NCBI GenBank assembly: GCA_938041955.1
Contig: CALISD010000060.1
Location: forward strand, 1-64,000
Source of the DNA: an uncultured Granulosicoccaceae bacterium
Lineage (GTDB): Bacteria > Pseudomonadota > Gammaproteobacteria > Granulosicoccales > Granulosicoccaceae
DNA length: 64,000 nt
Direction of reading: 5' to 3'
In this document: piece by piece, positions 1 to 64,000 of the stretch
How positions within the stretch are numbered: position 1 is the first letter of the stretch
Layout of the letters: every line of letters starts with the position of its first letter
The notes under the pieces: model-generated
The model's database searches: none
The model's input: the letters and a program-made list of their open reading frames with translations, nothing else
What the model was told of the DNA's origin: nothing
Position numbers and translations under genes: made by a program

Positions 1-102
1 GAGTCTGTATAAGACAACCGGTCGGTAGGAAGATCTGTCGCTTGCGCATAAAGTAACGAGGATGAAAAACAGAAGATCCCTAAAACCAGCATCAGCAAAT
101 AG

Positions 103-268
103 CTAGTGGGCTGTTTGGAAAGTTCGGTAACACGGATCGAAGCCACAGCCGCCATAGCTGCGTTGGAAAAGTTCGACGTAGGCCCTGCTATGCCTGCATT
201 TTTCCGCCTTGCTCTGACGACTGGGGCTGTGAAAAGTTTGTTACCTAACTTCCCGCACGGCCCACTAG
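103..268. mobile_element. MITE-like element, copy A (166 bp)
   Basis: The element starts CTAGTGGGCTGT and ends ACGGCCCACTAG, so its ends are 12-bp terminal inverted repeats with one mismatch. Each end carries a TA next to the GTGGGC repeat, as expected for an element that inserts at TA (IS630/Tc1-mariner type); that assignment is inference. The reverse complement of this stretch recurs at 27006-27170 with about 145 of 166 positions identical by hand alignment. It is too short to encode a transposase. The open frame crossing it (106-309) is not maintained in the other copy, so I treat it as non-coding. Confidence 0.72.
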
Positions 269-1748
269 TCGAACATCTCATGCGGCGCCTGGATTCTCGG
301 TTTATGTAATTTCAAATTATTGGTCGATTCATAATATTTTTGTCATGACGATAATTGTCATGACGAATCGTATACCGATGTCAGGCGGTACGCAAGAAAT
401 GGTTTAACTGAATTGTAAGTTACGCGTGAGAGGCTATCGGGCCAGGTCGTACTTATACTTGTTATGTTATGTTGTGCTGTGACTGTTCTGGTTTATTTGT
501 GAAACGGGTGTTTAGATACGAGGCCTTGCATGCCAGCGCACGCTGCGCCGTCAGACCTAACCACCGCACGATGTTGCGTGATAAAGGGAATACCACTGTA
601 GGGAATCAGATAAGGCTTGAGACTACAAATGCCAATTCTATGCCCTCGTTGCATCCGAACTACATTAGTCACTCATCTCACTAACGACATACAGAATAAT
701 ATCTACACACTCAAACCACATTCTATAAAACTACTTCTGTTGAACAATATACTGTGCATTTAAACCAGCTCGGAGAATGCTGCGCTGCTAACTCAGTCTC
801 GATGTAGGTTTGTAATTGCTGTCGTAGAATTTACGAACGGATCACACGGAGCATATTCGTTACGGTCTATAACAGAGAGAGACTCTGGCGAGTTAGGAGC
901 AGTTGAGCCGGCCAAAGAGTATCAATGCTGAAGAAACCGCAGTGCAGAAAAATCTGATCCTCAATATTGCCTCAGTATTTATTAATAAATTCGAGGACAA
1001 GCCAAAAAGCAGGCTGATATTGCATCGTTAAAATATGCCATTTAAATGATGCGGTTTATGTTGATATTTTTGAGTTCTTTGGCTGATCGGTTTCGGACTG
1101 GCTGTGTTCGTTGTTGGTAAAGAGGTAGAAGTAAAGATAAATAGCTGTGTGTCTTAATCTACATAACGCTACTTCTGCTTTGCAGCTTCCAGCTATATGG
1201 TCAAAGGTGGATAGTACAGGTCAGTCTATTGGCGCGAATACATTTGGCAGTGCGGTCGCGTGCGAAATTGTGCGGTCATCGATAGCCTGCAGCAGATTGT
1301 CGACTTCTATCGTGGCATATCTGTTATACATAAAAACATGCGTTAGTTTATTTCTCGTTACAGTCCGGCTGTAAGTTCGTTGCTATATAAACATCACTAA
1401 AACCTGCTGTAATTGGCATTGCACAATAAGCGCTGTTCAAGGGATAAGCGGCTATTTGTGTGCGGCAGCAAGAAGTTGTGGACAAATCAGGGCTGATCAA
1501 TGCAGGGGGAGTTTGATAGAAGTCGATAACATGATATGTCAAGGTTTGACTCTCTGGTCTGTGTAGCGTTAAGATTTGAGGTTCCAGTCTGATTTGTAAT
1601 GCTACGTATGCTGTGCCCAAGCCCTGACCTTTACAGTTAGCGCTACACCGTACTTCTCGCGTTCCCTGACTCTCTTCGTACCGTCGGGACGCTCTGTGTT
1701 GGTGGTGCGCCGTTGTTAATTATACTAAGAATTAGTTGGAAGAAAATT
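269..1748. other. Long stretch without a supported gene
   Basis: About 1.5 kb between the repeat element and the secreted protein at 1749. Short open frames (469-684 and 1147-1374 on plus, 1348-1620 on minus) have no ribosome-binding site, no recognisable domain and an unconvincing composition. The stretch is probably decayed or non-coding sequence; the only structure I see is the palindrome pair at 342-367. Confidence 0.5.
342..367. promoter_or_regulatory. Tandem GTCATGAC palindromes
   Basis: The perfect 8-bp palindrome GTCATGAC occurs twice, at 342-349 and 357-364, with starts 15 bp apart and a shared flank (TTGTCATGACGA-like). Repeated palindromes at such spacing resemble a tandem operator for a dimeric repressor. 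No convincing gene begins just downstream, so the target is unknown. Confidence 0.25.
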
Positions 1749-2396
1749 ATGAAGTCTATCGCTATAGCAGTCTCACTAGCACTTACGGTAACCATGCCAG
1801 TTCATGCAGCAGATCCATCGAACGGCGCGTGTAATGGTGTGGAGGGGGATCTGGCTGCGCTTTGTAGAAGCGCGTATCGCACCAGCAATAAAGTAGAGGA
1901 GCTTGAAGCGCTCTTGGCTTCTACACAAGATCCTTCTCCGCAACTGGAGCGTCGGCTACTCAAAGAGGAGGAGACATTGGCGGATATCTCGCAGCGATAC
2001 GAAGCGAGTACTGGGCAGCCAGTCCCCGGGTTGATCCCGGTATGTGAACTACCTGAATATAGCGATTGGCTAGCTATTGCCCAAGGTAAACTGCAGGGCG
2101 GTGTGAATGCAGGAATTATATCGAACATGGTGACAGTCACTAAAGAGAGTGCAAATTCGTGCACTGTGTCGTTTTTGTTCAGTGAAGACCACCTAGCGGA
2201 AAAATTTTGCGCTTTAGCGCCTAATTTTACCTTTATCTATTCCGGTGAGATCTCTAGAGACTCCACCTACACTGAGGGAGTGCCATTTGTAGGTGGGTTA
2301 CAAATATGTCGTCGCAACATTGGGCCATTTGTACAGGGTTATGATCCGGTGGACCTCAAGAACTGCGGCTTGGCAGCAGGGTGCCAATCTTTCTAA
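1749..2396 (+). CDS. Secreted protein of unknown function
   Basis: A 215-residue protein that I do not recognise. I chose the ATG at 1749 over an upstream in-frame start at 1713 because it follows an AGTTGGAAGA Shine-Dalgarno-like stretch and gives a standard Sec signal peptide: MKS, a hydrophobic core, and a VHA-A cleavage site near residue 21. The mature part has an acidic, probably helical segment (residues about 30-80, rich in Glu, Leu, Arg) followed by a beta-rich half with about eight cysteines, suggesting disulfides in the periplasm or outside. It stands alone, with a good terminator 65 bp downstream at 2460. Periplasmic or extracellular location is inferred from the signal peptide only. 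Confidence 0.62.
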   Translation: MKSIAIAVSLALTVTMPVHAADPSNGACNGVEGDLAALCRSAYRTSNKVEELEALLASTQDPSPQLERRLLKEEETLADISQRYEASTGQPVPGLIPVCELPEYSDWLAIAQGKLQGGVNAGIISNMVTVTKESANSCTVSFLFSEDHLAEKFCALAPNFTFIYSGEISRDSTYTEGVPFVGGLQICRRNIGPFVQGYDPVDLKNCGLAAGCQSF

Positions 2397-2459
2397 TAAG
2401 TACCGAAGCTTGTCTGGAGCGCTAGGAATTTTAGTTTATTGATAGAACAGGGAGTGAAG

Positions 2460-2492
2460 GCTTGCAGTGCAACACATGTTGCGCTGCAAGCT
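2460..2492 (+). terminator. Hairpin after the secreted-protein gene
   Basis: A 13-bp arm GCTTGCAGTGCAA pairs with TTGCGCTGCAAGC across a short loop (one G-U pair), followed by TTTGACC. It sits 65 bp past the stop of the 1749 gene. The stem is strong but the T-run is short, so this is a probable terminator. Confidence 0.55.
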
Positions 2493-3283
2493 TTGACCTC
2501 GCATATTCCGTTGCTGTCCAGGTTTGCTAAGGTGTAAATTGGTTGTGTTTTATTATTCGAATTGATGCTTGAGCAAGCGCCAATTGGAGTTTTTGGTTAG
2601 ATGGATTGCTCGAGTTTCTTAAGCTTGCTTTCATTGGTTCACAGCCCGTCATGGATTTTTAACAGAGCATAGTAGTTGGTATATGCTCTGGTTACTCGTC
2701 CGGTGCACTATTCCGGTTATTACGACAGTGGAGCTATGTATTTTATTTGACTTTCCAGCTAGGTACACTGAAGCTTACGTAGTTTAAATTGAGCTGTATC
2801 CGGTTTTCTCTGGTTGTCTCAGGGCCTTTGTTTGTCGAGTGACAAGCGGCCTCTTCCGTTGTTGTACTTTCTATTTTTTGATCGACCACCATTAGTCTGT
2901 CAATGGGGAAGTTGAAAAATGCCCCTCCTCTTCATCCGTAAAACTAAGCCTTTGATGTCAGACCACGTGGAATAGAGAAAAAAGCAGCCAGCCGTAACGC
3001 ACTATATTTCGTGTGTGCTGCTCCTGTTTTGAATCTATAGAGCTAAGAGAGTTGCTATGTTGGGGTTGGCATTATGCATTTATTCTCTCGCTCGAAGAGC
3101 GGGCCCAGGCTGCCCGTAACTATAATGAAATATTCGGCTCAAAAAGCCATGCACTGCTCTTCTTTTACTAGTTTTCCGAAGGCGGAATGGCTCAATTCTG
3201 TAAAGAGATAATGAGCAACTAGTGACTGACAGTGGCTTGCCGTACTATGTCGTTAATCTGAAAATGGCTAGAGAACCACCTCA
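2493..3283. other. Stretch without a supported gene
   Basis: About 790 bp of AT-rich sequence with no frame that has both a start signal and protein-like composition. It presumably contains the promoter of the MFS gene at 3284. I see no repeat shared with the arrays elsewhere in the window. Confidence 0.45.
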
Positions 3284-4438
3284 ATGACAAAGTCAATTGG
3301 CGTCGGCTGGCATACCATTGTCGCTTCATCGTCAGTTATGTCTTTGGCGTTGCTTGGTGATGCGTTGCTGTATGCAGTGCTGCCGGTTTATGCCGAGCAC
3401 TTTGGTTTAACGCTCGCGTGGGTTGGGGTGATGTTATCCGCTAACCGCATTGTGCGTGTATTCGCTTATGGAGCGATTGCGAACTTAACGCACAGGTTCG
3501 GCGTTCGCAGTATGTGTATTGGTGCTGCTGTCGTAGCGACGATATCGACCGCAATCTATGGTTTGGGGCAAGGGCCTGCGACATTATTGGTAGCGAGGAT
3601 ACTGTGGGGCCTTACGTATGCCACGTTGGTGTTGGCCACGCTTTCCTACGCAATTGAAGCTCGAGAGAGTGCTGGTACTCGAGTCGGTATCGGCCAGGCG
3701 ATACAGCGTGTGGGGCCAATATTTGCGTTGGTTTTTGGTGCCTGGCTTGTAAGCAAGGTGGGGCCGAACGCGGTATTTCTTATTATTGCGATTCCAACGG
3801 CACTGGCGATACCTGTTGCCATGACACTGCCTAAAAGCGTTGCCACCAGGGTCAAGCGGAGTAAGCCCTCACCTTTATCCCGTCCGGAACCAATAGATGT
3901 TCTTTTCTTTCTGCAGGGATACGGTGTCGATGGTGTATTCGCAGTTTCTATTACATTGATTTTTGCCAGGGATAGCACAATTTCCGAAGCTGTGATGAGC
4001 GGTGGAGTCTTGTTGGCAATGCGACACCTGGGTGAGGTCATTGCCGCGCCGCTATTCGGTTGGATAGCTGATCGATTTGGTGCACGACGAGTGTTTGTGT
4101 TGGCGGCAGCGCTAACCATGGTGGGGTTTGTTGGCGTTGCAGTTGGGCTTACAGTCACTGGTGCGTTGGTTATGTTGTTGTTTAGAGGAGCGCTTGCCTC
4201 GTTAGGCCCCGCGGTGATAGCTCAATCACTTGACGCTGATGAAGATGCCCTTGGCCCGTTGGCACGCATGCAGGCATGGCGTGACATTGGTGCGTCTGCC
4301 GGCCCCCTGGTTACCGGTTTTCTACTTACGATTATATCTGCTGAAATACAACATGGCATGGTCGCGATTGCGTTGGCAGCGGGGTTGGTATATTGGAATT
4401 TTGTGCCACACAATAAAGCACGTCAGACACCGAAATAG
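3284..4438 (+). CDS. MFS transporter
   Basis: A 384-residue integral membrane protein of the major facilitator superfamily, inner membrane, likely a proton-coupled exporter; substrate unknown. The two-halves layout is visible: about six hydrophobic helices, a basic central loop near residues 190-205 (KRSKPSPLSRPEP), then about six more. Family signatures are the loop 2-3 motif around residues 65-75 (NLTHRFGVRSM) and its repeat in the second half (GWIADRFGARRV). Length is normal to slightly short for the family. It starts at ATG 3284 without a strong Shine-Dalgarno, stands alone, and converges on the serine hydrolase gene at 4557. A weak hairpin (GAAACT/AGTTTC) lies in the gap near 4470. Confidence 0.85.
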   Translation: MTKSIGVGWHTIVASSSVMSLALLGDALLYAVLPVYAEHFGLTLAWVGVMLSANRIVRVFAYGAIANLTHRFGVRSMCIGAAVVATISTAIYGLGQGPATLLVARILWGLTYATLVLATLSYAIEARESAGTRVGIGQAIQRVGPIFALVFGAWLVSKVGPNAVFLIIAIPTALAIPVAMTLPKSVATRVKRSKPSPLSRPEPIDVLFFLQGYGVDGVFAVSITLIFARDSTISEAVMSGGVLLAMRHLGEVIAAPLFGWIADRFGARRVFVLAAALTMVGFVGVAVGLTVTGALVMLLFRGALASLGPAVIAQSLDADEDALGPLARMQAWRDIGASAGPLVTGFLLTIISAEIQHGMVAIALAAGLVYWNFVPHNKARQTPK

Positions 4439-4556
4439 CGCGGTGTTAGCTCCGGTGCTGTATAAGGCTTGCGAAACTTCTATGAGTTTCTTACGCCATT
4501 TCCAATTCGGTTTATTGGGTTGCAATTTGATTATCCGACGCTACCCATGCTCCGGC

Positions 4557-6320
4557 TCACTGATTCTTTACGAACACCCATCCCGCGTGCAACAGCGAGC
4601 CGTCTGGCTGAAAAGCGATAGTCTCTCCGCGGCCTCTTATATACCCTTGTAATGTTGCCTCTGAATCGTTAACTACCGACAGTGGCATTTTTTGATCCCC
4701 CATAGAGCCATTGACAGATAAGTGGTAATAACCATCTACATAGGCGAGTTCAACGCCATTGATTTTAAAGAAATCGAGATCTGTTTCAATTGGATTGCTG
4801 AGTGAATAGTTACCGAGTCTGGCGTCCCACGCGGGGTTGCGATTTTGTGATTTAATGCTGGTAGCTATCAATGTGGTTTGACCTGTAGGTCTTCGCGCGA
4901 AAATCATTTTTTTGTCAGCATGTTCTCGAGCAAAAAACGTTTGGTCACCTGTTTCAGGAAGCTTGACGGGTATAAGCCCTAACAATTTCGCCGTTAATGA
5001 GTAGCCGCCCGCATTGTTGCTGGTCAGTTGCAGTTTTTCACCGTCGACCATTACCGAATATTTTTCTGCGTCTCGACTGATATTGATATATCCAAAATTA
5101 GAAATATAGTCGCCTTCGAAACTGGCCTCTGTTCCGATCAGTGCTTTGGAATATACCTTTGGTGCATCAATCGACGCTAGCGGTTTTAGTGTTTTAACCG
5201 TATGTGATAGTCGTAGTATTTCATCAGCAATCTGTTCCAGTCCGCCACTACTGGGGCTGTTCGCAAGTAGTACTACGCCCAGTTTTATTTCAGGAGCAAT
5301 TACCAGTGCTGCACTATGAGCCATTGTCTGTCCCATGTGACCAATAACTGTGTGCTTGTCATCAAGAAAGCGGGAGAAGTGAAACCAGCCAATTGCGTTG
5401 AATCCGTCCGGTTCGTAGGCAGAATCAAATGTTTGTACCTCGAGCATTTCCTGCATAGTTTGCGGGGAGAACAATTGGGATTTGTAAAATCCATTGCCAT
5501 TAATAAGTTTGACCAGATTGCTCAGATCATTAACTGTTGTGACCAGGCCACCGGCGGGCAGATCTCGTAATCCGATTACTGGCACCTCTTGCCCATCCCA
5601 ATAGCTTTTGGCTGCATCTTTACCCGAGATATTAAAGCCGATATTGGAGTTATCCATTTCCAGCGGCCGCAGCAGTGATTCTTCTACGTATCGCGTATAT
5701 GGCATGCCGCTGGTGTTTTCTATTGCGTGCCCCGCCACTGAATAAGCTGCATTGGAATATGCGAATACTGTATTTGGTTGAAATGCAGCGTAGTAACGAT
5801 TCAATCGGGTAGTCACAGATTTATAGGAGTCTGGTTCATTGGTCCACATGCCATCAATGATGGTGTCCGGTATGCCTGCGTGATGCGACAGAATATTTCG
5901 AAGGGTGATTTTATCAATGGAGTCAAAGCGGGTATTCAAGGCAAATTCCGGAACAGCATCTTTTATGGGGGCATCAAGATCAATTTTCCCGCTCTGCCGG
6001 AGCTTCATCACTGCCATGGCAGTAAATAGTTTTGACACTGAGCCCGCCTGATAGGCGGTGGTGTTTGTGGCTTCCCTGTTAGTAGATTTATCTGAAAAAC
6101 CGAATCCTTCGCTCCATACAATTTTCTGATCGTCTACCAGTGCCACGCTTAAGCCGGTAATCCGATGCTTCTTCATCTGAGCAGGAATGTATTTTCCCAT
6201 GTACTCTACGATTGGTGAGTACTGATCTTTCAATAAGCGTTTCGTTGATGGAGGTTTAGGCAGAACACTACATGCTGACAGTGAGAGAAGCACCCACAGG
6301 AAAACCGGAAGTCGAATCAT
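4557..6320 (-). CDS. Class C beta-lactamase-like serine hydrolase lipoprotein
   Basis: A 587-residue serine hydrolase of the beta-lactamase/esterase (family S12-like) fold, probably anchored in the envelope. The N-terminus is a lipoprotein signal with lipobox LSAC (Cys 17). The catalytic set is visible: SVSK near residue 93 (nucleophile Ser and Lys), YSN near 187 (the YxN tyrosine), and HMG near 327 in place of the KTG triad, typical of EstB/penicillin-binding-like esterases. A C-terminal region of about 190 residues (from about 395) is beta-rich and resembles the extra domains found in D-aminopeptidase/esterase relatives. True beta-lactam resistance is unlikely given HxG; peptide or ester hydrolysis is more plausible. 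Monocistronic, convergent with the MFS gene. Confidence 0.85.
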   Translation of the reverse strand: MIRLPVFLWVLLSLSACSVLPKPPSTKRLLKDQYSPIVEYMGKYIPAQMKKHRITGLSVALVDDQKIVWSEGFGFSDKSTNREATNTTAYQAGSVSKLFTAMAVMKLRQSGKIDLDAPIKDAVPEFALNTRFDSIDKITLRNILSHHAGIPDTIIDGMWTNEPDSYKSVTTRLNRYYAAFQPNTVFAYSNAAYSVAGHAIENTSGMPYTRYVEESLLRPLEMDNSNIGFNISGKDAAKSYWDGQEVPVIGLRDLPAGGLVTTVNDLSNLVKLINGNGFYKSQLFSPQTMQEMLEVQTFDSAYEPDGFNAIGWFHFSRFLDDKHTVIGHMGQTMAHSAALVIAPEIKLGVVLLANSPSSGGLEQIADEILRLSHTVKTLKPLASIDAPKVYSKALIGTEASFEGDYISNFGYINISRDAEKYSVMVDGEKLQLTSNNAGGYSLTAKLLGLIPVKLPETGDQTFFAREHADKKMIFARRPTGQTTLIATSIKSQNRNPAWDARLGNYSLSNPIETDLDFFKINGVELAYVDGYYHLSVNGSMGDQKMPLSVVNDSEATLQGYIRGRGETIAFQPDGSLLHAGWVFVKNQ

Positions 6321-6655
6321 AAGTTATGTTCTTACGTGATTTCGTAGAGACTATCATGCAGTATTGAGATCTGCCATTGTCTTCAGGTCGTGCGCCAGAC
6401 AGTGTTGCATTTCGATGTCTGGTCAATATATGCTCAGTTTGCTTTTCGTTCCATGGTTACCGGGTTGCTATGCAATTTTGCAAGCCTTGGTTGCATAGAG
6501 CAAATTGGTAAAAGTTATTGCAGTCTGTTGTCGCGAGGGTGCTACTGGATTGTCCTGTCCTGGGGCGAGGGTCGGGTGACTCTTCCATAGATATTATTTT
6601 GTCGTCGGGCTGGTCGCGTTGAGTTTTGACAATCAATATGGGATATTGATGGACT
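6321..6655. other. Intergenic gap, divergent promoters
   Basis: 335 bp between the divergently oriented hydrolase (minus) and the small protein at 6656 (plus). It must hold both promoters. The short frames here (6390-6590 plus, 6457-6669 minus) overlap each other and have no start signals, so I do not call a gene. Confidence 0.45.
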
Positions 6656-6940
6656 ATGAAAGAAATCAAACAAATGGGTTTTACGCACGCTGATTTCTTT
6701 CGTCTTTTACCGCGTGCAATGGGTGGTAACGAGTACAGCGTGACTGGCGATATCGTTCATGCAACTCTTGCAAAGGGGACGCTGACTATTTCTATTGGAG
6801 AGGAAAAGCAGCGACTGTTAAGTCCGCATGTGGTCATGCCATATACTGATGTGACATTCGAATATAACAATGTTCCTGACGATGTGCGCACCAGCTTCGA
6901 AGAATACTTTCACTTGCGTTTCATGAAGGGTCTGGGTTGA
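6656..6940 (+). CDS. Small conserved-looking hypothetical protein
   Basis: A 94-residue soluble protein with no signal peptide or membrane segment. I do not recognise it by name. The sequence looks coding: an N-terminal helix (KEIKQMGFTHADFFRLLPRA), then alternating hydrophobic strands (GTLTISIGEEK, HVVMPYTDVTFEY) and a C-terminal helix (VRTSFEEYFHLRFMKGLG). The compact alpha-beta layout suggests a small folded domain. It stands alone with a long gap on both sides. The start ATG has only a weak purine-rich stretch ahead. Confidence 0.6.
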   Translation: MKEIKQMGFTHADFFRLLPRAMGGNEYSVTGDIVHATLAKGTLTISIGEEKQRLLSPHVVMPYTDVTFEYNNVPDDVRTSFEEYFHLRFMKGLG

Positions 6941-7068
6941 TCCGGGTGGTGGATTGTATCGATCAATTGACGCCGCATTACACGACGTGACCTGGTAAGG
7001 TTCGCTGACAGTGCCTTGTTTGTCTTTTTGATTATTTGATGATTCTGGCGAACAGTGGCGTTCGTGTG

Positions 7069-7611
7069 CTATCGAACGGACATCGAATCCATTATAACTC
7101 TGCTCTCCTGATCAATAGTATCTCCAAAACAGAACAGAAGAAAACCAGTATTGTCCTGGTAAAATATTTGACTTTTCGTTGGTGCTGTTACATTAAACAG
7201 CTGCACATTTCCTGTCACTCTGGCTGCTGGTTTGCCGTTGACTGTTAAAAAACTGATCTCCGGATCGGGATTATTGGCTATCGTAAGTTCTATAAAATCA
7301 TCGACAATCTCTATTAAGGAGGATTCGGGTGTGAAACCAGAAGACAGCGTACAATTGTCATTGCCACCGAACTCGTTGGTTTCAGGCTTGCTAAATTGCA
7401 CGGTCGTCTCCGTTGGATAGAGCAAAGTCCATGTGACCGGGTAGTACAACTTCACCCGGGAGTCGATGTACGCTACTGTATTTGCAGGGACGCCCGATTG
7501 GGTAACCACTATCGTCGAGTTGTTGTCCTGGTTGTCGTCACTACCCCCACAACCAAATAATGTGGGGATCAGTAGTAACGTAAGTAATCCTTTCCACTTA
7601 CTTGCAACCAT
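7069..7611 (-). CDS. Putative lipoprotein, PsbP/DcrB-like
   Basis: A 180-residue predicted lipoprotein: short basic start, hydrophobic core, lipobox LFGC (Cys about 21) followed by GGSDDNQDNN, a typical flexible linker. The mature domain (about residues 40-178) alternates strands with motifs such as YYPVTWTLL, TVQFSKPETN and VNGKPAARVTG. This pattern resembles the PsbP/DcrB/Mog1 fold, where a protein begins by describing its own physical 'x-x-x-P-x-W' strand. That fold assignment is inference. Two cysteines (CTLSSGF, LLFCFGD) could form a disulfide. It is monocistronic, reading away from the EamA gene. Confidence 0.62.
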   Translation of the reverse strand: MVASKWKGLLTLLLIPTLFGCGGSDDNQDNNSTIVVTQSGVPANTVAYIDSRVKLYYPVTWTLLYPTETTVQFSKPETNEFGGNDNCTLSSGFTPESSLIEIVDDFIELTIANNPDPEISFLTVNGKPAARVTGNVQLFNVTAPTKSQIFYQDNTGFLLFCFGDTIDQESRVIMDSMSVR

Positions 7612-7826
7612 GTTTATATTCTCAATACTTCCCGATCTCAGTCTGGAGAATGAACGAATATTATTTGTCGGTCAAGATGGCTTGTTCGGTGAGCTGACTC
7701 GCTGGATTTTTTGCATAAAGATGCTTAGAAATGTGCCATAACTGCACCGCGTGCCGGGGAGATAGCCAGGGTGCGTCAAATACAGTGAGGCGCGCAACGC
7801 CAGTGGTGATGCCGGTGCTATGATAG

Positions 7827-8789
7827 GTGCTCTGTAGAACTCGTTCTGTATTTGGAAATTCTTTGAATCCTGTTCGTGGTATCGCCCTAAAAATCTTATC
7901 GGTTATTGTTTTTGTTACCATGTTCGGTTTCATCAAGGCTACTGCACAGCAGATTCCGCCGGGTGAGGCGGTGTTTTTCCGTTCTCTGTTCGCGATTCCT
8001 GTGCTTATATTATGGTTGATCCGTAGCGGTGATTTTCCCGGCAACCTGAAAGCTAAAGATCCTATGGGGCATGTGTGGCGCGGTTTGATGGGTACGCTCG
8101 CTATGGCGTCGGGGTTTATGGCCATTGGCTTATTACCACTCCCTGAGGTTGTAGCGATCGGCTATGCCGCCCCCTTGTTAGTGACTATGCTGGCTGCCAT
8201 GTTTCTGGGGGAAAAGATCAGGCTGGTACGATTTTCTGCATTATTACTCGGCCTATTCGGTGTTATGTTGATTTTGTTGCCGAGGCTAACTTTTTTTGAT
8301 GCAGAAGTAGCCAATCGTCTGCAGACCATCGGTGCATTGGTGGCGCTTATGGGTGCGATATTTTCAGCTCTTGCGCAGGTGTTTGCGAGGAAGCTTGTTG
8401 CTACTGAAACAACAGGTTCAATAGTTTTCTACTTCTCACTGATGTCTACTACGCTGGCGTTACTTACTTTACCGTTCGGTTGGAAAGTGCCGACTGGCAA
8501 CGAAGCCCTGTTGCTGGTAGCGGCGGGACTGCTCGGTGGTGTTGGTCAGATTCTGTTAACTGAAAGCTACCGTCATGCAGAGGTTGCTGTAATTGCTCCG
8601 TTTGAGTATTGCTCTATCATTCTTGCCCTTCTGATTGGTTACTTCATATTTGACGAGTTTCCCACCGGTATTATGATGGCAGGTGTCGCGTTGATTATTG
8701 TGGCGGGAATTATCATTATTGAGCGTGAACGCAGATTGGGAATAAATCGTACAGGTAAAGCACGCGGTGCTGTGCCTAATCAGGGTTGA
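7827..8789 (+). CDS. EamA/DMT-family transporter
   Basis: A 320-residue inner-membrane protein of the drug/metabolite transporter superfamily with two EamA repeats. About ten hydrophobic helices are visible; the repeats run about residues 20-150 (ends LGLFGVMLILLPR) and 165-300 (ends AGVALIIVAGIIII). The early motif PPGEAVFFRSLFAIPVL is characteristic of the YdcZ/RarD-like relatives that export metabolites or take up solutes. The substrate cannot be told from sequence. The annotated start is a GTG; an internal start near residue 19-24 would also preserve all helices. It is monocistronic, with a strong hairpin 215 bp downstream. Confidence 0.82.
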   Translation: MLCRTRSVFGNSLNPVRGIALKILSVIVFVTMFGFIKATAQQIPPGEAVFFRSLFAIPVLILWLIRSGDFPGNLKAKDPMGHVWRGLMGTLAMASGFMAIGLLPLPEVVAIGYAAPLLVTMLAAMFLGEKIRLVRFSALLLGLFGVMLILLPRLTFFDAEVANRLQTIGALVALMGAIFSALAQVFARKLVATETTGSIVFYFSLMSTTLALLTLPFGWKVPTGNEALLLVAAGLLGGVGQILLTESYRHAEVAVIAPFEYCSIILALLIGYFIFDEFPTGIMMAGVALIIVAGIIIIERERRLGINRTGKARGAVPNQG

Positions 8790-9003
8790 ACGCTCCCTGT
8801 CTGATATAAGGTGATAATGCGTCTCTAAAGATAGTTGCGCCTATGCGGTTTTTTTTAAGGGTGTGTAAAGGTATAAAAGACCGGCCAACCTAACAGTCAG
8901 ATAAACGGCGACTTTTGAAATAATAGTGTGAAGTCAACGTTGCAGGGCGTTATATGCAAGGTGCATTAACCGATTTCGGTAAACTGTATCTTGGTGTTGT
9001 CAT

Positions 9004-9038
9004 AAGCACTGTCTCAGCTTATTGCGCAGACAGTGCTT
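9004..9038. terminator. Strong hairpin between convergent genes
   Basis: A perfect 11-bp inverted repeat, AAGCACTGTCT and AGACAGTGCTT, encloses a 13-base loop and is followed on plus by ATTTTAT. It lies 24 bp beyond the stop of the minus-strand gene at 9062 and about 215 bp beyond the plus-strand EamA gene, so it may end transcription from both sides. Confidence 0.68.
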
Positions 9039-9061
9039 ATTTTATCGACAATATGATATAG

Positions 9062-9868
9062 CTAAGGCGCGATGCATCCGGCTGATGCACCGTCGCCGAT
9101 TGGACATACAGCAATCACCGCATCATTTGCCGCTTGTACACTGCCGCCACATTCTGCGTGCCCGAAACCATTGCCAGCATCAAAGATAATATTGTCACCT
9201 GGTGTTCCTACTCCGGCCGCAACGTAATCGAGTCCAAGCCCATCCCTGACTCGCCAGGCGATGTTGTGATCAGCGCAGGAGGAATCACCGCTGACACCGA
9301 CTGCACCGATCATTTCGCCAGTTTCATTGTAGAGCGCGAGCCCACCGCCGAATACATTTACACCACCTATTCGTTTGCCGACCATGGGATCATTTTTGTT
9401 TCCGAATTTTTTCGAGTTTCCTTTGTAAGCAATTGACGGGTCAACCGGATTACTGAGTTGCAGCCCGAACAGTGAATTACCCGGCTGTACCGCGGTAAAT
9501 AGATTGGCTGTCGACAGTGCGAGACCACCTACGGCCCCATTTAGACTAAAGGCTGCTGCTGTATTGGCTTTTTGCGCTGAGATCACTCGGCTACCGAGCC
9601 ACTGGTCATTAATATGTACCCCGGATTTAGCTATCGCGCAAACAGTGCCGTCATTAGCGACGAGCGTTGCCCACATGTTGAGCTCAAAACCGCCATTAAC
9701 AATAGTGCCATCGGTTGTTGGAGCAATTGAGTGCTTTAGTACTTCCTCCAGCGTGGCGTGGGATGGAAGATTCTGGCAGGCTGAATATTCGTCTGCGCTT
9801 GTCGCTTGAGCGCTCATAAGAAGGGAAGTTGACAGGGCGATAGATACAGCTGTGACTAGTTTATTCAT
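9062..9868 (-). CDS. Exported GlcG/HbpS-family (DUF336) protein
   Basis: A 268-residue protein of the GlcG/HbpS (haem-binding, PF03928) family. The first about 25 residues are a Sec signal peptide (ending ATSADE). The core is recognisable by the run LVANDGTVCAIAKSGVHINDQW, the helix SRVISAQKANTAAAFS, and the glycine-rich segment VFGGGLALYNETGEMIGAVGVSGDSSCADH, which is the family hallmark. Family members bind haem or corrinoid-like ligands and some act in extracellular redox sensing; that is knowledge of relatives. Here the protein is longer than simple GlcG (about 130-140 residues) and has several cysteines in the mature part, probably disulfides. A good Shine-Dalgarno (AAGGAAC) precedes the ATG. 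Monocistronic. Confidence 0.8.
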   Translation of the reverse strand: MNKLVTAVSIALSTSLLMSAQATSADEYSACQNLPSHATLEEVLKHSIAPTTDGTIVNGGFELNMWATLVANDGTVCAIAKSGVHINDQWLGSRVISAQKANTAAAFSLNGAVGGLALSTANLFTAVQPGNSLFGLQLSNPVDPSIAYKGNSKKFGNKNDPMVGKRIGGVNVFGGGLALYNETGEMIGAVGVSGDSSCADHNIAWRVRDGLGLDYVAAGVGTPGDNIIFDAGNGFGHAECGGSVQAANDAVIAVCPIGDGASAGCIAP

Positions 9869-10099
9869 ATGTTTCAGTTCCTTGAAATTATAATTCCATT
9901 TTGAACGTTTCCGTTCACGTACCTGGTCAGTAACAACCTGACCCGTATAAGCCAGGGTTTCCGCTGTGGAAATGACTCTACTGCACTCTAGCCTGATAAC
10001 CCTGTTCTATCAATACCTGAAAAAGGCTCAGATGTCTGGCACGCCGGCCAGTGATTGACACAAACAGCAGTGTGTATCACTTTAGTATTGAAAGTGAGA

Positions 10100-10864
10100 T
10101 TAAAAGCTTGTGCTAACAGAGATGGCTGCAGAATTAAACTGTGCAAAGTTATACACCTGTTCGACATCTGCACCGCCTTCGAGTACCCGAAAATCGGTAC
10201 CAACGCGCCAGCGCTCGGTGATAGAATAATCGATGGTGAGTCCCAGATCGATCGCTCTGCCGGGGCCGCCAGCGAGACCATCCAAGTCAGCGCCGACAGC
10301 CCACTTATCGTTCAGGTGATATTTACCAGCGATATAAAGTAGCGGTACGAGGCCCAGGTCATCATCTACACCGATTGTGCTGCCTTGTTCCAAGCGAATT
10401 TCCGCGTCGCGTAATTTGAGCGTGGCCCCTATCTGCAGGTTTGCTCTGTCGTTCTGTATGGCGGTGTAGTGATACCCGACTCGCCATGAATTAAATTGAT
10501 AACTTGCATTAAGCTGCTGGTTTGCGCTAAAACTTTCCCCTGCGAACCGGATGGGTTGATCAAATGTTACAGACTCTGTAAGTGTTAGTGGTGCTAGCAT
10601 AACCCGCATGTTGTGTCGCGTTTTAAAATTCCAGTTCATTTCAAAGCGCGTAGCAATTGCCGGACCTTCGCCTGCGGCATCGTAGAGTGAGAAGCGAGTG
10701 CCGGCATCGGTATTTGGGGTTTGAACATCATTTTTACTTTGAAAGCTGTTGCCGCCTGAAATGCGCAAGTTCACTGTGTGGTCGGTGGCATTTACCTGGG
10801 CCGTGGCCAGTAGTAAAGCTACGCCGGTAGTCAGTGTTAGGTAGTGTTTGTTAGGTGGTTGCAT
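10100..10864 (-). CDS. Outer-membrane beta-barrel protein, small porin-like
   Basis: A 254-residue probable outer-membrane barrel. I use the ATG at 10864 instead of the TTG at 10888 because it directly begins a Sec signal peptide (about 26 residues, ending AQVNA). The mature chain alternates polar and hydrophobic residues in strands separated by short turns (for example NLRISGGN, FEMNWNFK, SWRVGYHYTAI, ERWRVGTDFRVLEGG) and ends in a terminal Phe (ISVSTSF), the classical BAM-recognition signature. About eight strands fit the length, as in OmpA/OmpW-type barrels. The role is unknown. It is monocistronic on the minus strand, upstream of the DUF336 gene but 231 bp away. Confidence 0.7.
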   Translation of the reverse strand: MQPPNKHYLTLTTGVALLLATAQVNATDHTVNLRISGGNSFQSKNDVQTPNTDAGTRFSLYDAAGEGPAIATRFEMNWNFKTRHNMRVMLAPLTLTESVTFDQPIRFAGESFSANQQLNASYQFNSWRVGYHYTAIQNDRANLQIGATLKLRDAEIRLEQGSTIGVDDDLGLVPLLYIAGKYHLNDKWAVGADLDGLAGGPGRAIDLGLTIDYSITERWRVGTDFRVLEGGADVEQVYNFAQFNSAAISVSTSF

Positions 10865-11345
10865 GAATGTATTCTCTGCAATGCCCAAGGAGCATTTTTT
10901 AGTGAAAATGGCGTGATCGAATCAATTTGCGGTATTTCTTAAGCTTGAGCATTCTGCGTTAACTTGTGCAAGGGTTTGCCAATGGTCATCGAGCCGATTG
11001 ATTGTATACGCTATACATGCCGCTTTTGATTTTTTGTACCAGCAGGATCGTTCGATAATAGGAATATTCGTCTATGAATATTTTTGTACTAACTAAAGTG
11101 CATTTTTTAAACGAATAGAAATATCGCTTTTAAACAGACCAGTGAAGAAATACCGTTCATTATAACGAATTCCTGACAAGAGAGGCGTAGCGAGACGATG
11201 TTTGGTTTTCTGCAAAGAGGCAGTCAAATGCGATACGCATTGGGAGTCTTTTTGAGAATAGACAACTGTTACTCAAGTGACAAACAATATCCTTGATGTT
11301 GCAAGAATTCATTTCTTACTTTTGTCGACAGTCGTGGTGCTATAG
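10865..11345. other. Gap without a gene
   Basis: AT-rich sequence upstream of the barrel gene, expected to carry its promoter. A loose inverted repeat (TGTATACGCTATACA-like) lies near 11005. I see no coding frame here. Confidence 0.4.
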
Positions 11346-11595
11346 CAATTAATAGAACCACAGAGCTGGACCGATGTTGAATTGGCCGTCGCGTTGAATG
11401 GCAGAATCGAGGGAGTCGGTGTTTGCAACGGTCTCTGGGCAAAGCTACAAAGCCTCTAAAGTCAATTGTTAAGTTAGCCTGCTTTCCGAGCGGCTTGAGG
11501 TCAATGATGATGTAGTGGTTGCATTGTCTGAAGAGTTGGGGAATATGCTTTTGAAAAAATCTGAGGCTGGGCGATTAAAATTCTGTTTGTATTGA
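11346..11595 (+). pseudogene. Possible decayed gene fragment, two frames
   Basis: Two adjacent stretches read like protein but lack starts and lie in different frames. The first (11346-11459) reads QSWTDVELAVALNGRIEGV and ends at TAA; its 'AVALNGRIxG' pattern recalls C-terminal segments of large sulfatase/alkaline-phosphatase-superfamily hydrolases, a weak resemblance. The second (11473-11595) reads SERLEVNDDVVVALSEELGN and ends at TGA. The simplest reading is a gene that lost its 5' part and suffered a frameshift. The composition argument is by eye only, so confidence is low. Confidence 0.3.
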
Positions 11596-11767
11596 CCGGG
11601 GGTATGAGTTTTAACGCGTCATATGAAAGCTGTATTACTTTCGAAACAGGCCGGCTTTGGCGTCTGGCCGGCTTATAGAAACATCAGTTTGGTGTTTCTG
11701 TAAGCAGACCAGACCCCGGTTGAACTGTGCTTGTAATTACTACAATAAAAGAGTGTTATACCAGCGT

Positions 11768-12841
11768 CTATTCTTCGTTCATCGACATTAGACTTTCATC
11801 TAATATCGGTCTGATGACAACTCGGCGATTCTCTGCGTGGTCGGATTCACTGTTACCATGATTGATTGGTTGAGATTCACCTAGTGCCAAGGTGGTGATA
11901 CGCTCGTATCCGATGCCACTATTGACAAGATAAGTCTTTATAACTGAAGCTCTGGCTTGCGTGAGTATTTTGTTATAACTTTCTGTAGCGCGTTTGTCAG
12001 CGTGAGTTTCGATCTCGTAGCGATAGTTCCCGCACCTCTGAGCCTGGAGTGCCAGCTGATCCAGTATCGGAGTGGTTGGCTGTTTAAGTTCGGCTGAGCC
12101 GGTATCAAACAGCTCCAAATGCATAGACCACGTTTGTGAGCAGTCGTTGGGTACTTCTTTGGCGCTGGCAATTGTAACCGGCATGTCTTCTGATCTGGCT
12201 TTTTTGTAGTCATCGACAAATAGATCAACAACACCTAGGACCGCATCGTACATCCATTCACCGCGATTTTCACACCAGTTGGAATCATCACCATTTCCCC
12301 AGGTGCTCAGCTTATATTGGGTGTCAGGTCGACGAAGAATACTTGCCGATTGAGAAAATGATGCCCAAATACTGTTGCGGCAACATTGATTCAGGCAACT
12401 GGAGTTACTGTCAGTTGCTCCGTTTAATGGTGTAGCGTTTTCACCGATGGATCCTCCAGTGTACGATGGAAAAATGGCCATTTCGGGTAAGCCCGGTGTC
12501 ACTGTCATTTCCTCTTTAGTCAGCATCCGCAGGCCAGCGCTTTCCAGGCGTTGCCGCACTTGCTCTTCCAGGTCGTCACTTCGCAAGGCAATGCCGTTGT
12601 TCTCACTGGTGCCGAACACGTAATCCAGGAGGACGTACACTCCGTCCAGGCCGGCAAGGGATGAGTGATTTCTAAGAAAATCTTCAGAGCCTACCTGTAG
12701 ACCGGCTTCGCCATCGGGATAATACACCTGTGGTAATTCTGTATTTGCCGGCAGGTTGTTTTCAGCGGCCACAGAATGACCCGACACCAGCATTCCTGAC
12801 AGCAGAAAAGCTGCCAACCGTACTCTGGATAACTTGGTCAT
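11768..12841 (-). CDS. OmpA-family C-terminal domain protein
   Basis: A 357-residue exported protein with a Sec signal (about 26 residues, ending SVAAEN), a unique middle region (residues about 30-230) and a C-terminal OmpA-like peptidoglycan-binding domain (about 240-350). The domain shows FDTGSAELKQPTTPILDQLA, the RYEIETHADKRATESYNKILTQARA helix (equivalent to GHTDxxGxxxYNxxLSxxRA) and a closing ENRRVVI. It should bind diaminopimelate in peptidoglycan from the periplasm. The middle region contains a CLNQCC cysteine cluster and has no domain that I recognise. No beta-barrel is evident, so this is not a classical OmpA porin. The ATG follows an AGGACA Shine-Dalgarno. Monocistronic. Confidence 0.78.
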   Translation of the reverse strand: MTKLSRVRLAAFLLSGMLVSGHSVAAENNLPANTELPQVYYPDGEAGLQVGSEDFLRNHSSLAGLDGVYVLLDYVFGTSENNGIALRSDDLEEQVRQRLESAGLRMLTKEEMTVTPGLPEMAIFPSYTGGSIGENATPLNGATDSNSSCLNQCCRNSIWASFSQSASILRRPDTQYKLSTWGNGDDSNWCENRGEWMYDAVLGVVDLFVDDYKKARSEDMPVTIASAKEVPNDCSQTWSMHLELFDTGSAELKQPTTPILDQLALQAQRCGNYRYEIETHADKRATESYNKILTQARASVIKTYLVNSGIGYERITTLALGESQPINHGNSESDHAENRRVVIRPILDESLMSMNEE

Positions 12842-13606
12842 AGTTGTCCTAATGTCAAAATCTGACAGGTATAGCGGTCAGTTGCGAACGTTCTTAATAG
12901 TAGCTGCTACAGCCTAAGAGGAAGAAATTCTAATAGTGTGAGTTGTAATTAGTTGTGTGGTTGGCCATCGCTAGCCATTGAGGGAAAATTCTTGTTTTTA
13001 AAGAAAAACTATAGACGTAGTCGCTGTAAGAATAAACGGTTTGGCTTGAAAAAAGACCGGTGCAAATGGTTCTGTGGGCAGCGGTATACTGAAAATTCCG
13101 GCGCAATTGGAGCTACAGATAAAAAATAGCCAGTTATCGTGGTTGCTATTCCTCGTCTTTAACGTGATCCCGTCTTCTTTTTTTTATATCAAAGTTTGAT
13201 TCAAAGATAGGTTTAAGATTGGCGATAGACTATGTTCATCGAACGCCCTGCAGTGAGGCACAAGTTGGTGAGCGGTAAAGAATAACGGTGCGTTCTCTTA
13301 AGGCCTCAATATTTGGTTTACAGAAAATCTCCTGGCTACAGTGTTATTTCCAAAAACACAACATTAAGCAGTTTCTTAAACGTTTCTTATATGGCTAGTT
13401 TATTCGTAATTAAAAAAGACTTGCAGTAATTCAAAAGGTCATGACGTTATATATTTAGGGTGTTCAAGTTAATACACGGAGGATATGCTCCGAGGTACTG
13501 GTTCGATTTGCCACAAGAATGATAAGTGCAGAGCATGCTGGTGCGGTTGGAGTCGTTGTTATTCTATGAGATTCAGGAAGGTAGAAGCTTCATCAGCAGT
13601 CATCGG
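12842..13606. other. Gap without a gene
   Basis: About 765 bp between two minus-strand genes. It should hold the OmpA-type gene's promoter next to 12842. AT-rich, with no frame that has both a start signal and protein-like content. I see no array repeat or element copy here. Confidence 0.4.
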
Positions 13607-14623
13607 TTAGTTTATTTCTACAGGCATCGATCTGAAACGTCTCACCGTTTCCCGCTCAGCACGCTTACAAAGTTTAGGTGCCAATCCTTGGTCTATTAGC
13701 TTCATGTCTTCGAGTACAATGCGCCCCATGTCCTTAAATGCGGAGTCTAGCGCGCCTGCGCGGTGGGCAGACAGAACCATGCCGGGTAATTGTCTGATGG
13801 GATCCTCCGGGGATACCGGTTCGAGCGGAAATACATCGGTAGCGACGCGCACATGATTGTTCTTCACGGCATCTTTCATTGCGGCAAAATCCACCACGCT
13901 CGCACGGCTGAGCAGAATGACGGAAGTGCCTTGTTTCATTCGAGAAAATTCGGCTTTACCAAGAGAGCCTTGATTGTTGTCGGTGGCTGCTGCCACGATA
14001 AAAATGATATCGCTATTTGACAGGACGGTATCGAGATCGGCCGGGCTTGCACCGATATTACGTATCATGGATTCGGGGAGCCAGGGATCGTAAATACTGA
14101 TATCACACTGAAAACCAGTCAGCAGTGAATGTAGTGCTGTGCCTAAATCTCCAAAGCCTATGAACCCCACGCGGCTGCCGCCTAACTGTCTGGCGTTTGT
14201 ATTGCTTTCTAGCCCATATACTTCATTGCCGGTTCTGAATGATTGGTCGGCTGCTGGAATATCGCGTAATAATGACAATGCCATTCCGAGACCGAGTTCT
14301 GCTACCGGTTTAGCGAAAACCGGACTGGTTGCCAAAACGTGAATGCCTCGCTGGAAGCAGGTGTCGTAGTCCATGTTGTCCAGAAAGTTGCTTTCCACAT
14401 TAAATATGGCCTTCAGTTTCCCGGCTTTTTTCAGCAAGGTGTTGTCTAGTGGTGGTTGGCCGATGATGTATTGTGTATTTTCAATGTGATGTTGGTAAAA
14501 CGACAAGTCGTTGGTTATTTCCGGCTCTTTAATAACATAACTCTGCTGTAGGTTTTTCCAGTCTTGCGGTGTAAAAATCAGCTGTGCTGTACGTGGGTAA
14601 GGGTCAAAAATTACTTGTGTCAT
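13607..14623 (-). CDS. D-isomer-specific 2-hydroxyacid dehydrogenase
   Basis: A 338-residue cytosolic NAD(P)-dependent dehydrogenase of the D-2-hydroxyacid family (2-hydroxy acid to 2-keto acid). The nucleotide-binding Rossmann core is clear: VGFIGFGDLGTALHSLL (GxGxxG-type) near residues 150-167, followed by the acidic SIYDPW at strand 2. The catalytic triad positions are present as Arg (LLSRASVVD, about 235-245), Glu (TDVFPLEPVSPEDP, about 262-270) and His (VLSAHRAGA, about 288). The N-terminal substrate domain is about 100 residues. Substrate cannot be assigned; hydroxypyruvate, glyoxylate and phosphoglycerate are typical. The ATG is preceded by a weak purine stretch. Monocistronic. Confidence 0.85.
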   Translation of the reverse strand: MTQVIFDPYPRTAQLIFTPQDWKNLQQSYVIKEPEITNDLSFYQHHIENTQYIIGQPPLDNTLLKKAGKLKAIFNVESNFLDNMDYDTCFQRGIHVLATSPVFAKPVAELGLGMALSLLRDIPAADQSFRTGNEVYGLESNTNARQLGGSRVGFIGFGDLGTALHSLLTGFQCDISIYDPWLPESMIRNIGASPADLDTVLSNSDIIFIVAAATDNNQGSLGKAEFSRMKQGTSVILLSRASVVDFAAMKDAVKNNHVRVATDVFPLEPVSPEDPIRQLPGMVLSAHRAGALDSAFKDMGRIVLEDMKLIDQGLAPKLCKRAERETVRRFRSMPVEIN

Positions 14624-15274
14624 GGATTATTCCAAGCTCGTTATGTCTGCTAAGGTCTGGATGCATAATTGAATGTAAGATACACCACTCATGTTTCGCA
14701 TGAAATACGGTTGACCATGTTTGTGCACGGCACGATAGAAATAGCCTGTTCGTCGTTTGGGTTTTGTTGTGTGGTTTGATATTAAGTCTGTGTCGCCGCG
14801 TCAGGCACATGTTTCGGCTGCGTTACCCTGGAACGGTTTGTAAGCGGGAATAGCCAATCGATGTGCTTGAATTAAAATCTGTTGCTTCGACGGAAAAGTA
14901 CCAACCCTGTGACAGGGACAGGCGTTCAATCGTGACTTGATACGCGTTTGGCCATTATGTTTCGCTGGTTGGTTCATGGATTAACTTCTAATTGCATATA
15001 CATGTCATGACTTGATATGGTTAGAATATACTTGTTCTGATCGATGGTGAGTGGGGTTAAGGCGCTCGATAACACGGTAAAACCCCCGTTTAAGTCATTT
15101 ACATTGTTTATACAGGTAGGGGATGCTGAAGGGCGAGCGTGAATCCACGCAGTCGATCATTATGCTGATTTACGTTAGTCAGGGTGCGGCTGGCGAGCGT
15201 GATGGAATCAGAATACGATGAAAGTTTTTTACGATTAGTTGGTTGTAAATTCTATGGCGAAATGGAGGTGACTT
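14624..15274. other. Gap without a gene, divergent promoters
   Basis: About 650 bp between the divergent dehydrogenase and lipoprotein genes. A short direct repeat (GGCGAGCGTGA, near 15131 and 15190) is the only pattern noticed. The minus frame 14604-14810 overlaps the dehydrogenase start and has no start signal, so I do not call it. Confidence 0.4.
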
Positions 15275-16237
15275 GTGGTTAAGCTGAAAAAGTGTGCCGC
15301 GGCTTGCATGATTGTTTTATCCATGATGTTAGCCGCTTGCGGTGGGGGAGGAAGTGGTTCGCAACCGCCGGGTGATTCTGGGGGTGAGATAAATGGGAAT
15401 CCAACGGATACACCTCAGAATGATGGCGTCGGGTCGATTCGAGATACCGGATCGAATAATTTTTATAACTCCTATCCAGCAACCGCAATTCTGTATGGCG
15501 CAGTACTTGGTGATAACCAATACACAGATGATGAACAAACCAGGTCGCTACCGGTGAGTGTGGAATCTGTCGATGTCGGCCTGGTATTGGAGCAGGTCTA
15601 TGCCAGCAGGGATGAGAAATCTTCAGCAAACGATGAGGTTGTTACGTCAGTAGTAGTGCGAAATGTGAGCCAACGAGTGAAGTGTTCGATAAAGGTGGCT
15701 GGTTTACATTTGGTAAATGCAGACGGGAGTCTGGTCAGGGCGACATCGTCATTGTCTTTTGAGCATATCGAGGGCGCTACTTATAGTTATGTTGACAGTT
15801 TAGGTGTAACCCGTGTGCTTCGAACCTGTTTGGCGGCGGGTGAAAGGGGTTATATCAATGCGAGTTTTAGAGCCAGCATTGATGACATAGGCGGTATGCA
15901 AGTGAGTGCACTGGATTCAATAGATTATCAAGGGCTTGTGGCTTTGGCCGCTTCGGTGGTTCCTGTGGGCTATTCGGTTGATGAGAGCAACGACTCATTG
16001 ACATTAACGATAGAAAATCAAGGCTCTGTTGAAGTACTGGTTAAAGGAATTCAATACATATTCCTAGCGGCAGACGGTTTGCCGTTGTATGCGCATTATT
16101 CACGGATGGCTATTGGTTCGAACTATCGACGTGATGAGGTTTTCGCGCCCGGCGAGAGGAAGACAAACACAATAGGCTTGTCCGGATTTCACGGACAAGC
16201 AACCCAAATCAGAGTGATATTGTCAACAACGATGTAA
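15275..16237 (+). CDS. Putative lipoprotein of unknown function
   Basis: A 320-residue predicted lipoprotein starting at GTG 15275, with a good GGAGGTGA Shine-Dalgarno just upstream. The signal peptide ends in lipobox LAAC (Cys about 22) followed by GGGGSGSQPPGDSGG, a glycine-rich linker common in marine gammaproteobacterial surface lipoproteins. The mature part is beta-rich, with two similar-looking halves: around residues 90-200 (VESVDVGLVLEQVYA, VVRNVSQRVKCSIKVAGLHLV) and 215-318 (YSVDESNDSLTLTIEN, VEVLVKGIQYIFL). This suggests two Ig-like or FxLYD-like domains. No function can be given. It stands 206 bp ahead of the RNA methyltransferase and is probably a separate transcription unit. Confidence 0.65.
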   Translation: MVKLKKCAAACMIVLSMMLAACGGGGSGSQPPGDSGGEINGNPTDTPQNDGVGSIRDTGSNNFYNSYPATAILYGAVLGDNQYTDDEQTRSLPVSVESVDVGLVLEQVYASRDEKSSANDEVVTSVVVRNVSQRVKCSIKVAGLHLVNADGSLVRATSSLSFEHIEGATYSYVDSLGVTRVLRTCLAAGERGYINASFRASIDDIGGMQVSALDSIDYQGLVALAASVVPVGYSVDESNDSLTLTIENQGSVEVLVKGIQYIFLAADGLPLYAHYSRMAIGSNYRRDEVFAPGERKTNTIGLSGFHGQATQIRVILSTTM

Positions 16238-16443
16238 TAAATGACCTCACTAAAGTGATGAGTACAAAAGCACGCTTAGTTTGAAGGGCTTTGTCGTTAA
16301 ATTAGTCTTTTCGATAACCCAGAATAATCGCAATAAAACAAGCTCTAAGAGAAAAATGGCTGTTTTGAAGTAGGTGGGCAAAAGCGCTGAGGTCGTTAAC
16401 GCGCTATAGTGATGAATTCCTATCTTCTCCGGTTGCCCCGGTA

Positions 16444-17610
16444 ATGAACATTAATAGATTCAAAAAAAATCAGCGTTCGGCGTCTGGTAAGTACAAAGGC
16501 CGTGAATTGGAAATCACCATAACCTCTCTCACGAATGCGGGTGATGGTATTGGACGCCTTGATGATCAAGTGATTTTTGTACCGTACTCCATGCCCGGTG
16601 ATGAGGTTCGTATAAAGGTGATCCAGGACAAAGGGTCTTTTTTGATTGCGGAGTTAATTGAGATTGTGAGTCCGAGCGTGGATCGCACTGTACCGTCATG
16701 TGAGTATTTTGGTGAGTGTGGTGGTTGTGACTGGTTGCATATTCCTTATCAATTGCAACTTGAAGTAAAGACCGAGCAATTGTCTGAGACATTGCGCCGA
16801 ATTGGTGGTTTAGCCGAAATTGAAGTAGAGGAGATTGTTGCTTCACCGAAGCCTGCGAATTATAGAAACCGTATACAGGGGCATATACGCGATAGCGCTT
16901 TTCATTTTATGCGTAGAGGCAGCAACAAGTTGATAGCAGTAGAAAAGTGTGATATCGCTGATAGTTTGATTAATAAACGATTGGCGCTCGGCTTTGAGGA
17001 TATGGCTGCAGGAAAGGTCGAAATAAGTGTGAACGACAATCAAGTATCGGTAGTGCCGCTGAATGCAAAGCAAGCTACTGGAATGGGTTTTCGTCAAGTG
17101 AATACAGAAATGGGTATTATTCTTGGTGAACTTGTACTTGATTCGGCACGGGGAGGGGAGTTTACCTCGATAAATGATTTGTATTGTGGCCGTGGTGACT
17201 GGACCAATGCAATCGCCCGGTGCTTACCGGAGACGTCGGTGCTTGGTATCGATGCGATGCCTGAAAACATTGCTCTGGCGAAATCGCGAGCAGCCCGGGA
17301 GGGATTAACGAACGTTAGGTATTTGCAGGCCCGCGTCGAAGACGCATTGGATAAAGTAAAGGTTAAGAACAGTTTCTGTATTGTTGATCCTCCGCGTGCC
17401 GGCCTTGATGCTGCTGTGTGCAAAGCGTTGTGCAAGCGCCCTGCGAGGGAATTAATTTACGTGTCTTGTCATGCCGCTACGCTCGCTCGCGATCTTAAGT
17501 TATTAACGACCGGCGGGTATGAAGTGGCTTCAGTACAGCCACTGGATATGTTTCCGCAAACTTCGCATCTGGAATGCGTGGTTAAGTTGCGGGCGTCTAA
17601 AAGTAAGTAA
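16444..17610 (+). CDS. TRAM-domain Fe-S class I SAM-dependent RNA methyltransferase
   Basis: A 388-residue RNA (uracil-5-)-methyltransferase of the RumA/RlmD-TrmA family, which methylates uridine in rRNA or tRNA in the cytosol. An N-terminal TRAM domain (about residues 20-80; GDGIGRLDDQVIFVPYSMPGDEV) is followed by an Fe-S cluster motif CEYFGECGGC (about 87-96) with a fourth Cys in VEKC. The methyltransferase core shows INDLYCGRGDWT (SAM loop), VLGIDAMPENI, and FCIVDPPRAGLD (motif IV). The catalytic Cys is in YVSCHAATLARD near residue 340. The chain is slightly shorter than E. coli RlmD (433). The exact target base cannot be told. A tandem-repeat array begins 70 bp after its stop. Confidence 0.87.
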   Translation: MNINRFKKNQRSASGKYKGRELEITITSLTNAGDGIGRLDDQVIFVPYSMPGDEVRIKVIQDKGSFLIAELIEIVSPSVDRTVPSCEYFGECGGCDWLHIPYQLQLEVKTEQLSETLRRIGGLAEIEVEEIVASPKPANYRNRIQGHIRDSAFHFMRRGSNKLIAVEKCDIADSLINKRLALGFEDMAAGKVEISVNDNQVSVVPLNAKQATGMGFRQVNTEMGIILGELVLDSARGGEFTSINDLYCGRGDWTNAIARCLPETSVLGIDAMPENIALAKSRAAREGLTNVRYLQARVEDALDKVKVKNSFCIVDPPRAGLDAAVCKALCKRPARELIYVSCHAATLARDLKLLTTGGYEVASVQPLDMFPQTSHLECVVKLRASKSK

Positions 17611-17679
17611 TGAAATTAAAAAAAGTAAAAGCCTGATTCAGTGATTAATCTCTTTATGATATTAAAATGGGTTTATGGT

Positions 17680-18510
17680 GCATTGGTATTGCTTTTCAAT
17701 CTTCCATTGCCGTACGCAGCATTGCAGAGAGCAGAAGTCTGCCACAGATAGAAACGCAGGTAGCGGCTGCGTGAGCAAGGTGCCGCTATTGGGCTTGTTG
17801 ATCTGTTGGACGAATAGTATCCGGCCTTGCTCACGCTGCGGGTTGCCTTGTTGGTCTACTCCTGATGATGCGTATTGCTTTTCAATCTTCCGTGGCGTGA
17901 CGAGCATAGGGAGGAGTTGAACTCTGCCAGAGATATAACTTAGATAGCCCGCTTCGTGAGCAAGGAGGCGCTACTGTGACGTTGATCTGTTGGACGAATA
18001 GTTTCTGGCCTTGCTCACGCAGCGGGTTGCCTTGATCGTTTACTCCTGATGATGCGTATTGCTTTTCGTTCTTCCATGGTGGCACGAGCATGGGGATGAG
18101 TGGAGCTTTGCCATAGATGGAACGCGGGCGTTGCTTGAGCAAGGAACCGCTATTGATCTGTTGATCTGTTGGATAAGTAGTATCTGGCCTTGCTCACGCT
18201 GCGGGTTACCTTGATGGTCTATTCCTGATGATGCGTATTGCTTTTCAATCTTCCGTGGCATGACGAGCATCGGGAGGAGTGGAGCTTTGCCACAGATGGA
18301 ACGCGGGCGTTGCGTGAGCAAGGAACCGCTATTGATCTGTTGGACGATTAGTGTCTGGCCTTGCTCACGCAGCAGGTTACGTTGCTTGTCTACTCCTGAT
18401 GATAGGTATTGCTTTTCAATCTTCCGTGGCGGTGCGAGCATGGGGAGGAGCAGAGCTCTTCCACAGATAGAACTCAGGTAGTCCGCTGCGTAACAAGGAA
18501 CAGCGATAAC
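17680..18510. repeat. Tandem-repeat array 1 (about 4.5 units, 171-184 bp)
   Basis: The phrase CGGGTTGCC/CAGGTTACG recurs at 17839, 18023, 18202 and 18373, giving unit lengths of 184, 179 and 171 bp. Each unit has the same order of parts: a TATTGCTTTTCAATCTTCCGTGG block, a GACGAGCAT-GGGAGGAG block, GCCACAGAT-GAAC, a stem arm CCCGCTGCGTGAGCAAGG (variants), a GATCTGTTGGACGA spacer, the reverse-complementary arm CCTTGCTCACGCAGCGGG, then CTCCTGATGATG. The same unit builds array 2 at 52730. Minus-strand open frames across it change phase between units, so I treat the array as non-coding. It lies between the 3' end of the methyltransferase gene and the haem operon. Confidence 0.85.
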
Positions 18511-18984
18511 TTCAATTTCAGTATCACCATTTGTCATTCCATTTGTGTAACAATTACGTTTGATGGTTTTGCAAGCTCAAGACAAGGTGATGTGGCACAG
18601 GCATCCTGCGATGTCATGGTCGAAAACAGGTGCGCGCGAAAAAATAATGGACGACGCAGTACCTTCTTAAATGTTTAGCGGTGTGAAATTAGTGATAGGT
18701 ATGTCAATCAACTATTTAGGTCTTTTTGGTTATGTCGATTGGTGGCTGCTGTTGCAGCGCGCGGGATAACAACCTTAATCGGTTGAAATCCCCTGACTCC
18801 CACAGTAGAAATTCCAGATTGTTGATCACTGGCCCATGTTTATTTATTGTAGAAAAATATATGAATGCGCTTGCCAATTGACTCTTGATATGGTCGTACT
18901 CGCGCGTTGCTGGTATGCAGCATATCGCGATGGGGACGCGTTTAACGCACATGACGAATCGTTGTTTTTATCGGTTAAACGCAA
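18511..18984. other. Post-array gap; possible fragment on minus (18716-18952)
   Basis: About 475 bp between array 1 and the cytochrome gene, holding that operon's promoter. On the minus strand 18716-18952 an open frame of 78 codons contains a protein-like stretch (KHGPVINNLEFLLWESGDFN) but no Shine-Dalgarno and no family that I recognise. It could be a gene remnant or a chance frame. Confidence 0.3.
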
Positions 18985-19659
18985 ATGAATGTTAATAAAT
19001 CACAGCTACGAAATTTCGGCCTTGTATTGGCGCTACCGGTCGCTGCTATCGGTGCAGTATCAGTTGCGACAGATAACATGTCATCTTTGGTAGCGCACGG
19101 TCCGGTGCAACAAGGGCACGTAGATGTGGATTGTGTTGGTTGTCATTCCATAGGGGTAGGTACTGTCCGGCAGCAGATACAGGCTAACTTGGCTTACGCT
19201 CTTGGCAAGAGATCGACCAGCGTTAACTTCGGTTTTCAGCCGGTCACCTCAATTCAATGTTTGAGTTGTCATGATAGACCGAATGAGCGTCATCCGATCT
19301 ACCGCTTCAACGAACCCCGGTTTGCGGACGTTCGTTCATCGTTAGAGGTGAATTCCTGTGTCGGGTGCCATTCTGAACATGTCGATTCACGTGTGTCGGT
19401 CAGTGAGACCCTTTGCAGTCACTGTCATGATGATCTGGTGTTGAAGAATGATCCATTAGATGTCCAGCATGATCAGTTGGTGGTGGACGATGCCTGGAGT
19501 TCGTGTTTAGGCTGCCATGATTTTCACGGCAATCATCCGCATGAGTCTCAAACATTGTTGAGCGATGCATTCCCTGTTGAAGCAATCAGGGATTATTTCG
19601 GGAATGGGTCTGACCCGTATGGTAGTCAAAAAATATATGAAGCGACATTCGATGACTAA
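18985..19659 (+). CDS. Exported pentahaem c-type cytochrome
   Basis: A 224-residue multihaem cytochrome c. Five CxxCH haem-attachment motifs are visible: CVGCH (50-54), CLSCH (92-96), CVGCH (125-129), CSHCH (144-148) and CLGCH (174-178), plus extra histidines that could be distal ligands. The N-terminus (about 30 residues with a hydrophobic core) is a signal peptide or an anchor, placing the protein in the periplasm. Motif spacing resembles NapC/NirT- and cytochrome-c3-type electron carriers but does not match one named enzyme. It is the first gene of a three-gene operon: the next gene overlaps its end and encodes a monohaem protein, and the third encodes a b-type membrane protein. It likely shuttles electrons between that membrane protein and a periplasmic partner. 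Confidence 0.86.
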   Translation: MNVNKSQLRNFGLVLALPVAAIGAVSVATDNMSSLVAHGPVQQGHVDVDCVGCHSIGVGTVRQQIQANLAYALGKRSTSVNFGFQPVTSIQCLSCHDRPNERHPIYRFNEPRFADVRSSLEVNSCVGCHSEHVDSRVSVSETLCSHCHDDLVLKNDPLDVQHDQLVVDDAWSSCLGCHDFHGNHPHESQTLLSDAFPVEAIRDYFGNGSDPYGSQKIYEATFDD

Positions 19660-20506
19660 TACGGGTTTGGTGTTGAGTAGTTTTTTTTGCTGCCTGGGTA
19701 TCTACCTGTTTGTGGCGGCACCTCCGGAACTGCCAGATGTGAAAGCTGCCGTAATCCAGGATCGGGCCATAGATGTATCGAACATGTTTAATGCTATGAA
19801 CGCAATAAATGACGCTGCAAGACGTATCTACACGAGTCGTATTGTTGGTGGTGGAAAAGAAGCTGGACTGGAATTTGGTGAGGATTGGGCTGAGCCTTCA
19901 GTTGACAAGGGGCCATTGCCGGCACTGTTTACACGACTGGTAGCTGGTCGAATGGAATCGAAACCGCCACCATTGGGCCTCTATCTGGGTTCCGACAAGC
20001 CTATCAATCAATCTAATTTATTTAGTGGACAACAGGCTCTGGGGTTCGATCGCTTAAAAGAGACGCAATTGTCTGTATTTCTAAAGTCTGATGATGCCGG
20101 TTATGTTGCCATGTATCCGGATATTGCTTCAGCTAAGCCTTGTGTCAGTTGTCATAATGAACACGCTGATAGTCCAAAAACCGATTGGGAAATGAATGAT
20201 GTCATGGGTGCTACCACCTGGACATACCCGAGAGACTTGTTGAGTTCAGCGGAATACCTTGAGATAACTGATGCTTTTTATACATCTGTACAGGAGGCGT
20301 ATCAAACGTATCTTGATAAAGTCGAGAAATTTCAAAGTAGTGTGGTAATTTCGAATGATTGGCCGGAAAAAAACAAAAGAGCATTGCCGGACGCCGCTAC
20401 TTTTATGGCTGCAGTGCAGGTGGAGTCAGCCAGCACGGTATTAAATGATCTCGTCTTGAATCCTTCAGCGAAATTTGAAAATGTTGATTTGCCCGGGTTC
20501 CAATGA
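19637..20506 (+). CDS. Tll0287-like (DUF3365) monohaem c protein
   Basis: A 289-residue membrane-anchored periplasmic haem protein. I start at ATG 19637; an ATG at 19652 is equally possible, and longer in-frame starts would overlap the cytochrome gene by nearly 100 bp. One N-terminal transmembrane helix (VLSSFFCCLGIYLFVAA) precedes a Tll0287-like domain that contains the single haem motif CVSCH (about 169-173) within the family signature AKPCVSCHNEHADSPKTDW, followed by MGATTWTYP. Tll0287-like domains are known as c-haem PAS-like modules, often sensory. There is no output domain here, so it may work as a haem subunit. The next gene starts in an ATGA overlap with its stop. Confidence 0.82.
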   Translation: MKRHSMTNTGLVLSSFFCCLGIYLFVAAPPELPDVKAAVIQDRAIDVSNMFNAMNAINDAARRIYTSRIVGGGKEAGLEFGEDWAEPSVDKGPLPALFTRLVAGRMESKPPPLGLYLGSDKPINQSNLFSGQQALGFDRLKETQLSVFLKSDDAGYVAMYPDIASAKPCVSCHNEHADSPKTDWEMNDVMGATTWTYPRDLLSSAEYLEITDAFYTSVQEAYQTYLDKVEKFQSSVVISNDWPEKNKRALPDAATFMAAVQVESASTVLNDLVLNPSAKFENVDLPGFQ

Positions 20507-20994
20507 CAGAGCTGCTCGAGCTGGTTCGTGCCCGCCCGTACATCGTATTGGGTGTTCTCGGTGTTATTCTCATTCTTGTTTTATTGGATTCCGGGGTTAT
20601 CGTTAACACTGTGCCTCCAGATAGGTTATTTGCGTGGCAAGTCGTGACGGGGCTCTTGTTGACAATGCTTCTTCTGTATCAGTGGGTACTCTTGCTGTTG
20701 CGGGTTTTCGGTGGAAATGTACGGTCACATTACAAAGCGCATCGTTGGGTAGGTGTCGTGTGTACTGTATTCTTTGCACTACACGCACTCAGCTTTGGTT
20801 ATGGCTGGACAAATACACTCGCGATTGTCTTCTGCCTGAGCGCTGTCACTGGTCTATTGAATCGAGAGGTAATCACTTACCGCAAGCCGTGGAAATATAA
20901 ACTATGGTATTGGTCACACGTTACGCTTTCGGTTAATTTGGTGCCACTGATTGCAGTGCACGTTTGGGTTGCACTTGTCTATGAAGGTTTTTAG
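20503..20994 (+). CDS. Four-helix b-type cytochrome-like membrane protein
   Basis: A 163-residue integral membrane protein with about four helices (about residues 12-30, 43-67, 80-112 and 134-158). Histidines at 76, 80, 94, 139 and 153 sit in or next to helices and could ligate one or two b haems, as in the ferric-reductase-like/cytochrome b561 folds. This resemblance is inferred from size and His placement, not from a firm motif. The gene is third in the haem operon, with a 4-bp ATGA overlap to the Tll0287-like gene, so translation is probably coupled. It may pass electrons between the quinone pool and the two periplasmic cytochromes. Confidence 0.7.
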   Translation: MTELLELVRARPYIVLGVLGVILILVLLDSGVIVNTVPPDRLFAWQVVTGLLLTMLLLYQWVLLLLRVFGGNVRSHYKAHRWVGVVCTVFFALHALSFGYGWTNTLAIVFCLSAVTGLLNREVITYRKPWKYKLWYWSHVTLSVNLVPLIAVHVWVALVYEGF

Positions 20995-21031
20995 AAGTTA
21001 AACCTCGCGCCGGTCTATGGTCGGCATCATC

Positions 21032-21061
21032 GCTTCGGGCTTCGGGCTTCGGGCTTCGGGC
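21032..21061. repeat. Short tandem repeat (GCTTCGG, four copies)
   Basis: The 7-mer GCTTCGG is repeated head-to-tail four times directly after the haem operon, and a GCTTTGG variant follows. Such a tract is prone to slippage. It lies in the 220-bp gap before the LRR-kinase gene. Further on, a GGTG/CACC hairpin followed by TGTTTTTA near 21090-21115 may end transcription. Confidence 0.6.
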
Positions 21062-21214
21062 TTTGGCTCGAAGCTCTGATTGACGGGGTGCCTCCGGGGT
21101 CACCTGTTTTTATAGGGTTGAGTGAAAGACGTAAAGATCAAATCATTACGTATATGCAGTTTGCTCTGTGTTCTATTATAGTGGCCACCCATTGTATGAT
21201 CGGACCTCGCTATC

Positions 21215-22558
21215 TTGCACACTATCGCTGACCTTAACTCGGGAGCTCTTGCCGGAGTTACTCGCTTAAGAATTTCTGAAAGCCTTACGGAATTTCCCAC
21301 TGAAATATTTGGTCTTGCTGATACTTTGGAGACGCTTGACCTTTCGGGGAATAAGCTCAGTCGGCTTCCCATGGATTTTGGGCGTCTGCACAAGCTGAAA
21401 ATCCTGTTCATGTCGGATAACGACTTTGAGGTGCTACCAGGTGTTCTGGCCGGGTGTCCAGCGCTGAGCATGATCGGTTTTAAGGCGAATAGAATTCATA
21501 CCGTGCCAGAGAACGCGTTGCCAGTAGATACGCGGTGGTTGATTCTGACTGATAATAAAATCGATGCGTTACCCGATTCCATGGGCTCATTGCACAAGCT
21601 GCAAAAACTGATGCTTGCAGGGAACAGGCTCACCACATTGCCAGAGCCTATGCAAAAGTGCAGTGCGCTAGAGTTGGTGCGCATTTCCGCGAACAACTTC
21701 AGCGCCATGCCTGAGTTCCTGTTGCAACTGCCAAAACTCGCATGGGTCGCCTTTTCAGGTAACCCGTTTTGTCAAGTGTTCGATAAACCAACGCTACGAA
21801 ACGTTGGCTTTGACGATCTGGCGCTCGGGCAAGAATTGGGGGAAGGGGCTTCAGGCGTTATAAGTAAAGCGACATGGCTTACCACACCGGATGGTTTGGA
21901 AAATACCGATGGACCGGTCGCTGTAAAAACATTTAAAGGTGAGGTAACCAGTGATGGTTACCCGCAAGACGAATTGAGTGCCTGCGTTGCCGCCGGTAAG
22001 CACGTAAACCTGGTAGAGCTCATAGCGCAGATTGAGGATGCACATGGATTGGGTTTGGTAATGGCCTTAATCGATGACAGTTTCAGTAATCTAGGTGAAC
22101 CACCAACCTTACAAAGCTGTACCAGAGATCACTTCCGTGATGAGTTTTCGTTGACGACTGCCGCGGTGATAAAAATTGTTCGCTGTGTGGCAGATACGAT
22201 GATTCATTTACATCTAAAAGGCATCTCACATGGTGATCTGTATGCGCATAATATTTTGATCAATGAAGAGGCCGATGTGCTGTTTGGCGATTTTGGCGCT
22301 GCGTCGAACTACTTGTCCGTAAGTAGCGAACAAGCAGAAGCCTTGCAAGGTGTTGAGGTACGCGCATTTGGGTGTTTGCTTGAAGATTTGCTGGCGATTG
22401 GGTGCGATAGCGACGATTTCCGGGGTGCTGTCGATCGCTTGGATTTTCTTAAGCATCGCTGCATGGATCCGAAAGGCTGTTCTCGCCCCACGTTCGCTGA
22501 AATTAGATCTGACTTAATTTCAATTGGTGAAGAGCATAGTCGGCCAGGCCATAGATAA
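21215..22558 (+). CDS. Leucine-rich-repeat protein kinase fusion
   Basis: A 447-residue fusion of a leucine-rich-repeat domain (about residues 10-190, six or so repeats of the LxxLxLSxNxLxxLP type, e.g. LETLDLSGNKLSRLP) and a Ser/Thr-like protein kinase domain (about 205-440). Kinase motifs are the glycine loop LGEGASGVI, the VAIK lysine in VAVKTF, the catalytic loop SHGDLYAHNILI (HGD with YAHN in place of HRDLKxxN), and DFG in FGDFGAAS. The APE and later motifs are weak, so the kinase is divergent. It starts at TTG 21215: an in-frame stop lies 18 bp upstream, leaving no other start, and the residue pattern matches family members that begin MHTL. It is cytosolic and probably acts in signalling; substrate unknown. 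Confidence 0.82.
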   Translation: MHTIADLNSGALAGVTRLRISESLTEFPTEIFGLADTLETLDLSGNKLSRLPMDFGRLHKLKILFMSDNDFEVLPGVLAGCPALSMIGFKANRIHTVPENALPVDTRWLILTDNKIDALPDSMGSLHKLQKLMLAGNRLTTLPEPMQKCSALELVRISANNFSAMPEFLLQLPKLAWVAFSGNPFCQVFDKPTLRNVGFDDLALGQELGEGASGVISKATWLTTPDGLENTDGPVAVKTFKGEVTSDGYPQDELSACVAAGKHVNLVELIAQIEDAHGLGLVMALIDDSFSNLGEPPTLQSCTRDHFRDEFSLTTAAVIKIVRCVADTMIHLHLKGISHGDLYAHNILINEEADVLFGDFGAASNYLSVSSEQAEALQGVEVRAFGCLLEDLLAIGCDSDDFRGAVDRLDFLKHRCMDPKGCSRPTFAEIRSDLISIGEEHSRPGHR

Positions 22559-22717
22559 GTATTGAAGAATCTGCTGTTGGTTTGTTGAGCTTCATTAGGC
22601 GGGTGCATGCATTGCCGGGTTTCTTAATTTTCAGAGAGTGTAAGATCACCGTAGGTTATCGGGTTGCTCATGCGATTCGGTAGCCCGGATCTATAGATTA
22701 AATATCAGGAGAACTAT

Positions 22718-23452
22718 GTGGCAGAGCTAAATAGAATCGCTCTTCTTATTGATTGTGACAATGTGAGTCACACCTCCATAGAGGGTGTGATTGAGGAGCT
22801 ATCCAAGTTGGGGATGGTAAACGTTAGGCACGCCCATGGAGACTGGAAGAGCCCTTCGCTTACAGGTTGGGTGGATAAACTGCATCCGCACGCTATTCGA
22901 CCTATGCAGCAATTTGCTTACACTAAAGGGAAAAATGCCACTGATTCGGCAATGATTATTGATGCCATGGATCTGTTGTACAGCGACACGGTAGACGCGT
23001 TTGCTTTAATGACCAGTGACAGTGACTTCACCCCTTTGGTGATGAGGTTGCTGGAGAGCGGGTTGCCGGTTTATGGGTTTGGAGAAAAGAAAACGCCACA
23101 GCCATTTGTGCAGGCTTGTTCAACTTTCATCTACACTGAAAATCTGTCAAATGATAAAGAAGGTAAGGAAGACAAAGAAAATAATAAACCGGCGAAGAGG
23201 ACCGGCAAAGCGAAGCTCAGGCAAAATGCAGCATTGGTCAAGTTGCTGAGAACGGCAGTGCAGCAAACATCCGGGGATGATGACTGGGCGCCAATGAGCA
23301 AAGTCGGAAAGTATATATCCAACAACAGTTCCTTTTCGCCGATTAATTATGGCTATAAGAAATTGGGCGATCTCATTCGGGCAACTGACTTGTTTGATAC
23401 CGAGATGAGAAATGATGGAAAGGCTATGTATATAAAGGACTCCCGGAAGTAA
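22718..23452 (+). CDS. NYN-domain protein with C-terminal OST-HTH/LOTUS domain
   Basis: A 244-residue protein with an N-terminal NYN (PIN-like RNase; LabA/DUF88) domain at about 5-145 and an OST-HTH/LOTUS RNA-binding domain at about 175-240 (MSKVGKYISNNSSF and YKKLGDLIRATDLF). Acidic metal-binding residues are visible at LLIDCDNVS, DSAMIIDAMDLL and TSDSDFTPLV, the family active site. A Lys/Glu linker (about 145-170) joins the two. NYN-OST-HTH proteins are thought to degrade or sense RNA; substrate unknown. It starts at GTG after AGGAGAAC; the ATG three bases upstream is out of frame and stops within five codons. A strong terminator follows at 23469. Confidence 0.83.
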   Translation: MAELNRIALLIDCDNVSHTSIEGVIEELSKLGMVNVRHAHGDWKSPSLTGWVDKLHPHAIRPMQQFAYTKGKNATDSAMIIDAMDLLYSDTVDAFALMTSDSDFTPLVMRLLESGLPVYGFGEKKTPQPFVQACSTFIYTENLSNDKEGKEDKENNKPAKRTGKAKLRQNAALVKLLRTAVQQTSGDDDWAPMSKVGKYISNNSSFSPINYGYKKLGDLIRATDLFDTEMRNDGKAMYIKDSRK

Positions 23453-23468
23453 TGTTTTTTGGTGATAT

Positions 23469-23491
23469 CGGGGCTTTACAGCCCCGTTTCT
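23469..23491 (+). terminator. Rho-independent terminator
   Basis: A perfect 7-bp GC-rich stem, CGGGGCT and AGCCCCG with a TTAC tetraloop, is followed by TTTCT. It lies 17 bp past the stop of the NYN gene and is a textbook intrinsic terminator. Confidence 0.85.
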
Positions 23492-23790
23492 ACTCACATC
23501 ATTTCACTTTTTTCGTGCCAACTTCTGTATGTCAGAAACAGCGTAGTCAATAGTTCGCAGCTAATGCTGTGTTGTTCCCATCTATTCTGTCTGTGTTGCG
23601 TCTGGAGCATATATGGGCGAAGTGAACCGTCCATAGGCCAGCGAAGATGTTATACATCGTAGCGTCCTTGGTAGACATATCAAGGCATGTGACTATCGGC
23701 CGCCACATGCAGTATATCAGTTGTTGTTGAGTGTCTTTTGCTTGTAGTGCTCGACGAATTTTTTAATGAGTAGGTTGTAGGGTAGTAGTA

Positions 23791-26700
23791 ATGCCGTTTA
23801 AGAAGTTTTGCCGTAATGTATGTCTCAGGAGGTGCCAAAGCACGCTCCGCGCAACAGTGGCGTTGATTATAACGCTGATAACCGGGTACGCCGTTGCTGA
23901 CGACACTGAAGTCTTCTTTGGAAGTCAAAGTCAACCCAACGTTCTGCTGGTTATTGATGTCTCAGGCTCGATGTCAGGCCTGGATGGCGGTACCACAACC
24001 AGATTGGACAGGCTCAAGGCTGCGCTAAACGAAATGTTAGCTGCCACGACGGACATCAATGTCGGGCTAATGGCTTATAACGGCGTAGGCAATCATTTTA
24101 TACACGCGATAAAACCAATAACAGAAAACAGAGATGCGCTTTTGGCATCGATAAATGGATTGACTGCAAACAACGGCACTCCCACTGTAATGGCTTTGCA
24201 CGATGCAAAATTGTATTTTAGCGGTGAGCCGCTAAGTACTGCCAGGCGAAGATCATACAGCTCATATAATTATAGCTGCATAGACCCGAATATGGTGACC
24301 TATGAGTGTTGGGGAAACCCTCCCAAAATAGATAAAAAAGGAAATGTGAAGCCGCAAGGCATATATACAGGTGACTATGCGAAAGTAATGCGCTTGCCTG
24401 ATCCCGATGCTTACACACTTGGGCCTGTGTCTGTTGACCCGGCACTGGAAGCGGGGAGAATAGTTCGACACGAACATTGCACAGAGTCCAATCTGGACCA
24501 TGAGTCATGTTCAGACGAAGAAATAGTGGGGGCGGTGACATACAATTCCCCGATAACCAGCGAGTGTCAGTCAAATCATATAGTGTTGCTGACTGACGGA
24601 GCGCCGGTCAGCAATTCTTTTACTGAAGCACGGGCTGATTTAATTCAAGCCGAAATTGGCATAACAGCATGCCAGGACTTACTCGAAGTAGGTTTTCCAG
24701 CAGGTGGTCGCTGTGGTGCTGACTTGGCGCGCCATATGGCTACCACCGATTTTGTACCTGATTCCGCTAAAGTAAATAACGTTATCACTCACACAATTGG
24801 GCTTGAGTTAGTCGAAGAGTGGCCATGGCTATCATCATTGTCTGAAGGACTTGGGCTTGGCGGGGGGCATTATCCGGCAACTTCCGCTCAATCATTGATT
24901 GATGCGTTTGAATCAATTGTTGGCGTCGCAGAAACAGAGCTGAGCACCTTTGTTGCACCGGCCATCAGCGTTGATCGCTTCTCTGGTTTATCGCATCGCG
25001 ATGACGTGTACCTTGCTTTGTTCAAACCAAGTGCACAGGCAAGCTGGGAAGGGAATTTAAAACGATACAGTTTTTCCGGTGCCACCCCGGTATTAAGAGA
25101 TGTAGACGGAGAGGTAGCAATAGATCCAGCAACCGGAACCTTTAATGCCACCGCGAAGAGTTGGTGGTCGACAACCCCGGATGGTAACACCGTGAGCCTT
25201 GGCGGCGCGGCAGGCGCATTGGGTACCAGTCGAAACGTCTATACCCATTTCAACAGTAATGACTTAACTGATCCGGGAAACGCTGTTCATGAAGACAATG
25301 CGGCCATTAGCGCTATAGATCACCTTGAAGTACCCACGTTAGATAGAAGTAATCTCCTGCAGTGGGCTCGAGGCGTTGATGTACTTGACTACGACGAAGA
25401 CCCAACGACAACTACGCGCAAGCAAATTGGGGATCCGCTTCATTCCCAGCCAGTGCTCGTTACCTATGGAAAAATTCTGGATTCGGTTGTTCCGGAATCC
25501 GTCGCTTTCTTCGGTACCAATCAGGGCTATTTGCATGCCATTGATACCGAAACCGGTCTGGAGGTGTTTTCATTCATCCCTTCGGAGCTGTTGCGTAACC
25601 TGAAGGTTTTCTATAGCAACAAACGCAGGGCCAGTAAGCTTTATGGGCTGGATGGTGATCTAACGACCTGGATTCAGGATGAAAATAAAGACGGAATCAT
25701 TAATGGTGATGATACAGCTTACCTCTATGTTGGCATGCGTCGCGGCGGTAACAATTACTATGCCTTGGATGTCACTGACAAAACTATGCCAAAGCATTTG
25801 TGGAAAATTAAAGGTGGTCCGGGTGGCGATGAAGGCTTCGAGGGTCTTGGGCAAAGTTGGTCCAAGCCAACACTTCAAACCATTAATATCAGTGGCACTG
25901 CAACCAAGGTACTAATATTTGCTGGTGGCTACGATCCCATGCAGGACAACGCCAACATCAGATCAGTCGATACGATAGGCAATACCATTTTTATAGTAAA
26001 CGCAAAAACCGGCGCGTTGATCTGGAAAGCTGCTACGACTGACTATCCAGAAATGGTGTACAGCATTCCATCTGACCTAAATGTTATTGATATTGATGGT
26101 GATGGGTTGGCCGATCAAATTTATGTCGGTGATATGGGAGGGCAGGTGTGGAGGTTCGATTTTAACAAAGCTGCTACAACGACAGACGATTTGGTTACTG
26201 GTGGAGTGATTGCCAGTCTTGCATTGGACGCTTCTGATGGGCTCAGAAGGTTCTTTTATCCACCGGATATTGCATTGATAAAGGGCGAAGGCACGACCAG
26301 TAGCTTCCTGTCTGTTTCAATTGGTTCTGGCAACCGTGCCCATCCTCTGGATAAGACTGTAGAAGATCGCTTTTATATGATAAGGCAACATGACATATTT
26401 GACGCACCAGCGGGGTATGGTATCAATGGTGATTCCTTTGCAGGCTACAGGCCTGTCACGGAGGCAGATCTATACGATGCCACTAATAACAATATTGGTA
26501 GCACAGACGTCACCATCTCTAACACCGCCAGGGCGGAGCTTGACGCGGCAAAAGGGTGGATGTTGAGGCTCACCGAGCCCGGTGAGAAAGTGCTGTCGCA
26601 ATCGCTGACTGCAAGCTTCAGTGTAAACTTTACTACCTACCTGCCAGATTCAGGCGCCAGCGACATATGCTCAGCTTCTATCGGTAGCAGCAGATTGTAC

Positions 26701-26946
26701 AGAGTTAGTGTCAGAGACGCGACTCCAACCAATAGTGGGCCGCCGGAGGAAGTGCTGGATTTGAACGATCCCAATCGTAGAAAGGATCGCTACAGCGGGA
26801 TTGAAGGCGGTGGGATTGCATCTGCGCCGTATCTATATTTTGACCCTGAAGGTGGTGTTAATGTCGGGCAAGGCACAGGCCCTTTTGACGTCTTAACAGA
26901 CTCGAAGCAACAAAGGATCTTCTGGTCGGAGGAGCCTGATGGTTGA
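23791..26946 (+). CDS. PilY1-like protein with VWA domain
   Basis: A 1051-residue exported protein. After a basic start and a hydrophobic segment (about 20-37, ending AVADD), an N-terminal von Willebrand A domain begins with LLVIDVSGSMSG (MIDAS motif DxSxS). The VWA is broken by a cysteine-bearing insertion (about 145-250). The C-terminal half is a PilY1/PilC beta-propeller (about 520-1040), with the hallmark IGDPLHSQPVLVTYG, a calcium-binding EF-like loop DENKDGIINGDD, and the closing segment DIDGDGLADQIYVGD. PilY1 proteins are adhesive tips and calcium-dependent regulators of type IV pili. No other pilus gene (minor pilins pilE, V, W, X) is in the window, so it is an orphan. Usual family length is 1000-1200. 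Confidence 0.88.
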   Translation: MPFKKFCRNVCLRRCQSTLRATVALIITLITGYAVADDTEVFFGSQSQPNVLLVIDVSGSMSGLDGGTTTRLDRLKAALNEMLAATTDINVGLMAYNGVGNHFIHAIKPITENRDALLASINGLTANNGTPTVMALHDAKLYFSGEPLSTARRRSYSSYNYSCIDPNMVTYECWGNPPKIDKKGNVKPQGIYTGDYAKVMRLPDPDAYTLGPVSVDPALEAGRIVRHEHCTESNLDHESCSDEEIVGAVTYNSPITSECQSNHIVLLTDGAPVSNSFTEARADLIQAEIGITACQDLLEVGFPAGGRCGADLARHMATTDFVPDSAKVNNVITHTIGLELVEEWPWLSSLSEGLGLGGGHYPATSAQSLIDAFESIVGVAETELSTFVAPAISVDRFSGLSHRDDVYLALFKPSAQASWEGNLKRYSFSGATPVLRDVDGEVAIDPATGTFNATAKSWWSTTPDGNTVSLGGAAGALGTSRNVYTHFNSNDLTDPGNAVHEDNAAISAIDHLEVPTLDRSNLLQWARGVDVLDYDEDPTTTTRKQIGDPLHSQPVLVTYGKILDSVVPESVAFFGTNQGYLHAIDTETGLEVFSFIPSELLRNLKVFYSNKRRASKLYGLDGDLTTWIQDENKDGIINGDDTAYLYVGMRRGGNNYYALDVTDKTMPKHLWKIKGGPGGDEGFEGLGQSWSKPTLQTINISGTATKVLIFAGGYDPMQDNANIRSVDTIGNTIFIVNAKTGALIWKAATTDYPEMVYSIPSDLNVIDIDGDGLADQIYVGDMGGQVWRFDFNKAATTTDDLVTGGVIASLALDASDGLRRFFYPPDIALIKGEGTTSSFLSVSIGSGNRAHPLDKTVEDRFYMIRQHDIFDAPAGYGINGDSFAGYRPVTEADLYDATNNNIGSTDVTISNTARAELDAAKGWMLRLTEPGEKVLSQSLTASFSVNFTTYLPDSGASDICSASIGSSRLYRVSVRDATPTNSGPPEEVLDLNDPNRRKDRYSGIEGGGIASAPYLYFDPEGGVNVGQGTGPFDVLTDSKQQRIFWSEEPDG

Positions 26947-27005
26947 TGTCGTGCTGGTCTTATCAGCGCGATAGATAAAATGGATCACCAGGATGATCTG
27001 GCATT

Positions 27006-27170
27006 CTAGTGGGTTGTGCGTGAAGTTCGTTAACAAGAATTTCATAGCCGCAGTCGTCAGAGCAAGGCGAAAAAATGCAGGCGTAGCACGGCATACGTCG
27101 AATTTTCTAACGCCGCTATCGCGGCTGTGGCTTGGATCCGTGTTACCGAACTTTCCAAACAGCTCACCAG
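27006..27170. mobile_element. MITE-like element, copy B (165 bp)
   Basis: This stretch is the near-identical reverse complement of 103-268 (about 87% by hand). It begins CTAGTGGGTTGTGCG. The other end reads AGCTCACCAG, where the terminal CTAG has decayed to CCAG, so its ends are less perfect than those of copy A. The surrounding gap (26947-27534, 588 bp) holds no other feature. Confidence 0.72.
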
Positions 27171-27534
27171 TGGATGGCCTACATGGTTTTACGGGCTATC
27201 CGGATGGTGAAACTCCCCGAATATTTTGTATTAGGCTACGGTGCCGTTATAGCGTCCCGTTTGTCGTTTGTCGTGACCGGTCTGGATTTCTTTTCCGGTA
27301 ATAATCGCTAAAACTCCTTTCCTGAGGCAGCCATGAGACTGCTGTTCTCCAGTGGAAACATTCGAAGCTAGATGTGAAGTTGCATAGCTGCTGTAGCGTT
27401 TGGTAGGTGATTTCGCGCAGAGTCTGGAGAGTGAGCAATTGCGCTGCCTGAACGTGGCGCAGGAAATTGTCATTGCATCGTTGGAAGCTCGGATGCGATA
27501 TTAACGTATAGATAGTTGTGGAGCTTAATATGTT
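27171..27534. other. Gap without a supported gene
   Basis: 364 bp between copy B of the element and the nucleotidyltransferase. Two overlapping minus frames (27231-27473 and 27247-27438) have no start signal and no recognised domain. It presumably contains the promoter for 27535. Confidence 0.4.
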
Positions 27535-28509
27535 ATGCAGAAACTCGACCCGGTAAAAAATGCACTCTCTCTGGTCATTCTGGCGGCAGGTTTAGGGTCA
27601 AGGTTCGGTGGCAACAAGCCATTGGCTGCTGTCGGGCCAGACGGGCAATCGCTGTTTGAGTACAGTGTGTACGATGCCTTCAGGGCGGGTTTTAATCACG
27701 TGGTTTTTGTAGTCAGCGATGGACAGGATACTTCAGAGTTTTCTGCGCGGTTAAAAGGATATGGGGATAAGCTAAAGATTGAGTTCGTTGTTCAGTCTTT
27801 AGTTATACCAAGGAGGTCCGCCAATGGCAGTGAATCTTGGAATGGAAAACTATTTTCTGCAAAAATTAATGGTATCAGTAGTCCCAGAACAAAACCGTGG
27901 GGCACGGCGCATGCAGTGCTCGCGTGTAGAGAGCATATCCATAATCCATTCGTTGTGATCAATGCGGATGATTACTATGGACAAAAAAACTATGAAAATA
28001 TCGGGCACTATCTTTTAGCAAATCGCCTGGATCCTAAAGCCTGTGTACTGCCCGGCTATAAGTTAATGAATACTTTGAGCAGTTCGGGGGGGGTTAATAG
28101 AGGCATTTGCTCGGTCGATTCAGATGGCTACCTTGAATTCATTCAGGAAGTCACGAATATCACCTGTGATCAGTCGCTGGCGGTTCATGCTGATAAATCT
28201 GATGGTGATGTTCCGGTCTGCAACGACTCCATTGTCTCTATGACCTTCTGGGGATTTGTCCCCTCTGTATTCAACATATTAGAGAATGAGTTCCAGGCCT
28301 TCGTCAACAATACCCGTGATCTGCAGCTAGATGAGTTTTACTTACCTGATGCAGTGAACGCGGCAATGCAGTCCGGGTTATTGCGTGTGAAGGTGCTTGA
28401 TACGTCTGAAAGATGGAAGGGGCTAACGCATACAGAAGATACTGCAGTGGTAAGGCGTTTTGTTTTCGAGCTAACGGAGGCGGGGCTATATTCCGGTATG
28501 CGTTCTTAA
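27535..28509 (+). CDS. Sugar nucleotidyltransferase-like protein
   Basis: A 324-residue cytosolic nucleotidyltransferase of the glucose-1-phosphate-thymidylyl/uridylyl GT-A fold. The signature begins with LVILAAGLGSRFGGNKPL (LAAGxGxRxxxxKxx) at about residues 13-31; the metal-binding acidic motif is VVINADDYYGQ (about 138-148); and a proline-tryptophan substrate segment KPWGTAHAVLACRE lies just before it. It should join an NTP to a sugar phosphate for glycan, LPS or exopolysaccharide precursors. Substrate cannot be told, and the neighbours give no glycan context. Start ATG 27535 sits in an AT-rich leader. Monocistronic. Confidence 0.82.
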   Translation: MQKLDPVKNALSLVILAAGLGSRFGGNKPLAAVGPDGQSLFEYSVYDAFRAGFNHVVFVVSDGQDTSEFSARLKGYGDKLKIEFVVQSLVIPRRSANGSESWNGKLFSAKINGISSPRTKPWGTAHAVLACREHIHNPFVVINADDYYGQKNYENIGHYLLANRLDPKACVLPGYKLMNTLSSSGGVNRGICSVDSDGYLEFIQEVTNITCDQSLAVHADKSDGDVPVCNDSIVSMTFWGFVPSVFNILENEFQAFVNNTRDLQLDEFYLPDAVNAAMQSGLLRVKVLDTSERWKGLTHTEDTAVVRRFVFELTEAGLYSGMRS

Positions 28510-28781
28510 TTTGCTGATATGCCCGGATGAAAGATTGTACGGCAATGCATTCGATTGCAATGTTGAGCATCTGTCGGTAAATGCAGACGCCCTTATTGCC
28601 TGTGGGTTTAACTGAAGGTCGTTAGATGAAATGCAGGGTCGATGGTGTGATAAAGATTTAGACTTAGCCTAAGTAACTTAGCTTTAATAACTGAGTCTGA
28701 GCAGCACATGCCAGTGGTGCTATCTATTTTCAGTTCTGTGTGTATGCTGTAGATGTTAGTGCAACAAAAGGAGTTGTAGCG

Positions 28782-28838
28782 ATGCTTTACGTAATAATTT
28801 CTGTTGTTTTATTTGTACTCGTTTTTGATCAAATATAG
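28782..28838 (+). CDS. Tiny putative membrane peptide (18 residues)
   Basis: ATG 28782 opens an 18-codon frame encoding a peptide of almost only hydrophobic residues with an Asp near the end (MLYVIISVVLFVLVFDQI). It has an excellent ribosome-binding site, AAAGGAG, 8-9 bases upstream. The size and make-up resemble single-helix accessory peptides such as CydX or KdpF, but nothing nearby suggests a partner. The strong Shine-Dalgarno is the only supporting fact. Confidence 0.35.
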   Translation: MLYVIISVVLFVLVFDQI

Positions 28839-28871
28839 CGAGTGCGCCGGAGGTGTGTCTTTATATTTTTC

Positions 28872-29144
28872 TCAAGCAAAGCTTGTAGTACGAGCCTGCG
28901 AGTTCTTGTTTGAGTCAGGTGTGTAAAGGCACTCACTGAAATGGAATACCAATTCGACATACTCATCGTTGGTTATTACGCCCTTGGCGTTTAATACCAG
29001 CAATCGTATTGCGTAATCTGGAGTGCTCATGCCTGTCATTTCCGTGGCCCATTTGATGCCACTCTTTAGTTTTTCAGGGATGTGATCTAGATCAACTGTG
29101 TCCATGTGTGGTTGGACACGTTGCAGTAGTCTGTAAATTTTCAT
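28872..29144 (-). CDS. Small hypothetical protein
   Basis: A 90-residue cytosolic protein that I cannot assign. It looks coding: a basic N-terminal helix (MKIYRLLQRVQ), an amphipathic middle (KLKSGIKWATEMTG) and a helical C-terminal half (YAIRLLVLNAKG then NDEYVELVFHFSEC). The start ATG at 29144 follows AGGACGATGGA, a fair Shine-Dalgarno. Its promoter would lie in the palindrome-rich stretch 29230-29275. It converges on the tiny hydrophobic peptide. Function unknown. Confidence 0.52.
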   Translation of the reverse strand: MKIYRLLQRVQPHMDTVDLDHIPEKLKSGIKWATEMTGMSTPDYAIRLLVLNAKGVITNDEYVELVFHFSECLYTPDSNKNSQARTTSFA

Positions 29145-29492
29145 TCCATCGTCCTGTTTTACCCTGTAATTTAATGCACTTCCGGTGTGCTCCAGGCTCC
29201 ATGTTTTAGTAGATCGTCTGGTTTTCCATGCCGACTACGTACATCACCTACGTAACACTACCTAGGTATTTTTACGGTTCGCACTATACGTGCCATTTGC
29301 ATACCGTGTGACTGTCAGTCTTACACCGGATTCCCTGTTCGCTGGTTTGACTCTCAGATGCGTCAGTGAGGCTGGGAGTAGTTCGGTGATACGGGCATAA
29401 GCATCGGACAGTTCTCCTTTTCAGCAGGGCTGCCGACGAACAGGCTTAGCACCCAGCTGGTTGGAATCCAGCAAAAGAAAAGCCCAATCTAG
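29145..29492. promoter_or_regulatory. Gap with a cluster of short palindromes
   Basis: 348 bp between two minus-strand genes. Within about 45 bp (29232-29275) lie TACGTA twice and CTACCTAGGTA (a TACCTAGGTA palindrome), written CTACGTACATCACCTACGTA on plus. Such repeated half-sites could be an operator for the 28872 gene. The rest, toward the PfkB gene, shows only a short CAGCTGG/CCAGC inverted repeat after that gene's stop. Confidence 0.3.
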
Positions 29493-30551
29493 CTAAAGGC
29501 CGCTATCATCGTTTTGTTTCTCGTGTCGTGCTGCGCGATGTGCAAATTCCAGACACGCCGCTACGCTATCTACAGAGCCAACCGTGGTTGCTGAACGCAA
29601 ACTGGCCGCGGCGGTGGCGTGTGCAAGTTCCAGTGATGCGTCAATGGTCCAGTTTTCATGCACACCATAGAGCATGCCGGCGGCGAAAGCATCACCAGCG
29701 CCCACGGTGCTTTTGATCCATGATGGATGAACAGTAAAGCTCGGTTTTGTAAATGTTTCGCCGCTGGCTGTTACTGCTATGGCCGCCTGAGGAAAGTGAA
29801 CTACAACAATTCTCATTGAGCCCTTTGACATCAGAGATTCCGCTGCCGTTATGCACAGTTCCGTACATGCCATGCCGTTGTCACCGCAAACTGATAAGCC
29901 CGATAATGCACTTAACTCATATTCGTTGATAATCAGAGAATCCAGATGGTGAATACAAGGCAGCGCAACATCGCGTATCTTTTGGCTGTCTATTGAGACA
30001 AGCTCAAGATTGGTATATATGCCATTTTCCTGCGCGGCTGCAAGAACAGCAACCCAGCCATTCTGGAATTGCTTCCATGGTGAGTCCATAACATTATGCA
30101 AACCCAGTAGTCCTAGATGTAACAATCGACCGCGGCACCGGGTAAAATCAAAATGATCTGGCGAGAGTAAATCACTGGTTCCGGAGTAGTGAAAGAAAGT
30201 CCGTTTCCCGGTTTTATGATCGCTCATGACATCTGTATATGATGTGCGCTCGTATTCGTTTTTATGTAGCTGGCTTGTGTCGATGCCGGCTTCCATGGCA
30301 CGTGAGATAAGAAACTCTCCATCAGTATCTTGTCCTACCAGTCCGATGGCTTGTACAGGTAAAGTGGGATCAAGCCGGGTGATGTCAACGGCAAGATTGT
30401 GACCGGAGCCGCCGCCTTGCATATCGGTTGCGATAATTTGAGCAAGATGTTCCTCCTGCGGCCAGGCATCAAGCAGTTTTATACGGTCAAGCGTCCAGGT
30501 GCCGGCGCTTATAATTCCTCTTCTTTTGCTACTTTGTTCCGATGCCAACAC
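29493..30551 (-). CDS. PfkB-family carbohydrate kinase
   Basis: A 352-residue cytosolic ribokinase/PfkB-family kinase, phosphorylating a sugar or nucleoside with ATP. The glycine-rich N-terminal motif is GGGSGHNLAVDITRL (about residues 46-60), and the C-terminal signature GAGDAFAAGMLYGV, with the catalytic Asp, lies at about residues 288-301. It starts at GTG 30551 (TTG at 30548 is also possible). It is the last gene of a minus-strand operon behind an aldolase-like gene, 13 bp away. The kinase-then-aldolase order suggests a short pathway that phosphorylates and cleaves a sugar acid or sugar, as with tagatose or inositol derivatives; this is inference. Confidence 0.85.
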   Translation of the reverse strand: MLASEQSSKRRGIISAGTWTLDRIKLLDAWPQEEHLAQIIATDMQGGGSGHNLAVDITRLDPTLPVQAIGLVGQDTDGEFLISRAMEAGIDTSQLHKNEYERTSYTDVMSDHKTGKRTFFHYSGTSDLLSPDHFDFTRCRGRLLHLGLLGLHNVMDSPWKQFQNGWVAVLAAAQENGIYTNLELVSIDSQKIRDVALPCIHHLDSLIINEYELSALSGLSVCGDNGMACTELCITAAESLMSKGSMRIVVVHFPQAAIAVTASGETFTKPSFTVHPSWIKSTVGAGDAFAAGMLYGVHENWTIDASLELAHATAAASLRSATTVGSVDSVAACLEFAHRAARHEKQNDDSGL

Positions 30552-30564
30552 TTGTACGCCTGCG

Positions 30565-31563
30565 TTATTTTAGAGCGTCCTCAGTGATCATATTGTCAGC
30601 CTTGAGTGTTCGCTTAGGCTTGATCGATGATTCCGCAAGATGTTCGTGATAGGCAACCACAGCTTGTTCTGCAGTTTGATTGCCTTCGATAACAGATCTC
30701 ATTAGCTTGACGAGCTCTACAGGTGACTCTGCAAGGTTTATTTTTCGGCCAAATAATGCCACCCGTGCGCCCGCTTGTTCCGCCTGTTGGGCAAGTTCGA
30801 AAGTATCGCGGGTGGTGCCTGCAGAGCCACCAAGAATACCGACAATCAAATTACCCGGATCGTAAGCGCACAGATCTGCCATTGCCTGCTGGCCATTGAA
30901 TTGCATTTTTAAAAACAGCGGTGCATCAACTTGCGTGACACCTGCCAGAGTTTTTAAAATCATATCGTTGATGTAGTCACCCAGTGATGCGTCGTTGAGA
31001 TTGATATCAAACGCCGGGTTAAAAACTTCCAGAAAGTGTTGTATGCCTGTTTCCCTGATCGCTATTCTGAATTCTCGATAAGTTTCCAGTGTCGTTCGAT
31101 CTGCTTCCAGGTTATTGCTGAAGGTGATTGAATAAAGCCCCAGCTGTGACAATGAAGTCACCTGACTTAGATCAACGGTGGCAAAGGGCCTGGACGGACT
31201 TTCACGGTAATTCGAACCTCGTGCGGACCAGATATCTGTTGTGTCGTTTAGCCTGATCGCGGGGGTGACGTCGGTTTTGTCGAATAGCTTTTTAGCATGC
31301 AGTGCTTCAGCTGATGATGCAGACATTAAAAGAATATCAATAAGTTCACTTTCGGCCATGGCTGTCATATCTGCCAGGTAGTCTCTACGCGTTTTGTAGA
31401 GAACGGATTCGACGTCTGTCTCAGCAGCGGGTGCCGGGCCGGGCGCTGCGATCCCAAATGCCATGTCGCCATCTTTAGCATCGGCAATGATGAAGTCGGT
31501 GGGTTGGTAATCACCGGATTTGATCTTCTCAAGCTTATTTTTGAGCTTCTTTGTAATCATCAT
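30565..31563 (-). CDS. Aldolase-like TIM-barrel protein
   Basis: A 332-residue cytosolic protein that resembles class I aldolases (LacD/DeoC/FbaB-like) but has no clear named family. Supporting points are a candidate Schiff-base lysine in APLFLKMQFNG (about 218-228), preceded by strand-like segments, and a glycine-rich phosphate-binding-like stretch ILGGSAGTTRDTF (about 246-258), then ARVALFGRKINLAE near 275. Good Shine-Dalgarno (GGAGAAC). It sits between a glutamine-synthetase-like gene and a PfkB kinase, in the same direction, with 13 bp to the kinase. I infer a carbon-carbon lyase that acts on the kinase's product. The N-terminal about 30 residues are lysine-rich. Confidence 0.6.
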   Translation of the reverse strand: MMITKKLKNKLEKIKSGDYQPTDFIIADAKDGDMAFGIAAPGPAPAAETDVESVLYKTRRDYLADMTAMAESELIDILLMSASSAEALHAKKLFDKTDVTPAIRLNDTTDIWSARGSNYRESPSRPFATVDLSQVTSLSQLGLYSITFSNNLEADRTTLETYREFRIAIRETGIQHFLEVFNPAFDINLNDASLGDYINDMILKTLAGVTQVDAPLFLKMQFNGQQAMADLCAYDPGNLIVGILGGSAGTTRDTFELAQQAEQAGARVALFGRKINLAESPVELVKLMRSVIEGNQTAEQAVVAYHEHLAESSIKPKRTLKADNMITEDALK

Positions 31564-31671
31564 TGTTCTCCATCAACTTTGATTTATCGTACTACATTCA
31601 GACACGGGTTCTGAAATTGCTTCTGTGGTGTTTGTTTTGTCGATGACATCGAGTGAAAAACTCATCTAAGC

Positions 31672-33036
31672 TTAAGCTCTCTCAAAACCGCGAGCAATTT
31701 CCCAGTCAGTTACCACGCGATCGAATTCTTCCTGTTCCCACTCGGCTGCACGGGTGTAGTGGTCAACGACGTCATCGCCGAGTGACTCTCGCAGAAAGGC
31801 CGACTGTCTAAGTGATGCCGTGGCAGTTTGAAGTGACCGTGGAATATCACCGGCCTTCGCGTCTTCATAAACGTCTCCTGTGGTAGCCGGCGCGAGTGTC
31901 ATTCGATCTTCGATTCCCTTTATACCTGCAGCTAGCATCACCGCCTGGGCAAGGTAAGGATTTAGATCTGAACCTCCGATACGGCATTCGACTCGCACGC
32001 CTTTGGTTCCCTCGCCGCAGAGCCTGAAGCCTGCGGTACGATTATCAACCGACCAGACGGTTTTGGTAGGTGCAAAAGTGCCTTTGGAAAAACGTTTGTA
32101 GCTGTTCACATAAGGGGCTAGAAAAACCGTGTAATCCGGTGCAAACGCAATAAGACCTGCCATGTAATTCGACATAAGTTCAGACATGCCATATTTAGCC
32201 GAAGGATCAAAAAAGGCGGGCTCACCATTTTTCCAGAGTGACTGATGCACATGGCTTGCAGAGCCGACGCGTTCGTGATGCCACTTCGGCAGGAACGATG
32301 CAGCGTGGCCTTTCTGCCATGCGATTTCTTTGATGGCATGTTTGGCAATGGAGTGATAATCGGCGCAATTAAGTGCTGGCGAATAACGGATATTCAATTC
32401 TTCCTGGCCGGTTTCTGCCTCACCTTTTGAATTTTCAATAGGTAAACCCGCCGCGTAGAGATGATTGCGGATCGGGCGCATGATGCCTTCTTCCTTGGTG
32501 GTTTGCAGAATGTGGTAATCCTCGTTATACCCGCTGATCGGTTGTAGATCGCGGTAGCCGCCTTTACGGATTTCATCAAAGCTTTTTTCGAATAGAAAGA
32601 ACTCAAGCTCAGTGGCCATCATGGCGTCATAGCCGAGGGCCTTCAACTTTCCAATCTGTTTTTTAAGAATGGCGCGCGGCGAATGTGGAACCGGTTCGTG
32701 GGTGTGGTGGTCGAGAATATCGCACAGCACCATCACCGTGCCTTCAAGCCATGGGGTAGGGCGAAGAGTGGATAGGTCCGGTTTCATTACGTAGTCGCCG
32801 TAGCCTTTGTCCCAACTGCTTGATGCATAGCCATCGGGCGTGCCCATCTCAAGATCAGTGGCAAGCAGATAGTTACAGCAGTGGGTCTCGTTAAATGACG
32901 TTTCAACAAAGTTGACGGCGTGAAACCGTTTGCCCATCAGTCGACCCTGCATGTCTACAAAGCAGACCAGCACCGTATCAACTGAGCCTTCAGCCACGCT
33001 GTTTTTCAGGTCATCAAAGGTCATTTGTTCGGGCAT
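31672..33036 (-). CDS. Glutamine-synthetase-family protein
   Basis: A 454-residue cytosolic member of the glutamine synthetase superfamily, ATP-dependent ligation of an amine to glutamate. The N-terminal beta-grasp domain shows VDMQGRLMGKR. The metal-binding Glu motif is ATELEFFLFE (about residue 127-136), another Glu pair is KGEAETGQEELNIRY, the ATP-binding histidine is in GSASHVHQSL (about 255), and the arginine loop is FAPTKTVWSVDNRTAGFR. Lacking adenylylation-type features, it resembles gamma-glutamylpolyamine synthetases (PuuA-like) more than nitrogen-assimilating GlnA. A polyamine importer gene set stands 2.4 kb away on the other strand. The ATG has a good Shine-Dalgarno AAGGAAAT. Confidence 0.82.
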   Translation of the reverse strand: MPEQMTFDDLKNSVAEGSVDTVLVCFVDMQGRLMGKRFHAVNFVETSFNETHCCNYLLATDLEMGTPDGYASSSWDKGYGDYVMKPDLSTLRPTPWLEGTVMVLCDILDHHTHEPVPHSPRAILKKQIGKLKALGYDAMMATELEFFLFEKSFDEIRKGGYRDLQPISGYNEDYHILQTTKEEGIMRPIRNHLYAAGLPIENSKGEAETGQEELNIRYSPALNCADYHSIAKHAIKEIAWQKGHAASFLPKWHHERVGSASHVHQSLWKNGEPAFFDPSAKYGMSELMSNYMAGLIAFAPDYTVFLAPYVNSYKRFSKGTFAPTKTVWSVDNRTAGFRLCGEGTKGVRVECRIGGSDLNPYLAQAVMLAAGIKGIEDRMTLAPATTGDVYEDAKAGDIPRSLQTATASLRQSAFLRESLGDDVVDHYTRAAEWEQEEFDRVVTDWEIARGFERA

Positions 33037-33227
33037 TTCTATTTCCTTGGGAGACAGGTTGTCTCGTATCTCTAGAGCTGTAATAGACTTGCGTTAGCCA
33101 AACACTATGGGTACGCTGTTTAACAGGGTAGCAAATCACGTTTCAATCGATCGTTCAAGTTGATGTATGCATCAGCTGGTTCAGGGCTGTTGATTGAGTA
33201 GTTTGACATCTTAACGGAGGAATAAAA

Positions 33228-34511
33228 ATGCAACAGTGTCCCGCGACGTCGGCTCTCGGTCGAGTGTGTGTCATCACTCTAGGTGTTTTGACAGGGGCGC
33301 TGGGCTGTGTGACGGCTGCCTGGTCGGATACCACAGATGTTAAAACTCAAACGATTGTCGAAGTAAAGAAGGAAGGGGAGCACTGCGAGCAGGATCCCAA
33401 CTGTTTTAATCGCTATCACCCGGCGATCAAGCCGATTGCCAGAGCCAATCCCGGTGACCTCATCACTGTGCACACTCGAGATGCACTTGACTCCAATCTG
33501 ACCATAGATTCATTGCCTAAAGACGTTCTGGCCATTGATCTGAATCTTATCCACCCTATGACCGGGCCTATTCATATTGAAGGTGCGGTGCGTGGTGATG
33601 TGCTGGCAGTGCAGCTCATCAACATCATTCCCGATGAATATGGTTACACCACTCTAATCCCCGGCTTTGGATTTCTGCCTGATCTTTTCACTGAACCGTT
33701 TGTTGCTAACTGGGCGTTAAACAGCCTGGAGGCGGTATCTGCACAAATCCCCGGGGTCAAGATTCCAATGAACGCCTTTATGGGAAGCGTTGGCGTGTTG
33801 CCCGGTGAGCCCGAGGTTCAAAAATGGCTTAAACGTGAAACTGAGCTGGCCGCCGCTGGTGGTGTTGCACTTCCGCCGGAACCCACTGGCGCAAGGCCCG
33901 CTGATGTGTGTGGACCTAACGGCAGTCATAAAGACGAATGTCTTAGAACTATTCCACCCAGAGAAAACGGTGGCAACATGGATGTCAAGCAAATGGTGGT
34001 AGGTACCACTTTGTTGTTGCCCTGTTTTATTGATGGTTGTGGTTTCTTTATTGGTGATGTGCATTACGCGCAGGGTGATGGCGAAGTCGCGGGTACAGCC
34101 ATTGAGACAGGCGCTATCGTGACGGTGAAAACAGAAATACGAAAAGGCATGGCATCACTGATTAAGCAGCCACATTTTGAAGGCGGATCGCAAATCAAAG
34201 CACTTGAGCCTGATCGCTTTCATGCAACGGTCGGCTATCCGTTTAAGGAGGCTGGCGAGATTCCTCCGCAGTGGACATACCTTGATAGCGAGAAGATCAA
34301 GCCGTTGTCCCAGCTTTCAAATGACATCACTATGGCCGCACGTAATTCTTTACTGCAAATGCTGGACTGGTTGCAGGCGACCAAGGGTCTTGAGCGTGAG
34401 CAGGCGTTTGTGGTCATGAGCGTGGCTTGTGATTTACGCATCGGCAATGTGGTAGATGTGCCGAATTATGTGGTTTCAACCATATGCCCAATGGAAATAT
34501 TCTCTGAATAA
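33228..34511 (+). CDS. Exported acetamidase/formamidase-family protein
   Basis: A 427-residue amidase of the acetamidase/formamidase (FmdA_AmdA) family, hydrolysing short amides to ammonia and an acid. It has a Sec signal peptide (about 30 residues, ending TAAWS), unusual because most family members are cytosolic. Motifs include the opening NPGDLITVHTRDALDSN, MTGPIHIEGAVRGDVLAV (about 105-122), and GFGFLPDLF. Conserved acids and His occur in HPMTGPIHIEGA and in the C-terminal VMSVACDLRIGNVVD. Excellent Shine-Dalgarno GGAGGAAT. It is divergent from the glutamine-synthetase-like gene (191-bp shared promoter region) and precedes a small periplasmic protein and the polyamine importer. Confidence 0.8.
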   Translation: MQQCPATSALGRVCVITLGVLTGALGCVTAAWSDTTDVKTQTIVEVKKEGEHCEQDPNCFNRYHPAIKPIARANPGDLITVHTRDALDSNLTIDSLPKDVLAIDLNLIHPMTGPIHIEGAVRGDVLAVQLINIIPDEYGYTTLIPGFGFLPDLFTEPFVANWALNSLEAVSAQIPGVKIPMNAFMGSVGVLPGEPEVQKWLKRETELAAAGGVALPPEPTGARPADVCGPNGSHKDECLRTIPPRENGGNMDVKQMVVGTTLLLPCFIDGCGFFIGDVHYAQGDGEVAGTAIETGAIVTVKTEIRKGMASLIKQPHFEGGSQIKALEPDRFHATVGYPFKEAGEIPPQWTYLDSEKIKPLSQLSNDITMAARNSLLQMLDWLQATKGLEREQAFVVMSVACDLRIGNVVDVPNYVVSTICPMEIFSE

Positions 34512-34524
34512 TACTTTCAATAAT

Positions 34525-35112
34525 GTGCCTTCATTGGCAGGCAATGGCCAGGCAACTAAGGTTGGCTGGCCGCTTTCTCTACTATTGGTGCTGGCATTAT
34601 GTTTACCGATAGCCAGTCTCAATGCACACACCCCCTACGGTCAATGGGATGCTTATCGAGTCCGTCATCTGCAGGTGTTAACCTCACGCAGTGATCTGGT
34701 TGGCGATTCAATTGCAGACACATGGGTTGCTGTGCTGGCGGAGCACTTGCCTAAATCGAAAGCGGTGGTGAGTCGAGCCCGAAATTTTGTTCGAATGGCG
34801 AGTTTACTGAAGACCGATCAGGCCAAGGTGGCGGTGTTATCCCACGATCACGCAAACTCCATGGTTAATGGTACTGCGCCGTTTGAGGAGTTCGGGCCCA
34901 TGCCACTTCAGGTGTTGTTGGACAATGGGTCCTACCTGCTGGTAGTGCGTTCAGATTTACCAAAGGAGCATGGCTTTCTTATGACAGCAACCTTACTGGA
35001 GCAAGCGGTTGCATTGAATCTGTCTGTGCCGACGGAGGGGCAGTTTGAAATGGACGTGCACCCGGGTGCACTGGCGGCAGCACTTGGCGAATCTATAGAA
35101 AGTTTGCGTTAG
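34525..35112 (+). CDS. Small exported protein, periplasmic-binding-like
   Basis: About 195 residues from the GTG at 34525. A longer in-frame start (34456) would overlap the amidase gene by 56 bp, so I do not favour it. No clear Shine-Dalgarno supports either. A hydrophobic segment (WPLSLLLVLALCLPIASLNA) forms a signal peptide or anchor. The mature part (AHTPYGQWDAYRVRHLQVL, PMPLQVLLDNGSYLLVVRSDLP) resembles one lobe of a TAXI/phosphonate-type substrate-binding protein. The length is short for a complete one (usually over 290), so it may be a truncated or single-domain relative. It lies directly downstream of the amidase and ahead of the importer's substrate-binding protein. Confidence 0.5.
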   Translation: MPSLAGNGQATKVGWPLSLLLVLALCLPIASLNAHTPYGQWDAYRVRHLQVLTSRSDLVGDSIADTWVAVLAEHLPKSKAVVSRARNFVRMASLLKTDQAKVAVLSHDHANSMVNGTAPFEEFGPMPLQVLLDNGSYLLVVRSDLPKEHGFLMTATLLEQAVALNLSVPTEGQFEMDVHPGALAAALGESIESLR

Positions 35113-35482
35113 CCGGAGTTAACTCACATTGACAGTTGCCAGCAAGACTCGAAGTGGATTGCACCGCATCCGTTGTATTTGATTGCCAGCTAATGGCTAA
35201 TATTTGCTGGTTTGTGCCGGGGCATCGGGTGCTAATTCACCACCACTGATGCTTCTTTTTATTGCAGTAGATATTCATGTGAATTTGCTATCAAACTAAT
35301 TCTCTGATCACGTATAGTTACGGCTTATGCTCAGTAATTGGTCTGATCTATTCTCAGTAATGGCGCTATTTGTCATACCAATTTGTCTGGAGCGTATCTT
35401 TGTCACGCGATCATTACGGCGGTTTTAATTACTGCTGCACTGTTGGCAATAAAGAAGCACTGACAACAACGAGGAAAATTAT
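35113..35482. other. Promoter gap before the polyamine importer
   Basis: 370 bp between the small exported protein and the importer's substrate-binding gene. It must hold the importer promoter. I see no clear operator or leader hairpin. Confidence 0.4.
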
Positions 35483-36553
35483 ATGAAACGCATTCTACCT
35501 GCCATCGTTGCCACTCTCGCTTTGAGTGCTGCAAACCTGGCTTCAGCTGAAACGCTACGTCTGCTTACCTGGGGATCGTACGCGCCTGATAACATTATCA
35601 AAATGTTTGAAGAAAAGTACCCGGACATTGAAGTCGAAGTAACCTTTTCAAACAATGAGGAAATGATCGCCAAGCTTCGCGCAACAGGTGGTGCAGGATT
35701 TGATCTGGCGCAGCCGAGTCACGATAGAATTTACGCAGCACAGCTTGAATATGACATTTACAAGCCACTCGATCTATCGAAAATCGATATGTCCAACATG
35801 GAAGCCAAGCTGCTGGACGGAGTGAAAGAAAACACCACGATTGACGGCGGAGTGTATGCAGTTCCGCACCAGTGGGGAACTTCAGGGCTGATGGCTGACA
35901 AATCCAAAGCGCCTGATTTTAGCGGCTGGGATGATCTATGCAATGCCCAATACAAAGGCAAAACCTCCATGCGTTTGAAACGTACCATTTTGTTAGGTAC
36001 AGCCTTCTCTATGGGTGAAGATCCATTTGCCGCCTACAGCGATCTCGATAAATATCAGGGCATTCTGGATAAGGTGGCTGACAAACTGATTTCATGTAAA
36101 GAAAACGTCAAAGCCTACTGGAAAGGTGGTGATGATCTGCAAGCGATGATGCTCTCCGGAGAAATAGTTGCCTCTGAAACATGGGATTCAACAGCGTATA
36201 AACTGTTTGCCGAAAACGAGAACATTGTCTTCATACCACCCAGCACTGGCGCACTGGCATGGATAGATACCTTTGCATTGCCTCGTAAAGGCAAGGCTGA
36301 TGATGCAGCATACAAATGGATAAATTTTGTCATGCAGCCTGAGATGGTGAAGCTCATGTCTGCCAGTACCGGTGCTATGGCGGCTGTAAAGGGCGCAAAA
36401 GATCTGTTGCCTGATGACAAAAAAGCGGCCGTCAACGCAGCCTTTTCTGATGAAGATGTTCAGAACCTGAAGTTCTTTGCCAACATTCCACCAGGAGTTG
36501 AAGATATGGAAGGTAAGACGCTTGAGAAAATCAAAGCCGCCACTGGCGGTTAG
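35483..36553 (+). CDS. Polyamine ABC transporter substrate-binding protein (PotD/PotF-like)
   Basis: A 356-residue periplasmic spermidine/putrescine-binding protein of ABC import type. A Sec signal peptide (about 22 residues, ending NLASAE) precedes the typical opening LRLLTWGSYAPDNIIKMFEEKYP. The family segments FDLAQPSHDRIYAAQ (about 72-86) and VPHQWGTSGLMADK (about 128-141) line the binding cleft; acidic residues there would hold the polyamine amines. Excellent Shine-Dalgarno GAGGAAAA. It is the first gene of a D-A-B-C importer set. A hairpin downstream (36574) may reduce read-through to the ATPase gene, giving excess binding protein, a common arrangement. Exact ligand (putrescine, spermidine or a related amine) cannot be told. 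Confidence 0.9.
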   Translation: MKRILPAIVATLALSAANLASAETLRLLTWGSYAPDNIIKMFEEKYPDIEVEVTFSNNEEMIAKLRATGGAGFDLAQPSHDRIYAAQLEYDIYKPLDLSKIDMSNMEAKLLDGVKENTTIDGGVYAVPHQWGTSGLMADKSKAPDFSGWDDLCNAQYKGKTSMRLKRTILLGTAFSMGEDPFAAYSDLDKYQGILDKVADKLISCKENVKAYWKGGDDLQAMMLSGEIVASETWDSTAYKLFAENENIVFIPPSTGALAWIDTFALPRKGKADDAAYKWINFVMQPEMVKLMSASTGAMAAVKGAKDLLPDDKKAAVNAAFSDEDVQNLKFFANIPPGVEDMEGKTLEKIKAATGG

Positions 36554-36573
36554 TGAGTAGCAGCAAACTTATG

Positions 36574-36606
36574 GCCAGTCATCAATTATTCGATGGCTGG
36601 TCATTT
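36574..36606 (+). terminator. Intergenic hairpin between binding protein and ATPase genes
   Basis: A 9-bp stem pairs CCAGTCATC with GATGGCTGG (one G-U pair) and is followed by TCATTTCTT. Its position, just after the substrate-binding gene and before the ATPase gene, suggests partial termination or 3' mRNA protection. Confidence 0.58.
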
Positions 36607-36659
36607 CTTGTAGCAGTTTCTTAAACTGAGCTGTCACGAATTAACCAGAACAATTGCCA

Positions 36660-37769
36660 ATGAATACGAGCACCTCTGTGCCCGATCTGGAGTGTCACCA
36701 GATTTCCAAAAACTTTGGAAGCGTGCAAGCGGTGGATCAGGTCTCTTTTGATATACCACCGGGCTCATTCTTTTCGATACTCGGGCCATCCGGCTGCGGC
36801 AAGACCACGTTGATGAGAATGATTGCGGGGTTTGAATCGCCAAGCAATGGGGATATCCGTATCAAAGGCCAGTCTGTCCTGGGCACTCCACCAAATAAGC
36901 GCAACGTAAAAATGGTGTTTCAGCACCTGGCGCTTTTTCCGATGATGAATGTCTATGACAACATTGCCTACGGGTTGCGCTGTAATGGAGTTAAGCGCGC
37001 TGATATAGATCGCAAGGTAGGTGATGTGCTTGAACGCGTCGCATTGCCTGATTTAGCAAAGCGGGAAATTCATCAACTCTCTGGCGGCCAGAAACAGCGT
37101 ATTGCCATAGCACGTTGCATGGTACTTGACCCTGATGTGCTGCTGCTGGACGAGCCATTGGGCGCACTCGATTTGAAGTTGCGAGAGGCGATGAAAATTG
37201 AGCTTAAATTACTTCAGCATCAATTTAATACCACATTTGTATACATCACCCACGATCAATCCGAAGCACTGGTGATGTCTGATCATGTCGCCGTGATGAA
37301 CGAGGGCCGCTTCGAACAAATCGGTACACCTCAAACGCTTTATCACAAACCCGCGACGTCGTTTGTGGCGGGTTTTGTCGGTGAGAGCAACCAATGGCGA
37401 GGCACGGTGGTCGACAGCACTACCGATTCAATCTCGGTTGATGTGGGTACCGGTTTTAAAGCAATCGCGACACCGCCGCCGGGTGCAGGTCTCGCATCCG
37501 GCAGCGCAGTTACTGTATTTGTCCGCCCTGAGCATATTAGTGTAGATAGAGCGCACCATGCAGCAGCGGATGCCAGCGCTAAAACCAATGAACTGAGTGG
37601 CACGATTGACAGCTTATTGTTTAACGGCGCGAACAGCCGGGTGTTGGTGCGAGACCTCACTGGTGAGCTGATAGAAGCGGATATCACTCTGACCGGTGGC
37701 CTTGACGATCCAAAGCCTGGTGAGTCGGTGCGTTTAAGCTGGCATGCGGCGAGTGCCTTATGTTTCTAG
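36660..37769 (+). CDS. potA: Polyamine ABC transporter ATP-binding protein (PotA-like)
   Basis: A 369-residue cytosolic ATPase subunit. I start at ATG 36660, not at the TTG two codons upstream. Walker A is GPSGCGKTT (about 43-51), the Q-loop is MVFQHLALFPMM, the ABC signature LSGGQKQRIA (about 140-149), Walker B VLLLDEPLGALD (about 161-172), and the switch His lies in YITHDQSEA. The C-terminal about 130 residues form a TOBE domain (FVRPEHISVDRA), the PotA/MalK arrangement. It feeds the two permeases encoded directly downstream; together they import a polyamine. Confidence 0.92.
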   Translation: MNTSTSVPDLECHQISKNFGSVQAVDQVSFDIPPGSFFSILGPSGCGKTTLMRMIAGFESPSNGDIRIKGQSVLGTPPNKRNVKMVFQHLALFPMMNVYDNIAYGLRCNGVKRADIDRKVGDVLERVALPDLAKREIHQLSGGQKQRIAIARCMVLDPDVLLLDEPLGALDLKLREAMKIELKLLQHQFNTTFVYITHDQSEALVMSDHVAVMNEGRFEQIGTPQTLYHKPATSFVAGFVGESNQWRGTVVDSTTDSISVDVGTGFKAIATPPPGAGLASGSAVTVFVRPEHISVDRAHHAAADASAKTNELSGTIDSLLFNGANSRVLVRDLTGELIEADITLTGGLDDPKPGESVRLSWHAASALCF

Positions 37770-37792
37770 AAGACGGTGTTGCAGTGTAGACA

Positions 37793-38659
37793 ATGACATC
37801 TGACGCCAAAAAACTCAGCCTGTTATTGCTTTTTATTCCGTTCGCGTTGTGGATAGCGCTGCTTATTGTCTTGCCACATATCGGCATGTTTGAGCTCTCG
37901 TTGAAAGAGAAAATAGCACCGCGCGTGTATGAATACAGTCTCGCGAATTACAAAAACTTTGTCACCGAACCCATCTATTGGAATACTTTGCTTCGCACCG
38001 GCGGGGTTTCGCTGCTGGTGACGTTTCTGGCATTGTTAATAGGCTTTCCGGTGGCCTACTACATTGCCAAAGTTGCCGGTAAGCGCAGCAAAGGTGCTCT
38101 GTTTTTGCTCTGTCTAATACCGTTGTGGGTCAGTGATTTGATTCGTGCATTCGGCTGGATATTGCTACTACGGGAAACCGGTGTGATCTCCACCGCGCTG
38201 CAGGCCAGTGGCCTTATCGATGGTCCAATCGAGTTTCTCTATAATGATGCAACTGTTGTGATGGGGTTGGTGTATACCGTTGTGTTATTCATGATCGTGC
38301 CTCTGGTATCTACACTGGATGGCATGGATAACGAAATGATTGAGGCGGGCTACAACCTGGGCGGCAATGGCTTTACAGTGTTGCGTCGCATCATTATTCC
38401 TTATGCCATGCCGGGTATTGTGGCGGGATGCATCGTGGTTTTTATGCTCAGCGCGGGTAGCTATTTAACACCGATTTTACTGGGCGGGAAAAATTCCAGT
38501 TGGTTTACCGAGCAAATCTATGATCAATTTATTACCCGATACAACTGGGAATCTGGCGCCGCATTTGGTTTTGTGCTCCTGATATTTACCTCTTTCGTGG
38601 TCTGGTTGGGCTTGAAATTATCTGGCCAGACGCTTTCCAGCACGGTGGCAAAAAGCTGA
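37793..38659 (+). CDS. potB: Polyamine ABC transporter permease (PotB-like)
   Basis: A 288-residue inner-membrane permease of the BPD_transp_1 family. About six helices are visible, from LLLLFIPFALWIALLIVLP to the last near 260-280. The EAA loop that contacts the ATPase is at MIEAGYNLGGNGFTVLRRI (about 180-200). It follows the ATPase gene by 23 bp and overlaps the next permease gene by the TGATG junction, so they are cotranscribed and translationally coupled. Usual PotB length. Confidence 0.9.
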   Translation: MTSDAKKLSLLLLFIPFALWIALLIVLPHIGMFELSLKEKIAPRVYEYSLANYKNFVTEPIYWNTLLRTGGVSLLVTFLALLIGFPVAYYIAKVAGKRSKGALFLLCLIPLWVSDLIRAFGWILLLRETGVISTALQASGLIDGPIEFLYNDATVVMGLVYTVVLFMIVPLVSTLDGMDNEMIEAGYNLGGNGFTVLRRIIIPYAMPGIVAGCIVVFMLSAGSYLTPILLGGKNSSWFTEQIYDQFITRYNWESGAAFGFVLLIFTSFVVWLGLKLSGQTLSSTVAKS

Positions 38660-39522
38660 TGGGTCAAGCCGTTCAGCAACCGATACTTCGCAACGGCTAC
38701 CGTTTATACATGCTGCTGTTCTTTGTATTTTTGGCAGCCCCGCTTGTGGCTGCAGGCGTGTTCGCGTTTAATGATTCGATGTTCCCGTCATTACCGTGGC
38801 GTGGTTTTACACTGGATTGGTTTTTCAGCGATGTTGATCCAAAGATCGGTATGTTTCATGATCGACGGCTGTTGAGAGGGCTGTACTACTCTTTTGTAAT
38901 TGGTTCAATGGTGGCGGCTTTATCTGTTTTTGTGGGTACCTGCAATGCGTTCCTGTTTGTTCGTTACGACTTCCGTGGTAAGAATTTCTTTTATATATTA
39001 ATGATATTGCCACTGGTGATACCGGGCGTCATCCTGGGTATTTCAATACTCGCGATGGCCAGTAATCTTGCCAATGGAGTTGAGAGGAGTTTTGGTATCG
39101 AGCTGGAATTGCTGCGCCCTGGTATCTTTCTGGTGGTGCTGGGTCAGTTTTCGTTTATTACCACTATCAGCTCATTGATCATTACCGCCAGGCTGAAAAA
39201 GTTTGACAGCTCCATGGAAGAGGCTGCCTACAACCTGGGCGCGAGTCGGGCTCGTGTGCTGCGGACGGTGACTTTGCCCTTTTTACGACCCGCCATGATT
39301 GCCGCTGCCATAGTTGCGTTTCTGGTGTCGTTCGAGAATTTTAATACCACGCTTTTTCTGGTAGGTTCGGAGGCACCTTTAACTATCACCATGTACGATC
39401 GAATGGTTAAAGTGGGTTCTACGCCGGTGCTGAATGCAGTATCTTTCTTTTTAATGCTTGGCTCTGCCTTGCTGGCGTTGGTATCAGTGTTGATACAGCG
39501 TGACAAGTCAGATCAAAGTTAA
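38659..39522 (+). CDS. potC: Polyamine ABC transporter permease (PotC-like)
   Basis: A 287-residue inner-membrane permease, second half of the importer channel. Helices run from LYMLLFFVFLAAPLVAAGVFAF to the C-terminus. The EAA loop is SSMEEAAYNLGASRARVLRTV (about 183-203). Its start overlaps the stop of the PotB-like gene by one base. This closes the D-A-B-C set; the next gene is PhoX, 283 bp downstream, and is not obviously part of the operon. Confidence 0.9.
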   Translation: MGQAVQQPILRNGYRLYMLLFFVFLAAPLVAAGVFAFNDSMFPSLPWRGFTLDWFFSDVDPKIGMFHDRRLLRGLYYSFVIGSMVAALSVFVGTCNAFLFVRYDFRGKNFFYILMILPLVIPGVILGISILAMASNLANGVERSFGIELELLRPGIFLVVLGQFSFITTISSLIITARLKKFDSSMEEAAYNLGASRARVLRTVTLPFLRPAMIAAAIVAFLVSFENFNTTLFLVGSEAPLTITMYDRMVKVGSTPVLNAVSFFLMLGSALLALVSVLIQRDKSDQS

Positions 39523-39805
39523 CAGCTTAGGATGCAAAAGGAGGAGCTGAATTCAACATTCGACTGTTTTTACGGTCTTTGGTAACTTTTCAGGGTGGGC
39601 CGGACGTGCTTTTTAATAATGGGGTAGAAGTTCACGCGCAACATGTATCTGCGTTTGCGCACGAACGACAACGCTAATTAACATAACAGGTACAGCTTGA
39701 ACGTTTACCGGTATTGATAACTAAAAAAGTAACAGGTTATAGTTTTTCCCCGCATTATGCGCAGACATCCTTAACGGGTGTATAAATTTATAGATGGAGA
39801 ACATT

Positions 39806-41695
39806 ATGAAGAACCTAGACGATCTTTCCTTTGACGATTTTGATGAAGCGATAAATCCGCGGCCTGAAGAGTGCGATTTTGATCGGATCATGGATGCCGC
39901 TTTGTCACGGCGTGATCTGTTTAAAGGGGTTATTGCGTTTGGTGGTGTCGCTGCGTTTGGCAACACGTTGATGTCATCACCGGCGACTGCGGCACCGAAC
40001 CGCTTTGCGTTTGATGCTATTGGCATCAACACAGAAGATACGCTGAATGTACCTCCTGGCTACAACTCACAGGTAGTCGTGCGTTGGGGTGATCCCCTTT
40101 GGTCCGATGCGCCTGAATTTGATCACGCAACACGTGGTACTGGTGCAAGCCAGGCCAAAGCGATGGGTGACAATAACGACGGCATGGAAGTGTATGCACA
40201 TGGTGATAAGACCGTGCTGATTGCCAATAACGAATATTGTAATCGCTCAATAATTTGGGGTAATCGTGAGGAAGGCAAAGCGGATGGCGCGGATGACTAC
40301 CTTAAAGGTATGAACGCACATGGGTTAACTGCTGTTGAGTTAGTTGAGAATGACGGCGAATGGTCAATTGTTAAAGACAGTCCTTACAACCGCCGATTCA
40401 CACCAGATGTTGCGATGGAAATTACCGGTCCTGCTGCTGGTCATGATTTGATGAAAACCAATGCAGATCCCGAGGGCAAAGTGGTGCTTGGAACCTTTAA
40501 TAACTGTGGTAATGGTTCTACTCCCTGGGGGACATATCTTGCCTGTGAAGAAAACTTCAACGGTTACTTCGCGACCGAAGATCAAGAGCATGAAGTCTCT
40601 GCTGAAATGAAGCGCTATGGTGTGACGCCTAAAGGGCGAGGTTATGGGTGGGATCAAATTGATGATCGCTTCGATGTTGTAAAAGATCCAAACGAAGCAA
40701 ATCGTCATGGCTACGTTACTGAGGTTAATGCGCTTGATCCGAACAGCACGCCGAAAAAACGCACTGCACTTGGTCGCTTCAAGCATGAGAATGCAGAGGT
40801 GGTAGTTAACGGTGATGGCCATATTGTGGTTTACATGGGCGACGACGAGCGTGGCGAGTTTCTTTATCGCTTTGTGTCAAATGGTGTTTATGCCCCTGGT
40901 GGCGAGACAGACAGCCTTCTCGAAGATGGCAAGCTCTACGTCGCGAAGTTCAGTGATGATGCAACAGGACAATGGCTTGAGTTAACACCTGAGTCCACTG
41001 GCATGGCAAGCATGGCGGAAGTGTGCATACACACCAGAATCGCAGCGTCTGCCGTGGGTGCAACCACCATGGACCGACCTGAGTGGGTGAGTGCCAATCC
41101 GAAAGCAGCTGAAGTGTACTGTTGCCTCACCAATAACAAAAACCGCGGTGTTAAAACCAATGCCGGTGGCGATGAGACTCCCGTCGGAGGGCCTAACCCG
41201 CGTGAGGCAAACAAGTACGGTCAAATTGTTCGATGGCGACCGACTGATGCTGATCACACCAGTGATACCTTCGCATGGGATCTGTATGTGCTGGCGGGTA
41301 ATCCTTCCGTGCACGCTGAAGGGCTCGAAGGAGGTTCTGATAACGTCAATGAGGGCAACATGTTCAACTCGCCTGATGGATTGAAGTTTGACTCAAACGG
41401 TCTGCTTTGGATTCAGACCGATGGCAACTACTCCAATGAAAAAGATTTTGCCGGTCAAGGCAATAATCAGATGCTTGCCGGTGACCCGGCTACCGGAGAA
41501 ATCAGACGGTTTCTGACAGGGCCAAAACAATGTGAGATTACCGGTCTGACGTGGAGTCCGGACAAGCGCACTATGTTCGTAGGTGTCCAACACCCGGGTG
41601 AGCGTGGCGAGGGCAACTGGCCGGACGGTGGGGATTCCGCACCACGCTCTGCGATCGTTGCAGTTCGTCGTGACGACGGCGGGCTTGTTGGTTAG
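39806..41695 (+). CDS. phoX: PhoX-family phosphatase, Tat-exported
   Basis: A 629-residue PhoX-like alkaline phosphatase (DUF839) that hydrolyses phosphate esters outside the cytosol, dependent on Fe and Ca in characterised relatives. I start at the second ATG (39806), which has the Shine-Dalgarno TGGAGAA; a start at 39794 adds four residues. A twin-arginine signal SRRDLFKGVIAFGG (about residues 34-47) lies after an unusually long N-terminal stretch. Family motifs are ANNEYCNRSIIW (about 128), WGTYLACEENFNGYF (about 245), FKHENAEVV (about 320) and GDDERGEFLYRF (about 345). PhoX is common in marine bacteria for phosphate scavenging. The Tat motif lacks a strong hydrophobic tail but is clear. 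Confidence 0.87.
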   Translation: MKNLDDLSFDDFDEAINPRPEECDFDRIMDAALSRRDLFKGVIAFGGVAAFGNTLMSSPATAAPNRFAFDAIGINTEDTLNVPPGYNSQVVVRWGDPLWSDAPEFDHATRGTGASQAKAMGDNNDGMEVYAHGDKTVLIANNEYCNRSIIWGNREEGKADGADDYLKGMNAHGLTAVELVENDGEWSIVKDSPYNRRFTPDVAMEITGPAAGHDLMKTNADPEGKVVLGTFNNCGNGSTPWGTYLACEENFNGYFATEDQEHEVSAEMKRYGVTPKGRGYGWDQIDDRFDVVKDPNEANRHGYVTEVNALDPNSTPKKRTALGRFKHENAEVVVNGDGHIVVYMGDDERGEFLYRFVSNGVYAPGGETDSLLEDGKLYVAKFSDDATGQWLELTPESTGMASMAEVCIHTRIAASAVGATTMDRPEWVSANPKAAEVYCCLTNNKNRGVKTNAGGDETPVGGPNPREANKYGQIVRWRPTDADHTSDTFAWDLYVLAGNPSVHAEGLEGGSDNVNEGNMFNSPDGLKFDSNGLLWIQTDGNYSNEKDFAGQGNNQMLAGDPATGEIRRFLTGPKQCEITGLTWSPDKRTMFVGVQHPGERGEGNWPDGGDSAPRSAIVAVRRDDGGLVG

Positions 41696-41912
41696 TTAAT
41701 GGCTGGGGCGGTGTACTTGTTAATTGGCGGCTTCTTTACGAAGGAGTCGTCGATGATTCGATGGGTATGCTGCCCTGAACCATTTTCCTCAACGCGATCA
41801 GGCTTCGCAGTGTATTGACTGGCTGATTCCACGCCAAGATTGAAGTGCGGGTATAAGTGCTTAGTGTGTTCTAAGCGAAGGCACGAGTAAGAGTTTTAAG
41901 GGGGTGTGAGCT

Positions 41913-42341
41913 ATGAGGTTGGTGTGTTTAGCTATGCTTGTGATCATGTCTCAATGGTCGCTGGCTGATGGCACCAGTGATGAAGACGAGTATGATGCTG
42001 AGCTGGATGATGTGAGAGAAATGATTGAGTCATCGCGCTATGAGCAAGCGATTGAGGTGCTTGGTATTCTGGTTAAGCAGGAGAGTGGCAGTGCAGATGC
42101 GTGGAACTTACTCGGTTACTCACACAGAAAGCGCGGTAACTTTGAAGAGGCAGCGCATTCCTACCGACAGGCGTTGCTTCACAATCCTGAGCACAAGGGC
42201 GCATTGGAGTATCAGGGTGAGTTGTTTCTTGCGTTGAATGACCTGGCTAGCGCCAGGGATAATCTGAATATGCTTCGTGAGCTTTGTCCGACGGGCTGTG
42301 AGGAATTGGCGGATCTTGAAAAAGCACTGGCAGATCACTAG
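41913..42341 (+). CDS. Exported TPR-repeat protein
   Basis: A 142-residue protein with a Sec signal peptide (about 19 residues, ending SLADG), then an acidic segment (DEDEYDAELDD) and about two to three tetratricopeptide repeats: YEQAIEVLGILVKQ, ADAWNLLGYSHRKRGNFEEAAHSYRQALLHNP and ALEYQGELFLALNDLASARDNL. Two cysteines near the end (CPTGC) may form a disulfide. TPR modules bind partner proteins, so it could help assemble or hold an envelope complex. The preceding gene is PhoX, 217 bp upstream. Start ATG with AAGGGGGTG nearby. Confidence 0.8.
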   Translation: MRLVCLAMLVIMSQWSLADGTSDEDEYDAELDDVREMIESSRYEQAIEVLGILVKQESGSADAWNLLGYSHRKRGNFEEAAHSYRQALLHNPEHKGALEYQGELFLALNDLASARDNLNMLRELCPTGCEELADLEKALADH

Positions 42342-42486
42342 TCAGCGATTTCTCCCGGCTAGCGGACGTTTTGGATTGAGATATCGATGCTTGTTGTATC
42401 AATAGATTTTGTTTGCAGATCACAGCAGCCGTCGTCGAGCAATCCGATGGCTTGTTGTAGATCGATGAAAGAGACTTGAGCTGTTG

Positions 42487-42981
42487 ATGAAGGTTTCGCT
42501 AAAAGCAGCAGATAGTCATGAGTATGTTTCAAACCTGTTTCAATACTACATTTATGATTTGTCAGAATGTATGGGATGGCCACCGAATGACGACGGCTGT
42601 TTTTTCGTTGATGATTCTGTCACCGGTCTTAGTGACTATTGGAATAGACCCGATCATTTTCCTTATTTAATTTTTGTAGACGGTGAGGTTGCTGGCTTTT
42701 CACTCGTTAGGAAATACCCGGGCAATGTAGATGAGTTTGATATGGGGCAGTTTTTCGTGCTGCGGAAATATAAACGAAAAGGTATTGGCCAAAAGGCATT
42801 TGAATTGACTGTTCGGAAGCATCAGGGTAAATGGCTGACGAGAGTACTTCCTGACAACACACAGGCAAAGAAGTTTTGGGAGAAAACAGTTTGTAAGGTA
42901 GCCTGTGGAAATGTAGAAACCACTCGCGAGCAGTATAAAAATCACCCAATGGATTTTATTCGCTATAGCGTTTGGTATTAA
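42487..42981 (+). CDS. GNAT-family N-acetyltransferase
   Basis: A 164-residue cytosolic acyl-CoA-dependent acetyltransferase. I start at ATG 42487; an adjacent TTG lies one codon earlier. The core shows strand-like YLIFVDGEVAGFSLV, then FDMGQFFVLRKYKRKGIGQKAFE, which contains the Q/RxxGxG/A acetyl-CoA loop (KRKGIG, about residue 98), followed by helix TVRKHQGKW. Substrate unknown; nearby genes give no hint. It reads toward a glutathione-transferase gene 24 bp downstream and may be cotranscribed with it. Confidence 0.83.
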   Translation: MKVSLKAADSHEYVSNLFQYYIYDLSECMGWPPNDDGCFFVDDSVTGLSDYWNRPDHFPYLIFVDGEVAGFSLVRKYPGNVDEFDMGQFFVLRKYKRKGIGQKAFELTVRKHQGKWLTRVLPDNTQAKKFWEKTVCKVACGNVETTREQYKNHPMDFIRYSVWY

Positions 42982-43005
42982 ATCGAACTACCAGAGGAAG
43001 CATTC

Positions 43006-43632
43006 TTGAGCATAACCTTATATACCACCGAAGCCAGTATAGGCTGGGTTTCGCATATTGCCCTGGAAGAATCCGGCCTTGAATACAAAGTTGTGCCTTT
43101 GGATTTTTCAACACAACAGCAGGCAAGCCCTGAGTATCTGAAAATTAACCCGAAAGCACGGGTGCCCTCATTGGTGGTTGAGCAAGGAGTTATCACTGAG
43201 ACGCCTGCCATTCTTAACTACCTGGCCCGGATCGCACCAGGTTCATCTATCGCATTGCCGCAGGATCCTTTTGAGCAGTCGATCATTGATTCGTTTAACA
43301 GTTATATTTGTTCAACAGTTCATGTCGCCCATGCCCACAAAATGCGCGGTCATCGTTGGGTTGATGATGAAGCGGCAAAAAAGGCAATTACCGCAAATGT
43401 GCCCAGGACGATGGCAGTGTGTATGGACATGATTGAAGGCGAATTTCTGGTGGGCCCCTGGGTGCACGGAGAATCATTTACGGTCAGTGATCCCTATCTG
43501 TACAGAATATCGTCGTGGCTGGAGGGAGATGGAGTTGATATCAATCAATACCCCAAGATAAAGTCTCATCACGAGGCGATGAATGAGCGGGCGTCAGTTC
43601 AAGCGGTAAAGGCGTTTTTTGCTTCTGTGTAG
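43006..43632 (+). CDS. Glutathione S-transferase
   Basis: A 208-residue soluble GST. It starts at TTG 43006 with a good AGAGGAAG Shine-Dalgarno. The N-terminal thioredoxin-fold domain (about 1-78) opens ITLYTTEASIGWV and carries KINPKARVPSLVVEQGVITETPAILNYL, including the cis-proline (VPS) and the Glu-Thr that bind glutathione. The C-terminal helical domain (about 85-205) has the hydrophobic DPYLYRISSWLEGD segment typical of bacterial beta/zeta-like GSTs. Conjugation substrate unknown. It follows a GNAT gene at 24 bp. Confidence 0.87.
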   Translation: MSITLYTTEASIGWVSHIALEESGLEYKVVPLDFSTQQQASPEYLKINPKARVPSLVVEQGVITETPAILNYLARIAPGSSIALPQDPFEQSIIDSFNSYICSTVHVAHAHKMRGHRWVDDEAAKKAITANVPRTMAVCMDMIEGEFLVGPWVHGESFTVSDPYLYRISSWLEGDGVDINQYPKIKSHHEAMNERASVQAVKAFFASV

Positions 43633-43656
43633 GATTATAGGTTACTGCTTGTGGAG

Positions 43657-43884
43657 CTAACGAGCTGGTAGTTTTAGTGCTGCATCAGCAATAGCACTAC
43701 GGATGCTATTGGGCGCCCAGCTCTGATAGGCTGCATTTACCTTGTCTGCTATCTGTTCGACCGTGCAGGTGTTGACCTTATAGGTGATTGCTGTGACGGT
43801 CCGAATGAATTTGCTGCCTGAATCGCGCCAGTCATTTTTAATACGATGAACTTGAATAGAAAAATCTCCCTGAGTAGAAGGCGT
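43657..43884 (-). pseudogene. Possible truncated gene (75 codons, no start)
   Basis: An open frame that ends at TAG (43657-43659) reads like a folded protein (FSIQVHRIKNDWRDSGSKF, EQIADKVNAAYQSWAP) but has no ATG, GTG or TTG start, and a TAG stop lies just upstream at 43885-43887. Beyond that stop the frame continues for eleven codons back to an ATG. A disrupted gene with a premature stop is the simplest explanation. I cannot name the family. It overlaps the Tat-like peptide frame on plus by 39 bp. Confidence 0.35.
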
Positions 43885-43992
43885 CTAATTGCCGGCGCTG
43901 CGGCATGTAGCGTTACACATTCATTTGCCGGAGTTGTGACAATGTTTCAAAATGAATCAAACCTTATTGTGACGCAGAAAATGCCGGCATAA
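43846..43992 (+). CDS. Small frame with twin-arginine signal sequence
   Basis: A 48-residue frame whose N-terminus is a convincing Tat signal: basic start MNLNRKISLSRRRLIAG, then AAACSVTHSFAG. The remaining about 20 residues (VVTMFQNESNLIVTQKMPA) are too few for a folded enzyme, so this is either a tiny exported peptide or the surviving 5' end of a larger Tat-exported enzyme whose 3' part has been lost. There is no clear Shine-Dalgarno ahead. Confidence 0.32.
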   Translation: MNLNRKISLSRRRLIAGAAACSVTHSFAGVVTMFQNESNLIVTQKMPA

Positions 43993-44278
43993 AAAAATAA
44001 CGTTAAAGAGTTTTGACCACCTCTGCATCGGCGGAGAACTTTCACTTAGACTGTGGTCAGTGTGCTTGGAAGTTTCTCTATCTGAGGTATACGGTGGGCA
44101 AGCAATATTTCACCACGCGCCAAGTCGAAGCAAATCTTGTTTTGACTAACGTGAATGCCATTACGTTTAGTTACAGCTATTCATAGGCAAATGAGGGTAA
44201 TTTTCCGGAAGGTGACAGATCCATTTATGGATCCAATCACCATCCGCCATCAGTCTTTACTATTCATGTCTACGCAGG

Positions 44279-44782
44279 CTATGCGTTTCTATTTAAGGCT
44301 CTGGCCAGCAGAGTCACGGCAACTGCAAGCAGCACCACGTCTTTAAGTAAAAACTGCCCAGGTACCACTGACAGTGCTGGAAAGCCGCCGAGGCTCGCTT
44401 CCCATCCCGGTGCTGTGAACAGAAAACTTAATGTAATAGTGAAGGTAGCGATAGCGCCGATGGCACCGAGAATGGCGGCGGATCTATTGCGTATGCCGAC
44501 TAGTAGCGTAATGGCGGTCGCGATTTCGATTGTACCGATAAGATTGGATGTGCCTTGAACGCTCAGCACCGAATATAGCCAGGATACCAATGGGCTTGAT
44601 GCGACCAGGCCTTCAATCGCCCCGGCCTCGTAAGCAGTAAACTTCATTGCACCAATCCAGAGTAATACCAAGGCTACAGAAAATAGAGTTGCGTGCTCGC
44701 TAAACCTCGACAAGCTTTGAGCGAACGTGTTTTTGGAAGTAGCGGTGGAGGTTGGGTTGATGTGTTGGGTTGTGATGTTCAT
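44279..44782 (-). CDS. DUF417 (YkgB/RclC-like) membrane protein
   Basis: A 167-residue integral membrane protein of the DUF417 family, of which E. coli RclC (YkgB) is a member. I start at ATG 44782, with AGGAAAAC ahead; a longer frame would overlap the glutaredoxin gene. Helices follow the family pattern: LFSVALVLLWIGAMKFTAYEAGAI, then SSPLVSWLY, GTIEIATAITLLVGI and the last ALSVVPGQFLLKDVVLLAVAV. RclC helps E. coli survive reactive chlorine, but its biochemical role is not settled. It is the second gene of a minus-strand pair after a glutaredoxin; an AraC-type regulator is divergent. Confidence 0.85.
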   Translation of the reverse strand: MNITTQHINPTSTATSKNTFAQSLSRFSEHATLFSVALVLLWIGAMKFTAYEAGAIEGLVASSPLVSWLYSVLSVQGTSNLIGTIEIATAITLLVGIRNRSAAILGAIGAIATFTITLSFLFTAPGWEASLGGFPALSVVPGQFLLKDVVLLAVAVTLLARALNRNA

Positions 44783-44831
44783 GAGTTTTCCTGTTTTATG
44801 AGTTTTGATGATGGTTATTGATAAGTAGCGC

Positions 44832-45107
44832 TTAGCTGGCAATGGTTTTTGGCGATCTATCTAACAGTTCGTCAAGCAGGCCGCTGTTGTCTGCTGCTTG
44901 CAGGTCATCGCTGCCGCCAATGTGGTGTCCGTTGATAAATACTTGAGGCACCGTGTTGCGTTGGCTGCGTGTTTTCATTTCCCGCAGTTTCTGCGGATCT
45001 GTTGATACTTCGTATTCTTGGTAGCTCACCTTTTTCGAATCCAGCAAGGTCTTGGCTCGGTGGCAAAAGGGGCAGTGGGATTTTGTGTAGATTTCGACTT
45101 CAGTCAT
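44832..45107 (-). CDS. grxC: Glutaredoxin
   Basis: A 91-residue cytosolic glutaredoxin reducing protein disulfides and glutathione-mixed disulfides. I start at ATG 45107, giving the normal length and beginning MTEVEIYTKSH; an upstream ATG at 45182 would add 25 odd residues. The active site is CPFC (residues about 11-14), the TVPQVF cis-proline is at about 60-65, and GGSDDL, which binds glutathione, at about 73-78. This makes it a class I dithiol glutaredoxin like GrxC. It is 49 bp ahead of the DUF417 gene on the same strand and 100 bp from the divergent AraC-type gene. Confidence 0.9.
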   Translation of the reverse strand: MTEVEIYTKSHCPFCHRAKTLLDSKKVSYQEYEVSTDPQKLREMKTRSQRNTVPQVFINGHHIGGSDDLQAADNSGLLDELLDRSPKTIAS

Positions 45108-45207
45108 TAGATTCACTGTCTTTGTGTTTGGTGAAGTAATAGTAGGGCTATATAAATGTTCATTCAAAGTCTGATAATCCATATTTGATATACTGATCGT
45201 CTAATTT

Positions 45208-46095
45208 ATGACTGACACAGGCAATTGTATGGATACTGATGTTCTCAGTGATGTGCTCCGCTCATTACGTGCTTCAGGGACGGTTTATTTTTGTGATCAG
45301 CTCCAGCCTCCCTGGGAAAAACAATATCCAGGCGATGCGGTAGCAAGTTTTCATCAGGTTCGACGGGGTAGCTGCTGGCTATCTTGTGCTGGAAAAGAGT
45401 CCTATCTGGGGCCTGGCGATATGGTGTTTATTGCTCCGGGTCTGGCGCATACGCTATCCAGCGAGCTATCCAACGCTACGAGCCAAAGTCCGGATACGTT
45501 GCTGCTGTGTGGCTATTGTGAGTTTGACGAAACTCTGGCGATGCCGCTGTCGGAGTTGTTTCCCGATCTCAGTGTAATTAGAGATGAACAGTTGCAGGCG
45601 CATGCCTGGTTGCGCACGCTGTTAGATAATCTCAGTGCGGAATATTTGTCACGACGACCGGGTACTCGCATTGTGGTTAACAAGCTCACGGAGGTACTTT
45701 TGGTTGAGCTTATTCGCATGAATTTTGGTCGGAGCAATGAAACGCCGCTGCTCAAGGCATTGGCTGATAAATCGATCTCGCGTGCGCTCCATTTGTTGCA
45801 TGAAGACCCAGCTAAAGCATGGTCGCTGGACTCGTTGGCATCAGAAGTCGGGATGTCGCGGGCAGGGTTTGCCAAGCGGTTTAAAAGTCTGGTGGAGTAT
45901 TCGATGTTTGATTATCTGACGCAGCTCAGATTGCAGCGTGCCCGTGAGTTGCTGGAAGATACTCAGCTGCCGCTGTGTACCATCGCAAATCGGGTGGGAT
46001 ACGAATCTGATCTTGCGTTTGCCAGAACGTTCAAGAAAAGGCTGGGGGTTACCCCTACGGCTTACCGGAAGCAGCGTCGGGAGCAGGATCACTAG
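45208..46095 (+). CDS. AraC-family regulator with cupin sensor (RclR-like)
   Basis: A 295-residue transcription factor: N-terminal cupin-type sensory domain (about 25-135), then an AraC/XylS double helix-turn-helix at about 195-290 (SLDSLASEVGMSRAGFAKRF and LCTIANRVGYESDLAFARTFKK). Cupin-type AraC proteins include E. coli RclR, which senses hypochlorous acid through Cys21 and Cys89. Here Cys 29 (22 if the second ATG, 45229, is the start) and the CGYC pair (101/104) fall in comparable places; the match is by position and local pattern. It is divergent from a glutaredoxin-DUF417 pair with a 100-bp shared promoter region, so it probably activates it. Both ATG codons are plausible starts. Confidence 0.83.
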   Translation: MTDTGNCMDTDVLSDVLRSLRASGTVYFCDQLQPPWEKQYPGDAVASFHQVRRGSCWLSCAGKESYLGPGDMVFIAPGLAHTLSSELSNATSQSPDTLLLCGYCEFDETLAMPLSELFPDLSVIRDEQLQAHAWLRTLLDNLSAEYLSRRPGTRIVVNKLTEVLLVELIRMNFGRSNETPLLKALADKSISRALHLLHEDPAKAWSLDSLASEVGMSRAGFAKRFKSLVEYSMFDYLTQLRLQRARELLEDTQLPLCTIANRVGYESDLAFARTFKKRLGVTPTAYRKQRREQDH

Positions 46096-46325
46096 AGATC
46101 GTGGCGTCTAAAAAGAGCAGCTGTTCAGTCGATTCCGTACGGCTTGACTCTATCTGATGGATGGCACTAATGGATGCCAGCACTTTACGATAAACTTATT
46201 GATCGCAGGCCAGGCTTATTCATCAGCATTACCTATGTGGTTCGGTCACCCTGTGAGTTTTATTACGCCAAGCGCTTATGCGCATGAGCCTGTCTTTTTT
46301 TTATCACTAGCTAATTGAGATATTT

Positions 46326-47117
46326 ATGCACACAGATCTGCAAGCACGCAGGGACACCGGTTTGGAGATAGTTCAGGCTGCCTCAGTTTCCGCACTTAAT
46401 TATTTCAGCGATATAGACAAGCTGGTTATAGAGCAGAAAGGTAAACAGGATCTCGTATCGGATGCGGACAGGGCAGTTGAGGTGCAAATTAAAAATGCGT
46501 TGCTTGCGAGTTTTCCTGCCGATGGAATTATCGGTGAGGAACATGGAAGAGTAAATTCTGAATCGGGATACACCTGGGTAATAGACCCGATCGATGGCAC
46601 AGCCAGCTTTGTATCGGGCATGCCCGGCTGGTGTGTGGTGTTGGCGTGCGTTAAAGATGATGAGGTTGTACTGGGTATTGTCATCGACCCGATTGCACAG
46701 GAGACTTATCTCGCCATAAAGGGCGAGGGAGCATCTCTTAACGGCAGGGCGCTTTCGGTCTCAACTTCACAAAGCCTTGCCGAGGGCTCAACGGCGGTAG
46801 GATATTCGACGCGAACAGGCGTTGAGCCGACCGTTCTGGTGTTAGAAAAAATTATGCAGGCTGGCGGTATTTTCTATCGCTGTGGGTCGGGTGCTTTGAT
46901 GCTCTGCTATGTCGCCGCCGGGCGCTTGATTGGCTATTGCGAATCTCATATGAATGCATGGGATTGCATAGCCGCTATGCTGATCATACAAGAGGCAGGT
47001 GGAAAGGTTGAGCCGTATGAAACGAATATAATGCTCGCGGAAGGCGGTAGGGTGTTGACTGCCTGCCCGGGGGTGTATTCGCAGTTGGAGAATATTTGCG
47101 AGCAGGCTAACCTTTGA
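46326..47117 (+). CDS. Inositol monophosphatase-family protein
   Basis: A 263-residue cytosolic metal-dependent phosphatase of the inositol monophosphatase superfamily (relatives also hydrolyse PAP/3'-phosphoadenosine, histidinol phosphate and fructose bisphosphate). The metal-binding Glu is in IIGEEHGRVN (about 73-78), the DPIDGTASF motif at about 90-98 supplies two aspartates, and the last is in HMNAWDCIAAMLIIQEAGG (about 215-233). Three Mg ions are used by the family. Substrate cannot be told. Monocistronic; 230 bp after the AraC-type gene, with only a weak Shine-Dalgarno. Confidence 0.87.
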   Translation: MHTDLQARRDTGLEIVQAASVSALNYFSDIDKLVIEQKGKQDLVSDADRAVEVQIKNALLASFPADGIIGEEHGRVNSESGYTWVIDPIDGTASFVSGMPGWCVVLACVKDDEVVLGIVIDPIAQETYLAIKGEGASLNGRALSVSTSQSLAEGSTAVGYSTRTGVEPTVLVLEKIMQAGGIFYRCGSGALMLCYVAAGRLIGYCESHMNAWDCIAAMLIIQEAGGKVEPYETNIMLAEGGRVLTACPGVYSQLENICEQANL

Positions 47118-47386
47118 CTGTGTTGTTATCAGCTTGATTCGATAACACGTTAAACAGTACTTATAGTGAAGTCATCAGTCTGAGGTCGAATAGACAGAGT
47201 GCTTTGATAGGTAATCGATGTGGCTGAGGGTAATACGCTGTAAATGTAGTCATATCGTCATATTATCTTGTCGCCTCGTGAATAATGCAGGCTGGTCTTG
47301 TTTTACCTATGCGGTCTCGTGGTTAAAGACCGCATTGTTGCCTTTGCAGAAAATGAAGTTATGCTTTCTTGCTGGTGTGTGCTGTG

Positions 47387-47782
47387 TCAGTCTGCAGCGG
47401 TTGCCTCGATCTCAAGCATGAGCCCTGGAATAGCGAGACGGGTAACCCCGAGCAGGGTCATTGGTGGAGCTGCGTTGGCCGGTCCCATCCGGGCACCGAG
47501 CAAGTCGAAGTGCTTCATGGCTTCGTCCACATCTGTTGTATAGATGGTCAACCGTATGATGTTGGCCAGGTTCATGTCAGCGGCGTTAAGAACAGATTCG
47601 AGGTTTTCCAGGGTAAGCATGATCTGGCTGCGCATATCATCGGCGTGCTGTGGATTACCTTCACCATCAACGGCGGTTTGCCCGGCGCAGATCAGCTGGC
47701 GGGCTGTGCCTTCAACTATTTCTGCCTGGTTGTAGCCTACGTTCAGGGACCATGACCATGGATTTATCGGGGTACGTTTCAT
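47387..47782 (-). CDS. RidA-family protein
   Basis: A 131-residue RidA/YjgF-type protein; family members deaminate reactive enamine/imine intermediates. I start at ATG 47782 because AAGGAGAT lies at a suitable distance; longer starts add a basic tail. The family core is visible: VEGTARQLICAGQTAVDGEGNPQHADD, QIMLTLENLESVLNAADMN, and NIIRLTIYTTDVDE. The typical C-terminal arginine/Glu site (GVTRLAIPGLMLEIEATA) is present. It is downstream of the WYL regulator (same strand, 180 bp) and may be under its control. Confidence 0.87.
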   Translation of the reverse strand: MKRTPINPWSWSLNVGYNQAEIVEGTARQLICAGQTAVDGEGNPQHADDMRSQIMLTLENLESVLNAADMNLANIIRLTIYTTDVDEAMKHFDLLGARMGPANAAPPMTLLGVTRLAIPGLMLEIEATAAD

Positions 47783-47962
47783 TCGGTGGTATCTCCTTGT
47801 CATGGTTATTGCGGCGCTGATCGACGCGAGCGTGTCCATGGCAATTAATCAGTTGGATTCGATCGGCTTGCAACACATGCGAATCGATGCTTGACGGCTT
47901 GTCACCGTTGAGCCCACTCTGACAGTACCTACTGACAACCCTGTGTCAGGAGGGTCGTTGGC

Positions 47963-48943
47963 TTATTTCCAGTGACTGGCGAGTTGATCTGTGAGCTGCA
48001 TCATTGCGGCGCGGAGTCTATCGCCTTTAATAACCCGCACCTTATTGGTGTACTGCAATAACCAGCGGGCCATGTGGTCTGTTGATGCCACCAGAAAATG
48101 CATGCGCACACCTTCGTCATGCTGTTCGTCGCTGACGAATCCACACAGGTAGCGAACTTCTTCAACCAGAAGCGCCGCTTCCGGGGTGAACAATAATTCA
48201 ACTTCCTGCAGTTCAGTATCCCCGCGTTGTTGGGCGATGTACTGTTGTAGCGTGTCCCGGCTGTGCCGCGGAAATTGCTCCGCTGCAGGGTCGAAACGGG
48301 TGATGCGATCGAGCCGGAAGTCACGGTAGCCTTCTCTCAATCGGCACCATGCAATCAAATGCCAATGCAGGCTGTAATAAAATAAGCCGATAGGTTCTAT
48401 TTTGCGCTGAGTTACCTGTGTAGAGAGGCCCGCCGAGTAGGAAATATCGACCACCTGCCTTCGTGCCAATACACGGCGACTCTCGCGCAACCATTGATCA
48501 CCTGACGTGACTTCACTGTGAGCTTCTCCTGCTGGTTGCAAAATGAAGGGCTGGCCGACGGTCAGCACTTCTATATCTTTATCAAGGGAAGTCAGGTAGT
48601 CCTTGTCGGCAGAGTCGAGCACCGCTCTGACTTTATTCAAGGCCTGAGTGAAGTCACTGTGTGAGCTTTGGTCGAGGCTTGCGGTTAATAATTTCCCGCC
48701 CAGTAACAGTGACGCAGCTTCATCGGTGGTGAAGCTGACTGGTGGCAATCGGTAGCCTTTGTCCAGAAAATAGCCCACACCGGCTTCAGAACCGATTGGA
48801 ACACCGGCATTCTCAAGCGTTCGAATATCGCGGTAGATGGTTCGTTCTGTGACTGAAAAATGTTCAGCAAGAAAGCCTGCTGTAACGACTGAGCGGGTTT
48901 GCAGCAATAGTAGTAGAGAGGTGATTCGGTCAAAGCGATTCAC
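47963..48943 (-). CDS. HTH/WYL-domain transcriptional regulator
   Basis: A 326-residue DNA-binding regulator. An N-terminal HTH_11 winged helix (about 1-60; RSVVTAGFLAEHFSVTERTIYRDIRTLENAGVPI) is followed by a WYL domain (about 150-240, with residues such as LFYYSLHWHLIAWCRLREGYRDFRLDRI) and a WCX-type C-terminus. WYL domains bind small molecules or nucleic acids and control stress or metabolic genes. It starts at GTG 48943. The neighbouring RidA gene reads the same way downstream and is the most likely target; the divergent VF530-type gene is 245 bp upstream. Confidence 0.87.
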   Translation of the reverse strand: MNRFDRITSLLLLLQTRSVVTAGFLAEHFSVTERTIYRDIRTLENAGVPIGSEAGVGYFLDKGYRLPPVSFTTDEAASLLLGGKLLTASLDQSSHSDFTQALNKVRAVLDSADKDYLTSLDKDIEVLTVGQPFILQPAGEAHSEVTSGDQWLRESRRVLARRQVVDISYSAGLSTQVTQRKIEPIGLFYYSLHWHLIAWCRLREGYRDFRLDRITRFDPAAEQFPRHSRDTLQQYIAQQRGDTELQEVELLFTPEAALLVEEVRYLCGFVSDEQHDEGVRMHFLVASTDHMARWLLQYTNKVRVIKGDRLRAAMMQLTDQLASHWK

Positions 48944-49188
48944 ACGGATTCCATTATAAAAAGTGAGCCATCATTAGATGACCGATATCATATTGTGCGA
49001 ATTGTGAAATGGCGAATTTTATTAACGTAGTAATATACGGTCATAAGTTAGAAAATCGCCAGCGCTACTCAATTGACTACATGTTTCCAGTCAACGGAGT
49101 ATAAGGGCATGTACGAGTGACTAAAACGGAGCAGGAGGTGATAATCTCCCGGTTCAGTAATTCCTATAGAAACAGTGGCGTGTAATGT

Positions 49189-49404
49189 ATGAAAAAAGAG
49201 CAGTCCAACGACCCGTTACATGGTGTCACGCTTGAAATGATCGTGACTAAACTGGTTGATCATTATGGGTGGGATGGTCTGGCCAGCAGGATCAACATCA
49301 ATTGCTTTAAGAGCGATCCATCAATTAAATCATCATTGAAATTCTTACGCAGAACTCAGTGGGCCAGAGATAAGGTTGAGGCGTTGTATGTTTCGATAGT
49401 CTGA
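49189..49404 (+). CDS. VF530-family DNA-binding protein (DUF2132)
   Basis: A 71-residue small basic protein of the VF530 (DUF2132) family, described structurally as double-stranded-DNA-binding. The matching segments are [21 protein letters not shown] and [30 protein letters not shown]; length is normal. Cytosolic. Function in the cell is not known. It stands alone; the nearby gene on minus ends 25 bp away. Confidence 0.85.
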
Positions 49405-49429
49405 AGTGCCTGGTGTATTTTACGAGGTT

Positions 49430-50533
49430 CTAAGCATGCAGCCCGATATCGCGCGCCGGGTTAGCAAACAGGAAAGCGAGGTTCGGGTGTCGTTGCAGAA
49501 TGTCTTCGCAGGTTGAAAGGCGCTCAGGATAGAGTCGCCCGTTTTCCCAGATTGCTACACCATCAAGTGTCACTGTTGGGTCAAGTACATGCCACGAAAT
49601 TTCCCCTGGTGCGTAGTCGCCGCAGGTGTGAAAGTGCAGGATGCGAGGGCTGCCGAATGCGCTGCCAGACCATCTTAAGATGTCTTCTTCAGCGTCTGAT
49701 TCGAAATGACAGCCCGGATGAATACCTGCATGCCATGAGTCGACACACCAGGGGTCAATGTTGAATTGCTGGCTCACATGGTAGTAGTGATCTTCCACCA
49801 GTTTTATATCAGCATCTGCTCCTTCGAAGCGGGTAATGCATTTATTTTCGATAAGGGCGTATACGTCATTAGGCAGCGGAAGGTGATACGGGTCATAGTA
49901 GCGAGAGCCGGTGCCAACTAAAAAGCGACTAAGAGCAACCCGACCGTTGAATCCGGATGTGGTTATTGGTCTGGGCACAAGCAATGGAAAGCGCTTAACG
50001 CTGACTTCTGTTGAAATGGCATCGGGCAATAGTGCCCCGCCTTTGAAATCGGTTCCGCGAGGGCAGGTAACGCGTATGCTACTTGCTGAGCTAAATGCTA
50101 AGTCAATCGCTTGTTTGATTTCTCCCATACCGCTATAACAAGCGGTTCCAAAACTGGAGTTAAGCGCTGTGCTGTTTAATGTGTAGCACATGGTGGAGGG
50201 AGGGAGTTGCGGGTTTTTTGAGAAGCGTATTTGATCACCTACCCGTGAAAAGAATACGATGTGATCGTAGCCGATAAGAGTGCTGACAAAATCGTCAACC
50301 TCACTTTCATTGTTGATATAGGATTTTGTCTGCGACTCAAATACCTGCATGCCAAGTGCAATGCCTGCATCTGCTACCAGCTTTGGTGCTTGCGCGTCAT
50401 ACAGGCCTGCGGCCGCTTCTTCACTTACGATGAGTAGTTTTTCGCCTTTACGTCCGCCTACACAGTCACGCAGTAATGCCATGGCGCCCTGGAAGTTTTC
50501 AGGCTCGAGGCCAGGTCTGATTGGCGAGCTCAC
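49430..50533 (-). CDS. M29 aminopeptidase/NicX-like hydrolase or dioxygenase
   Basis: A 367-residue cytosolic protein resembling the M29 leucyl-aminopeptidase fold, shared with 2,5-dihydroxypyridine 5,6-dioxygenase (NicX). Supporting stretches are LLIVSEEAAAGLYDAQ near the start, SIRVTCPRGTDFKGG (about 152-167), a Glu/His region WCVDSWHAGIHPGCHFES (about 265-282), and HFHTCGDYAP followed by HVLDPTVTLDG. Metal ligation by these His, Glu and Asp residues is plausible, but the exact set is not certain. It is the last gene of a three-gene minus operon: its GTG start overlaps the stop of the CMD-like gene by GTGA, giving coupled translation. Preceding genes encode an oxygenase and a peroxidase-like protein, which suggests degradation of a small heterocycle. 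Confidence 0.6.
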   Translation of the reverse strand: MSSPIRPGLEPENFQGAMALLRDCVGGRKGEKLLIVSEEAAAGLYDAQAPKLVADAGIALGMQVFESQTKSYINNESEVDDFVSTLIGYDHIVFFSRVGDQIRFSKNPQLPPSTMCYTLNSTALNSSFGTACYSGMGEIKQAIDLAFSSASSIRVTCPRGTDFKGGALLPDAISTEVSVKRFPLLVPRPITTSGFNGRVALSRFLVGTGSRYYDPYHLPLPNDVYALIENKCITRFEGADADIKLVEDHYYHVSQQFNIDPWCVDSWHAGIHPGCHFESDAEEDILRWSGSAFGSPRILHFHTCGDYAPGEISWHVLDPTVTLDGVAIWENGRLYPERLSTCEDILQRHPNLAFLFANPARDIGLHA

Positions 50534-51117
50534 TTTTTATCACTGTTGGAGTAGTAGCCTACTGTGTCTCCGTCAGTGGTTACACCCAATCCGTTAAGCA
50601 GTCGATTAACGTAGTTGAAGTATCCGATAATTTGATTGGCCTCAAGGATTTGTCCGTCGTCAAGGCCTGCGTCCTGTAAATCAGTGACATCACTTTGTTG
50701 CATTTGACCTGGCTGCAAAGTGAGCTTTTTGGTATACCGCATGAGTGCTAATTCAGCACCGTCAAATACGGCCTCCGGGGTGTCTGCGTAGAGAGCTTTT
50801 TCTATCGCATCTGCCTTGCTGTCATCGCCGATTAGGTGTTTTGCATTGGCCCAGTGATTGGCCAGTGAATAGTCACAGGTGTTGAGGATCGAAACATAAG
50901 ACGAGATGGTTTCCTGCAACCAGGTGGGTAATGTGTTGGTATCGTCGTGCAGGGCGGCTCGGTAAAGTGACACATGACCGCGCATTGTATTGGGTCGATG
51001 TGAATGCACTCGCATTACGTTATCTACAGTGCCATGAGGTGTGCGAGCCAGCTTAAGTGCATCTAGCAGGTTGTCATCTGCTTCGGCGTCGCTAATCATA
51101 CTGATCCAAGCGCTCAT
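50530..51117 (-). CDS. Carboxymuconolactone decarboxylase/AhpD-like protein
   Basis: A 195-residue cytosolic protein of the CMD family, peroxidase-related subgroup. The core carries ISSYVSILNTCDYSLANHW, where the family normally has C-x-x-C followed by H for peroxidase activity; the second cysteine is Ser here (CDYS), so AhpD-type disulfide chemistry would be impaired. The rest of the fold is kept (TPEAVFDGAELALMRYTKKLTL, DGQILEANQIIGYFNYVNRLLNGL). It is translated in overlap with the M29-like gene and follows the 2OG oxygenase gene by 218 bp. It may be a structural or altered-chemistry member. Confidence 0.8.
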   Translation of the reverse strand: MSAWISMISDAEADDNLLDALKLARTPHGTVDNVMRVHSHRPNTMRGHVSLYRAALHDDTNTLPTWLQETISSYVSILNTCDYSLANHWANAKHLIGDDSKADAIEKALYADTPEAVFDGAELALMRYTKKLTLQPGQMQQSDVTDLQDAGLDDGQILEANQIIGYFNYVNRLLNGLGVTTDGDTVGYYSNSDKK

Positions 51118-51335
51118 ATATTACAGGTGCCTCTTAAATAACAATGTTGATAGTTTTACTGACATCAGCGTGTGGTCATCCATAAACAAGCGCTATTGCA
51201 GTCGCCGCAAGCACGTAATCTTTCTGCTGCCCCATGTGGTTATTTGGAACGACTAAACGCCCACATGTGGTAGCTGAAATCTCACGCATTTGAGGCAACC
51301 TCACTACGCATTGTTTATGGATGGACACTAGCTTG

Positions 51336-52307
51336 CTAAGCCTGCTTGTTTTTGGTGCGATAGGAAAATGCTTTTGCAAATCGCCACAAGAGATAGTCGC
51401 CACAAGTGATTGCGTCTTCGCTTGATTGCAAACCGGGTATTGTATTCGCATCAATGATGGTTTCTGGGTTGGGGTCAAACGCCAGTACGAGTGACAAGCG
51501 TTCACGCCCTGAGGTATTGACCACTCTGTGCGGGGTAGACTTATATTCTCCGGCAGTCCAGCGCGCTAGCAAGTCACCAACGTTAACCAATAGTGTGCCT
51601 TCAATTGATGGTGCATGTATCCAATCACCATTGATGTCCTGAACTTGCAGGCCACCGGTGTTGTCCTGGCAAAGTACAGTTAGCACGCCAAAGTCAGTAT
51701 GCGGTCCTACACCGAATTGTTTCACACCAGATTCTTCCGGTTGTGCAGGGTAATAGACAAAGGAAGCTCTGCTTAAGGGCATGTCATTTGTTTGTAGAAA
51801 AAAGTTTGGATGCAGATTTAACGCGATAGCAAAACCTTGCATAAGGGTTGCAGCCAATTGATGTGCTTTGTGGAAATAATCCATCGCTGCACTTTCCATG
51901 GTGGGGACAAAGGCAGGCCATTGGTTTGGGCCTCGCAACGGATGGTCTTCTATGCTGTTGCCATTGCTGTCTTGCAGGCCCCAGATAAAACTCTCTTTCA
52001 GATCAACTTGTGCGTTATCCCCCATCTTTGCAGCACCGGGTTGCAACCAGCCACGGTGCTGTGCGGAAACACTGACTGACGCTTTGTTGGAATCTTCAGA
52101 GTGAAAAAATGCGAACGCCGCTTCACGGGCATGGTCGATTACCCTCTGAGGTATGCCGTGTCCCTTGATGTAGATAAAGCCCAGTCCGGTGCTTGCAGCG
52201 TGCAGCGCTGTGGCCACGCCTGTCGGGTCTGAATTGTCGCGCAGAGCTGTTATATCGATCACCGGAATGGTGCCGGGCTGCATTGATTTGGCGGTGGCGT
52301 AGGCCAT
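51336..52307 (-). CDS. Isopenicillin-N-synthase-family 2OG-Fe(II) oxygenase
   Basis: A 323-residue cytosolic non-haem iron oxygenase. The N-terminal DIOX_N-like segment begins IPVIDITALRDNSDP and shows GLGFIYIKGHGIPQ. The iron ligands are His and Asp in GPHTDFGVLTVLC (about 200-212) and His in TPHRVVN (about 258). The 2-oxoglutarate anchor Arg-x-Ser is in GRERLSLVLAFDP. It hydroxylates, cyclises or demethylates an unknown small molecule. It leads the minus-strand operon with the CMD-like and M29/NicX-like genes. Weak Shine-Dalgarno. Confidence 0.87.
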   Translation of the reverse strand: MAYATAKSMQPGTIPVIDITALRDNSDPTGVATALHAASTGLGFIYIKGHGIPQRVIDHAREAAFAFFHSEDSNKASVSVSAQHRGWLQPGAAKMGDNAQVDLKESFIWGLQDSNGNSIEDHPLRGPNQWPAFVPTMESAAMDYFHKAHQLAATLMQGFAIALNLHPNFFLQTNDMPLSRASFVYYPAQPEESGVKQFGVGPHTDFGVLTVLCQDNTGGLQVQDINGDWIHAPSIEGTLLVNVGDLLARWTAGEYKSTPHRVVNTSGRERLSLVLAFDPNPETIIDANTIPGLQSSEDAITCGDYLLWRFAKAFSYRTKNKQA

Positions 52308-52729
52308 GGGCTTTGTTGATCTCTTTAATATTGCCTGATGGTTAGCATAGAATCACGTTTTCCGTTGTGTGGTCAATGTCGTTGTGGGTTTTTCGTTTTT
52401 TTTGTCGGCTTTTTCATGAGGTGATGGGGATTTTCCGCTGGTTTGAAGTGCGGCCTTTGCTACGTTCAGGGCGCGATGTGTGCCATTGATGGCGTTTTCA
52501 ATGTCAGTTTCTGACGCTTGTGAGCTACTTTTTTAAACCCTCAAAACTAACGGAAAAATGTTTTACACGGATGCTTTGCGCCGGGGTGGTGCCTTCGGTA
52601 TTTTTTGAAACCTTTCTCCGGCGGGCGGCGTTATGGCGTATCCCTGTGCCGTGAGCGTCACGCGACGTCCCTGGCGCAAGTACCGACTCCGCATGACTTC
52701 AAAAAATCAGATGTTGTGGTTGGATAGTT
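52308..52729. other. Promoter gap before array 2
   Basis: About 420 bp containing the oxygenase promoter near 52308-52400 and a T-rich region with many G-C hairpin-prone tracts toward 52640. No gene is supported; the minus frame 52658-52876 belongs to the repeat array. Confidence 0.4.
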
Positions 52730-54058
52730 GCGCTCTGTGGTGATCTGCAGGACGAGCGCTATTTGGCCTTGCTCCTGCAGCGGGTTACGTTGAATGTCTA
52801 TTACTGATGAGCCTGTTTTGCTATCAAGCTTCTGTAGCAGCACGAGGCATAGTAGGTAGCGGTTGCCGATATGCATCGATCACAGGTAGCCCGCAGCGTG
52901 AGCAAGGAACAGCGTTTACGCTGTTGATCTGGGCGCGAGCGCTGTCTGACCTTGCTCACGCGGCGGGTTACGTTGAATTTCTATTGCTGATGATGGTGTT
53001 TTGGTTTCAGGCTTCCTTGGTTGCACGAGGCATAGTAGGAAGTGGTTGCAGATGTGCATCGCTCTAAGTAGGTCGCTGCGTAGGTAAGGAAGTGCGTTTA
53101 CGTTGTTGATCTGGGGACGAGCGCTGTCTGACCTTGCTCACGCGGCGGGTTACGTTGAATTTCTATTGCTGATGAGCCTGTTTTGCTATTAAGCTTCTGT
53201 AGCAGCACGAGGCATAGTAGGAAGCGGTTGCCGATGTGCATCGATCACAGGTAGCCCGCAGCGTGAGCAAGGAACAGCGTTTACGCTGTTGATCTGGGGG
53301 ACGAGCGCTATTTGGCCTTGCTCACGCAGCGGGTTACGTTGAGCTTCTATTTCTGATGATTGTGTTTTTGGTTTCAGGCTTCCTTGGTTGCACGAGGCAT
53401 AATAGGAAGTGGTTGCCGATGTGCATCGCTCTCAGGTAGCCCGCTGCGTGAGTGAGGAAGTGCGTTTACGTTGTTGATCTGGGGGCGAGCGCTGTCTGGC
53501 CTTGCTCACGCAGCGGGTTACGTTGAGCTTCTATTGCTGATGATTGTGATTTGCTATCAAGCTTCTGTGGTTGCACGAGGCATAGTAGGAAGCGGTTGCC
53601 GATGTGCATCGATCTCAGGTAGCCCGCTGCGTGAGCAAGGAACAGCGTTTACGCTGTTGATTTGGGGGACGAGCGCTGTCTGACCTTGATCACGCAGCGG
53701 GTTACGTTGAGCTTCCATTGCTGATGAGCGTGTTTTGCTTTCAAGCTACTGTGGCTGCACGAGGCATAGTAGGAAGTGGTTGCCGATGTGCATCGCTCTA
53801 AGTAGGTCGCTGCGTAGGTAAGGAAGTGCGTTTACGTTGTTGATCTGGGGGACGAGCGCTGTCTGGCCTTGCTCACGCGGTGGGTTACGTTGAGCTTCTA
53901 TTGTTGATGATTGTGATTTGCTATCAAGCTTCTGTGGCAGCACGGGCATAGTAAGAAGTGGTTGCCGATGTGCATCGTTCTCAGGTAGCCCGCTGCGTGA
54001 GTGAGGAACAGCGCTTGCGCTGTTGGTCTGCAGGATGAGCGCAGCGAATGCCACGCTC
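52730..54058. repeat. Tandem-repeat array 2 (seven units of about 183-184 bp)
   Basis: GGGTTACGTTGA recurs at about 52781, 52964, 53146, 53330, 53514, 53698 and 53881, giving spacings of 183, 182, 184, 184, 184 and 183 bp. Each unit carries the stem arm CCCGCTGCGTGAGCAAGG and its reverse complement CCTTGCTCACGCAGCGGG (variants), and between them a second hairpin AACAGCG-TTTA-CGCTGTT followed by GATCTGGGGGACGAGCGCTG. The same unit (without the inner hairpin) forms array 1. The array stops 12 bp before the gene at 54070, at a truncated unit. Minus-strand frames change phase between units because some units are 184 bp, not a multiple of three, so it is unlikely to encode protein. Confidence 0.88.
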
Positions 54059-54069
54059 AAACAAAAAAC

Positions 54070-55065
54070 CTAGGCAAAACTCCGGGTATAACCAAACAAA
54101 GCAGCCGACCCGCCGGTATGCAAAAACACCAAACGTTCACCTTTCTTGAAGTGCCCTTTTCTCACTAAGTCAATTAAGCCTGCAGCACCTTTCCCAGAGT
54201 AAACCGGATCAAGTAAAATACTTTCCAGCTGAGCGAACATGCTTATGGCTTCAAGAGTTGATTCAGCAGGCATGCCATAACCCTCACCTACATAGTCTGT
54301 GTTTGCTACTACGTCTTCGCGTTTAACTACACCCGGGCAGCCAAGTTTTTCTGCAGTGTTGACGGCAAGGTTGAAGACACTCGCTTCCTGAGCTTCTTTC
54401 GCTGCGCGCACACCAATACCAAGCAACGGGATGTTGGCGTTCATTGCCTGCAAACCAACCACTAAGCCAGCTTGTGTGCCGGCACTGCCTGTGGCATGGA
54501 CGATATGATCGATAGTCAGGGCGCGATCATTGGCTTGTGATAACAGCTCAAAAGCACAATTTACATAACCAAGCGCACCTGTCGGGTTCGATCCGCCCCC
54601 TGGTATGACATAAACCTTTTTCCCGTCGGCCCGCATCTGATCGGCAACTTTCTCCATCTCTGCGTGCATATCAGCCCCACCAGGGTGTCTCTCTGTTGTG
54701 GCCCCGTGTAAATGGTCGAGTAGCACGTTACCGTTATCCTGATAGTTCCCGTCATCATAACCAGTGCGATTTTCAAGCAGCAGGTGGCAGCCCATTCCCA
54801 GCTTGGCGGCAAAAGCTGAAGTCTGCCGACAGTGATTTGATTGTGTTGCGCCCTGGGTGATCACGTAGTCGGCGTTTTCTGCCTGCGCTTCGGCCATAAG
54901 GAATTCGAGTTTCCTGGTTTTGTTGCCGCCAGTCGAAAGTCCGGTACAGTCATCGCGCTTGATCCAGATTTCAGGTCCACCCAGCTCGTCGCTTAAGCGG
55001 TCCAATCTTTCCAGAGGAGTGGGAAGGTGGGCCAAAAATACTCGTGGAAATCGTGATAAATGCAC
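54070..55065 (-). CDS. PLP-dependent D-cysteine desulfhydrase/L-cysteate lyase-family enzyme
   Basis: A 331-residue cytosolic PLP-dependent fold-type II enzyme of the ACC deaminase/D-cysteine desulfhydrase family. The PLP lysine is in [14 protein letters not shown] (about 48-55), preceded by WIKRDDCTG; the QSNHCRQT segment (about 75-82) and a glycine-rich phosphate loop [17 protein letters not shown] are family marks. The end [15 protein letters not shown] is characteristic. Relatives include D-cysteine desulfhydrase (DcyD) and L-cysteate sulfo-lyase (CuyA); which reaction occurs here cannot be told. Start at GTG 55065. It abuts the tandem-repeat array at its 3' end and is divergent from the lipid cluster. 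Confidence 0.82.
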
Positions 55066-55345
55066 GCTGATCGTCTCAATTTGATAAGTGACTTAGGCTA
55101 ACGAATTACGACAGTTGTCGTGTTGTATTTGTTGTTTGCATACGACTAACGCAATTCAAGTGTAAAGGTGGTTGATAAAGCAACCTATGGTTGAAACTTG
55201 TTCGATTGGATACCGGCTGAGCACTCCGCATCCACAAAGCGTACACAATCGGTTTGATATATTCTCGGCTGTCAAAACGAAGGTCGTCGGGTTATAGGTA
55301 TGAGTTACGCTTGGTTATTTTTGCCGAAAGATGCAGTGTTGGGAT

Positions 55346-55792
55346 ATGACAGATTCAATAATTGAAAAACTAAAAAACACGTTTGCGACGGCTGATGAAT
55401 TGAAGGCGGAGGATCTCGCAGAAATTTATACGCCAGACGTCACATTTGTAGATCCGCTTGGTACGGTCGAAGGACTATTCAGGTTGACACATTATATGGG
55501 GGCGATGTACCGCAACGTGACAAGCTGTCGATTTGATTACCTTGATGAAGTGCGTGCAGGTAATAAGGCGGTGATCAAGTGGGATATGACAATGAAGCAT
55601 AGAAAGCTGAATGGCGGCGATGAGGTCGTTGTGCGGGGCTTGTCATTGCTTGAATTCGACAAAAAAATATTTTATCAGGAAGATGTGTACGATGTTGGTG
55701 CGGCCATCTATGAAAATGTGCCGTTGCTTGGCTCCCCGGTGCGGTGGTTGAAAAAGCGTGCCCACGACTCAGCGTTTAAAGACATAGATTAA
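55346..55792 (+). CDS. NTF2-like (SnoaL-fold) protein
   Basis: A 148-residue cytosolic protein of the NTF2/SnoaL-like fold, first gene in the lipid cluster. The pattern DLAEIYTPDVTFVDPLGTVEG and the core WDMTMKHRKLNGGDEVVVRGLS fit. I start at ATG 55346 (MTDSIIEKLK); a longer ATG at 55331 adds five residues. In homologous clusters of other proteobacteria an NTF2-like gene precedes the SDR; its precise activity is unknown. It has a 12-bp gap to the SDR gene. Confidence 0.83.
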   Translation: MTDSIIEKLKNTFATADELKAEDLAEIYTPDVTFVDPLGTVEGLFRLTHYMGAMYRNVTSCRFDYLDEVRAGNKAVIKWDMTMKHRKLNGGDEVVVRGLSLLEFDKKIFYQEDVYDVGAAIYENVPLLGSPVRWLKKRAHDSAFKDID

Positions 55793-55804
55793 CGGTCGGC
55801 ATCG

Positions 55805-56614
55805 ATGATGAGTAACAAACGAATTTGGATTACAGGGGCAAGCTCCGGGATTGGCTCTGAACTGGCGTTGCAGTTGGCATCTGTCGGCCACACCGTCGTG
55901 TGCAGTGCCCGTGGTGAAGATAAGCTGCAAGCTCTGGCATTGCAGGCCGCAGAATCAAGCGGCGAGATTATTCCAATGGCCTACGATGTAACTGAAGACA
56001 GCAAGACTGCATTTGTTACCGAGCAACTGAAGAGCCTGGTTGGCGGACTTGATATGATGATTATCTGTGCCGGGCGATGTGAGTATGTCGATAATGCGAA
56101 ACTTGAAACTGATTTGTTCCGTCGCGTTTACGATGTGAATGTTTTTGGTGCAGTTAACGCCACTACAGCTGCTTTGCCGTTACTTGAAGAGTCGGCCGCA
56201 AATGCAGATAGATCAAGAGAGGTCGGAAAGCCGCAAATTGTTGCGATTGCAAGTTTGTCTGCAGTCACCGGGTTGCCGCGTGCAGAAGCTTACGGTTCAT
56301 CGAAAGCTGCGATGATCTACCTGTTCAACACTTTAAGACTCGATTTACAAAAGCGAATTGACGTAACGGTGGTGAATCCTGGTTTTGTCGCGACAGAAAT
56401 GACAAAGCAAAATGACTTCCCTATGCCTTTCATGATGCAACCGGCGGAGGCAGCTGAGTGCATCATTAAAGGCGTGGCAAAAAGAAAGCTAACAGTGAAT
56501 TTCCCGTTGCGGCTTTGGCTATCGTTGAAACTGCCTTCACTCATACCTGCTGTCTGGTATCGATGGCTGGGGCCGAGGCTGGTCAGGCCGGAAAATGGAC
56601 AACAGCAACCATGA
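55805..56614 (+). CDS. Short-chain dehydrogenase/reductase
   Basis: A 269-residue cytosolic NAD(P)-dependent SDR. The nucleotide motif is WITGASSGIGSELAL (about 7-21), the NNAG-type motif is ICAGRCE (about 88), and the catalytic Ser and YxxxK are in IASLSAVTGLPRAEAYGSSKAAM (about 149-172). It is the second gene of the lipid cluster, 12 bp after the NTF2-like gene. Substrate unknown; in related clusters the SDR is thought to act on fatty-acyl or carbonyl intermediates, which is inference. Confidence 0.87.
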   Translation: MMSNKRIWITGASSGIGSELALQLASVGHTVVCSARGEDKLQALALQAAESSGEIIPMAYDVTEDSKTAFVTEQLKSLVGGLDMMIICAGRCEYVDNAKLETDLFRRVYDVNVFGAVNATTAALPLLEESAANADRSREVGKPQIVAIASLSAVTGLPRAEAYGSSKAAMIYLFNTLRLDLQKRIDVTVVNPGFVATEMTKQNDFPMPFMMQPAEAAECIIKGVAKRKLTVNFPLRLWLSLKLPSLIPAVWYRWLGPRLVRPENGQQQP

Positions 56615-56675
56615 GGCTTACTGAAGCTCACTGTTATTTCTGCATCATTCAGGCCGTGTATAAGGTAGCAGCAGT

Positions 56676-57968
56676 TTGAAAATTGCCATCGTCGGTGCAG
56701 GCATATCCGGGCTTACTTGTGCCTATTACCTTTCGCGGGAACACGAAATCACTGTGTTTGAGTCGGCTAAGGAGGTGGGTGGTCATACCGCCACGAAATC
56801 TGTGCAGGTAGGTAATGAGACTCATGATATTGATACGGGCTTTATTGTTTACAACGATTGGACCTATCCGAACTTCATCCAGCTACTCAAAGAGCTCGAT
56901 GTTGAAGGGCGGCCATCGGAAATGAGTTTTAGCGTTACCTGTGAACAAACCGGCCTTGAGTACGCTGGTAGCAATTTGAACACTTTGTTTGCAGATCGAA
57001 AAAATCTGCTTAGACCAAGCTATTGGAAATTACTGAAAGATATCGTGCGATTTAATCGAGAGGCAATTGCCGATCTTGACAGCGAGCGGTTGTCCCCTGA
57101 GATGACATTGGGTGAGTATTTGGCAGGTAAAAATTACGGTGATCTGTTTGCGGATAAATACCTTGTCCCGATGGGGGCCGCTATTTGGTCTTCAACTACG
57201 GGTGCGATGGAGGATTTTCCTGCATTATTTTTTATCCGTTTTTTTAAGAACCACGGTTTGTTGTCGGTTAAGAATCGACCGCAGTGGCGCACAGTGACAG
57301 GTGGATCTAAAAACTATCTGCCGGCACTGATCAAGCCATTTGAAAGGTCGATTGTTACTGAGGCTGTGATTCAACGTATTGAGAGATCTGACAAGAGCGT
57401 TACTATGCAATACAGTGTCTCGAATGGGCCGGTACAACAAAGCCAATTTGACGCATTGGTGATCGCAACTCATAGTGATCAAGCGATTCATGTTCTGGAT
57501 GATGTAACTGCTACAGAGTACGAAATTTTGTCTGCGATTCCCTATCGTGATAATGAAGTGGTGTTGCATACAGATAGTTCGCGTCTGCCGTGGCGAGAGA
57601 AGGCATGGTCTAGCTGGAATTATCGTCTTCCGAAAGATGATTCCGGCGAGCTATTGGCGAAACTTACTTACAATATGAATATCCTCCAGGGGGTCAATTC
57701 AGACACTGTATTCTGCGTCAGTCTAAACCAGACCGATGAAATTGACAGGCAAAAAGTATTGGGAACATATCATTACAGTCATCCGGTGTTTACCGCGGCG
57801 GGTATCGAGGCACAGGGTCGATGGGGTGAAATTGCCGGTAAGAAAAATACCTGGTTTTGCGGTGCGTACTGGGGCAGTGGCTTTCACGAAGACGGTGTGG
57901 TGAGCGCATTGCGAGTGGTTGAATCTGTGAATAATGTGGCTATGCAAAAGGGCACTGCTGTTGCCTAG
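56676..57968 (+). CDS. FAD-dependent amine-oxidase-fold oxidoreductase
   Basis: A 430-residue flavoprotein of the protoporphyrinogen-oxidase/phytoene-desaturase-like fold. Start TTG 56676 gives [18 protein letters not shown] (dinucleotide motif GxGxxG, about 3-20), followed by [16 protein letters not shown], the second FAD-contact motif. A long central domain (about 100-300) precedes the C-terminal FAD segment [32 protein letters not shown]. Homologues sit next to cyclopropane synthase in photooxidative-stress clusters. The substrate is probably lipid-linked; this is inference. It shares a short overlap with the DUF1365 gene. Confidence 0.85.
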
Positions 57969-58818
57969 CCAGAATACATCTGCCGGTACATCTGCAAAGA
58001 CACTCCGTAGCGCAATATACAAAGGCTGGGTGTGGCATCAGCGCTTTTTACCGTTGCAGCATAAATTCCGCTACCGTGTTTTCATGATGTACCTTGATCT
58101 GTCTGAGGTTGATACTGTGCTTTCCATGAGTAAGTTGTGGGGGCATCAGTGGTATCACCTGGCGCGGTTTCAGCGATCCGATTACTTTTCAATTAATAAT
58201 GACTACGAGCAAAGCATTGAAGTAGCCGTCAGGCAGGAAGTTAAACAACACTTGAATATCGACTTAACAGGACCGGTATGCGTGTTGACTAACTTTAGAT
58301 ATTTTGGCTACATCACCAACCCTATCACCTGCTACTACTGTTTTAATGACGATAATACTCAGCTTCTGGCCTTACTTGTTGAGGTGACCAACACGCCGTG
58401 GGGAGAGAAACATCACTATGTGCTTGATCTTCGCTTGTTGCCGGAAGGAGGCTCGATTGAGTTTGAAAAGCAAATGCATGTGTCGCCCTTTATGCCAATG
58501 GACAGAGTATATCGCTGGCGTGGTGCAATCCCGTCATCCAGTTTGCGATACTCTCTTGCATCGGTAATCAAGAATGCCCGGCCGCCTGGTGGCAGTAGTA
58601 CGATGATCGATGCACCGGCGGATGAGCTTGAGCAAATACAATTTGATTCAGGGGTTGTGTTTAAGCGATTACAGATCAGTACCAGGAACCTGAACCTGAC
58701 GCTGTTACTTTTTCCGTTTATGACCTTAAAGGTGCTTCTGGCAATCTATTGGCAGGCGTTGAAGCTGTGGATTAAAAAAGTGCCGTTTGTACCCCACCCT
58801 CGAACAACCACTGTGTAA
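57961..58818 (+). CDS. DUF1365-family protein
   Basis: A 285-residue protein of the DUF1365 family. I favour the TTG at 57961, which overlaps the FAD gene by 8 bp and has AAAAGGG upstream; an ATG at 57934 would make the overlap 35 bp. Family marks are [23 protein letters not shown] near the N-terminus, [15 protein letters not shown] (about 115-130) and the C-terminal [14 protein letters not shown], which may be membrane-associated. DUF1365 genes follow FAD-oxidoreductase and precede cyclopropane synthase genes in many proteobacteria. Function is not established. Confidence 0.85.
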
Positions 58819-58887
58819 ACTTACTTTTAATACTCATATGAAAAATGCGTTTATCGATATTGGAAACTCTAACTCAGAGGAACTTAA

Positions 58888-60297
58888 ATGAGTAGCGGCG
58901 GAGAGACTGAAGCTCGTGGCAATTTTGGTAGTGGTGACTTCGCCAATCCTGATGCAGGTCGCGCAGAGCAGGTACGGCGTGACTACGGAATAGCGAATAC
59001 CTCGTTGCCCAAAGGGGTGAGGCGTTGGTCGGGGCTGGTGAGTCGTAAGAGCGATGATGATTCCACCGCTGACAAATGGTTGAGAAAGCTGGTGCATCGA
59101 CACCTGGGCACAATGCGTCGAGGAACACTGGTTATTGAAGAGAGAGATCAAAAGTCGCGCTTTGGTGGCAGCGCCAATGAGTCATCTGCTACAGAAACTT
59201 CAATTGGCAGCGATATCAATGCTTTTATAGTGGTTGAAGATCCAGCAACGTACAGAGCGATTGCAGTGAACGGTGTTGTGGGCGCGGCTGAGGCATACAT
59301 GGACGGGCACTGGACGACGCCTGATCTGGTTGCTGTGATTCGCTTTTTTGTGAGTAACATTGGCGAGCTTAAAAGCATGGATGGCGAGCGAGACTGGTCG
59401 AACAAGCTGGCGCTTGGTTTGCTTGAGCGGTTTACCAGAAACAGTATCAGTGGCTCAAAGAAAAACATCTCTGCGCATTATGATCTTGGCAACGATTTTT
59501 TTGAACTTTTTCTTGATCCGACAATGATGTATTCGTCAGCGTTGTTCGAAGCTGACTCCATGACATTAGAGCAGGCCTCTATAGCCAAGCTTGATGCGCT
59601 GTGTCAGAAGTTGCAATTAAAGCCTACTGACCATTTGGTTGAGATCGGAACGGGCTGGGGCGGAATGGCGTTGCATGCCGCTCGAAACTATGGCTGTAAA
59701 GTCACGACCACCACTCTGTCGCAGCGGCAGATGGAGCACACTAAAAAGATGGTTGAGCAGGCGGGTCTGACCGACAAAATAACAGTTCTGATGAAAGACT
59801 ATCGGGAACTCACGGGTACCTATGACAAGCTGGTTTCAATTGAAATGATTGAAGCAGTAGGGCATCAATATTTTTCCGAGTATTTTGCCAAGTGTTCGAA
59901 CTTGCTCAAGCCTCATGGTTTGATGGCCTTGCAAGCTATTACGATCACTGATCAGAGATATGAGCAGGCTCGGAAATCAGTTGATTTTATCCAACGATAT
60001 ATATTCCCGGGCGGCTGCCTGCCCTCTATTGGTGTAATTGCTGAGCAAACTGCCCGTCATACCGATATGAATGTATTGTCCGTATCGGACATGACCAGAG
60101 ACTATGCGATCACATTGAAGCATTGGCGGGAATCATTTTCTGAAAATATTGATCGAATTCGCGCGCTGGGGTTTGATGAGCGCTTCATTCGCATGTGGAT
60201 GTATTATTTGTGCTACTGCGAAGGTGGTTTTCGTGAGCGAGTGATCGGTGTCTACCAGGTGTTGAGTGCAAAGCCTGACTACAGGGCACCGCAGTAA
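58888..60297 (+). CDS. Cyclopropane-fatty-acyl-phospholipid synthase-family methyltransferase
   Basis: A 469-residue SAM-dependent methyltransferase acting on unsaturated acyl chains in membrane phospholipid. An N-terminal extra region (about 1-130; basic, LRKLVHRHLGTMRRG) precedes the catalytic part. The SAM motif is LVEIGTGWGGMALHAA (about 250-265), followed by TTLSQRQMEHTK and the family segment SIEMIEAVGHQYFSEYF (about 325-341). The KKNISAHYDLGNDFFELFLD helix is characteristic, and a conserved Cys in YLCYCEGGF is near the end. Good Shine-Dalgarno AGGAACTT. Relatives in photooxidative regulons make cyclopropane or methylated/furan fatty acids; which product is formed here cannot be told. 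Confidence 0.88.
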   Translation: MSSGGETEARGNFGSGDFANPDAGRAEQVRRDYGIANTSLPKGVRRWSGLVSRKSDDDSTADKWLRKLVHRHLGTMRRGTLVIEERDQKSRFGGSANESSATETSIGSDINAFIVVEDPATYRAIAVNGVVGAAEAYMDGHWTTPDLVAVIRFFVSNIGELKSMDGERDWSNKLALGLLERFTRNSISGSKKNISAHYDLGNDFFELFLDPTMMYSSALFEADSMTLEQASIAKLDALCQKLQLKPTDHLVEIGTGWGGMALHAARNYGCKVTTTTLSQRQMEHTKKMVEQAGLTDKITVLMKDYRELTGTYDKLVSIEMIEAVGHQYFSEYFAKCSNLLKPHGLMALQAITITDQRYEQARKSVDFIQRYIFPGGCLPSIGVIAEQTARHTDMNVLSVSDMTRDYAITLKHWRESFSENIDRIRALGFDERFIRMWMYYLCYCEGGFRERVIGVYQVLSAKPDYRAPQ

Positions 60298-60360
60298 CCA
60301 GGTCAGTATCGAGACACTTTAGTCACGTTGTTAAGCTTGCTGTATCCAGACCAGAGATAT

Positions 60361-60858
60361 ATGAAAAAAACTATCTACAATGCGCTGGTTTTTAATGTCG
60401 CGTGGCTGGCGTGCATACTCGGTGGTAGCACCGGTGCTGTGCCTGTTGCTCTGCTGGTGATTACGATACACCTTACGTTCTTCTCAGATCACAAAAAGGA
60501 ATTTTTGCTGATAGTAGTTGTGATATTCATCGGTTTTGTTGTAGATAACTTTTTAATACGAGCAGGTTTTCTCATTCCACCGGATAACAGCTTCTGGCCT
60601 CCATTGTGGCTTATTTCATTGTGGGGATTATTCGCCACCACATTAAATCACAGCATGAAATGGTTCCAAAATCGCGTTGCTGTATCTGTTGTGCTGGGTG
60701 GTATTGCCGGTACGCTGACTTATCTTGCCGGAACCCGGTTAACCGATTTCTCGCTCAAGCAGCCGTTGCCGGTAACCCTCGCAGTGATGTTTGCTATGTG
60801 GTGTGTCATTTTCCCTCTGTGCTTGTATATAACAAAAAAAATGCTGCCAAAATCCTAA
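60361..60858 (+). CDS. DUF2878-family membrane protein
   Basis: A 165-residue inner-membrane protein of the DUF2878 family. I start at ATG 60361, whose MKKTIYNALVF makes a typical cytoplasmic N-terminus; a TTG at 60328 is less likely. About five helices are visible (AWLACILGGSTGAVPVALLVITIHL, LLIVVVIFIGFVVDNFLI, LWLISLWGLFATTLNH and the last AVMFAMWCVIFPLCLYI). In related clusters it follows cyclopropane synthase, with an unknown role. It closes the lipid cluster. The next gene on plus is the flavin reductase at 61352. Confidence 0.83.
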   Translation: MKKTIYNALVFNVAWLACILGGSTGAVPVALLVITIHLTFFSDHKKEFLLIVVVIFIGFVVDNFLIRAGFLIPPDNSFWPPLWLISLWGLFATTLNHSMKWFQNRVAVSVVLGGIAGTLTYLAGTRLTDFSLKQPLPVTLAVMFAMWCVIFPLCLYITKKMLPKS

Positions 60859-60873
60859 AGCGAATGGTGTCTG

Positions 60874-61188
60874 TTACCTGGAGTACTCCTTTTCAACCAG
60901 GGCAATCCTGGTGGTGTAGTTGGAGTACCAGCGGGTTTTACCGAGCGCCTGGGCCTGTAAATGTTCGGCGTGGTTTTTCCATTGCCGAATCGACTCCAGA
61001 TCGCGCCAGTATGAAACAGTAATTCCGAGTGAATCTCTGGCTGACTCAACGCCAAGATAACCAGGCTGTTGCTGTGCGAGTTCTGCCATACGTTTGGCCA
61101 TCTCGGAGTAGCCCGTGATGTCGTCAGACTGCAGGTTAGTGAAAATCACAGCGTAGTAGGGCGGTTTGGGTGTCTTGGCAATGCTCAT
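60874..61188 (-). CDS. Antibiotic biosynthesis monooxygenase (ABM)-family protein
   Basis: A 104-residue small ABM-type monooxygenase, a dimeric ferredoxin-like-fold enzyme active without cofactor in many relatives. Supporting patterns are PYYAVIFTNLQSDDITGYSEMAKRMAELAQQQPGYLGVES and SLGITVSYWRDLESIRQWKNHAEHLQAQ. Good Shine-Dalgarno AAGGATC before the ATG. It converges on the DUF2878 gene (15 bp) and is divergent from the flavin reductase (163 bp). Confidence 0.87.
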   Translation of the reverse strand: MSIAKTPKPPYYAVIFTNLQSDDITGYSEMAKRMAELAQQQPGYLGVESARDSLGITVSYWRDLESIRQWKNHAEHLQAQALGKTRWYSNYTTRIALVEKEYSR

Positions 61189-61351
61189 CGTGATCCTTCT
61201 TTATGGTATTTAGTTGCAATGGTTTTGCATTGTGGTGAATAGCCTAATATGATCGCAGTCCGAATAATACAGTTGTCGCATTGAAGGTTGAATCTGTAAG
61301 GAAAAATGCCTGGCGTGCAGTACACGCTACCGCGACATATATCGAGACAGT

Positions 61352-61840
61352 ATGACATCACCAGATTCAGAAACCGTTCGAAAGGCATTTGGCCATTTTG
61401 CCACGGGAGTAACCATTGTCACTGCGATAGACAATGAGGGTAAAAGTGTTGGAATGACTGCAAGCAGTTTTAATTCTGTATCGCTGGATCCACCTATGGT
61501 GTTGTGGAGTGCTGGGGCACAGGCGTCTGAATTTGAGGTTTTCTCAAAGTGCCGGAAGTTTGCGGTGCATGTACTGAGCGCAACACAGGTGGAATTATCT
61601 AATCGGTTTGCGACGCCGGGTATTGAAAAATTTGATGGGATTGACTGGCAGATGTCATTGCAACAATTGCCGGTGATTGCTGGTTGTCCGTTATGTCTGC
61701 AGTGCGAAACTGTGGATCGTCATGATGCTGGCGATCATAAAATATTGATAGGGCGGGTCATAGGCGTGGATATTAATTCCGATGATCCGCCGTTGCTCTA
61801 TTACGGCAGTTCGTATCATCAGCTAGGAGAGAGTCTCTAG
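61352..61840 (+). CDS. Flavin reductase-family protein
   Basis: A 162-residue cytosolic FMN-binding flavin reductase (HpaC-like), which uses NAD(P)H to supply reduced flavin to a partner. Characteristic stretches are FGHFATGVTIVTAIDNEG near the start, VGMTASSFNSVSLDPPMVLWSAG (about 30-53, FMN binding), SKCRKFAVHVLSATQ, and the C-terminal HKILIGRVIGVD. Partner oxygenase is not obvious in the window; the ABM-type gene is divergent. The start ATG has no strong Shine-Dalgarno. Confidence 0.85.
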   Translation: MTSPDSETVRKAFGHFATGVTIVTAIDNEGKSVGMTASSFNSVSLDPPMVLWSAGAQASEFEVFSKCRKFAVHVLSATQVELSNRFATPGIEKFDGIDWQMSLQQLPVIAGCPLCLQCETVDRHDAGDHKILIGRVIGVDINSDDPPLLYYGSSYHQLGESL

Positions 61841-61879
61841 CAACTACGGCCTGCCGGGTGATTTCATCAGTTTCTTCTT

Positions 61880-64000
61880 CTACTGAAGGCCGTGCTCTAC
61901 AAGGATCTGATCGCATTCGGCCATTGCACGTTTGACTAACTGATGCAGTACCAGCGATGTGTGTTGAATTGCCTGCCGGTTTTTACTGATGCAATGATCC
62001 TCCAATGCTTTAGCCGTCGCGGTTATGTGTTGAATCCCACACAACGCGGAGCTGCCTCTTAAAGAGTGTGCGGCGAAATAGAGCGCTTTGGTGTCGATGA
62101 GCGTTGCAGTGGGACTGATTGTATCAAGGCATTGTGCCAGTTCCTTTTTGTACAAGGCGATAGTGCGCAATGCGGCCTGTTGATCACCGAGCATTGCTCG
62201 TGTGCAAACCTCAAGGCTCACAAGTGTGTCTGATAATATTTTTTCATTGTCGGGATTAAATGTTAATTCAACCTGTTCAGTGGATTGCAAATTTGGTGTT
62301 GTCCAGTGGGTAAGCAAAGTGGTGACGTGATCGATGGTGACCGGTTTGGTAATAAGATCATTAAAGCCATAGTGTATGGCTTTTTCTTTTGTGCTTTTGT
62401 ACGCATCTGCGGTGACTGCGATTAGCGGTGTGTCAGCGTTGTAGTGGCATTGCCTGCGAATTTCTTGTGCGACATAGAAGCCGTCAAGTTCCGGCATGTG
62501 TAGATCAACCATAATGAGATCAAAATGTTGCTGACTGGAAATTTGAATGCCTTCGGCGGCGGAGTGTGCGTAGCTTGCAGAAATATTTAGATATTCGAAA
62601 TAACGTGTTAGCAATTGTATATTTATATTTTGATCGTCAATGGCGAGTACTTTACAGTGATCTCTGTTGAGGTTGATCTTCTTCGGTACCTGGCTTTGGT
62701 GATGAGTAGAGCTGTAGAATAATTCCCCTTCCACTGTGGTGTTAAAAGATGTCTGCAAATCAGTCAGTGAAGGGGTGCGCACGATGTACCCGTCAAATTG
62801 CAACGCAGTCAATCTGATTCTTACCGAGCTGGAAGTTTGGCTGACGAGTGCAATTTTTCTTTTGAATTTCTGGTGGTGAGCGGGTAGTAATTCGGCAAGG
62901 TCGCCACTGGGTAGCAGTGTGTTTGGTATGTTCAGCAGCAGGGTGTCACTGTCATTTGACAAACGAAAGCCCGCTGCCTTTAGTAGTGCTTCATTGTGGG
63001 GTTTTAACGGTTCATAGTAGTCAATGTAGCTTAGTTCAAGGTCTGTCTGTGTTCGCTTATCAACGATGTGCGATCCGAGTGGCAGCGTTGCTTTTACTGT
63101 AAAAGTGGAGCCTTTGCCAACCTCGCTGCGGAGTTCGATGGTGCCATTCATAAGGTCAACAATCTCTCTGCATATATGCAATCCCAGCCCGCTTCCGCCG
63201 TGGGAGCGAGTTGTGGACATATCGATTTGTGTAAATGCAGAAAATATACTTTCAAATTTACTTTCTGGAATGCCGATGCCGGTGTCGATCACAGAGAATT
63301 GCAATTCGCATTGATCAGCGTCGATTAGTGTGCAATCAATGATCAGGGCGACATGCCCGGTGTCGGTGAACTTTATGGCGTTGATCAGCAAGTTCACCAT
63401 AATCTGCTTTAGACGTAGAGAATCTACAATAATATGACGGTTGTCAGGCGGGGTTGTGCTGCCAATGAAAAGAGAAATACCTTTATCTACTGCCAGGCCG
63501 GTTACGGTGAAATTTACTTCACTGAGCAATTGTTGGAGATCAGTTTCTCTTGTATCCAGTTTTAACTCGCCAGACTCTATTCGACTTATATCCAGAATTT
63601 CGTCAATCAATGACAGTAGTGTATTTGAAGATTGATGTATGACTTTTACATGTTCTGTTTGCTCTTCGCTCATTGATGAATGATTTAGTAATGACATGGT
63701 GCCGACGATGGTATTCATCGGGCTGCGAATTTCGTGGCTCATGTTGGCCAGAAAATCCGATTTAAACGCGCTGGCTAGTTCCGCTTCTTCGCGAGCTTGT
63801 TCTAACTGTTTGTTTTGAGACTCGAGCTTTTCTAACGTATTTTTGAGTTCTTCAGTCGCGAGCTCTGTGGCACGCCGTAGTTTTTTATGAAATGACTGAA
63901 GCTCTGTTGACAGGTGGTCTACGCCGCGACCGAGTTCGCCGAGTTCGCCACTGGCGTCAATGTGTTTAATCTCTGCATACTTGTTGTTTGCCAGTAGTCC
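61880..64000 (-). CDS. Hybrid sensor histidine kinase (BarA-like), 5' end beyond window
   Basis: A multi-domain hybrid histidine kinase. The visible 706 codons run off the window at 64000, and the open frame continues past it, so the true start is outside; an internal ATG at 63742 lies within the H-box and is not the start. In order: the end of a HAMP domain (GELGELGRGVDHLST), a coiled coil (EELKNTLEKLESQNKQLEQ), HisKA with the H-box FLANMSHEIRSPMN, HATPase_c with N-box LINAIKFTDTG and G-boxes GIGIPES/GGSGLGLHI, a degenerate receiver-like stretch, a full receiver with phospho-Asp in LIMVDLHMPELDG, and a C-terminal Hpt domain (AHSLRGSSALCG). Membrane-anchored sensor of unknown signal; the output partner is not in view. 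Confidence 0.88.
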   Translation of the reverse strand, partial: GLLANNKYAEIKHIDASGELGELGRGVDHLSTELQSFHKKLRRATELATEELKNTLEKLESQNKQLEQAREEAELASAFKSDFLANMSHEIRSPMNTIVGTMSLLNHSSMSEEQTEHVKVIHQSSNTLLSLIDEILDISRIESGELKLDTRETDLQQLLSEVNFTVTGLAVDKGISLFIGSTTPPDNRHIIVDSLRLKQIMVNLLINAIKFTDTGHVALIIDCTLIDADQCELQFSVIDTGIGIPESKFESIFSAFTQIDMSTTRSHGGSGLGLHICREIVDLMNGTIELRSEVGKGSTFTVKATLPLGSHIVDKRTQTDLELSYIDYYEPLKPHNEALLKAAGFRLSNDSDTLLLNIPNTLLPSGDLAELLPAHHQKFKRKIALVSQTSSSVRIRLTALQFDGYIVRTPSLTDLQTSFNTTVEGELFYSSTHHQSQVPKKINLNRDHCKVLAIDDQNINIQLLTRYFEYLNISASYAHSAAEGIQISSQQHFDLIMVDLHMPELDGFYVAQEIRRQCHYNADTPLIAVTADAYKSTKEKAIHYGFNDLITKPVTIDHVTTLLTHWTTPNLQSTEQVELTFNPDNEKILSDTLVSLEVCTRAMLGDQQAALRTIALYKKELAQCLDTISPTATLIDTKALYFAAHSLRGSSALCGIQHITATAKALEDHCISKNRQAIQHTSLVLHQLVKRAMAECDQILVEHGLQ

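Follow-up and report, generated by a model that had tools for sequence, protein, structure and literature searches.

What are the two tandem arrays of a structured repeat that lie beside genes in this stretch of DNA from an uncultured Granulosicoccaceae bacterium, and which part of the repeat is maintained? The window (the whole stretch that was analysed, 64 000 nucleotides) belongs to a draft genome of 6.18 Mb in 222 contigs, referred to here as G000. The labels G002–G020 denote relatives of G000 within the family, with G017 belonging to another genus, and G413 is a planctomycete MAG titled Schlesneria paludicola.

Arrays and repeat unit

The preliminary description reported two tandem arrays with a common structured unit. 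Tandem Repeats Finder (TRF), a family HMM and direct reading confirm both arrays, with one unit of ~184 bp. Array 1 (17683–18510, + strand) consists of ~4.3 units with partial terminal units, and array 2 (52730–54058, + strand) consists of ~7 units of 181–185 bp. TRF assigns array 1 a period of 179 bp (17686–18473, 4.4 copies) and array 2 a period of 183 bp (52741–54042, 7.1 copies); the limits from the family HMM are 17683–18480 and 52738–54041, respectively. A 368-bp dimer period outscores the 183-bp period in array 2, so that its units alternate pairwise in a two-unit higher-order arrangement; the unit lengths measured from the arm starts are 184, 181, 185, 183, 185 and 181 bp. Each unit runs from the arm CCCGCNGCGTGAGCAAGG through 38–44 bp to the reverse complement of the arm and then into a linker of ~105 bp, of which 53518–53622 (+ strand) is an example that aligns as homologous across the G000 arrays. 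The spacing of ~50–60 bp originally given for the arms corresponds to an inner distance of 38–44 bp in nearly all of the close pairs listed, or ~60 bp from start to start.

Array 1 contains four palindromes on the + strand. Three were located with the arm search and the degenerate core, at 17763–17842 (+ arm 17763–17780, − arm 17825–17842), 17948–18026 (+ arm 17948–17965, − arm 18009–18026) and 18306–18376 (+ arm 18306–18323, − arm 18359–18376); the remaining one, at 18129–18205, has a degenerate + arm and a − arm at 18188–18205 (arm search and family HMM). Array 2 opens with a − arm (52767–52784, − strand) that has no + partner, as seen by direct reading, the arm search and the family HMM. 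It continues on the + strand with palindromes detected by the degenerate core at 52890–52967 (+ arm 52890–52907, − arm 52950–52967), 53255–53333 (+ arm 53255–53272, − arm 53316–53333), 53440–53517 (+ arm 53440–53457, − arm 53500–53517) and 53623–53701 (+ arm 53623–53640, − arm 53684–53701). Two further palindromes with degenerate + arms, at 53074–53149 (− arm 53132–53149) and 53808–53884 (− arm 53867–53884), were recognized by direct reading and the degenerate core, as was the last + arm (53989–54006, + strand), which has no partner. By the family HMM, both arrays start and stop in the middle of a unit, and array 2 starts and stops within a palindrome.

The repeat had been described as absent from the rest of the window, and all 19 arms found with at most three mismatches (0.04 expected) do lie inside the two arrays. 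The degenerate core gives 21 matches in the window, two of which, at 8096 and 29354, are outside the arrays and have three mismatches each; the mean expected by chance is 1.08. A short tandem repeat of GCTTCGG at 21032–21063 (4.6 copies) bears no relation to the arrays. A coding repeat was considered and rejected in view of the array 2 unit lengths listed above and because no selected ORF of at least 100 aa runs the full length of any array; mechanical ORFs inside some arrays were disregarded.

Copies within the genome of origin

A dispersed family, rather than one local duplication, had been proposed for the arrays, with BLASTN of one unit as a check. The search finds the unit throughout G000, with 133 matches (40 of the 84 first-look candidates were scored and 34 stretches around matches were taken for analysis). 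The family HMM, built on the window units in four iterations and counting one strand per place, gives 160 hits in 41 array segments that cover 24 524 bp, the two arrays of the window included. The figure of 41 is a lower bound, since listed arms also occur on contigs outside the fetched stretches, and several segments lie at contig ends, some of which are perhaps halves of one array in this 222-contig draft. With at most two mismatches, the arm is present in 164 forward and 168 reverse copies, with none for the control.

Identity among the 85 full units is 88% within an array versus 71% between arrays. Of the 25 arrays that hold at least two full units, 18 are monophyletic, and three of the other seven begin at a contig start. 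The linkers are also related from locus to locus: with one linker apiece from 31 arrays, a score of more than 3 s.d. above shuffles is reached by 437 of 465 pairs, in agreement with a dispersed family. On the family HMM, half of the array starts (19 of 38) map to model positions 1–12, and the array ends show no single sharp position; we draw no claim from the boundaries because first arms are often degenerate.

Conservation of the arm

To compare arrays, we aligned 31 units (33 array representatives minus two of irregular length). Between-array identity is 89% and 97% for the two arm cores, 73% for the loop and 63% for the linker, and the central arm base reaches merely 38% and 41%. Over 23 positions, 91% of cells show pairing between the arms. 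This pairing shows no covariation (0.081 versus a shuffle mean of 0.092, a value reached by 468 of 500 shuffles), double changes are seen in only two pairs compared with a shuffle mean of 2.6, 16 of the 31 units have a broken central pair and the RNAalifold covariation term on the alignment is −0.09. The proposed check for compensatory changes in the arms therefore returns none beyond shuffles. The lack of covariation together with the broken central pair indicates that selection or copying maintains the arm sequence and not the stem. The idea of a conserved long stem as the defining feature of the repeat is not supported on these grounds, nor by G013, in which an inverted partner is found for just two of 53 forward arms; for the same reasons we rejected the view that a long-stem RNA or a cruciform is what is conserved.

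The constrained part is a word of ~22 nt that comprises a tag, GGTAG or GGTAA, and CCCGCNGCGTGAGCAAGG, and it does not fold on its own. Among 235 G000 arms the tag is GGTAG in 59, GGTAA in 61 and GGCAA in 41; in G013 it is GGAAA in 47 of 57 arms and in G413 it is ACCAA in 22 of 37. Judged on one sequence each, single arms are equalled in folding by 115 of 200 shuffles for G000, 176 of 200 for G013 and 132 of 200 for G413, and the G012 arm falls in between (22 of 200, also one sequence). One whole unit folds with z = −2.2 on the + strand and much the same on the − strand (−2.2). At gathering score, Rfam gives no match in the window or in 16 sources that include the relatives.

Placement beside genes

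The arrays had been placed at the 3′ ends of genes, which is borne out for both. Array 1 begins 72 bp past the 3′ end of a gene for a TRAM plus tRNA (uracil-5-)-methyltransferase-like protein (16444–17610, + strand), and a gene for a PLP-dependent PALP-family enzyme (54070–55065, − strand) has its 3′ end 28 bp from the point where array 2 stops. Across array 2, a gene for a 2OG-Fe(II) oxygenase (51336–52307, − strand) has its 5′ end 430 bp from the array. In G000, a gene 3′ end lies within 60 bp of 21 array edges, and a 5′ end within this distance of one edge. Counting gaps that have a mechanical ORF of at least 100 aa on either side, 28 gaps with arrays comprise 11 convergent, 15 co-directional and two divergent gene pairs, and 98 background gaps without an array comprise 11, 63 and 24, respectively. 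Arrays are enriched in convergent gaps (11/28 versus 11/98, p = 0.0014); their depletion from divergent gaps is not significant in these 28 and 98 gaps (p = 0.06). At the 20 loci read in relatives (mechanical ORFs of at least 80 aa), the gene end that flanks the repeat is a 3′ end in 24 of 27 cases.

Of 115 flanking proteins collected, 110 were compared with Pfam and PHROGs, and the 25 commonest families in each were inspected. The proteins resemble products of ordinary metabolic and transport genes, with ABC transporters in the lead, and the 25 commonest Pfam families (of 235 matched) include no transposase family that would indicate a recurrent mobile-element gene beside the arrays. The gene behind the array 2 neighbour differs in G011 and G013, where another gene is present and no clean empty site is seen. 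At locus L125 of G005, a match to the kinase gene comes ~100 bp after the methyltransferase homologue, which puts array 1 in a variable stretch. The corresponding interval of the window between array 1 and an LRR-kinase gene (21215–22558) holds cytochrome c-like, Tll0287-like and weakly DUF4405/ferric-reductase-like genes (18985–20994).

Occurrence in relatives

BLASTN with the whole unit among 57 genomes matches the genome of origin only (1/57). The arm at one mismatch or fewer is present in 11 of 48 family genomes, with all controls at zero; the order-wide search covered the same 48 genomes. The counts are 286 in G000, 147 in G013, 18 in G010, 14 in G012, 11 in G017, two in G020 and one each in G002, G004, G005, G006 and G008. 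A class-wide sample has the core at background level, in six of 369 genomes, the five other than G000 with one copy each (reversed control in two genomes). Virus contigs contain no paired arms; the degenerate core occurs in 69 stretches with one match each, which we judge to be near chance on a roughly guessed collection size. TRF applied to contig starts of the four relatives G003, G010, G011 and G013 (572 kb in total, periods of at least 60 bp) gives six entries for tandem repeats of whatever sequence.

The 20 loci that were read in relatives (12 in G013, three each in G012 and G010, two in G017) carry the same core in other layouts. G013 has GGAAA-CCCGCAGCGTNAGCAAGG as direct repeats with a period of 37–156 bp; the two inverted partners noted above are those that precede the next arm across its 12 loci, and its spacers are specific to each locus, with 0 of 66 spacer pairs alike versus 437 of 465 in G000. 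The word opens imperfect palindromes of ~60 bp in G010 and G017, reiterated with flanking DNA. The units of G012 are 182–208 bp long and have a MITE-like look, with ends of ~30 bp (TTAGGAAGCCCGC...) in inverted orientation. At one G010 locus (L145:209–572), a 313-bp array unit combines an arm pair with a variant of the GTAGGGTGGAT...ATCCACC REP, so that two repeat families are interleaved. At the end of its contig, one array of G013 (L138:931–1127) passes into a long simple repeat rich in CAA.

Copies in a planctomycete

A scan of a species collection, stated at 84 980 species and possibly lacking records of the genome of origin, for the arm pair (TGCGTGAGCAAGG, 25–50 bp, CCTTGCTCACG) gave one stretch, in the planctomycete MAG G413. 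The pattern is narrow, and one match is thus uninformative about the frequency of the word in planctomycetes. Within G413, CCCGMNGCGTNAGCRAGG occurs at one mismatch or fewer in 327 + 335 copies (662 in total; reversed control 0 + 2), and some of the copies listed are identical to a G000 arm across 18 bases. The arm has the form ACACCAA-CCCG(A/C)AGCGTGAGCGAGGA. Twenty places, chosen among the matches listed with pairs preferred, comprise 13 inverted pairs 13–53 bp apart, one at 75 bp, two at ~190 bp and four single arms, and none of the 20 is a tandem array. For 26 places in twenty longer stretches, ten are between co-directional genes, eight are in mechanical ORFs, four are divergent, two are convergent and two are at edges; a 3′ bias of placement is absent from this sample. 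One stretch (L287:750–2164) has three inverted core pairs within a single mechanical ORF of 801 aa, the pattern that three insertions of the repeat into coding sequence would leave. The core common to G000 and G413 may reflect either descent by transfer or convergence on a favoured sequence; the tags differ.

Search for a transposase

G000 has one match to PF01797, a broken Y1 transposase gene (L065:477–833, contig C111) that appears, on reading its pieces, to be IS200-like. G013, which is 98% complete and carries 147 arm copies, has no PF01797 match. An intact RAYT was thus not found with PF01797 in either of the two richest genomes. Y1 matches are present at 83 places in 30 of the 48 family genomes, including the arm-bearing G010, G012 and G017, and we read 20 of these places, among them all six in G010, G012 and G017. 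The arm (three mismatches or fewer) is present at two of the 20, both in G012. At one (L232:773–922), an inverted pair with the related core CCCACAAGCGTAAGCGTGGG lies 49 bp past the 3′ end of a 321-aa Y1 gene, and this arm folds on itself (12 of 200 shuffles as good, one sequence); at the other (L233), one arm copy is 1.4 kb from the Y1 match. The L232 pair could be a bridge from true REPs to the G000-type arm. As far as these genes indicate, a RAYT route seems possible for G012 and unsupported for G000 and G013.

A classical GTAG REP, GTAGGGTGGATAAGCTTGCGCATCCACC, lies ~170–190 bp from the G010 Y1 gene and, among six Y1 loci read in G011, from the Y1 gene at one. The sites of this REP are L228:2043–2535 in G010, in alternating orientation, and L240:1337–1364 in G011. 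Three further copies are found at L093 of G003, a genome with no Y1 match, and this REP does not occur in the window.

Relation to known repeats

The preliminary description stated that no named family fits. This goes too far, because the arrangement resembles that of BIMEs and, in G013, that of STAR elements, as judged from the accessible text of PMC3733652 and PMC3532100, although the repeat does not qualify formally as a REP. We describe the arrays as a REP/BIME-like and STAR-like extragenic repeat, the core of which we could not name on the basis of the family descriptions in the accessible text of PMC3733652. A literature search with longer core strings returned no paper on the subject by title.

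A GTAG REP element is a self-palindrome of 20–40 bp (stem of 5–13 bp), whereas the arms of G000, G013 and G413 fold no better than shuffles; most GTAG REPs carry the GTAG tag, but only a minority of G000 arms do (59/235). According to the accessible part of PMC2817692, RAYT genes always lie between two inverted REPs; among the 20 of 83 Y1 places read here, a related core accompanies one G012 Y1 gene. The accessible text of PMC3733652 also describes CGTC repeats, apparently without a dedicated transposase. The G000 arrays and the loci of relatives are like GTAG REPs in adjoining 3′ ends, with convergent or co-directional genes, a likeness that G413 does not share. Alternating orientation, regular linkers and tandem reiteration make the G000 arrays, although not those of G013, similar to BIMEs, from which the G000 arrays differ by a conserved linker of ~105 bp.

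STAR elements of Staphylococcus, in the accessible text of PMC3532100, have a short GC-rich core of 14 bp in intergenic direct repeats with locus-specific spacers; they are spread unevenly among related species, and their function, origin and propagation mechanism are called unknown there. The present word is likewise distributed unevenly among relatives, and G013 resembles STAR elements in having its core in direct repeats, each locus with its own spacer (0/66 pairs alike), whereas in G000 the spacers are common to loci (437/465) and the arms alternate in orientation. The STAR consensus T(G/A/T)TGTTG(G/T)GGCCC(C/A), as printed in that text and compared by eye, is unrelated to the present core. 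The TIR families of TIRYT genes have longer inverted ends of non-GTAG type and are moderately abundant as single, paired or clustered copies (accessible text of PMC3733652). The present arms share these properties, but no tyrosine transposase is flanked by the arm in G000 or G013, and the related core stands beside one G012 gene only. The arrays match no known structured RNA, with no Rfam family match and no compensatory changes in the stem.

ERIC and other MITEs are intergenic and have inverted arms. The G000 repeat shares both properties, but tandem reiteration is the rule here and the ends of the element are not sharply defined.

Origin of the arrays

We consider that the arrays are probably clusters of a REP/BIME-like non-autonomous extragenic repeat, the recognized part of which would be the ~22-nt arm, grown in tandem together with adjacent DNA. 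In G000, the arm is usually paired in inverted orientation across a loop of 41–44 bp, and such pairs form head-to-tail series together with their ~105-bp linker. Most of the arrays are internally homogenized, and the repeat occupies dozens of loci, mostly beside gene 3′ ends. The relatives have the same core with other tags and other periods, and in G013 the spacers differ by locus and inverted partners are nearly absent. We infer that a trans-acting protein or the replication machinery would recognize the arm word and not a long stem, and that copies may be seeded in tolerated 3′-flanking DNA. Clusters would then expand and contract by slippage or unequal recombination, taking along the DNA that adjoins the word, and insertions upstream of genes would be selected against. 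Effects on neighbouring genes, through transcription end, mRNA end or supercoiling, would be secondary, if there are any.

An alternative is that the arm is cut and spread by a tyrosine transposase of the RAYT/TIRYT kind, the arrays being true BIME clusters whose enzyme has been lost or missed in assembly. The accessible texts of PMC3733652 and PMC2817692 describe REP/BIME clusters in just this way, as tandemly reiterated inverted pairs that are joined by linkers and lie at 3′ ends; Y1 genes are widespread in the family, including arm-bearing genomes, and the self-folding CCCACAAGCGTAAGCGTGGG pair sits beside a G012 Y1 gene. We nevertheless regard this origin as unlikely: arm-rich G013 has no Y1 match and G000 has only the broken IS200-like gene, the arm is at just two of the 20 Y1 places read (one of them 1.4 kb off), the REP GTAGGGTGGATAAGCTTGCGCATCCACC, a different one, is found near the G010 Y1 gene and at a Y1 locus of G011, and shuffled sequences fold as well as the single arms of G000, G013 and G413. 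We rate as very unlikely that the repeats are MITE debris of an unseen DDE transposon, with the arms as its terminal inverted repeats. The G012 units do look like MITEs, but the arms of G013 are nearly all unpartnered and transposase families are missing from the 25 commonest Pfam families of the 110 flanking proteins.

Two further alternatives assign the arrays a function. They might be structured RNA at mRNA 3′ ends, with hairpins transcribed as terminators, RNase III sites or stabilizers and the stem under selection, in keeping with the 3′-end placement, the 91% pairing of the arms and the fold of the + strand of one unit. The arm sequence and not its pairing is conserved, however, with no covariation and a free central base; nearly all G013 arms are without an inverted partner, the − strand folds about equally well and Rfam gives no match at gathering score, which makes this reading highly improbable. 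By analogy with gyrase and IHF on BIMEs, the arm might instead be the site of a nucleoid or topology protein in selected binding arrays. Constraint at the level of sequence, with free positions within the word, and the multiplication of sites in clusters would suit such a role. There is little likelihood of it, in our opinion: no protein is known to bind the arm, IHF-like sites are not enriched (ten in 85 units versus 8.0 in shuffles) and the word at one mismatch or fewer is absent from 37 of 48 family genomes, which argues against a general housekeeping role.

A more far-reaching reading is that one word common to two phyla directs tandem amplification of adjoining DNA through a non-RAYT enzyme. 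Unrelated flanks would have become private minisatellites in G013, an amplified unit would have become a dispersed satellite in G000 and the word would have moved between planctomycetes and the family by horizontal transfer. This scenario is speculative and we hold it to be rather doubtful.

Implications

In the accessible texts of PMC3532100 and PMC3733652, the spread of REP-like and STAR-like words and their growth into clusters appear as an open problem. Here, one core word can be traced through five related genomes, among which it takes four forms: long units of BIME type in G000, direct repeats of a single arm in G013, units that resemble MITEs in G012, and short palindromes repeated with their flanks in G010 and G017. 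A planctomycete has it as lone inverted pairs. The contrast between the layouts distinguishes what has to be conserved, the arm sequence, from what is dispensable, namely the stem, the linker and the period. The parts that merit pursuit are the missing enzyme and the cross-phylum core, and a single genus offers both word-bearing and word-free genomes in which to hunt for the enzyme.
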